Source: a virus. Taken from it: a DNA stretch of 25,420 nucleotides. Location of the stretch: IMG/VR virus record IMGVR_UViG_3300045885_000156, positions 1 to 25,420 of that record. The stretch is one strand, 5' to 3'. Shown one piece after another: positions 1-25,420 of the stretch (position 1 is its first letter; each line of letters begins with the position of its first letter). Below the pieces are notes generated by a model, which saw only the letters and a program-made list of their open reading frames with translations, was not told the DNA's origin and made no database searches. Both the position numbers and the translations under genes were made by a program.

Positions 1-127
1 CAGGACCAGGTGCCGGCGATCGCGGTGGCCCAGACGATGGCGGGCCTGACGGCGGCGTCCAAGGAGCTCGAGCGGCGCATCCTGTCGCGGACGCTGCGCC
101 ACGACGGGCACCCGATCCTGCGCTGGT
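1..127. repeat. Terminal direct repeat, left copy (circular contig overlap)
   Basis: Bases 1-127 are identical to 25294-25420. The repeat lies inside the terminase gene and keeps its frame. Its length equals a common maximum assembly k-mer. I read it as the overlap of a circular or circularly permuted molecule rather than a biological terminal repeat. Confidence 0.93.
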
Positions 128-300
128 GCGTGGGGAACACCGTCGCGGATGTCGACGGCAACGGCAACCTGAAGCCGAGCAAGAAGCGCTCGCACGAGCG
201 CATTGACGGCGTGAGCGCGCTGGTGACGGCGCTGGCGCGCGCCGTCGTGCAGCCGAGGACCACGAGCGCCTACGAGGAGCACCGCCTGGTGGTGGTCTAA
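1..300 (+). CDS. terL: Large terminase subunit, C-terminal part (gene continues from the end of the window)
   Basis: These bases encode the last 99 residues of the packaging ATPase/nuclease whose first part lies at 23989-25420. The first 127 bases are identical to the last 127 of the window, and the reading frame is continuous across the join, giving a 534-aa protein. This part contains the end of the RNase H-like nuclease domain. The segment KKRSHERIDGVSALV, with Asp at about residue 504 of the joined protein, matches the third metal-binding aspartate region typical of HK97-type large terminases. It ends in TAA at 298-300. The 53-aa HTH gene follows 24 bases later behind a good ribosome binding site. 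No true start lies in this part; internal ATG or GTG codons here are not gene starts. Confidence 0.93.
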   Translation, partial: QDQVPAIAVAQTMAGLTAASKELERRILSRTLRHDGHPILRWCVGNTVADVDGNGNLKPSKKRSHERIDGVSALVTALARAVVQPRTTSAYEEHRLVVV

Positions 301-324
301 ACTCGGGTGCCGAGGAGGCGCCGC

Positions 325-486
325 ATGGACGCGACGAAGTGGCTGAAGCCGCGGGAGCTCGCGGAGCAGGAACGCGTCTCCCTTCGCACCGTCTGGCGCT
401 GGCAGGAAAAGGGGCTCATCGAAACGCGCCGCCTCGCGACTCGCACTGCCGTGCGCGTGCGGATGAGCGACGAGGACGACGACTAG
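325..486 (+). CDS. Small helix-turn-helix DNA-binding protein (53 aa)
   Basis: The gene starts at ATG 325, seven bases after the ribosome binding site GAGGAGG (312-318), and ends at TAG 484-486. The protein reads as one short MerR/excisionase-type helix-turn-helix: KPRELAEQERVSLRTVWRWQEKGLI at residues 8-32 fits the pattern of helix, turn, and recognition helix with a TVWRWQ core, and a short basic wing follows (RRLATRTAVRVR). It ends in an acidic tail, DEDDD. It sits directly after the large terminase and before the membrane protein and portal genes. Small terminases also bind DNA through an N-terminal HTH, but this protein is far shorter than any usual small terminase and lacks an oligomerisation region. 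Its role could be transcriptional control of the late operon or a minimal packaging-site binder; I cannot decide from sequence. Confidence 0.72.
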   Translation: MDATKWLKPRELAEQERVSLRTVWRWQEKGLIETRRLATRTAVRVRMSDEDDD

Positions 487-596
487 CTCAATCGCCTCAG
501 CCGTATTTCCTCCCGCTTTCGGCCCGCCTTGCGCCACGATGAGAGTGACCGCCCGCGCATCCGCGCGGCTCTTCACGCTCACGGAGTCACGCCCCC

Positions 597-872
597 ATGG
601 AAATGCTGATCGGCGCCGCCCTGCTCGGCCTCATCCCTGCGGCGATCGCGCATAGCAAGGGCCAGAATTTCGCGATGTGGTGGATCTACGGCGCGGCGAT
701 TTTCATCGTCGCCCTCCCGCACGCGCTCTTCATCAGGCCGGGCGCGCCCCAGGCCGTCCTCGCCTCGCACGGCGACCGGCGGCCGGCGACGTCCTCGCTG
801 CACGCCTACGCGCCCCACGCGGCGCCGCCAGTGAGCCGCGACGAGCTGCGCCACTGGTTCGGCCCGCGCTGA
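597..872 (+). CDS. Small membrane protein, function unknown (91 aa)
   Basis: The start is ATG 597, with a weak GGAG at 583-586; a second ATG two codons later is also possible. Two hydrophobic stretches, about residues 4-19 (LIGAALLGLIPAAIA) and 27-46 (WWIYGAAIFIVALPHALFI), are separated by SKGQNFAM. The combination of IPAAIA, KGxxF, WWxYG and IVALPHAL resembles a class of small membrane proteins found widely in bacteria and phages without known function. The second half (about residues 47-91) is hydrophilic and Pro/Ala/His-rich and ends in SRDELRHWFGPR. It lies between the terminase and the portal, an unusual place for a lysis gene. A holin or superinfection-exclusion role is possible but unproven. 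It ends at TGA 870-872, just before three 10-bp tandem repeats. Confidence 0.7.
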   Translation: MEMLIGAALLGLIPAAIAHSKGQNFAMWWIYGAAIFIVALPHALFIRPGAPQAVLASHGDRRPATSSLHAYAPHAAPPVSRDELRHWFGPR

Positions 873-874
873 CC

Positions 875-904
875 AGTGACATTGAGTGACATCAAGTGAC
901 ATTA
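875..904. repeat. Three tandem 10-bp iterons, consensus AGTGACATYR
   Basis: The units AGTGACATTG (875-884), AGTGACATCA (885-894) and AGTGACATTA (895-904) follow one another with no spacer, in the noncoding gap between the membrane protein and the portal gene. A 10-bp period places each copy on the same face of the DNA helix. This is what a cooperative protein-binding site, such as an operator or a packaging-recognition site, would look like. No such role is shown here. Confidence 0.75.
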
Positions 905-907
905 GAT

Positions 908-938
908 GGCGTCCAGCCCGCTACTTCGGCGGGACGCC
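908..938 (+). other. Bulged hairpin before the portal gene
   Basis: GGCGT (908-912) pairs with ACGCC (934-938), and CCCGC (917-921) pairs with GCGGG (929-933), leaving CCAG bulged on one side and a 7-base loop. It has no following T-run, so I do not call it a terminator. It could affect processing or translation of the portal mRNA. Confidence 0.45.
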
Positions 939-963
939 CTCAATGGGTGGTAGCTAGCATGGC

Positions 964-2235
964 GTGACGCGCCTGCAATGGCTGGCCGCGAGCTTCAAAG
1001 CGGTACTCCTCCGCGTCACCAGCCTTGATCTGCTGCGGACGCGGACCGCACCCCTCGCGACGTGGACGCTTCCCGGCACCAGCTTCGGCGCGCCCTCGCC
1101 CTCGACCTACGCGCAGCTCTACCGGACGCAACCCGAGGTCCGCACGGTCGTCGATTTCCTCGCGCGCAACATCGCGCAGATCGGCCTGCACGTCTTCCGG
1201 CGGATCAGCGACACGGACCGGCAGCGCATCGCCGACCATCCGCTCGCGCTCCTGCTCAAGACGCCGAATCCGGCGACCTCGCGTTACCGGCTCTTCGAGT
1301 CGGCGGTCATGGATCTCGGGATCTACTTCAACGCGTACTGGCTCAAGCTGCGCGCCGAGCGCAACCGCCTGCAGCTCGTGCGCATCCCGCCCGAGCAGAT
1401 TTACCCCGTCGGCCACCTGCTCCCCACTGGCTATCGCTGGACGTGGCCCGACGGGCAGCGGTGGGAGCTCCCGCCCTCGGAGATCGTGCACTTTCGTGGC
1501 TACGACCCCGACAACCCGCTCATGGGCCTGTCGCCGCTCGAGACGCTCCGGCGCCTGCTCGCCGAGGAGCGCGCGAGCGTCGAGTACCGCGGCGCCTTCT
1601 GGCGCAACGCCGCGCGCCTGGCCGGCGTGATCCTGCGGCCGCAGACCGCGCCGTCCTGGACTCCGGAGAAGCGCGAGCAGTTCCGCGACGACTGGGCGGC
1701 CTTCTACTCCGGGGCCGCGAACGCCGGCAAGTCACCCGTGCTGGAAGACGGCATGACGTATCAGCCGATGGTGGGGACCGCGCGCGACGCGCAGCAAATG
1801 GAGATGCGCAAGCTGACGCGCGAGGAGGTCGCGGCCGCCTACCACGTGCCGCTGCCCATGGTCGGGATCCTCGACCACGCGACGTTCAGCAACATCCGCG
1901 AGCAGCACAAGCAGCTCTACCAGGATTGCCTCGGGCCGTGGCTCGTGATGCTCGAGGAGGACATCGAGCTCCAGCTCCTGCCCGAGTTCAGCGATAGCGA
2001 GGACGTCTACACCGAGTTCAACATCTCCGAGAAGCTCAAGGGCTCCTTTGAGGAGCAGACGGCCTCGCTGCGCGTCGGCACCGGCGCGCCGTTCCTCTCG
2101 CGCAACGAAGCGCGGGCCCGGCTCAACCTGCCGAAGGTCAACGACGCGGACTTCGACAAGCCCGTCACGAATCTCAACACGCTCGAGGGCGACCTGGCGC
2201 GCGAGGCGACCGCGCCGGAGGAGGACGCGTTGTGA
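964..2235 (+). CDS. Portal protein (HK97 gp3-like)
   Basis: This 423-aa protein would form the dodecameric portal ring at the capsid vertex, through which DNA is packaged and to which the tail attaches. Recognisable features are HPLALLLKTPNP (about 92-103) followed by YFNAYWLKL (about 121-129), and the late region AAAYHVPLPMVGI with FSNIREQ (about 290-315). All are typical of the Phage_portal family (HK97 type), whose usual length is 380-450 aa. The start is GTG 964: an in-frame TAG at 955-957 excludes upstream starts, and the ATG at 959 is out of frame and stops at once. The ribosome binding site is poor (GGTGG near 946-950). The gene overlaps the protease start by four bases (GTGA), indicating coupled translation. 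Confidence 0.93.
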   Translation: MTRLQWLAASFKAVLLRVTSLDLLRTRTAPLATWTLPGTSFGAPSPSTYAQLYRTQPEVRTVVDFLARNIAQIGLHVFRRISDTDRQRIADHPLALLLKTPNPATSRYRLFESAVMDLGIYFNAYWLKLRAERNRLQLVRIPPEQIYPVGHLLPTGYRWTWPDGQRWELPPSEIVHFRGYDPDNPLMGLSPLETLRRLLAEERASVEYRGAFWRNAARLAGVILRPQTAPSWTPEKREQFRDDWAAFYSGAANAGKSPVLEDGMTYQPMVGTARDAQQMEMRKLTREEVAAAYHVPLPMVGILDHATFSNIREQHKQLYQDCLGPWLVMLEEDIELQLLPEFSDSEDVYTEFNISEKLKGSFEEQTASLRVGTGAPFLSRNEARARLNLPKVNDADFDKPVTNLNTLEGDLAREATAPEEDAL

Positions 2236-2933
2236 GGGAGCTCGGGCTCGGCACCGTCGCCGTCAAGGCCTACCGGCCGACGATTGACCTCACGGCTGGC
2301 GAGTTCGTCGCGCGCGTCGCCGTATTCAACAACGTCGACCGCCAAGGCGACCGCATCCTGCCCGGCGCCTTCACGGAGACGCTCGCGGCCTGGAAGGCGC
2401 GCGGCGCGCCGATCCCGGTGATTTATTTCCACGCCTGGGGCGAGCCGCCGATCGGCGAAGTGACCGAGGCCGCCGAGGACGACCAGGGCCTCGTGGTGCG
2501 CGCCGGCCTCTATGCCGACGACAACGAGGTCGCGCGCAAGGTCCTGCACGCCATGCGGCGCAAGAGCCTGACCGAGTTTTCGCTCGCCTTCGAGACCAAG
2601 TCCGCCGCGTTCGTCTCCGAGAAGGGCGAGCTCATCCGCGAGATCAAGTCGGCTGATCTCATCGAGGTCGGGCCGTGCCTGCGCGGCGTGAATCCAGAAA
2701 CCGAGCTCATCGCCGTCAAGTCGCGCCTGCTCGGACGCAAGGCTGGCCGCACGCTCAGCGCCGCCACGCTCGAGCGTCTGCGCGGGCTCGCCGCCGAGCT
2801 CGTGGAGTTCTGCGACGCGCACGACAAGCCGGCCGAGGCCGCGGCCGCGGACGACGGCAAGGCGCGCGCGATGGACGCGCAGTGGATCGCTCACCGGCGC
2901 TTCGCGCTGGATCATCTCATCCAGACTTCCTAG
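2232..2933 (+). CDS. Prohead maturation protease (HK97 gp4 / peptidase U35-S78 family)
   Basis: This 233-aa serine protease would cleave the capsid scaffold (delta) domain during head maturation. The N-terminal half shows the family pattern: VAVFNNVDRQGDRILPGAF (about 30-47), PVIYFHAW with the likely catalytic His67, LTEFSLAFE with the likely catalytic Ser117, and SADLIEVGP with acidic Glu145 as the third member. The spacing agrees with HK97-type proteases. The C-terminal 70 residues are Ala/Glu-rich and helical-looking and end in AHRRFALDHLIQTS. The start GTG 2232 overlaps the portal stop as GTGA. The stop TAG 2931 is part of the TAGGAGG ribosome binding site of the capsid gene, so the two genes are tightly coupled. 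Confidence 0.93.
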   Translation: MRELGLGTVAVKAYRPTIDLTAGEFVARVAVFNNVDRQGDRILPGAFTETLAAWKARGAPIPVIYFHAWGEPPIGEVTEAAEDDQGLVVRAGLYADDNEVARKVLHAMRRKSLTEFSLAFETKSAAFVSEKGELIREIKSADLIEVGPCLRGVNPETELIAVKSRLLGRKAGRTLSAATLERLRGLAAELVEFCDAHDKPAEAAAADDGKARAMDAQWIAHRRFALDHLIQTS

Positions 2934-2942
2934 GAGGACGCT

Positions 2943-4175
2943 ATGGCGCTGGTGATCAAGACGGTGCGCGACGAGCTGCGCGAGGCGAGCGAAGCGGCGA
3001 AGGCCGTCATGCAGAAGGCCGAGGCCGAAGATCGCCTCCTCACCGACGACGAGAAGAAGCACATCGAGGAGCTCGTGACCAAGGCCGAGACGCTGCGGGC
3101 CAAGGTCGAGGGCATCGAGGCGCAGAAGGCGCTCGGCGACAAGCTCGAGCGCATGTACCAGCTCGGCGCCAAGCCGCCGGAGCTGCGCACGGCCGTCGAC
3201 GTGCATGGTGCGCCGATGCTCAAGTCGATGGGCCTCCAGTTCATCGAGTCGCCCCTCTACGCGCAGTTCAAGGCGACCTCGCGCGCTGGCATCTGGATGC
3301 TCGGCCCGATCGAGATCAAGGCGACGACGATGACGCCGACGGGCGGCGTGATCCCCACCTCCTTCGTGCCGGGCGCGCCGCAGCGGCCGCCGCAGATGCG
3401 GGTCGCCTCGCTGATGCCGAGCGGCACCATCTCGGACGGCAGCGCGGTCCCGTACCTGCGTGAGACCGTCTACACCAACGCGGCGGCGACGGTCGCGCAG
3501 GCCGCCGCGAAGCCGGAGAGCACGCTGACCTTCGAGCAGGTGCTCGATCCGCTGCGCACCATCGCGCACTTCCTGCCCGTGGCCGATCAGCTCCTGGAGG
3601 ACGCCGAGGGCATCCGGAGCTACATCGACACGCAGCTCATCAACGGCGTCGAAGCGGTCGAGGAGTCGCAGATCATCATCGGCGACGGCGTGGCGCCCAA
3701 CCTGCGCGGCTTCAAGAACACCACCGGGCTCGCCACGGCGGTCACGCGCGGCGCGACGGAAGGCAACGCGGACGCGATCCACCGGCAGATCATGGCGATC
3801 CTCACGGGGTCGCTGACGATGCCGGACGGCATCGCCGTGCATCCGACCGCGTGGCACTACATCACGGTCGAGCGCGGCGGCGCCGCGGGCGGCTACCTGG
3901 GCATCGCCGGGTTCGCGACGGAGCCGATGCGCCAGGTGTGGGGCCTGCCCGTCGCCCTCTCGCCGTATCTCGACGCCGACGAGGCGCTCGTGGGCGCCTT
4001 CGGCACGAAGGCGCAGATCTGGCGCAAGGGCGGCATCGTCGTCAGCGCGAGCAACTCGCACGCGGACTTCTTCATCAAGAACCTGACCGCGATCCGCGCC
4101 GAGGAGCGCGTGCAGCTCGCCGTCTATCGCCCGAGCGCGTTCGGCATCGTCGACGGCATCGTCGCGCCGGCGTGA
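2943..4175 (+). CDS. Major capsid protein (HK97 gp5-like, with N-terminal delta domain)
   Basis: This 410-aa protein is the HK97-fold shell subunit. Residues 1-75 are charged and strongly helical (AEAEDRLLTDDEKKHIEEL, then repeated KAE and ALGDKLERM), matching the delta/scaffold domain that the neighbouring protease removes. From about residue 95 the globular capsid domain follows, with family-typical segments: GGVIPTSFVPG, TFEQVLDPLRTIAHFLPVADQLLED, IDTQLINGVEAVEE with IIGDGVAPNLRGF, GIAVHPTAWHYI, GLPVALSPYLDADEALVGAFG, and a C-terminal ERVQLAVYRPSAFGIVDGI. The ribosome binding site AGGAGG (2932-2937) lies five bases before ATG 2943. The last four bases overlap the next small gene (GTGA). 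Confidence 0.96.
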   Translation: MALVIKTVRDELREASEAAKAVMQKAEAEDRLLTDDEKKHIEELVTKAETLRAKVEGIEAQKALGDKLERMYQLGAKPPELRTAVDVHGAPMLKSMGLQFIESPLYAQFKATSRAGIWMLGPIEIKATTMTPTGGVIPTSFVPGAPQRPPQMRVASLMPSGTISDGSAVPYLRETVYTNAAATVAQAAAKPESTLTFEQVLDPLRTIAHFLPVADQLLEDAEGIRSYIDTQLINGVEAVEESQIIIGDGVAPNLRGFKNTTGLATAVTRGATEGNADAIHRQIMAILTGSLTMPDGIAVHPTAWHYITVERGGAAGGYLGIAGFATEPMRQVWGLPVALSPYLDADEALVGAFGTKAQIWRKGGIVVSASNSHADFFIKNLTAIRAEERVQLAVYRPSAFGIVDGIVAPA

Positions 4176-4333
4176 ACCAGGTTGAGCCCGTCAAGGTGAT
4201 CGTTCCGATCATGGCCGCGGGGCTCATCCTCCCGCGGCCGACGCCGAAGGCGGCCCCGGCGCCGCCGCCGGCCGTCGTCATCGAGGCGCCCGAGGACCCG
4301 GCGCCGCCGCCGCGGCCTCGGCGCCAGAAGTGA
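4172..4333 (+). CDS. Small proline-rich protein between capsid and connector genes (53 aa)
   Basis: This GTG-start gene overlaps the capsid stop as GTGA and ends at TGA 4331-4333, seven bases before the connector gene. Residues 1-21 are moderately hydrophobic (VKVIVPIMAAGLILP). The rest is a Pro/Ala-rich tract (PTPKAAPAPPPAVV ... DPAPPPRPRRQK) with a basic end. I do not recognise a family. Small proline-rich proteins at this position in HK97-like operons are sometimes head-associated or decoration proteins, but nothing here shows that. The conserved overlap and lack of a gap support translation. An alternative is that it is only a coupling spacer translated at low level. Confidence 0.55.
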   Translation: MNQVEPVKVIVPIMAAGLILPRPTPKAAPAPPPAVVIEAPEDPAPPPRPRRQK

Positions 4334-4339
4334 GACCTG

Positions 4340-5071
4340 ATGCTCGCCGGGCCCATCGTCAACCGGCAGCGCCTCGTCCTCGTCTCGCCGCCGCTCGGCG
4401 AGCCGGTCACGCTGGCTGAGGCGAAGCTATGGGTCGGCCAGGACCTGGCGCATCACGACGCGCTCCTCACGTCGCTGATCTCGGCGGCGCGCCAGGCGCT
4501 CGAGGGCACCTATGGCATCGCCTTCCTGCCGCAGGTCTGGGATCAGTACGCCGACGTCTGGCCGGCGCCCGGCGCGCATCTGCTGAGAGCGCCGATCTAC
4601 GACGTGCTGGAGGTCGTGCCGGTGGAGCCTGGCGCGATCGAGGGGCTCTGGCCGCCGCCGACGGCCACGGTCCAGCGCGTGCGCTTCGCGGCCGGCTACG
4701 CGGGCGCGCTCGCGAGTGGCGTGATGGATTTCCAGACCGGCCCGGGTCGCATCGTGCGCGACGCCGGCAGCTTCGTCGCCGACGGCTTCAAGGTCGACGA
4801 CGTCGTGCGCTCGAATCATCCCAACAACCCGGGCCCGTTCACGGTCACCGCGATCACGCCGCTCGAGCTCGAGATCGCGGAGACGCCGGCGAACACGGAG
4901 CCGAAGCAGACGATCATCAGCACCGAGGCCTCGCCACCCGAGGCCTTGAAGACCGCGCTGCTCACGCTGGTCGCCTTCCTCTACGAGCATCGCGGCGACG
5001 GCACTCCCATCGAGATCCCGACGCACGTGCGCTACCTCGTCGAGCCCTTCTCCGTGATCCAGAGGCTCTGA
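4340..5071 (+). CDS. Head-tail connector protein (HK97 gp6 / phiE125 gp8-like) with inserted domain
   Basis: This 243-aa protein should form the adaptor ring beneath the portal. Residues 12-60 (LVLVSPPLGEPVTLAEAKLWVG, then DALLTSLISAARQALEGTYGIAF) and 61-125 (PQVWDQY, LLRAPIYDVLEVVPV, VRFAAGYAG) match the connector family. The family's C-terminal helix returns at about 199-220 (PPEALKTALLTLVAFLYEHRGD). Residues 128-196 between them look like a separate beta-rich unit: GRIVRDAGSFVADGFKVDDVV with FTVTAITPLELEIAETP, a motif seen in other phage virion proteins. Family members without it are about 170-200 aa, so the extra length is explained. The last base overlaps the next start (TGATG). Confidence 0.88.
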   Translation: MLAGPIVNRQRLVLVSPPLGEPVTLAEAKLWVGQDLAHHDALLTSLISAARQALEGTYGIAFLPQVWDQYADVWPAPGAHLLRAPIYDVLEVVPVEPGAIEGLWPPPTATVQRVRFAAGYAGALASGVMDFQTGPGRIVRDAGSFVADGFKVDDVVRSNHPNNPGPFTVTAITPLELEIAETPANTEPKQTIISTEASPPEALKTALLTLVAFLYEHRGDGTPIEIPTHVRYLVEPFSVIQRL

Positions 5072-5424
5072 TGCCGCCGCTCGCCGGGCCTCTGCGCGAG
5101 CGCATCACGCTGCAGCGGCTTGATCTCGCGAGCGAGCAGTACCTGCCGATCGCCGAGAGCCCGACGATGGCCGCGGCCGTCGAGCCCATGAGCGACGGCT
5201 CCGGCGAAGAGCGCTACCTGATCCGCATCCGGGCGCGTCCGGATCTGCGCGGCAAGCAGGATCTCTATCCCGCGATGCGCGTGATCTGGCGCGATCGCAC
5301 GCTCGATCTCGAGGACGTCGTCGAGACGGCGCGCAACCGTGAGGTGCATCTCATCGCGTCCGTGCGGCTCATCGAGGTCACGGATCTGCCTTCGGGCGCC
5401 AGGAGGACCCAGAAATGGCCCTAA
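5071..5424 (+). CDS. Head-closure / head-tail joining protein (phage_H_T_join family)
   Basis: This 117-aa protein starts at ATG 5071, overlapping the connector stop by one base, and ends at TAA 5422-5424, overlapping the tail tube gene by ten bases. The fold pattern is recognisable: LAGPLRERITLQRLDLA at the N-terminus, a middle AAAVEPMSDGSGEERYLIRIRARPDL, then YPAMRVIWRDRTLDLEDVVETARNREVHLIASVR. This is a small beta-barrel of the SPP1 gp16 / HK97 gp7 stopper type, usually 100-120 aa. In such phages this ring binds the connector and closes the channel after packaging. Its position between connector and tail proteins supports the call. Confidence 0.85.
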   Translation: MPPLAGPLRERITLQRLDLASEQYLPIAESPTMAAAVEPMSDGSGEERYLIRIRARPDLRGKQDLYPAMRVIWRDRTLDLEDVVETARNREVHLIASVRLIEVTDLPSGARRTQKWP

Positions 5425-5858
5425 GCGACGGCATCGTCTCGAACGGCACCACGCTCCAGGTCGGCGACGGCGCGACGCCCACGGAAGTCTTCACGCCGAT
5501 CGCCGAGGTCGTCGACATCGATCCGCCCGGCGGCGAAGCCGAGGAGGTCGAGTTCACGCACCTCCTTTCCGAGGCGAAGGAGTTCAAGGGCGGCCTGCCT
5601 GACTATGGTGAAGGCACCTTCACCATCAACCTGATCCCCGGCGACACCTCGCAGGAAGGCCTCGAGGACGACGCGCTCGCGAAGCCGGTGCCCACGCGGA
5701 ACTACCGCATCATGTTCCCGGACGCCACGAACGGCCGCGCCTTCGCGGGCTTCGTCAAGATGTTCAAGATCCAGCCCATCGCCATCGACCAGCCGATCCG
5801 CGCGCAGGTCACGCTCCGCGCGAGCGGTCCCGTCACGCGGCTGCCGGCGACGCCATGA
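5415..5858 (+). CDS. Major tail tube protein (lambda gpV / TTP-like)
   Basis: This 147-aa protein forms the hexameric rings of the tail tube. The start ATG 5415 is supported by AGGAGGA (5400-5406) eight bases upstream, although it overlaps the preceding gene. Typical features are SNGTTLQVGDG near the N-terminus, FTPIAEVVDIDPPGGEAEEVEFTHLLSEAKEFKGGLPDYGEGTFTINLIP in the middle (split here across residues 26-76), then RNYRIMFPD and FAGFVKMFKIQ, and finally a strand with VTLRASGPVTRL. This order (IAEV, PG, VEFTHL, KEF, D.GE, IN..P, late tlraSGpV) is characteristic of siphovirus tail tube proteins of 140-160 aa. It overlaps the chaperone start by four bases (ATGA). Confidence 0.88.
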   Translation: MALSDGIVSNGTTLQVGDGATPTEVFTPIAEVVDIDPPGGEAEEVEFTHLLSEAKEFKGGLPDYGEGTFTINLIPGDTSQEGLEDDALAKPVPTRNYRIMFPDATNGRAFAGFVKMFKIQPIAIDQPIRAQVTLRASGPVTRLPATP

Positions 5859-6241
5859 GCCTCCTCAACCGCGAGACGATCCTCAAGGCCGCGGACATCA
5901 AGAGCGAGCGCGTGGCCGTCCCGGAATGGGGCGGCGAGGTCATCGTGCGCGGCCTCTCCGCGCTCGAGCGCGACGGCTACGAGCAGCGCTGCTACGAGAC
6001 GTCCTATGCGAACATCCGCGGCTCGCTCCTGGTGCTCGCACTCGTCGACGAGGCCGGCCATCGGCTCTTCTCGCCCGAGGATCTCGCGGCCATCAGCGCG
6101 AAGAGCGCGGCGCCGCTCGATCGCCTCTTCGATGTCGCGCGCCGGTTGAGCGGGATCGGCCGGCAGGAGCTCAGCGAGCTCCAGGGAAACTCCGCTCCCG
6201 GCCGGAACGGCAGTTCTACTTCCGGCTCGCTGCCCGCCTAG
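5855..6241 (+). CDS. Tail assembly chaperone, short form (gpG-like)
   Basis: This is the normal-frame product, 128 aa, ending at TAG 6239-6241. It should coat the tape measure protein and recruit tail tube subunits during tail assembly, then leave. Residues 1-110 look folded and conserved in style (LNRETILKAADIKSERVAVPEWGGEVIVRGLSALERDGYEQR appears over about residues 4-46), with long predicted helices at LLVLALVDEAGHRLFSPEDLAAIS and LDRLFDVARRLSGIGRQELSELQ. The last 17 residues after the slippery site (SAPGRNGSSTSGSLPA) are low-complexity and look unconstrained, as expected where ribosomes usually shift or end. Position between tube and tape measure genes fits lambda gpG and its many analogues. 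Confidence 0.85.
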   Translation: MSLLNRETILKAADIKSERVAVPEWGGEVIVRGLSALERDGYEQRCYETSYANIRGSLLVLALVDEAGHRLFSPEDLAAISAKSAAPLDRLFDVARRLSGIGRQELSELQGNSAPGRNGSSTSGSLPA

Positions 6242-6465
6242 GGCGCACGGTCGGCGAGCTGCTGGCGACGACCAGCAGCCGGGAGATCAGCGAATGGATG
6301 GCGCTTGATCTGATGGAAGCTGGGCAGACGATCGAATCGCCGCATGCGATCCGTCGCGCTCCCGTCGCGCCGAGCCACGCCCTCGCCGCGCCTGCGCGGC
6401 CGCTCCCCACGCAGGAGCAGCTACGCAAGAAGATCGAGCGCCTCTTCCCGGTGACCAATGGCTGA
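5855..6465 (+). CDS. Tail assembly chaperone, -1 frameshifted long form (gpGT-like, 203 aa)
   Basis: Ribosomes reading 5855 to 6190 can slip back one base at G GGA AAC (6184-6190) and continue from 6190 in the -1 frame to TGA 6463-6465, adding 91 residues to the first 112. The added part has the hallmark of the T domain of phage tail chaperones: RLGRTVGELLATTSSREISEWMALDLME (split: LGRTVGELLA then SSREISEWMALDL), followed by a Pro/Ala-rich linker and a basic helix QLRKKIERLFPVTNG. There is no independent start with a ribosome binding site for this second frame, which supports frameshifting. The long form would link the chaperone to the tail tube subunit. The end overlaps the gp10-like gene by eight bases. 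Confidence 0.85.
6184..6190 (+). other. Programmed -1 ribosomal frameshift slippery site GGGAAAC
   Basis: The heptamer is in the canonical X XXY YYZ phase relative to the frame starting at 5855 (CA-G GGA AAC). It lies 51 bases before the short-frame stop, exactly where the second frame, with T-domain features, becomes available. It differs from the classic lambda G-T site (GGGAAAG) only in the last base. Confidence 0.88.
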
Positions 6466-7000
6466 TGCCGTCACCGTCACGATCAGCGGCTTCCGCGAGC
6501 TCGATGAGGCGCTCCGTCGGCTTCCCGTCGAGGTGCAGACGAAGCTCATGGAGCCGGCGCTCGGCGAGGCCGGCGAGGTCATCCGCCGCGGGATCGTCCG
6601 TCGCATCCGTCGCCGCACGGGCGGCACGGCCGGCTCCGTCGTCGTCGTCGCGCGGGCCCAGGGCCCCACCGGCCTGGTCACCATTGGCGGCTCGACGGGC
6701 AAGGGTACCTCCGGCTTCAAGCTCACCTTCCTCGAGTTCGGGACGAAGGCGAGCACGATCCAAGCGCAGAGCAAGAAGAAGCCGCGGAAGACCTCGCGGA
6801 AGTTCCGCGCCACGAAGTTCGCGCTCGCGGCCCGCGGCTTCGGGCCCGTCGCGAAGGTCGATCATCCGGCCACGGCGGCGCAGTCCCCGATGCGCAAGGC
6901 GCTCAAGGAAGACGGCGACGCCGCCGTGAAGCGGCTCGGACAAGAGCTCTACGACGGCATCGCCGCCTATGCCGAGCGCGTCCCGAAGGGCCAGGCCTGA
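6458..7000 (+). CDS. HK97 gp10-like tail completion / neck protein
   Basis: This 180-aa protein starts at ATG 6458, eight bases inside the chaperone long frame. It shows the HK97-gp10_like family features: an N-terminal VTISGFRELDEALRRLPVEVQTKL, a long helix AGEVIRRGIVRRI with a very basic RRRTGG segment, then KLTFLEFGTKAS (the EFGT motif) and a C-terminal HPATAAQSPMRKALKED corresponding to the family's P-F-x-R-P-A segment. Residues 108-130 are unusually basic (KKKPRKTSRKFRATK). In most HK97-like genomes this gene precedes the tail tube gene; here it lies after the chaperone and before the tape measure. The role is probably at the tail terminator or neck interface. Confidence 0.82.
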   Translation: MADAVTVTISGFRELDEALRRLPVEVQTKLMEPALGEAGEVIRRGIVRRIRRRTGGTAGSVVVVARAQGPTGLVTIGGSTGKGTSGFKLTFLEFGTKASTIQAQSKKKPRKTSRKFRATKFALAARGFGPVAKVDHPATAAQSPMRKALKEDGDAAVKRLGQELYDGIAAYAERVPKGQA

Positions 7001-8322
7001 TGGCGACCATCGGCTCGCTCGTCGTCGACATGCGCGCGAACACGGCGCAGTTCGAGGCGGATATCGGGCGCTCGCGCACTTCGCTGCAGCGCACGGGCGC
7101 GCAGATGAAGTCCACGCAGGAGGCGGCCGTGCGCTTCGCCTCCAAGGGCTTCGGCGAGATCATCGGCGCCTCGGCCGGGGTCGAGCGCGCGCTCGAGAGC
7201 CTCATGCGCACGGCCTTCAGCGCGACCAGAGGCTTCCTGATGATGGGCGGGCAACTAGCGATCATCGTGACCGGCACCCTCGCGGTCGCCGCCGCCGTGC
7301 AGAAGCTCCGCGATCTCATCGGGCAGAAGGTCTTCGGCCTCGAGAGCGAGGAGCAGCGCCTCGAGAAGATGAAGGCCGCGGTCGAGGAGGAGCAGAAGTT
7401 CCAGAAGATCCGCCTCGCGCTCGGCGCCGAAGAGCGGCAGCTGCGGCAGGACATCCTGCAGTCGCAGCTGGAGGCCTCCGCGGCCTTTCAGAAGTCGATC
7501 GGCGACGAGGCGGGCGCTCGCGAGACGGCGCTCCAGGCCGAGCTCGCCGGAATCGAGGCCGCCCGCGCCGCCGAGATCCGCAAGATCACCGAGCTCGGCG
7601 CGACGGGTGAGCAGCGGCGGCAGCTCGAGACGCTCGCGAACCAGAAGGCGCTCAACGAGCGCGTCGCCGCGCAGACGAAGGCCGCCGTCGATCTGCAGCG
7701 CATCGAGGCCGAGCGCTCCGCGAAGTTGATGCAGACATGGGCCAGAGAAACGGAAGTCTTCATCGCCGATCTCGAGCGGCGGCACAAGATCCGCCAGGAC
7801 ATCGAGGCGCGTGCCGCCGCCGCGGCCGAGCGCCTCGGCATCGCCGAGGTCCTCTCGCAATTCAAGAAGGTCGAGGAGCTCAAGAAGGGCGCGCAGGAGG
7901 TCGCCGCCGGTTTCGCCTTGATGCTCGACAAAGGCGTGCCGCTGCGTGATCTCCTCCCGGAGATGGCGAAGGCCTCGGCGCAGTTCGGCGAGAAAGTGCG
8001 CGCCATGCGCCAGGAGGCCGCCGGCAGCCCGGCCGTCCTCGATAAGATGGATCGCGAGCTTTCGGACATCAGCTGGGGCGACTTCATCACGCTCACGGAG
8101 CAGGCGCGCGTCTCGATGCAGAATGCGCGCGTCGATACGGCCTCGCTCGCCGCAGATACGCATGCGCTCAATCAGCGCATCGGTGAGATGCCGATCGGCA
8201 TCAATCGCGCCGTCCCGGAGATCGACAAGCTCGTCGGCCGCTTCCGCCTGATTCAGATGTGGGCTGATGCCGCGGCGCGCTCCGTCAACAACCTCGATAT
8301 CGTCATCGATCGATCGCAATAG
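7000..8322 (+). CDS. Tail tape measure protein (short, 440 aa)
   Basis: The product is almost wholly helical. It begins with the pattern common to tape measure proteins, IGSLVVDMRANTAQFEADIGRSRTSLQ (split across residues 4-30). A hydrophobic stretch at about 77-100 (FLMMGGQLAIIVTGTLAVAAAV) may be the membrane-inserting part. Residues 115-290 form long charged coiled coils (SEEQRLEKMKAAVEEEQ, LQRIEAERSAKLMQTW, DLERRHKIRQDIEARA). At the usual ratio of about 0.15 nm per residue, the tail would be roughly 65 nm, short for a siphovirus. I see no lytic transglycosylase or peptidase domain in it. The start ATG 7000 overlaps the preceding stop by one base (TGATG). Its place after the chaperone agrees with the call. 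Confidence 0.85.
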   Translation: MATIGSLVVDMRANTAQFEADIGRSRTSLQRTGAQMKSTQEAAVRFASKGFGEIIGASAGVERALESLMRTAFSATRGFLMMGGQLAIIVTGTLAVAAAVQKLRDLIGQKVFGLESEEQRLEKMKAAVEEEQKFQKIRLALGAEERQLRQDILQSQLEASAAFQKSIGDEAGARETALQAELAGIEAARAAEIRKITELGATGEQRRQLETLANQKALNERVAAQTKAAVDLQRIEAERSAKLMQTWARETEVFIADLERRHKIRQDIEARAAAAAERLGIAEVLSQFKKVEELKKGAQEVAAGFALMLDKGVPLRDLLPEMAKASAQFGEKVRAMRQEAAGSPAVLDKMDRELSDISWGDFITLTEQARVSMQNARVDTASLAADTHALNQRIGEMPIGINRAVPEIDKLVGRFRLIQMWADAAARSVNNLDIVIDRSQ

Positions 8323-8335
8323 AGGAGTCCCTGCG

Positions 8336-8524
8336 ATGGCTCTCACGGATGCTGCACGCAATGGCGCCGCCGCCGTCGACGCCTTCGTCGCCTCCCTGCA
8401 AAGCCTCGCCGCCATGACGGGCAAGGGCGGCGGCGCGATGAGCGCCGAGGATCTCGCCGATCAGATCCGCCGCAACCAGGCGCCGGAGCTCGTCTCCGCG
8501 ATCAAGAAGGCGACCGGACGGTAA
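8336..8524 (+). CDS. Small tail-region protein, unknown (62 aa)
   Basis: ATG 8336 is preceded by GAGGAG (8322-8327) nine bases upstream, so this start is preferred over upstream in-frame possibilities inside the tape measure gene. The protein reads as two or three amphipathic helices: ALTDAARNGAAAVDAFVASLQSL (split by the turn TGKGGGAM) and SAEDLADQIRRNQAPELVSAIKKA. I do not recognise a family. It lies between the tape measure and the Dit-like gene, a position often taken by small tail-tip assembly or tape-measure-associated proteins. The stop at 8522-8524 abuts the next ATG directly. Confidence 0.7.
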   Translation: MALTDAARNGAAAVDAFVASLQSLAAMTGKGGGAMSAEDLADQIRRNQAPELVSAIKKATGR

Positions 8525-9277
8525 ATGTCGGTCACGCTCTTCGCGCGGAACCTGCTCGAGGAAGGCACGGTGACCGGCCCGGCGCTCGCCGGCTATCCGC
8601 TCACGCGCCTCTTCGATCGGGACCGTGGCCAGCAATGGCGCGCGACGGCCGCGGCGCCGGTCACCATTGCGCTCGATGCGGGCGCGCCCGTGACGGCCTC
8701 GGCCTTTGCGATCGCGCATCACAACCTCGGCGGCTCCACGATCGGCGTCCTCACGTCCGCGGATGGGAGCAGCTACGTCGCGGCCGGCTCCGGAGCGCCG
8801 GACGTCGGCGCCGTCGACGTGATCGCGTTCACGGAGGCGACGTCGCGCTACTGGGCCTTCACGATCCCCGCCGTGGGGGAGGCGCAGATCGGCGAGCTCC
8901 TGCTGGGCACCCCGCTCGAGTTCCCCACGCCCGAGCTCGCGCCAGACTATATCGATCGTGTGCTCGCCAACGTGCAGCGGGATCGCTCACCCGGTGGCTA
9001 CTCGTGGACCGTGAAGCGCGGGCCCGCGCGCCGGGAGTTTCGCTTCGGCTGGACCACGCTGAGTGCGGGCGACGTCGACCGCTTGATCCAGGCGTACACC
9101 GAGGCCGCGGAAGGCGCCAAGCGCCTGGCCTACGTCGATCCCTGGGGCGTCGGCTGGTGGGTCGAATTCGTCGAGGACGCCCTCTCGATCGGGCTCGGCC
9201 GCGCGGCGACGGGCGCCGAGCCCGCGGCGCCCAACGTGACCCAGGCGGCGACGATCACGCTCCAGGAAGCGCTCTAG
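8525..9277 (+). CDS. Distal tail (Dit)-like protein with discoidin-like N-terminal domain
   Basis: This 250-aa protein follows the tape measure and precedes the hub, where siphophages carry the distal tail protein that caps the tube. Residues 1-135 look like a jelly-roll/discoidin-type module (YPLTRLFDRDRGQQWRAT, LDAGAPVTASAFAIAHHNL, IGVLTSADGSSYVAA, SRYWAFTIPAVGEAQIGELLLG), a fold often used for sugar binding or for virion contacts. Residues 155-250 (REFRFGWTTLSAGDVDRLIQAY, RLAYVDPWGVGWWVEFVEDAL) resemble the second half of tail-tip proteins, where a short beta domain contacts the hub. I recognise the type of protein rather than a named family, so the Dit call rests largely on position. ATG 8525 abuts the preceding stop. 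Confidence 0.6.
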   Translation: MSVTLFARNLLEEGTVTGPALAGYPLTRLFDRDRGQQWRATAAAPVTIALDAGAPVTASAFAIAHHNLGGSTIGVLTSADGSSYVAAGSGAPDVGAVDVIAFTEATSRYWAFTIPAVGEAQIGELLLGTPLEFPTPELAPDYIDRVLANVQRDRSPGGYSWTVKRGPARREFRFGWTTLSAGDVDRLIQAYTEAAEGAKRLAYVDPWGVGWWVEFVEDALSIGLGRAATGAEPAAPNVTQAATITLQEAL

Positions 9278-9278
9278 C

Positions 9279-12200
9279 GTGAAGGCGCTCACCGCGGCGA
9301 CCAGCGTGATCACCCAGCGCGCGTGGACCGCGCCCGCGCTCTTCGCGCAGCTCGAGTTCACGTCGCCGTCGCCCTTCACGCTCCGGATCTCCGACCGCTA
9401 CCGCGAAGCCTTCGGCCACCAGTGGCTTCCCCTCGTGGCGGATTGGGGCTCCGTCGAGAACGTGCTGAACACCCTGGACCTGGGCGGCCGCCCCGCCACG
9501 GCAGAGTTTGGGCTCAACAACGACGTGCCCGTGGAGGGCACCGGCAAGGCGCGCCTGTCCGACATGATCCGCACGCCGTTCAATCAGACGGCGGGCGCGT
9601 ACGAGTGGGCGTTCGCGAAGGTGATCATCACGAAGCTCGTCGACGAACGGCTCGGAAGCGACGACGTCATCGGGCTCGGCGAGTTCTACCTGGAAGATCC
9701 GACGGAGATCGACGACCACGTCCTGCGCGTCCGCATGGTCGACGCCACGCTCGCCCTGGAGGATCGCATCCAGCTCACCCGCGTGACGCGCATCAGTTTC
9801 CCGCTCGCCGATCCCGACGCGGTCGGCCGCGCGATCCCGATCCCCTTCGGCGTGCTCACGAACGTACCGACGCTCAACGTCGTGGCGGGCGCGCTCTCGA
9901 CGCTCTCGGCGGCGATCACCGCGGCCAGCCCCGGCGTCGGCGGCGTCCTCCCCGTGAGCGATACGGCGCTCTTCCCGGCCGCGGGCACCGTGCAGATCGA
10001 CGACGAGCAGATCGCCTATTCGTCAAAGACGTCGGACGGCCTGGTGATCAGCGCGCGGCCCTTCGCGGCGCGGGCGGCGCACTCGCAGGGCGCGACCTTG
10101 TGGGAAGTCCGGAGCGGCGCGCAGGCGTACCGCTACATCGTCGGCGAGAACCGCGGCGCCTTCAAGATCGCGGCGGTGACGAACGTCCGCGCGGGCGGCG
10201 TCCTCCAGCCCGGCGCCACCGTCAACCTCGACGACACGAGCCTCATGCCCGGGCGCTCCTTCGCGGTCATCAACTTCAGCGACCTTCCCGTCATCAGGAA
10301 GGACGTCGTTCTCGACGTCGTCGACACGATCGACGTGGCCGACACCATCGACGTCGCGGATACGATCGACGTGGCGGATACGATCGACGTCGCGGACACG
10401 ATCGGCGTCGCCGACACCATCCACGTCAACGACACGATCGGCGTCGGTGACGGCATCCACATCTTCGACAACATCGGCGTGACCTCGCCGTCCGTGACGA
10501 CGGCGGTGCGGCTCGGCACGAACATCCCGCTGCAGATCACGGCCACTCTTGGCGGTAGCGGCGGTCAGTTCAGCGCGACGGGCACGATCCTGATGCCGGC
10601 GCCGCCAGCCGGCGGGATCATCAACGTGAATCGCTCCATCACCTATCGCGTCCTCACGTCGTCCATCGCGACAAGCGCCTGGAGCTTCATCCGCTCGGGC
10701 GGCGTGGTCATGGAATCCGGCTCCATCTTCCCCGCCGTCGGGCTCCGTCCTCAGTTCAAATACGGCAGCGGCCCTGTCTATGGTGCCGAAACCTTCACGA
10801 TCGCGGGCACGGGCGCCAGCGGCGGCGGCACGATCACCGTGCAGATCGACGCCTTCGACGAGGCCGTCGAGAGCGGAGTGATCGTGCAGAAGAGCGGCTC
10901 GGCCTTCCGCACGGGCGCCGCGACGAAGGTGGGCGCGGCGACGAAGAGCGGCCTCGCCACGAAGACGGGCCTCGCGGACAAGGTCGGCCTCGCGGACAAG
11001 GTCGGCACGGCCGACAAGGTGGGGATCGCGGCGAAGGTCGGCACCGTCACGCTCGTCGGCAACTCGACGGCCGACGTCATCATCGGCGACGTGACGTGCG
11101 ACGTGCTCGGGCTCCGCGACGACGGCGCGGGCACGATCACCGGCACCGCGGCCGCGCTGATCGCCAACCCGTCCGACGTGACCAAGGCCATCCTGCTCTC
11201 GTGCTTCCCCGGCATCACGACGGCCCAGTTTGGGGCGACGTGGGCGGTCACGCGCGCGCAGCTCGCGGGCTTTCAGTGGGCGATGCTGCTCGAGTACCTG
11301 CGCTTCTCGGAGTTCCGCGAGCTCGTCGGCGCCCAGGCGCGCGCCGTGCTCTACCTCGAGGGCGGCAAGTGGGAGTTCCGGTTTGTGCCCGACGCGCCCA
11401 CGCCGTCGCTCGTGCTCGACTACGAGCGCGACGTGGCGGTCGATCCCGTCGCGCGCGTGGGGCGCACGCCGCTCGTCGAGTTGAAGACCTCGTTGTGGGT
11501 GTACTCGCGCCGCGACTACCGCAAGAGCGGGAGCCCTGAAGACGAGTACGCGCGCGCCGTCAATGTGAAGGACCTCACCGCGGGCGTGAGCGACGAGATC
11601 CAGGAATCGGTGACGCTCCCCTTCGTGCAGCATGAGGCGACGGCCGACGCGCTCGCGGCCTGGCACCTCGCGCGGCGCAAGCGACAGCGCCTCACGCTCT
11701 CCGTCACCGCCTGGTGGAACGTCATCGGACTCGAGCAGGCCGATTTCGTCGCGATCGACGGGCACCCGATTCTCGCCGCGCACGGCGGCGTGGATCTCGT
11801 CTTTCAGGTCACGCGCCGCCGCTACGCGATCGGCGACGACACGAACGCCGGGCGGATCGCGCTCGACCTCGTGCAGCTTCCCGTGCAGCCGACAAAGGCG
11901 CGCCTCCTCACCCCGGAGCCCGGCACGATGCTTCCACCAGGAACCTCGGTGCCCTTCACCTGGTCGGCGGGCTTCGATGTCACGGCCTACCAGTTGTGGC
12001 TCGGCAGCACGCCGGGCGGGTCGGACTACTACTCAAGCGGCCTCACCGGCGCGCTCGGCGCAACGGCCACGCTTCCGGCGTTCACGACGCCGGGCGTGGT
12101 CTACGTGACGCTCGGCTCGCAATTCAGCTCGGGCGAGTCGGAAGCCAACGCCTACACCTACGCGCGGCACTACACGATCACCGGCACCGCCGGCGTCGTG

Positions 12201-12575
12201 GCGCCCCTCGGCGAGCTCGCCGGCGCCGGCGCCGCGGGCGCCTCGGGCTCGGGCGGCGTGCTCGCACCCCTCGGCGAGCTCTCAGGCGCCGGTCTACTCT
12301 TCGTCACGGGCTCGGGCGGCGTCGAGGCGCCGATTGGCGCGATCGAGGGCGGCGAGAAGTTCTGGATCGGCGCTGACACGGATCGCTTCTGGGCCGGCGA
12401 CGACGCCGACACCTTCTGGGGCCGCGGCCGCCCGCGCGATCGCGCCGCGATCACCGCGCCGCTCGGCGCTCTGGCGGGCGCGGGCACCGTCATCAATCCG
12501 GACTTCTGGGCCGGTGACGATACGGATCTCTACTGGGGCGGCGCCGATAGCGGGCCGTTCTGGGGCGTCGTCTAA
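9279..12575 (+). CDS. Large tail hub / tail tip protein with two hexapeptide repeat arrays (1098 aa)
   Basis: GTG 9279 starts the largest gene of the genome, one base after the Dit-like stop. Residues 1-340 are beta-rich tail-tip sequence (for example FTLRISDRYREAFGHQW, RVRMVDATLALEDRIQL, VQIDDEQIAYSS). Residues 349-401 are an array of about nine DTIxVA hexapeptides. Residues 402-545 form a serine/glycine/threonine-rich beta domain. Residues 546-593 are eight units of a second hexapeptide, G-x-A-x-K-V. Residues 600-870 resemble a baseplate hub (WAMLLEYLRFSEFRELVGAQ, LYLEGGKWEFRFVPD, VTAWWNVIGLEQADFVAIDG). Residues 880-970 look fibronectin type III-like. The C-terminus repeats APLGELAGAG and FWAGDD motifs. 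It is likely the central tip protein that contacts the host; receptor binding is inference. Confidence 0.8.
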   Translation: MKALTAATSVITQRAWTAPALFAQLEFTSPSPFTLRISDRYREAFGHQWLPLVADWGSVENVLNTLDLGGRPATAEFGLNNDVPVEGTGKARLSDMIRTPFNQTAGAYEWAFAKVIITKLVDERLGSDDVIGLGEFYLEDPTEIDDHVLRVRMVDATLALEDRIQLTRVTRISFPLADPDAVGRAIPIPFGVLTNVPTLNVVAGALSTLSAAITAASPGVGGVLPVSDTALFPAAGTVQIDDEQIAYSSKTSDGLVISARPFAARAAHSQGATLWEVRSGAQAYRYIVGENRGAFKIAAVTNVRAGGVLQPGATVNLDDTSLMPGRSFAVINFSDLPVIRKDVVLDVVDTIDVADTIDVADTIDVADTIDVADTIGVADTIHVNDTIGVGDGIHIFDNIGVTSPSVTTAVRLGTNIPLQITATLGGSGGQFSATGTILMPAPPAGGIINVNRSITYRVLTSSIATSAWSFIRSGGVVMESGSIFPAVGLRPQFKYGSGPVYGAETFTIAGTGASGGGTITVQIDAFDEAVESGVIVQKSGSAFRTGAATKVGAATKSGLATKTGLADKVGLADKVGTADKVGIAAKVGTVTLVGNSTADVIIGDVTCDVLGLRDDGAGTITGTAAALIANPSDVTKAILLSCFPGITTAQFGATWAVTRAQLAGFQWAMLLEYLRFSEFRELVGAQARAVLYLEGGKWEFRFVPDAPTPSLVLDYERDVAVDPVARVGRTPLVELKTSLWVYSRRDYRKSGSPEDEYARAVNVKDLTAGVSDEIQESVTLPFVQHEATADALAAWHLARRKRQRLTLSVTAWWNVIGLEQADFVAIDGHPILAAHGGVDLVFQVTRRRYAIGDDTNAGRIALDLVQLPVQPTKARLLTPEPGTMLPPGTSVPFTWSAGFDVTAYQLWLGSTPGGSDYYSSGLTGALGATATLPAFTTPGVVYVTLGSQFSSGESEANAYTYARHYTITGTAGVVAPLGELAGAGAAGASGSGGVLAPLGELSGAGLLFVTGSGGVEAPIGAIEGGEKFWIGADTDRFWAGDDADTFWGRGRPRDRAAITAPLGALAGAGTVINPDFWAGDDTDLYWGGADSGPFWGVV
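10323..10481 (+). repeat. 18-bp coding tandem repeat array 1 (hexapeptide DTIDVA)
   Basis: Eight full 18-bp units and one partial unit encode DTIDVA x4, DTIGVA, DTIHVN, DTIGVG, DGIHIF and DNIGV. The first four units encode the same peptide with third-position differences (GAC/GAT, ACG/ACC, GTG/GTC, GCC/GCG), so the peptide is conserved while the codons have drifted. The array lies between two beta domains of the tail hub. Confidence 0.92.
10914..11057 (+). repeat. 18-bp coding tandem repeat array 2 (hexapeptide GLADKV)
   Basis: Eight 18-bp units encode GAATKV, GAATKS, GLATKT, GLADKV, GLADKV, GTADKV, GIAAKV and GTVTLV. Units four and five are identical at DNA level (GGCCTCGCGGACAAGGTC), pointing to a recent duplication. 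The array has the same six-residue period as array 1 but a basic instead of an acidic character. Confidence 0.92.
12199..12530 (+). repeat. C-terminal APLGxLxGAG and FWAGDD repeats of the tail hub
   Basis: The last 130 residues of the hub hold four versions of an APLG/APIG motif (VAPLGELAGAG, LAPLGELSGAG, EAPIGAIEGG, TAPLGALAGAG) and repeated short motifs FWAGDDADTFWG and FWAGDDTDLYWG. They look like glycine-rich turns alternating with aromatic strands, suited to trimeric fibre tips or to attaching the next fibre protein. Confidence 0.75.
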
Positions 12576-12588
12576 AAGGAGCAGAGGC

Positions 12589-13794
12589 ATGGCGCAATTC
12601 CCCGCGGCGGGCTTCGTGAGCGACGAGGTCCGCACCGAAGGCGACATGAAGGCCGCGTTCGAGGCGTGGCTCGCGGCCACGAAGCAAATCCCGGGCGCGG
12701 GCGTGACGGAGTCAGCGCTCACGATCGTGAGCGGCGCCATCACGCCGACGTCGGGCGTGCACGCGGTCGACACCGAGAGCGGCGCGGCGTCGGACGATCT
12801 TGCGACCATCGCCACGACGAACCTCCCGGATGGCTCCTTCGTGTGGCTGCATCCCGTGAGCAGCGCGCGCGACGTCGTGGTGAAGCACAACGCGGGCGGC
12901 GCCGGGCAGATCAGCTTGCGCGCGGGCGCGGACCTCACGCTCGGCGAGTCGACATCGTACGTGCTCCTCCGGCGCGCGGGCGCGGACTGGCAAGAGCTGC
13001 AGAATCTCAGCGCAGCCCCGCCGGCGCTCGGGATCTCGACGGTGCGCGGCGCGGTCGGGGCTCGCACCAGTGCCGCGACGTACACGGTCAGCGGCAGCAC
13101 CGCGATCACGTTCTACAACCCGACGACCGGCGCAATCGAGAGAGTCGTGCGGAGTCAAGGATCGCTCACGGTCAACGCGGGCACGCAAGGGCGGAACGGG
13201 CGCGATCAAGCGGGCGCGTTTACCGCGTCGTCGTGCCTCTACCTCTATTACACGCTCGCCCCCGGCGCCTCCCCGCCCGTCGCGCTCGTCGTGAGTGCGA
13301 GTGCGCCGTCCACGGGGCCGATCCTGGCGAACGGGGAAACGTCGTGGGCGTTCATCTGCGCGTTGCGCTGGAACGCCTCCAGTAACTTCTTTAATACGTT
13401 TCTCCGTGGTCGAAGGGTGTACTACACCGCTCCGCTCGCGGACACACAGGCCCTCAGCGGGGGCGCGTCGGCGTCCTTTGCCTCCGTGTCGTACGCCTCG
13501 TTCCTGCCACCGCAAGACGTGAGCGCCGACGTGCGCGTGCTCGCGCAAGTCGTCGGCAACACATCGGCCGCCGGAGCCTTCTCGACCAATATGGAGTTTT
13601 CGTTCGACGGGTCGGCGCAGGCGCTCTATGTGTTCCAGGGCGACGACGTCACCGCCGGGTCCGTGCTGGCAGGAATCGGCACGCCGGTCCATCTGCCGAA
13701 TCTCAGTCAAGCCATCTTCTATCGCAAAGCGGGCCTGGCGGGCGGCAGCGTGTACCTGTGGGTCCTTGACTACGACAACGCGAACGGAGGCTAG
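12589..13794 (+). CDS. Tail fibre / receptor-binding candidate protein (401 aa)
   Basis: ATG 12589 lies seven bases after AAAAGGAG (12574-12581); in-frame codons upstream belong to another frame of the hub gene. Residues 1-40 are a helical N-terminus (FVSDEVRTEGDMKAAFEAWLAATKQI) of the kind used to anchor fibres. Residues 45-150 form a beta region with a pattern common in phage fibres: VDTESGAASDDLATI, LPDGSFVWLHP, DVVVKHNAGGAGQISLRAG, YVLLRRAGADWQEL. The C-terminal half (SCLYLYYTLAPGASPP, LPPQDVSADVRVLAQVVGN, SVYLWVLDYDNANGG) is beta-rich and less GC-biased in patches (13381-13420), which may mark exchange of the receptor-binding part. No enzyme motif is visible. Attachment to the hub C-terminus is inference from order. 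Confidence 0.7.
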   Translation: MAQFPAAGFVSDEVRTEGDMKAAFEAWLAATKQIPGAGVTESALTIVSGAITPTSGVHAVDTESGAASDDLATIATTNLPDGSFVWLHPVSSARDVVVKHNAGGAGQISLRAGADLTLGESTSYVLLRRAGADWQELQNLSAAPPALGISTVRGAVGARTSAATYTVSGSTAITFYNPTTGAIERVVRSQGSLTVNAGTQGRNGRDQAGAFTASSCLYLYYTLAPGASPPVALVVSASAPSTGPILANGETSWAFICALRWNASSNFFNTFLRGRRVYYTAPLADTQALSGGASASFASVSYASFLPPQDVSADVRVLAQVVGNTSAAGAFSTNMEFSFDGSAQALYVFQGDDVTAGSVLAGIGTPVHLPNLSQAIFYRKAGLAGGSVYLWVLDYDNANGG

Positions 13795-13797
13795 CGC

Positions 13798-13998
13798 ATG
13801 GTGGGCAAGCGCGCATTCTACGATCCCGACACGCGCGTGCTGAAAACGTGGGGCTTCGTGGAGACGAACGAGCCCGGCGACCTCTCCCGCGACGTGCCGG
13901 AAGACTACGTGACGAAGATCGGGAGCGTGAAGCTCAACGCGGCGGGCGACGGCGACGAGCCCAATCCCGACTACACGCCACCGTTCGCCACCGTCTAA
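13798..13998 (+). CDS. Small fibre-associated protein, unknown (66 aa)
   Basis: ATG 13798 comes three bases after the fibre stop, with CGGAGG (13785-13790) as ribosome binding site inside the end of the fibre gene. The protein (KRAFYDPDTRVLKTWGFVETNEPGD, then SVKLNAAGDGDEPNPDYTPPF) is acidic and aromatic, with no hydrophobic segment. I do not recognise a family. Close coupling to the fibre gene suggests a fibre chaperone or a small tip component. Confidence 0.72.
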   Translation: MVGKRAFYDPDTRVLKTWGFVETNEPGDLSRDVPEDYVTKIGSVKLNAAGDGDEPNPDYTPPFATV

Positions 13999-14012
13999 GG
14001 AGAAATCCCGCG

Positions 14013-14426
14013 ATGCCGCGCAACGCGACCTATTCCGAGGAGTCCGTCAACGCGAAGGCGAACGCCCAGGCCACACTCTGCGACAACGGCTACCTGCGCC
14101 TCTACGACGGCGCGCAGCCCGCGGATCCCAACGTGGCGGTGACGACGCAAGTGCTCCTCGCGGAGCTCCGCTTCGCCGCGACGGCGTTCACCGGGGCCGC
14201 GGGCGGCATCGCGTCCGCGAACGCGCTCACGAGCGATGCGAGCGCGAACGCGACCGGGACCGCGACCTGGTTCCGCGCGTTCAAGACGGACGGGACCTCG
14301 CCGATCTTCGACGGCACCGTGGGCACCGCGGGCTCCGACATCAATCTCTCGACGACCTCGATCGTCGCGGGCGTGTCAGTCAACATCACCGCGTTCTCCA
14401 TCACCGAGAAAAAGGTGGGGCCGTGA
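14013..14426 (+). CDS. Conserved phage structural-type protein (137 aa)
   Basis: ATG 14013 is ten bases after AAGGAG (13997-14002). The protein resembles a family seen among tail-end genes of many phages: NAQATLCDNGYLRLYDGAQPA near the N-terminus (residues 17-37), LLAELRFAATAF, then ATGTATWFRAFKTDGTSPIFDGTVG and SDINLSTTSIVAGVSVNITAFS. The pattern is a beta-sandwich without catalytic residues. I know no assigned function; a minor virion or fibre-decorating role is an inference from position. The end overlaps the next gene by four bases (GTGA). Confidence 0.75.
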   Translation: MPRNATYSEESVNAKANAQATLCDNGYLRLYDGAQPADPNVAVTTQVLLAELRFAATAFTGAAGGIASANALTSDASANATGTATWFRAFKTDGTSPIFDGTVGTAGSDINLSTTSIVAGVSVNITAFSITEKKVGP

Positions 14427-14596
14427 GCGACTTCATCATCACCTGCACGATCCGCTACCGGCTCAGCGCGGCAACGCGCACCGACGCCGAGAAGATCGCG
14501 CGCGGGCTCATCAGCGCGAAGGTCGAGTACACGCCCGATGCGCCGATGCTGCTCGACTTCGCGCTGCGCGCCAAGGAAGACGACGGCACGACGTAG
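14423..14596 (+). CDS. Small protein of unknown function (57 aa)
   Basis: The gene starts at GTG 14423 (GTGA overlap with the preceding stop) and ends at TAG 14594-14596, which is part of the TAGGAGG ribosome binding site for the next gene. The sequence reads as strand-helix-strand: FIITCTIRYRLSA, then TRTDAEKIARGLISAKVEY, then MLLDFALRAKEDDGTT. No family is recognised. Coupling on both sides is the main support. Confidence 0.6.
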   Translation: MSDFIITCTIRYRLSAATRTDAEKIARGLISAKVEYTPDAPMLLDFALRAKEDDGTT

Positions 14597-14604
14597 GAGG
14601 CCCC

Positions 14605-14799
14605 ATGCCCATCATCCACATCGTCATCGTCCTGATCGTGGTCGGCATGCTGCTCTGGCTCGTGAACACGCTGCTCGGGGCCTACATCGACGCGAAGATC
14701 CTGAAGATCATCAACGTGGTCGTCGTGATCCTGGTCGTGCTCTGGCTTCTGCAGCTCTTCCTCGGCCCGCTGGGGCACCTGCGGATCGGCGCGGGGTGA
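14605..14799 (+). CDS. Two-TM small membrane protein, Thivi_2564-like; holin candidate (64 aa)
   Basis: ATG 14605 follows TAGGAGG (14594-14600). The protein is almost entirely hydrophobic, with transmembrane segments at about residues 3-24 (IIHIVIVLIVVGMLLWLVNTLL) and 34-54 (KIINVVVVILVVLWLLQLF) joined by the short loop GAYIDAKIL. The pattern closely resembles the small bacterial membrane proteins annotated as Thivi_2564 family. In a phage, a two-helix membrane protein after the tail genes and before a lipoprotein is a natural holin candidate. The holin role rests on size, topology and position only. The stop overlaps the lipoprotein start by four bases (GTGA). Confidence 0.8.
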   Translation: MPIIHIVIVLIVVGMLLWLVNTLLGAYIDAKILKIINVVVVILVVLWLLQLFLGPLGHLRIGAG

Positions 14800-14990
14800 G
14801 GCGAGCGGCCCTGCTCGCGCTCGCGCTGGCGCTGGCCGGCTGCCAGGTGAACGTGTCGGATAACGTCGTGACCTTCAAGGTCAACCGCGCGCCTGGGAAG
14901 GCGAAGCCGCCGATCTCGGAGATCCTGCGCGAGCGCCACGCGCTGCGCGAGCAGCACCCGTCGCACGAGCGGCAGCACCAGGCGCCATAG
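14796..14990 (+). CDS. Small predicted lipoprotein; possible outer-membrane spanin-like (Rz1-like) protein (64 aa)
   Basis: GTG 14796 overlaps the holin-candidate stop. The N-terminus has a signal peptide, MRRAALLALALALAG, ending in the lipobox LAGC, with lipidated Cys16 predicted. The mature 49 residues start CQVNVSDNVVTFKVNRAPGK and end in a charged, His/Gln/Arg-rich helix (SEILRERHALREQHPSHERQ). Position 2 after the cysteine is Gln, not Asp, which favours outer-membrane sorting in Gram-negative cells. Size, lipid anchor and position after a holin-like gene suggest an o-spanin, but there is no inner-membrane partner (Rz/i-spanin) nearby. A superinfection-exclusion lipoprotein is the main alternative. 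Confidence 0.72.
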   Translation: MRRAALLALALALAGCQVNVSDNVVTFKVNRAPGKAKPPISEILRERHALREQHPSHERQHQAP

Positions 14991-15148
14991 GGAGCGACCC
15001 ATCATCAGCATCGGGCAAATTAGCGAACGCGGGCGTTGAGGCCCATTTACCTGTAACGCCAAAGTAACATCGTGGACTCGCGGGGTTACAAACGGGGAGA
15101 TTCTGCCCGTTGACAACCCATAATTAGCAATCTACCGTCCCGCCCACG
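14991..15148 (+). promoter_or_regulatory. Main intergenic control region (AT-richer, repeat-bearing)
   Basis: This 158-bp gap is the longest between genes and clearly less GC-rich than the rest. It holds AATTAGC at 15018-15024 and again at 15122-15128; GTAAC words at 15053-15057 and 15064-15068 and in reverse (GTTAC) at 15085-15089; and a TTGACA promoter element. A related perfect palindrome, ATTTAGCTAAAT, lies just downstream at 15186-15197. These are likely operator half-sites for the adjacent HTH regulator, by inference. Confidence 0.65.
15110..15138 (+). promoter_or_regulatory. Sigma70-like promoter driving the HTH regulator
   Basis: TTGACA (15110-15115) is a perfect -35 hexamer. A 17-base spacer leads to TACCGT (15133-15138), which keeps the first, second and last bases of the -10 consensus. 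Transcription would begin near 15145, about four bases before ATG 15149, so the mRNA would be nearly leaderless, as for some phage repressors. Confidence 0.6.
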
Positions 15149-15394
15149 ATGACGCGTAGCACCCCCCCCCCCCCAGTCAAGCAAAATTTAGCTAAATACC
15201 CAGCCACCCACTGGGGGGTGGCGCGCGGGCTCCGCGCCTTTCGTCGCACGCAGTTGCAGGCCGCGGCCGCGATCGGCAAGAGCCCCTCGCTGATCTCGCG
15301 CGTGCTCAGCCGGCAGGTCGAATCGCAGCCCTGTCTGGATGCGCTCGCGGCCTGGCTCAACCGCGGCGCTCCGCTCCAGGACACGCCGTGCTGA
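15149..15394 (+). CDS. HTH regulator, putative Cro/repressor-type (81 aa)
   Basis: The core WGVARGLRAFRRTQLQAAAAIGK (from residue 22; read in two parts, ARGLRAFRR and TQLQAAAAIGKSPSLISRVLSR) fits an XRE-like helix-turn-helix with AIGKSPSLISRVL as turn plus recognition helix. The C-terminal ALAAWLNRG would be the last helix. There is no dimerisation or autoproteolytic domain, so it is Cro-sized. The start ATG 15149 has no ribosome binding site and sits at the predicted transcription start. A run of 13 C (15162-15174) codes for TPPPP at residues 5-9. GTG 15218 is an alternative start giving a 58-aa HTH core. It is the only candidate lysogeny regulator. Its stop overlaps the next gene by seven bases. 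Confidence 0.68.
   Translation: MTRSTPPPPVKQNLAKYPATHWGVARGLRAFRRTQLQAAAAIGKSPSLISRVLSRQVESQPCLDALAAWLNRGAPLQDTPC
15162..15174. repeat. Poly-C tract, 13 bases
   Basis: Thirteen consecutive C in codons 5-9 of the HTH regulator gene. It is the longest homopolymer in the window and the kind of tract that gains and loses bases by slippage, which here would shift the reading frame of the regulator. Confidence 0.93.
15186..15197. promoter_or_regulatory. Perfect 12-bp palindrome ATTTAGCTAAAT, candidate operator
   Basis: The palindrome is AT-rich in a GC-rich genome and lies 48 bases after the predicted transcription start, within the 5' end of the regulator gene. Its half resembles the AATTAGC words at 15018 and 15122. 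A homodimeric HTH regulator could bind it for autoregulation; this is inference. Confidence 0.45.
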
Positions 15395-15687
15395 TCGCGC
15401 GCTGCGGCTGGCACGGGCGCTACTTCGGCCGCGCGGAATGGATGGGCATTGCCGCCTGGTGGCCGCTCTGGCGCATCCAGTTCACGGACGGGATGTGCCC
15501 GAAGTGCGAGGAGCGCTTCACCCGCGAATCGCAGCGCCTCGCGACCTGCGCCTACTGCGGCGAGCAGCTCCGCTTCACCGAGCAGGGATGGGTCCACGCG
15601 TTGACCGGCCGCACGATCATCACGCGCACCGACGGCGACGGCGTCGTGCGCGATGACCACGTCGCCCTCCCGAGCGCGAGCGCCTGA
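15388..15687 (+). CDS. Zinc-ribbon protein, unknown function (99 aa)
   Basis: GTG 15388 overlaps the regulator stop by seven bases. Two CxxC pairs, Cys37/Cys40 (CPKC) and Cys54/Cys57 (CAYC), 13 residues apart, form a probable zinc ribbon. An extra Cys6 and His9 sit near the N-terminus (ARCGWHGRYF). A tryptophan-rich stretch AEWMGIAAWWPLWRIQF (residues 16-32) precedes the ribbon, and the C-terminal part (QGWVHALTGRTIITRTDGDGV) is beta-rich. I know no named family. Joint expression with the HTH regulator suggests a nucleic-acid-binding or regulatory partner, but that is only context. Confidence 0.7.
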   Translation: MLIARCGWHGRYFGRAEWMGIAAWWPLWRIQFTDGMCPKCEERFTRESQRLATCAYCGEQLRFTEQGWVHALTGRTIITRTDGDGVVRDDHVALPSASA

Positions 15688-15688
15688 C

Positions 15689-15841
15689 ATGGCGCGGCCC
15701 GCGTGGGACCCCGACACTCCTGTCTTCTCCGACGACGCGATCGACGAAAGCAATGCGCCGGAATTGCGCTGGCCCGCGATCGCCGCCGCCTTGGCCCGAT
15801 CCGCCGCGCGCGCCGAGCGCAGGAGAGATCCCGATGAGTAA
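15689..15841 (+). CDS. Small hypothetical protein (50 aa)
   Basis: ATG 15689 lies directly after the stop of the zinc-ribbon gene and the frame ends at TAA 15839-15841, eight bases into the next gene. The protein is acidic at first (DPDTPVFSDDAIDESNAPEL) and basic at the end (ARSAARAERRRDPDE). Its 3' end contains the ribosome binding site AGGAGAG (15821-15827) of the next gene. No family is recognised; translation is plausible from the tight packing. Confidence 0.45.
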   Translation: MARPAWDPDTPVFSDDAIDESNAPELRWPAIAAALARSAARAERRRDPDE

Positions 15842-16964
15842 GGCCGACGTGATCCCCGACACCGCCCGGCCCGAGGCCCTCGTGGTGGTGCGCCCGGACG
15901 GCGGGCCGTCCTTCCTGGAGCGCTGGATTCACGGCGATCCGTCGCAGGCGCTCGCGCGCGTCGATGCGATGACCGCCGTGCTCGAGCGCCTGCGCTTGAA
16001 GGCGATCCAGCAGACCTGGCCGAGCGACTGGGTCATCCAGGCCTCGGTGAAGGACGGCGTGGTGCAGCACCAGACCGGCTACCTGCAGGACATCGGCTGC
16101 GATCGCGCGGGCAAGGTCTACGGCATCGTGGTCGGCGAGCCCATCGTCCATCGGGAGGATCTCCCCGACGGCACCTACGTCTACGAGCTGCAAGCGCGCG
16201 CGAGCTCGTACGTCACGCACGAGACCATCGAGACGTGCTTCGGCTCGCGCTGGAGTGGCGACACCTTCTTCGTGCGCCAGCTCAAGGACCCCGACGACAA
16301 GGTCGACCCGACCGACGTCAAGAAGGCCGCCTACGCCAACCTGCACGGCCGCGCCGTGCGGGCCCTCGGCGGCCTCGCCGGCGTGCCCCTGGAGGCCCTG
16401 GAGGCGGCCGGCCTCGACATCAAGCGCTGCCGCTACGTCGGCTACGAGCAGGGCGTGCGGGGCGGGACTTCCGTCGGCGCGAGCACGGGCGCCGCCGACC
16501 TGGTGGTCCGCTTCGGCCGAGCCAGCGGCAAGAAGCCCAGCGAGCTCGAGGCCAAGGATCTCGACTGGTACATCGACGCGCTCAAGCGCAACCTCGCCGA
16601 CCCCGCGCGCGAGCGCTTCAGGAAGCAGGACGAGCCCATCTACCGCGCCCTCCTGGCCGAGCGCGAGGCGCGCGACCAGAAGAAGGCGCACGAGGCGGCG
16701 ACGGGGCCGAGCGCGCCGGAGGAGACCGGGGAGATCCCCGCGAACCGCGGCGGGCGCATCGCCATGCTCAACGCGCGCATGCTCACCGCCGCCACGGAGC
16801 AGCGCAAGGTCCTACCATTGCTGCGCCAGCTCACCCAGGAGCTCTTCGACAAGGAGTCGGGCAGCTTCCAGGACCTCGCCGACGAGCAGCTCGAGGCGCT
16901 CCTGCACATCGACCCGGCCGACCTCGCGCGCCTGCAGGCCTCCCTCGACAAGCCGAAGCCATGA
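15834..16964 (+). CDS. Conserved phage protein of the recombination module (376 aa)
   Basis: ATG 15834 is six bases after AGGAGAG. The central part (residues 50-200) reads RLKAIQQTWPSDWVIQASVK, GYLQDIGCDRAGKVYGIVVGEP, DGTYVYELQARAS, IETCFGSRWSGDTFFVR, and VDPTDVKKAAYANLHGRAVRALGGLAGVPLEALEAAGLD. I have seen this arrangement (SGAE-like start, G.Y.Y, SS.D.FF, D..DVKK.A..N....R.LGL) in phage proteins encoded beside PD-(D/E)XK nucleases. The C-terminal 150 residues are helical and charged. The function is unassigned. By neighbourhood (coiled-coil protein and Cas4-like nuclease next) a single-strand annealing or recombination-mediator role is the best guess. The stop overlaps the next start (ATGA). 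Confidence 0.8.
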   Translation: MSKADVIPDTARPEALVVVRPDGGPSFLERWIHGDPSQALARVDAMTAVLERLRLKAIQQTWPSDWVIQASVKDGVVQHQTGYLQDIGCDRAGKVYGIVVGEPIVHREDLPDGTYVYELQARASSYVTHETIETCFGSRWSGDTFFVRQLKDPDDKVDPTDVKKAAYANLHGRAVRALGGLAGVPLEALEAAGLDIKRCRYVGYEQGVRGGTSVGASTGAADLVVRFGRASGKKPSELEAKDLDWYIDALKRNLADPARERFRKQDEPIYRALLAEREARDQKKAHEAATGPSAPEETGEIPANRGGRIAMLNARMLTAATEQRKVLPLLRQLTQELFDKESGSFQDLADEQLEALLHIDPADLARLQASLDKPKP

Positions 16965-17674
16965 CCACACCGCTCTCGATGGCGCTCGTGGTCCCGACCG
17001 ACGACCCGGCGGTGGTCGCGATCCGCGGCAAGATCGCCACGCTCGCACGCGAGTGCGAAGCCGTCGAGGTGATCGGCGCCGAGTCGAAGGAGGCCGCCGT
17101 CAACGTCCTCAGCGCGATCGCGCGCGCGAAGACCGAGGCCGACCGTGCGCGCCTCGGCTTCGTGACCCCGCTCAAGCAGTACACGAGTGGCGTCGACAAG
17201 CTCTTCCGCGAGCTCCTCGCGCCCATCGTGCAGGCCGACCAGGTCGTGCGCCGGAAGCTCCTGGACTACGACCGCGCGGAGAAGGCGCGGCTGGCCGAGG
17301 CCGAGGCCCAGGCCGAGCGCGAGCGCCTGCGCAGCGCCGCCCTGCTGAAGGAGGCGACGAAGGCCGACACCGCCGGCGAGGCGCACGTGGCCGACGAGCT
17401 CCTCGAGCAAGCGGCCGGCGCCGAAACGAACGCGCACAACGCCGCCAAGGTCGCCGCCGTGCCGCCGCCGCCGCGCACGTTCTCGACGCCGTTCGGCGCC
17501 AGCGCGACCACGCGGCGCGTGTGGACCTACGAGGTCGTGGATCCGGCGCTCATCCCGCGCGAGTACCTCATCCCCGATGCGATGCGCCTGCAGCGCGAGG
17601 TCAACGCCGGCCTCCTGCGCGAGCTCCCCGGCCTGCGCATCTTCGAGCGCGAGACGCTCTCGGTGCGGTCGTGA
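16961..17674 (+). CDS. Coiled-coil phage protein, DUF1351-like in style (237 aa)
   Basis: ATG 16961 overlaps the preceding stop as ATGA, and the stop overlaps the nuclease start as GTGA. Residues 25-165 are a long coiled coil (ALVVPTDDPAVVAIRGKIATLA, then LDYDRAEKARLAEAEAQAERERLRSAALL read in parts). A Pro-rich linker (VPPPPRTFST) follows. The C-terminal 55 residues (RRVWTYEVVDPALIPREYL, AMRLQREVNAGLLRELPGLRIFERETLSVR) match the small globular end found in phage coiled-coil proteins that accompany RecT-type annealing proteins and exonucleases. It probably bridges or scaffolds the recombination complex; the exact role is unknown. Confidence 0.82.
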   Translation: MTTPLSMALVVPTDDPAVVAIRGKIATLARECEAVEVIGAESKEAAVNVLSAIARAKTEADRARLGFVTPLKQYTSGVDKLFRELLAPIVQADQVVRRKLLDYDRAEKARLAEAEAQAERERLRSAALLKEATKADTAGEAHVADELLEQAAGAETNAHNAAKVAAVPPPPRTFSTPFGASATTRRVWTYEVVDPALIPREYLIPDAMRLQREVNAGLLRELPGLRIFERETLSVRS

Positions 17675-18687
17675 AGCGCGACGCCGGCCAGCTCCTCATC
17701 ACCGACGTCGACGCTGAGGCCGCCGTCACGACCGAGGGCTTCGATGCGCTCGCACGCCAGCACCTCAAGGCCGACATCCAGGTCTGGCCCGCCCGCGCGT
17801 TCTACCCGAGCACCCTCGCGCACCCGTGCGATCGCCACCTCGTCTGGCGCTTCACGAAGTGGAAGCAGCAGATCCCGCACGAGGTCGAGCTCGAGAGCAT
17901 CTTCCACGAGGGGCGCCTGCACCAGCCCGACATCTACCGCCGCCTGGAGGCCATGGGCTTCGAGGTCGTGCGCGAGCAGGACCGGCCCACGCAGTACCAG
18001 GTCGGCCGCGCCGTGATCTCGGGCCGCCCCGATGGGCGCCTCATCGCCTTCCGCGGCACGCGCTACCCGAAGCCGGGCCTCATCCTCGAGGCGAAGTCCA
18101 TGGCCGGGTATCAGTGGGACCGCACCGCGACCGTCGACGACCTGCGCGCCGCCGAGAGCCACTGGACGCGCGCCTACTACGCCCAGGGCCAGCTCTACGG
18201 CTTCCTCGAGAACGCCGCCCGCGGGGTCTTCGTCCTCAAGAGCAAGGCGACCGGCATGCTCAAGCTCCTGCCCTACGAGCTCGACTACGAGTACGCCGAG
18301 GTGCTCCTGCAGCGCATCGAGCGCCTGCAGCCGCTCATCGAGCGCGGGGAAGATCCGCCGCCCATCCCCTACGACCGCTCAGTCTGCGGCGGGTGCGGCT
18401 TCCGCGAGATCTGCTATCCCGCCAAGGCCTTCGGCGAGGGCGCCAGCGTCCTCGATGACCCGCTCCTCGAGGCCGCGCTCGAGCGTCGCGATGCGCTCGC
18501 GGTCGAGCACGCCGAGTACGAGCGCCTCGACCGCGAGGTCAAGGACCGCCTCAAGCACGAGGGCATCAAGTTCGCCCTCTGCGGGCCGTTCACCATCGAA
18601 GGCAAGGTCGTCGCGAAGAAGGCCTACCAGGTCGCCGCGCACGAGGAGATCCACTACTCCATCGATCGGCAGGAGGAGGGCGGGTGA
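17671..18687 (+). CDS. PD-(D/E)XK exonuclease, RecB/Cas4-like with Fe-S cysteines
   Basis: This 338-aa nuclease starts at GTG 17671. Its catalytic core is visible: GRLHQ at 81-85, SGRPDG with Asp121, LILEAKS with Glu140 and Lys142, and the helix YYAQGQLYGFL with Gln174 (the motif that follows the active site in RecB-type nucleases). Cys53 (HPCDR) together with Cys239, Cys242 and Cys248 (CGGCGFREIC) would ligate a 4Fe-4S cluster as in Cas4 and AddB. The C-terminal 80 residues are a charged helix then a beta segment. It likely resects DNA ends for phage recombination with the two upstream proteins. No CRISPR array or other cas gene is present, so it is not a CRISPR component here. It carries AGGAGGAGGG (18671-18680) for the next gene. 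Confidence 0.88.
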   Translation: MKRDAGQLLITDVDAEAAVTTEGFDALARQHLKADIQVWPARAFYPSTLAHPCDRHLVWRFTKWKQQIPHEVELESIFHEGRLHQPDIYRRLEAMGFEVVREQDRPTQYQVGRAVISGRPDGRLIAFRGTRYPKPGLILEAKSMAGYQWDRTATVDDLRAAESHWTRAYYAQGQLYGFLENAARGVFVLKSKATGMLKLLPYELDYEYAEVLLQRIERLQPLIERGEDPPPIPYDRSVCGGCGFREICYPAKAFGEGASVLDDPLLEAALERRDALAVEHAEYERLDREVKDRLKHEGIKFALCGPFTIEGKVVAKKAYQVAAHEEIHYSIDRQEEGG

Positions 18688-19337
18688 AGGCGTCTCTCGC
18701 CGAGCTTCCTGGAGTCGCGCGGGCGAAACTTCCCGCGAGCTACGAAGGCGCGCGTGAGGCGCTCGACAAGTGCCAGCGCATCGACGAGTGCCAGACGTGG
18801 GCGGACAAGGCCGAGGCACTCGCGTCCTACGCGAAGCAGGCCGAGGACGACGGGCTGCGCAAGATGGCCGACCGCATCCAGGCGCGCGCGGTCCGCCGCT
18901 GCGGCGAGCTCCTGCGCGCCATCGAGGCCGCCGCCAATCAGCACCGTGCTAGGGGAGGCGGTCCCCCTAGCAGAGCTCAGGCGGCGCGTGACGCGGGCCT
19001 CTCGCGCGACCAGAAACGCAACGCGATGCGCGTGGCCGCGGTGCCGCGCGAGGAGTTCGAGGCCGCCGTGGAATCCGACGATCCGCCGACCGTGACGCAG
19101 CTCGCCGAGCAGGGTACGAAGCGCGTCCTGGTCGACCTCGGCGGGCGCGATCCCGCCGACTTCCAAGTCGCGACCCATGCGCTCGGCGCCCTACGCCAGC
19201 TCGCGGAGTTCGCGCAGCGGACGGATCCCGCAGCGGTACGCCGAGGCTCCTTCGATCGGGAGCGGAAGGCGATGGCCGCGAACGTGGACGTGATTCTCGA
19301 CTGGCTGGCCCGACTAACGATGGAGATCGGCAGATGA
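18684..19337 (+). CDS. Phage DNA-metabolism-type protein, unknown (217 aa)
   Basis: GTG 18684 overlaps the nuclease stop (GTGA) and has a strong AGGAGGAGGG just before it. The sequence YEGAREALDKCQRIDECQTWADKAEALASYAKQAED, then MADRIQARAVRRCGELLRAIE, matches a helical N-terminal pattern common in proteobacterial phages and plasmids (RAERRLGELL motif). The middle (RAQAARDAGLSRDQKRNAMRVAAVP) is HTH-like, and SDDPPTVTQLAEQGTKR follows. No enzyme motif is seen. DNA binding or a partition/replication-linked role is plausible. An 8-bp inverted repeat lies inside it at 18948-18971. The stop overlaps the next start (ATGA). Confidence 0.75.
   Translation: MKASLAELPGVARAKLPASYEGAREALDKCQRIDECQTWADKAEALASYAKQAEDDGLRKMADRIQARAVRRCGELLRAIEAAANQHRARGGGPPSRAQAARDAGLSRDQKRNAMRVAAVPREEFEAAVESDDPPTVTQLAEQGTKRVLVDLGGRDPADFQVATHALGALRQLAEFAQRTDPAAVRRGSFDRERKAMAANVDVILDWLARLTMEIGR
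18948..18971. repeat. Perfect hairpin GCTAGGGG / CCCCTAGC inside a gene
   Basis: GCTAGGGG (18948-18955) and CCCCTAGC (18964-18971) are perfect inverted repeats around an 8-base loop. CTAG occurs in both arms, a tetramer that is typically rare in GC-rich genomes. It codes for an Ala-Arg-Gly-Gly-Gly-Pro-Pro-Ser stretch that looks like a linker between two helical parts of the protein. Confidence 0.8.
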
Positions 19338-19786
19338 CACAACGCGAGCTCGTCGCGGAGATCGAGCGCGTGATCGAAGTGGAGTGCCTGGAAGCCCGGC
19401 GGGTCATCCGCAGCGTGTGGGTCAAGGAACGCGTGCTCGCACGCCATCCTTCCATCGAGGGCGATGACGCGGACTTCGCTCTTCTCTGCGTGGCGGCGCA
19501 CGTCGGCGCCACCGTGGATAGCGTGGTGCGGCGCTTCCGCATGATCGTCCGCCCGGAGTGGGTGTCGCCGCAGCTCGAGTTCGCCGGGTTCTCGCATGTG
19601 CAGCGCGCCTACACGATCACGCGCGATGGGGAGTCCGTGATCGTACCGACCGAGCGCGGCGTGATTCGTCCAGACGAGCTCCGCGCGAAGGCGAAGGAAC
19701 ACGACCTCGCCGGCGGCGGCCACCTCGCGCATCGCGACGAACTCTACCGTCTCGCGGACATTCTGGAGGCCGCCGAGGCCGCATGA
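19334..19786 (+). CDS. Hypothetical protein (150 aa)
   Basis: ATG 19334 overlaps the preceding stop by four bases and has GGAG (19322-19325) upstream. The N-terminal third is helical (TQRELVAEIERVIEVECLEARRVI), and a middle part (DDADFALLCVAAHVGATVDSVVRRFRMIV) looks like two helices. The C-terminal half (FAGFSHVQRAYTITRDGESVIV, RPDELRAKAKEHDLAGGGHLAHRDELYRLADIL) is mixed. I recognise no family or active site. The next gene overlaps its end (ATGA). It belongs to the same operon as the integrase. Confidence 0.75.
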   Translation: MTQRELVAEIERVIEVECLEARRVIRSVWVKERVLARHPSIEGDDADFALLCVAAHVGATVDSVVRRFRMIVRPEWVSPQLEFAGFSHVQRAYTITRDGESVIVPTERGVIRPDELRAKAKEHDLAGGGHLAHRDELYRLADILEAAEAA

Positions 19787-20130
19787 CCGACGACCGCACG
19801 TCCACGCTGCGCCTGGTGGTTCCCGCCGCGCCGCCCGGATTCTCGGTGGACGCGCTCGCCGGCCTGCCCGTGGAGACGCTGCTCGCCATCGCGGCCGCCG
19901 CCACCACGAAAGCCGCCGAGAAGCTCCTCGCGGGGCCGAGTCGCGACGAGGACCGCATCATCACCGTCGAGGAGGCCTCGAGCATCACGGGGCTGTCGCC
20001 CAACTACATCCGCGAGCACAAGAGCCTGCCCTTCGTGCGCCAGCGCGTGAAGCACGGGCCGATCCAGTGCTCCTTGAGCGCCGTGCGGGCGTGGGTCGCG
20101 ACGCAGGCGCGCCGCGGAGGATCCCGCTGA
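19783..20130 (+). CDS. Excisionase-like HTH protein (115 aa)
   Basis: Residues 58-112 form a winged HTH of the AlpA/excisionase type: RIITVEEASSITGLSPNYIREHK (read as VEEASSITGLS then NYIREH), followed by LPFVRQRVKHGPIQCSLSAVRAWVATQ, with the recognition helix in SPNYIREHK and the wing before SAVRAWV. Residues 1-50 contain an Ala-rich helix. It ends one base into the possible upstream ATG of the integrase frame, so the two are translated together. A role in directing excision, or in regulating the integrase, is inferred from domain and position. Confidence 0.72.
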   Translation: MTDDRTSTLRLVVPAAPPGFSVDALAGLPVETLLAIAAAATTKAAEKLLAGPSRDEDRIITVEEASSITGLSPNYIREHKSLPFVRQRVKHGPIQCSLSAVRAWVATQARRGGSR

Positions 20131-20186
20131 TGCGGAAATCGGCTATCGTCCTCCCAACCCCCACGCCCAAGGAGGACACGCGCACG

Positions 20187-21425
20187 ATGACGAAGACCAC
20201 GACGCGCGGCGAAGGCCGGCACTGGAAGCGCACGAACGGCAGCTGGGCCATCGCCTACTTCGTGAACGGTAACGAGGTGCGCGAGTCCGTCGCCAAGGCG
20301 CTGCGCAAGGCGGCCCGCACGGTCACCGAGGGCGACGCTCTGCGGCTCTTGCGCACACGCCTCGGGCAACTGGAGAGCGACACCTACCTCGCGCCCAGCG
20401 CCGACCGCGCCACCGTCGGCGCCCTCATCGAGGAGTACCTCGCCGACCTCTGGACCCGCAAGGAAGCCCGCCGCCCAGGCCACGGCGACCGCGCCGTGCG
20501 TCAGTGGGACGGTGCGCGCGCCCACCTCACCCCGCTCCTTGACCGCCGTGCCTCCGCCCTCACGACCCACGAGGTCACCGGATGGACGCGCGACCGGCTC
20601 CGGGCGGGCGGGGCGCCGGGCACCGTCAACCACGACATCGCGCTCCTCTCGGCCGCGTACCGGCACGCCTGGAAATCGGGCCGCATCGCCCGCCGTCCGC
20701 ATCTGCCCCGCCTCGAAGTGCACAACGCGCGGCAGGGATTCTTCGAGCGCGACGAGCTCGAGCCCATCGTCGATGCGATCTCCTGCGAGGTCGCCCGCGC
20801 CCTCGTGCTGGCGGCGGACCACCTGGGCTGCCGTGTGGGCGAGCTGCTCGCCCTGCAATGGCCGGCCGTCAACCGGCGGGCCCGCACGGTGCGCTTCCTC
20901 GACACGAAGAACGGCGACACGCGCGAGGTCCCGATCGAGGGCGCGCTCGTGGAGCTCATCGAGCGCTGCTGGCAGGCGCGCGTGGTCACCGACACGCGCG
21001 GGACCGAGCATCTCATCCCGTACGTGTTCCACCGCCGGGGCCGGGCGCTGACCGACGGGGCCCTGCGCTACGCCTGGAATCGCGCGTGCCGCCGCGCGGG
21101 GTTCTGGCTGCAGGGTCGGCCCACCAAGCTCCTGCATGACCTGCGGCGGACCTACGCCCGGGATGCCCGCAACGCCGGGGTCGACGAGACCGTGATCATG
21201 AAGCAAGCCGGCTGGCGCAGCCGGTCGCCGTTCCTGCGCTACGCCATCGTGAGCCAGACCGACCTGCGCGCGGCCCAGGCCAAGCTCGCCGAGCATCGCA
21301 GCGCGGCCGTCGCCGCCCTGGGCGGGAGCCCGCCCCCGACCCGGACAAAAACCCGGACAGTGGCCGATGGTGGGCGCCGTAACCGCTCGGGAAATAATCG
21401 CAATGCGGAATCGCACGGATTGTAG
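20187..21425 (+). CDS. int: Tyrosine-type site-specific integrase
   Basis: This 412-aa recombinase inserts and excises the phage genome. I chose ATG 20187 because AAGGAGGA (20169-20176) lies ten bases upstream; ATG 20130 in the same frame is possible but lacks such a site. N-terminal residues 1-60 look like an arm-binding domain (GRHWKRTNGSWAIAYFVNGNEVRES), residues 75-175 are the core-binding SAM-like domain, and residues 185-370 the catalytic domain: Arg216 (GCRVGELLAL), Lys241 (DTKNGD), His317-x-x-Arg320 (HDLRRTY), Trp343 (AGWRS, in place of the second His) and nucleophile Tyr352 (FLRYAIVS). The last 30 residues are a basic low-complexity tail overlapping a 31-bp repeat. It is followed by a terminator and attP-like repeats. 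Confidence 0.95.
   Translation: MTKTTTRGEGRHWKRTNGSWAIAYFVNGNEVRESVAKALRKAARTVTEGDALRLLRTRLGQLESDTYLAPSADRATVGALIEEYLADLWTRKEARRPGHGDRAVRQWDGARAHLTPLLDRRASALTTHEVTGWTRDRLRAGGAPGTVNHDIALLSAAYRHAWKSGRIARRPHLPRLEVHNARQGFFERDELEPIVDAISCEVARALVLAADHLGCRVGELLALQWPAVNRRARTVRFLDTKNGDTREVPIEGALVELIERCWQARVVTDTRGTEHLIPYVFHRRGRALTDGALRYAWNRACRRAGFWLQGRPTKLLHDLRRTYARDARNAGVDETVIMKQAGWRSRSPFLRYAIVSQTDLRAAQAKLAEHRSAAVAALGGSPPPTRTKTRTVADGGRRNRSGNNRNAESHGL
21339..21369. repeat. 31-bp direct repeat, copy 1 (candidate integrase arm site)
   Basis: The 31 bases match 21524-21554 at 30 positions. Each copy holds ACCCGGACA twice at a 12-base spacing, followed by GTGGCCGATG. Copy 1 lies in the last codons of the integrase gene. 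Confidence 0.85.
21396..21415. repeat. Short direct repeat AATCGCA x2, possible core site
   Basis: AATCGCA occurs at 21396-21402 and 21409-21415, 13 bases apart, at the end of the integrase gene and between the two 31-bp repeats. The pair is short and may be chance. It is listed because it lies where an attP core is expected. Confidence 0.3.
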
Positions 21426-21459
21426 CGTAGTCCGTTCCTCGGGGTGGCAACACCAGAAC

Positions 21460-21484
21460 ACCCGCTATTTTCGCGGGTTTTCTC
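21460..21484 (+). terminator. Rho-independent terminator after integrase
   Basis: ACCCGC (21460-21465) pairs with GCGGGT (21473-21478) around the loop TATTTTC and is followed by TTTCTC. A second ACCCGC (21485-21490) can pair with the same GCGGGT, so two alternative hairpins exist. The site ends the integrase transcript or forms an attenuator before the resolvase gene. Confidence 0.68.
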
Positions 21485-21523
21485 ACCCGCCATCCGGCTC
21501 GAATCGGTCTGTTTCGGGGCCGA

Positions 21524-21554
21524 ACCCGGACAGAAACCCGGACAGTGGCCGATG
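21524..21554. repeat. 31-bp direct repeat, copy 2 (candidate integrase arm site)
   Basis: This is the second copy of the repeat at 21339-21369, with a single mismatch (G at 21533, A at 21348). Its last three bases are the ATG start of the resolvase gene. The two copies enclose 154 bases with the integrase end and the terminator. Confidence 0.85.
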
Positions 21555-21974
21555 AGCGGCATTCGCTTTTTCGTGGCGGGCACGCCGAAGGCGATGCAGA
21601 CAAGCGCGCGCAAGCGCGTGCCCGTCGGCGGCGGGAAGTTCACGCATCTTCCCGAGAAGCGGAATGCCGAGTGGGGCCTCCTCGTCGGCTACACGGGGCG
21701 CCAGCACGCGCCCGGGCTCCCGCTCACCGGGCCGATCCGGCTCGCGGTCACGTTCTACGTCGTGCGCCCGGCGTCGGCGAACAAGCGCGTCCTCTGGCCG
21801 CTCAAGCGGCCCGACGTCGACAACCTGGTGCACAAGCTCACCGATCAGTGGAACGGCGTCTTCTGGCACGACGACTCGCAGATCGTCGAGCTCGTCATCC
21901 GCAAGCGGTTTGCCGAGAGCGGCGGAAACACGGGCGCGGCCTTCGCCGTCGAGCCCGTCGAGGGGGCGCCATGA
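21552..21974 (+). CDS. rusA: RusA-type Holliday junction resolvase
   Basis: This 140-aa endonuclease would cut four-way junctions formed during phage recombination or before packaging. The diagnostic segment is KRPDVDNLVHKLTDQWNGVFWHDD (read as RPDVDNLVHK and VFWHDDSQI), which supplies Asp88, Asp90, Lys95 and Asp107/108, matching the metal-binding and basic residues of RusA. The usual length is 120-140 aa. ATG 21552 forms the end of repeat copy 2 and has no clear ribosome binding site, so translation may be weak or coupled to upstream reading. It complements the Cas4-like nuclease module. Its stop overlaps the next start (ATGA). Confidence 0.9.
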   Translation: MSGIRFFVAGTPKAMQTSARKRVPVGGGKFTHLPEKRNAEWGLLVGYTGRQHAPGLPLTGPIRLAVTFYVVRPASANKRVLWPLKRPDVDNLVHKLTDQWNGVFWHDDSQIVELVIRKRFAESGGNTGAAFAVEPVEGAP

Positions 21975-22129
21975 TCATCGTGCCGCTCGTCGACGTGCAC
22001 GCGCGCGCCTGCACTTGCGATGGCGAGGCCTTCACCGACGCGGACTGCAAGGAGCTGCGCGACCTCATCGCCAACGACGAGGGCGCCGAGGGCGAGGTCT
22101 ACGTCCAGGCCGTGAGGCCGCCGCAGTGA
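21971..22129 (+). CDS. Small acidic protein, unknown (52 aa)
   Basis: ATG 21971 overlaps the resolvase stop. The protein starts with a strand (IIVPLVDVHARACTC), has Cys14, Cys16 and Cys26, and contains an acidic helix (TDADCKELRDLIANDEGAEGE) and a final strand (VYVQAV). No family is recognised. The cysteines could bind zinc weakly, but the spacing is not a known motif. Its stop shares a base with the next ATG. Confidence 0.6.
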   Translation: MIIVPLVDVHARACTCDGEAFTDADCKELRDLIANDEGAEGEVYVQAVRPPQ

Positions 22130-22257
22130 TGCCGCCCGCGTGGTGGCTCCGCAAGCGCGTCCGGACGTTGCGCCGGCAACGCCTGCAGCAGCTTCGCGCG
22201 GAGCTCCTCGCGCGGCTGGTGCCGGTGGCGCCGCGCGCGACGAGGCGCCGGGCATGA
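22129..22257 (+). CDS. Arginine-rich 42-aa peptide
   Basis: ATG 22129 overlaps the preceding stop by one base (TGATG) and the TGA at 22255-22257 overlaps the next ATG. Twelve of 42 residues are Arg. The segment WWLRKRVRTLRRQRLQQLRAEL (split as WWLRKRVRTL and RRQRLQQLRAEL) would be a strongly basic amphipathic helix, followed by LLARLVPVAPRATRRRA. It could bind nucleic acid or membranes. In GC-rich DNA, Arg-rich frames also arise easily, so its support is mainly the exact overlaps on both sides. Confidence 0.5.
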   Translation: MPPAWWLRKRVRTLRRQRLQQLRAELLARLVPVAPRATRRRA

Positions 22258-22451
22258 GCGAGATTCCTTTCGAACGCCGGTACGAGATCGCGGAGAAGCT
22301 GGCCTGCGGCTGCATCCCGATGCGCCGGCTCCGGAACGATGTCGTCGAGACGCAGCCCTCGCCCGATCCGCAGCAGGCCATGCTCGAGGCCGGCCTGCGC
22401 GAGGCCCGCGGCTTCGAGCTCGTGCGCGATCCGCTCGGGAGGATCGCGTGA
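22254..22451 (+). CDS. Small hypothetical protein (65 aa)
   Basis: ATG 22254 overlaps the preceding stop by four bases. The protein is helical and charged (PFERRYEIAEKLACGCIPMRRLRND, then QQAMLEAGLREARGFELVRDPLG). Two cysteines lie close together (ACGC). No family or function is recognised; it belongs to the run of small coupled early genes. Confidence 0.6.
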   Translation: MSEIPFERRYEIAEKLACGCIPMRRLRNDVVETQPSPDPQQAMLEAGLREARGFELVRDPLGRIA

Positions 22452-22660
22452 TGATTGGAGCACGAGTGCGCATCGCCATCACGCCAGAGGTCAGCGGTAG
22501 CCGGATATTCGTTGACGATCACGAGATCAAGGGCGTGCGCGCGATCCACGTTCACGCAGTCGTCGGCGAGGCGTCCAGCGTCACGATCGAATTGGTGGCG
22601 GCGGAGGTCAGGATTGACGGCGTGATGGGCGAGATCTTCACGGGCGGCCCGATCTTATGA
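22451..22660 (+). CDS. Small conserved-type phage protein, unknown (69 aa)
   Basis: I take ATG 22451 (one-base TGATG overlap); GTG 22448 one codon earlier is equally possible. The sequence is almost all beta: ARVRIAITPEVSGSRIFVDDHEIKGV (in two parts), RAIHVHAVVGEASSVTIELVAAEVRIDGV. This pattern, with FVDDHEI, VRAIHVHA and TIELVA, is familiar from small proteins of unknown function in phages of GC-rich hosts. No catalytic motif is seen. Its stop overlaps the next start (ATGA). Confidence 0.7.
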   Translation: MIGARVRIAITPEVSGSRIFVDDHEIKGVRAIHVHAVVGEASSVTIELVAAEVRIDGVMGEIFTGGPIL

Positions 22661-23022
22661 TCACCCGCGCCTTCCGCATCGCCCGCTCGCGCGTCGCCTT
22701 CACCGAGCGCGCGCTGGACGTCGCCCTCCACGCCCTCCGGCGCCGCCGCGGCAAGGGACGCACCGAGGCCTGGCGTACCATCGAGGGCCTCGCGCGCTCG
22801 CTCGAACGCCTCCGCGAATCCGGTCACCTGAACGAGAGAGACGAAGGTGAGTCCTCATGGCATGGTCCCGCTTCGAACCAGGCTTCTCTCGCCATCCGAA
22901 GCGCATCAAGGCCGGCCCCGTCGCGTCGTGGCTCTGGATCGCCAGCGTCGACCACTGCACCGAGTTCCGCACCGATGGCTTCCTCGACGATGCCGCGGTC
23001 GCGACGCTCTGCCCGACCTTGA
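22657..23022 (+). CDS. Hypothetical basic protein with long out-of-frame overlap (121 aa)
   Basis: ATG 22657 overlaps the preceding stop. Residues 1-66 look like real coding sequence, basic and helical (RIARSRVAFTERALDVALHALRRRRGK, then TEAWRTIEGLARSLERLRESGHL). From base 22857 on, the frame overlaps the next gene for 166 bases, and residues 67-121 become a Ser/Pro/Ala/Arg low-complexity string typical of a shadow frame. Most likely the tail is simply translated until the first stop. It may instead be trimmed in related phages by an earlier stop. Function unknown. Confidence 0.5.
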   Translation: MITRAFRIARSRVAFTERALDVALHALRRRRGKGRTEAWRTIEGLARSLERLRESGHLNERDEGESSWHGPASNQASLAIRSASRPAPSRRGSGSPASTTAPSSAPMASSTMPRSRRSARP

Positions 23023-23513
23023 AGCCGGCTGAGCTCAAGCGCCAGGTCGAGGCCCTGGTCGCCGTTCGCTCGTGGGAGCGCGTCGAGGATGGCTACCTCG
23101 TGCACGGCTACCTCGAGCACAACCAGAGCGCACGGCAGGTCGAGGCGGACCGGCAGGCCTCGAAGGATCGCTACCGTAAGTGGAGGGACCAACGCAGTGA
23201 CAACGCCGTTGGCAACGCCGCAGCCAACGGCGTTGCAGCGCCGCTGCAAACGGATCTATCAGTCAGTCAGTCAGTCAGTCATAGGTTCTTAGAACCTCCT
23301 GAAGTCTCTACGCGAAGTAAGCCCCGCGCGACTTCGCGCGCTCAATCCGGCGCGTCGGGGATTGCTATCGCATCCCGATCGACCATCGAACCAGCCCAAG
23401 AACCGCGCGAAGCCACTGACGCGGAACTGCAAATAATTGCAGACGCGATGGGCATTTCCCTCGAGGAAGCGCGCGAACGACAGGCCGACGCGCGCAGGCG
23501 AGGCAGCGCGTGA
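22857..23513 (+). CDS. Replication-initiator-like protein (218 aa)
   Basis: ATG 22857 is preceded by AAGGTGAG (22844-22851). Residues 1-105 match the winged-helix N-terminal pattern of phage replisome organiser / DnaD-DnaT-type proteins: MAWSRFEPGFSRHPKRIKAG, SWLWIASVDHCTEFRTDGFL, LKRQVEALVAVRSWERVEDGYLVHGYLEHNQS. A basic segment follows (KDRYRKWRDQ). Residues 115-150 are a low-complexity linker whose DNA is dense in inverted repeats and CAGT repeats. The C-terminus ends with EEARERQADARRRGSA. In lambda and related phages the origin lies inside the initiator gene, which fits here. The initiator role is inferred from pattern and from the DNA, and no helicase or polymerase gene accompanies it. 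Confidence 0.72.
   Translation: MAWSRFEPGFSRHPKRIKAGPVASWLWIASVDHCTEFRTDGFLDDAAVATLCPTLKPAELKRQVEALVAVRSWERVEDGYLVHGYLEHNQSARQVEADRQASKDRYRKWRDQRSDNAVGNAAANGVAAPLQTDLSVSQSVSHRFLEPPEVSTRSKPRATSRAQSGASGIAIASRSTIEPAQEPREATDAELQIIADAMGISLEEARERQADARRRGSA
23201..23340. other. Candidate replication origin: cluster of inverted repeats and CAGT repeats
   Basis: Within 140 bases there are a perfect 13-bp inverted repeat (23201-23213 with 23223-23235), an overlapping 17-bp palindrome TTGCAGCG-C-CGCTGCAA (23233-23249), 5.5 copies of CAGT (23260-23281), a 15-bp palindrome AGGTTCT-T-AGAACCT (23283-23297), and CGCGCGA-CT-TCGCGCG (23325-23340). The DNA codes for the linker of the initiator-like protein, where protein constraint is weak, so selection on the DNA is likely. 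Confidence 0.5.
23260..23281. repeat. Tetranucleotide microsatellite (CAGT)5.5
   Basis: Five full CAGT units plus CA within the coding sequence of the initiator-like gene. A change in copy number would shift the frame and cut off the C-terminal 75 residues. Confidence 0.92.
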
Positions 23514-23581
23514 TGAGGTTCCGCGGCGCACGACTGCCGACCCCTCCGTGCGTCACCTGCGGCACCGTCGTCACCGCCTGA
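23513..23581 (+). CDS. Possible 22-aa peptide with one CxxC
   Basis: This ORF overlaps the initiator stop (TGATG) and the HNH start (TGATG), bridging the two genes exactly. The peptide is RFRGARLPTPPCVTCGTVVT after Met, with one CVTC knuckle. It may be a real small protein, or just a translational bridge that brings ribosomes to the HNH gene. Confidence 0.3.
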   Translation: MRFRGARLPTPPCVTCGTVVTA

Positions 23582-23910
23582 TGCCCACCGCGCCGGCCCT
23601 TCCCTGCCTCCAAACGGGCTGCCCTCACCGCCGTCCCTGCCCCGTTCACCCACCGAAATCGCGCTGGAATCACGCCGGAAAGAGCGCCGCCGCGCGTGGC
23701 TACGGACCCGCGTGGCGACGTCTGCGCGAGGTCATCAAGGCGGAGCAACCGATGTGCGTGATGTGCAAGCGCCGACCGTTCGAGGAGCTCGATCACCGTG
23801 TCGAGCAGCGCGACGGCGGCACGAGTGCGCGCGAGAACGTCCAGGGGTTGTGCCGCGCGTGCCACGACGAGAAGACGCAACGCGAACGCGCGAGGCGACG
23901 ATCGCGATGA
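23581..23910 (+). CDS. HNH endonuclease next to terminase
   Basis: This 109-aa nuclease has the phage HNH pattern: RGYGPAWRRLREVIKAEQP at 39-57, CVMC (Cys59, Cys62), ELDHRVEQRDGG with Asp71-His72, then RENVQGLCRACHDEKT with Asn86, Cys91, Cys94 and His95. The two CxxC pairs hold zinc, and His72, Asn86 and His95 form the HNH set. An additional Cys/His-rich N-terminus (PCLQTGCPHRRPCPVH) may bind a second zinc. HNH proteins at this place are often required for terminase activity and cos cleavage in HK97-type phages, so a packaging role is likely. ATG 23581 overlaps the preceding small frame by one base. Confidence 0.9.
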   Translation: MPTAPALPCLQTGCPHRRPCPVHPPKSRWNHAGKSAAARGYGPAWRRLREVIKAEQPMCVMCKRRPFEELDHRVEQRDGGTSARENVQGLCRACHDEKTQRERARRRSR

Positions 23911-23920
23911 GGGGAGGGCC

Positions 23921-23992
23921 GTGAAAATCTCTAGCGATTCCTTGGGCGAGACCCCCGCGCACGCCAAGCCGCGAGTTATACACCGGAAATGA
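23921..23992 (+). CDS. Possible 23-aa leader peptide before large terminase
   Basis: GTG 23921 is preceded by GGGGAGGG (23911-23918) and the frame stops at TGA 23990-23992, overlapping the terminase ATG as ATGA. The peptide is short and hydrophilic (KISSDSLGETPAHAKPRVIH). The terminase start has no strong ribosome binding site of its own, so this frame may provide coupling. It is too short to be a small terminase. Confidence 0.38.
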   Translation: MKISSDSLGETPAHAKPRVIHRK

Positions 23993-25420
23993 GAGCCGGG
24001 CCCAAGGCGGCCCCAAAATCGACACGACTTCCGCGCCTCCGCGCGAAGACACCAGCGCGGCGCGTGGAAGAGTTCGCGCGCCGCTTCTTGACGCACGTGA
24101 AGGGCGAGAAGGCCGGGACGCCGCTCCTATTCGCCGACTGGCAGCGCCGCGACATCCTGGAGCCCGCGTTCAACACGTTGGATGCGAGGGGCCGGCGTCA
24201 ATTCCGCACGGTGTACGTCACGTGTCCGCGCAAGCAAGGCAAGACCACCGTGGGCGCCGCGCTCGCCTTGTACCTGCTCTACGCAGACGCCGAGCCCGGC
24301 GCGGACATCGTGAGTGCGGCGGCGTCGCGCGACCAAGCCGCCATCTGCTTCAACATCGCGCGGCAGATGGTGGAGGCCTCGCCCGCGTTGCGGGACATGA
24401 CCCAGGTGTTCCAGCGAGAGCTCTTTGTGCCGAGTACCCGGTCAAGCTACCGCGTGATCGCGGCCGACGCGCCGGTCGCTCACGGCCTCAACCTTTCCGG
24501 CGCGATCATCGACGAGCTGCACGCGCATCGTGATCGACGGCTCTATGAGGCGCTCACGACGGCTGGGGGGGGGCGCCGGCAGCCGCTCACGTTCGTGATC
24601 ACCACGGCCTCGGACGACGAGCATTCCATCGCGACCGAGGTGCATCGCATCGCCGAGCAGGTGCGCGACGGGGTGATCGACGAGCCGACGTTCCTTCCGG
24701 TGATCTACGCTGCGCCCGCGGACGCAGATCCCTGGAGCGAGACAACATGGCGCGCGTGCAACCCGGCGCTGCGCTCGGGCTTCCGTTCGCTCGAGGAGCT
24801 GCGGGCCGCCGCGCGCATGGCGCACGCCGTCCCCGGCCGTGAGGCGTCGTTCCGCCAGCTCTACCTCAACCAGTGGGGCGCGATGGCGGCGTCGCGGTGG
24901 CTCCCGCTGGGCGCCTGGGACGCCTGCGCGGCCTCAGGAGCGACGATCGACGGTGGGGCCGCACTCTCACCCCGTCGCGCGTTCCTCGGGCTCGACCTGG
25001 CCAGCACGACGGACCTGACGGCGCTGGTGACGATCGTGCTCGATGACGACGACGAGGACCTCGAGGTGCGCGCGGACTTCTGGTGCCCGGAGGACAACCT
25101 CGCGGAGCGGAGCCGGCGCGATCACGTGCCCTATGAGCTCTGGGCAAAGCAAGGCCATCTGACGGTGACGCCGGGAAACACGGTGGATTACTCGTTCATC
25201 GAGGCGCGCATCCACGCGCTGATGGCGACGCACGAGGTCGTGGAGGTCGCGGTGGATCCGTGGAACGCGCGCCCGCTCCTCGCGAAGCTCGCACAGGACC
25301 AGGTGCCGGCGATCGCGGTGGCCCAGACGATGGCGGGCCTGACGGCGGCGTCCAAGGAGCTCGAGCGGCGCATCCTGTCGCGGACGCTGCGCCACGACGG
25401 GCACCCGATCCTGCGCTGGT
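23989..25420 (+). CDS. terL: Large terminase subunit, N-terminal part (continues at window start)
   Basis: This part encodes the first 477 codons of the packaging motor; with 128-300 the protein is 534 aa. ATG 23989 is the only possible start, since an in-frame TAG lies at 23932 and no other start codon intervenes. The ATPase domain has Walker A CPRKQGKTT (79-87) and Walker B GAIIDELH (171-178), followed by the coupling region TFVITTASD (201-209). The nuclease domain has LDLASTTDLTAL with Asp336 and VAVDPWN with Asp423; the third acidic residue is Asp504 in the other part. Family: HK97-type Terminase_1. A run of nine G (24565-24573) lies in the ATPase domain, but the frame stays open. The frame matches 1-300 through the 127-base overlap. 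Confidence 0.95.
   Translation, partial: MRAGPKAAPKSTRLPRLRAKTPARRVEEFARRFLTHVKGEKAGTPLLFADWQRRDILEPAFNTLDARGRRQFRTVYVTCPRKQGKTTVGAALALYLLYADAEPGADIVSAAASRDQAAICFNIARQMVEASPALRDMTQVFQRELFVPSTRSSYRVIAADAPVAHGLNLSGAIIDELHAHRDRRLYEALTTAGGGRRQPLTFVITTASDDEHSIATEVHRIAEQVRDGVIDEPTFLPVIYAAPADADPWSETTWRACNPALRSGFRSLEELRAAARMAHAVPGREASFRQLYLNQWGAMAASRWLPLGAWDACAASGATIDGGAALSPRRAFLGLDLASTTDLTALVTIVLDDDDEDLEVRADFWCPEDNLAERSRRDHVPYELWAKQGHLTVTPGNTVDYSFIEARIHALMATHEVVEVAVDPWNARPLLAKLAQDQVPAIAVAQTMAGLTAASKELERRILSRTLRHDGHPILRW
25294..25420. repeat. Terminal direct repeat, right copy
   Basis: Identical to bases 1-127. It marks where the circular sequence was opened, inside the large terminase gene. Confidence 0.93.

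Follow-up and report, generated by a model that had tools for sequence, protein, structure and literature searches.

An acidic and a basic hexapeptide array in a phage tail hub protein probably form one hairpin stalk of variable length

Tail hubs, needles and the gene carrying the arrays

Equal-length antiparallel arms that flank an apical domain are a feature of SMC and Rad50 proteins, whose arms are alpha-helical coiled coils built from heptads, and hexapeptide repeats are the units of left-handed beta-helices, where they stack locally within one chain. In gp37 of phage T4 the chain runs out and back along a needle, and several HxH motifs bind iron along it; we know of no hexapeptide arrays or matched unit counts in that protein. 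The available part of a study of the T4 long tail fibre describes the gp37 tip as a six-stranded needle (PMC7291167). The tail hubs of T5 and lambda are trimers according to the accessible portions of the respective reports (PMC10038345, PMC10721106). The same portions describe a plug, the hdII insertion of T5 pb3, that refolds into beta-hairpin legs extending to the outer membrane after receptor binding (PMC10038345), and an FNIII-A domain inserted at 72-215 of lambda J (PMC10721106).

We analyzed a virus record of 25,420 bases with a GC content of 69.6% (the window). As originally predicted, two different hexapeptide arrays lie inside a tail hub protein, and both are encoded in one open frame (9279-12575, + strand, 1,098 amino acids, GTG start). 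The hub gene and its parts are the following.

9279..12575, + strand: tail hub gene, a lambda L-like and a J-like hub in one chain (open frame, AlphaFold fold matches)
9279..10322, + strand: N-terminal part of the hub, an HDI-like domain followed by an HDII-insertion-like domain with a VQIDDEQI motif (pLDDT mostly 80-94, fold matches)
10323..10484, + strand: array 1 (A1), nine acidic hexapeptides D-T-I-x-V-x, the proposed outgoing arm (repeat search, covariation in relatives)
10485..10886, + strand: tip domain, 134 residues, predicted to be beta-rich (predicted strands, divergence between relatives)
10887..11048, + strand: array 2 (A2), nine basic hexapeptides x-K-x-G-x-A/V, the proposed returning arm (unit counting, matched numbers)
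11049..11888, + strand: C-terminal core of the hub, the rest of HDII with HDIII and HDIV (pLDDT mostly 75-95, profile alignments)
11889..12575, + strand: C-terminal hub tail, carrying repeats of the APLGELAGAG-like and FW-x-G-x-DTD types (sequence; pLDDT mostly below 55)

The AlphaFold model of the hub has a mean pLDDT of 66, with the core mostly at 75-95. By structural alignment its best match is T5 pb3 (Z 18.3, rmsd 3.5, 490 aligned), followed by lambda J (Z 15.5), JBD30 (Z 14.5), phage Chi (Z 14.2), GTA (Z 13.7) and T4 gp27 (Z 11.3), and hub residues 1-163 match lambda gpL (Z 14.0). Profile alignments pair the C-terminal core with lambda J 328-482 (E 1e-3) and with T5 pb3 573-714 (E 4e-3). 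As modelled, the hub core is of the T5 pb3 and lambda J fold (a gp27-type tail hub), and the fold matches indicate that the lambda L and J parts are united in one chain, as in T5 pb3. The window hub thus resembles T5 pb3 and lambda gpL plus gpJ in its four-domain core and its domain insertions in HDII, but repeat arrays or a variable stalk are mentioned for neither of those hubs in the accessible portions of the two reports. Interpolated, and so approximate, alignments place the site of the proposed stalk near the FNIII-A insertion of lambda J and suggest that it may differ from that of the T5 pb3 plug in the HDII-insertion.

On the window hub, Pfam PF13550 (Phage-tail_3) stays below its gathering cutoff (17.6 bits against 23, E 0.0038); it matches 7 of 34 hub relatives at E up to 0.01 (best 1.4e-8). 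A PHROG search with the window hub gave no match. Upstream of the hub lie, in order, genes for portal, protease, major head, adaptor, major tail (5415-5858) and chaperone (5855-6241) proteins and, at 7000-8322, a weak match to tape-measure proteins (E 0.035), and the identification as tail hub fits a position downstream of the major tail, chaperone and tape measure genes. The record also carries integrase and terminase genes. The chaperone frame is overlapped by a second frame (5926-6465), possibly through a programmed frameshift as in other siphophages. In the C-terminal tail of the hub, TRF detects a 63-bp period at 12204-12322, and positions 12204-12575 encode APLGELAGAG-like and FW-x-G-x-DTD-x-YW repeats; a WGDSDT-like ending is seen in the consensus of some hub relatives.

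Composition and distribution of the two arrays

A1 (residues 349-402) consists of DTIDVA four times, then DTIGVA, DTIHVN, DTIGVG, DGIHIF and DNIGVT, in agreement with the roughly nine units first estimated, and its TRF score of 165 is the highest in the window, so a chance pattern can be set aside. A2 (residues 537-590) reads QKSGSA, FRTGAA, TKVGAA, TKSGLA, TKTGLA, DKVGLA, DKVGTA, DKVGIA and AKVGTV. The estimate of eight A2 units has to be raised to nine by the indel-tolerant counter, which includes the two degenerate first units, and the intervening domain, put at 145 residues, measures 134. The codon drift noted for A1 under a conserved peptide is real: all of its units differ in DNA, the most similar two agreeing at 17 of 18 positions, and A2 indeed holds exactly one identical pair, LADKVG units 5 and 6 in that comparison's own register. 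Between the window and its 86% relative (L002), dN/dS is 0.086/0.43 in A1, 0.139/0.44 in A2 (register shifted downstream by four residues) and 0.063/0.49 in the N-terminal part of the hub; in this comparison the arrays evolve like the remaining hub gene.

The opposite charge ascribed to the arrays extends to 65 proteins, in which net charge per residue is -0.22 for A1 and +0.12 for A2. In the position tables, residues alternate so that D, I and V of A1 share a face with K, G and A/V of A2 and T/S point to the opposite one, an arrangement that suits strands around a core. An antisense frame over the arrays (10023-11783) has an Arg- and Asp-rich translation and looks like an ordinary GC-rich shadow.

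A first search for relatives gave ten loci. Absence of the arrays from all close relatives had been named as counter-evidence to the original prediction; L002 has 9 and 9 units, as the window does, but both arrays are missing from the next nearest loci, L003 and L004 (best-segment values of 49% and 42%). When 2.9 million viral contigs were searched for a pair of consecutive D-T-I-x-V-x codon units, 70 were returned. Three or more good A1 units are present in 50 of them, and 37 of the 50 continue for at least 500 codons downstream; A2 follows in frame clearly in 33 of the 37 and weakly in 1. Most good A1 arrays sit in such hub genes, with A2 downstream. Further relatives came from hub searches with patterns outside the arrays and from bacterial genomes, mainly deltaproteobacterial MAGs. 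The resulting 113 open frames with both arrays were reduced to 65 by removing near-duplicates, and 61 were counted, four being dropped because their contigs stop within A2 or shortly past it.

Joint presence was assessed on 136 loci selected by hub sequence outside the arrays (98 non-redundant). Among the 63 that show the hub stretch after A2, 44 contain both arrays, 17 neither, 1 only A1 and 1 only A2; the 35 contigs without that stretch comprise 22 with neither array, 7 with both, 3 with only A1 and 3 with only A2.

No phage in INPHARED was matched by the window hub in a tblastn search, and L007 gave no phage match; L005 matched nine Pelagibacter phages over the VQIDDEQI-type domain only. 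Among 395 genomes surveyed from a single phylum, 26 had matches, which were mostly limited to the same domain. This domain, at window 9891-10103 (about residues 205-275 of the hub), is also present in proteins that otherwise differ, including nine Pelagibacter phage 'tail tube B' records and many phylum-survey genomes. In L054 (5916-6445, reverse complement) A2 lies in a different frame from A1, and in L003 (about 8900-10300) the second half of the hub continues in another frame, without arrays; either may reflect a sequence error or a broken gene. In L057 (1-120), where the contig is cut at its 5' end, A1 runs straight into a remnant of the A2 end, without a tip.

Matched unit numbers and antiparallel register

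Units were scored position-specifically and counted independently for each array, allowing single-residue insertions and removing a constant T-L-x-G-N-S end unit. The comparison of unit numbers across related phages that had been suggested gave a nearly one-to-one relation: over 61 non-redundant proteins with 2-20 units, the A1 and A2 numbers correlate with a Pearson coefficient of 0.985 (slope 1.005, intercept 0.05) and are equal in 49, compared with a permutation mean of 5.4 and a maximum of 18 in 100,000. Without L107 and L002, 47 of 59 are equal (r 0.984). The two numbers lie within one unit in 58 of the 61 and differ by more in 3; among the 12 proteins with unequal counts, L036 and L219 (6 against 9) seem to be genuine exceptions. 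How the end unit is treated affects some counts: before its removal the indel-tolerant count gave 26 of 61 equal (r 0.976). Cruder counting gave 35 of 61 (plain in-register counter, r 0.88) and 42 of 61 (extended in-register counter, r 0.91).

Tip length is uncorrelated with unit number (rho -0.08), and independent contrasts on a hub tree built with stalk and tip excluded yield r 0.96 for the two unit numbers and 0.06 for tip length. A1 differs in 17 of 21 sister pairs; A2 differs in the same direction in 15 of these 17 and by exactly the same number in 10, and neither array differs in the other 4 pairs. The pair L134/L035 shows a step from 3 and 3 units to 4 and 4 with tips 78% identical, and L218/L086 one from 7 and 7 to 8 and 8 with tips 64% identical. 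Seven new hold-out proteins, covering 2-5 units only and including 3 that carry the same two arrays, gave 4 equal counts and 7 within one unit. The suggestion that A2 may vary in length is correct as to variation but not as to A2 varying freely on its own, since both arrays change together. These phages offer a natural ladder of stalks of 2-20 units, which could be used to study what sets the length, whether reach fits the host surface and how two separate arrays keep equal length through evolution.

Matched counts might also arise if the arrays were unstructured linkers, flexible spacers lengthened by slippage, with equality resulting from a shared slippage rate or from inheritance as one cassette. 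AlphaFold indeed gives low-confidence coil over both arrays, and the much greater divergence of the tip than of the hub in many sister pairs suggests exchange of whole cassettes. Shared slippage, however, predicts correlation and not equality with a slope of 1.0 over 2-20 units, and in L134/L035 and L218/L086 a one-unit change in both arrays goes together with a related tip. As the linker explanation also predicts neither the register-specific covariation nor the matched loss of acid and base described below, we consider it most improbable.

Covariation between the arrays was measured as summed mutual information between A1 and A2 units, against shuffling of the A2 units within each protein, in the 40 indel-free proteins that have three or more units and the same count in both arrays (299 unit pairs). 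A1 unit i covaries with A2 unit n+1-i (antiparallel register 0, z 14.1). A rerun gave z of 17.2, 13.4 and 8.7 for this register with 0, 1 and 2 end units trimmed, with weaker covariation at antiparallel offsets of one or two, and 2.4, -0.4 and 0.1 for parallel register 0 under the same trimming. Parallel pairing of A1 and A2 was rejected because its z is near zero once the ends are trimmed.

Charge follows the same register. At antiparallel register 0, an acid at A1 position 1 and a base at A2 position 2 occur together in 273 unit pairs, the acid only in 10, the base only in 0 and neither in 16 (odds ratio in the parallel register, 0.69). All 16 A1 units without an acid face an A2 unit without a base; these 16 are spread over seven proteins, including two near-duplicates, and so represent few independent events. 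Omitting the near-duplicate L107 changes the table to 264, 9, 0 and 12, and 0 of 20,000 within-protein shuffles reach 12; with end units trimmed it becomes 190, 8, 0 and 9, and 5 of 20,000 shuffles reach 9. A pooled test of A1 position 5 against A2 position 6 is strong in the parallel register too (OR 5.2) because pooled tables ignore the composition of each protein, and our inference therefore rests on the within-protein shuffles.

The register is visible in single proteins. In L083 each A1 DLMTIL stands opposite an A2 DRSGTI, and a block of three units is repeated, in register, along both arms. In the window, the antiparallel register sets A1 units 2-4 (DTIDVA) opposite DKVG units and units 5-9 opposite T/F/Q-K/R units. 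Contacts could thus be read from repeat counts and unit identity, A1 unit i being opposite A2 unit n+1-i.

As two GC-rich repeat tracts on one transcript, A1 and A2 could conceivably be coupled by pairing of their mRNA. The window A1:A2 duplex energy of -119.3 is ordinary, with 35 of 100 codon-shuffled A2 sequences pairing as well or better, and the covariation is visible in residues, charge included; we give such a nucleic-acid effect practically no chance.

The arrays had been predicted to be paired structures, for instance two beta-solenoid or triple-strand stalks. Pairing itself is borne out by the 1:1 unit numbers and the antiparallel covariation, but what these indicate is one stalk of two antiparallel arms. 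If each array instead formed its own homotypic trimeric beta-structure or solenoid, with the two stalks side by side or stacked, neither the 1:1 unit number across the tip nor the covariation of i with n+1-i would be predicted, and 17 stalk fragments gave no Pfam hexapeptide-solenoid match at E 0.1. The equal period and a hub of the trimeric kind, which would allow each array to assemble homotypically, are in keeping with two such stalks, which we nevertheless judge very unlikely. A hexapeptide solenoid was rejected on the same Pfam result. The arrays do share a six-residue period and branched hydrophobic positions with left-handed beta-helix repeats; unlike the local stacking there, the units here pair across about 130 residues.

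We therefore favor one hairpin over two stalks on the 1:1 counts and the antiparallel covariation: very probably, A1 and A2 are the outgoing and returning arms of a single antiparallel hairpin stalk that carries an exchangeable tip. The chain would leave the hub as A1, fold the tip and return as A2, with each A1 hexapeptide facing one A2 hexapeptide, first opposite last. The acid at A1 position 1 would lie beside the base at A2 position 2, with I/V residues packed against A/V residues. Unit numbers would be equal and change together because the arms must end together, and the number of units would set the distance of the tip from the hub. Like SMC and Rad50 proteins, such a stalk would have two equal arms zipped antiparallel with an apical domain between them, but with hexapeptides of probable beta-type alternation in place of helical heptads.

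The tip domain and the form of the stalk

The arrays extend a separate domain, as had been proposed, the 134-residue tip being flanked by A1 and A2. Strands are predicted in the tip at residues 418-532 (pLDDT about 50-63); Pfam gave no match to it, and its homology to the stalkless L004 is not significant (E 0.12). In several sister pairs the tip is far more divergent than the hub: L072/L157 share 77% in the N-terminal part of the hub versus 27% in the tip, L006/L083 share 76-81% in the hub versus 28%, and L018/L041 have an identical 280-residue C-terminal part of the hub with tips 34% identical. Closer tips are found in L001/L002 (84%) and L107/L093 (97%). At the sequence level this suggests that the tip is exchanged or fast-diverging, as expected for a host-contact domain, and we regard it as a putative receptor- or surface-contact domain. 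Hub, stalk and tip would then follow a modular plan in which tips diverge and the stalk code stays.

In AlphaFold2 models of the single chain, the arrays are mostly without strands in the full hub (pLDDT about 35-50, 34 aligned sequences) and reach pLDDT of about 41-50 in a stalk fragment (pTM 0.25, 17 aligned sequences); a stalk profile found no match in the PDB (best E 0.14). A prediction of disordered linkers had been held to speak against paired structures, and low-confidence coil is what both arrays receive, but in monomer models only. In our view the covariation outweighs this uncertain single-chain prediction; the three-dimensional form of the stalk is a proposed one, with the arms probably in beta-strand geometry. 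The repeat code may provide a test for structure predictors, which now fail on the arrays.

Because the T5 and lambda hubs are trimeric, three arm pairs could lie near the axis and a six-stranded needle is possible; we lean towards three hub copies joining their arms into one such trimeric needle. In 41 of 65 proteins an HxH motif follows A1 at a constant position, and one more has it nearby (42/65), compared with 1.7% for any HxH in random 21-residue stretches; the window hub has none. We take this to be the known trimer-axis metal motif, and its fixed place fits a metal at the three-fold axis in the relatives. T4 gp37 likewise combines out-and-back antiparallel arms with an end domain, here read from covariation rather than structure. 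In contrast, gp37 is a fibre end and the present stalk a hub insertion, and where gp37 has several HxH motifs, most relatives have a single one following A1 and the window has none.

The hairpins might instead remain three separate two-stranded legs, one per hub copy, a sub-case of the same hairpin. With as many as 20 hexapeptide pairs, a hairpin of two strands would presumably be without a core, the fixed HxH in 41 of 65 proteins, with the meaning we assume for the motif, fits a three-fold axis better, and the stalk position seems different from that of the pb3 plug in the interpolated alignment. Covariation is blind to within-chain versus between-chain pairing, and the hub fold is closest to T5 pb3, whose hdII insertion forms beta-hairpin legs according to the available part of that report (PMC10038345). 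Weighing these points, we regard separate legs as rather unlikely.

If strands run extended along the axis, a rise of about 2 nm per unit would make the stalk about 18 nm long in the window and 4-40 nm across the family. A full-text literature search, with subscription papers mostly outside it, returned no title or abstract opening describing paired arrays in a tail hub. We suggest tentatively that this is an undescribed architecture, a trimeric six-stranded needle of two register-locked hexapeptide alphabets; its length, 2-20 whole units, would be set by joint change of both arrays, about 130 residues apart, and adapted by selection to host surface-layer thickness.

Elsewhere in the window, an 810-amino-acid frame (16255-18687) has a Cas4-like exonuclease match limited to residues 519-726 and is overlapped by a frame without a match (15753-16964). 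The frame at 18684-19337 matches PHROG 33995 (unknown function) strongly and the AbiEi antitoxin C-terminal domain marginally (22.8 bits against a cutoff of 22.2). A perfect TCAG tetranucleotide tract of 5.8 copies lies at 23259-23281, beside a repeat region at 23190-23253.
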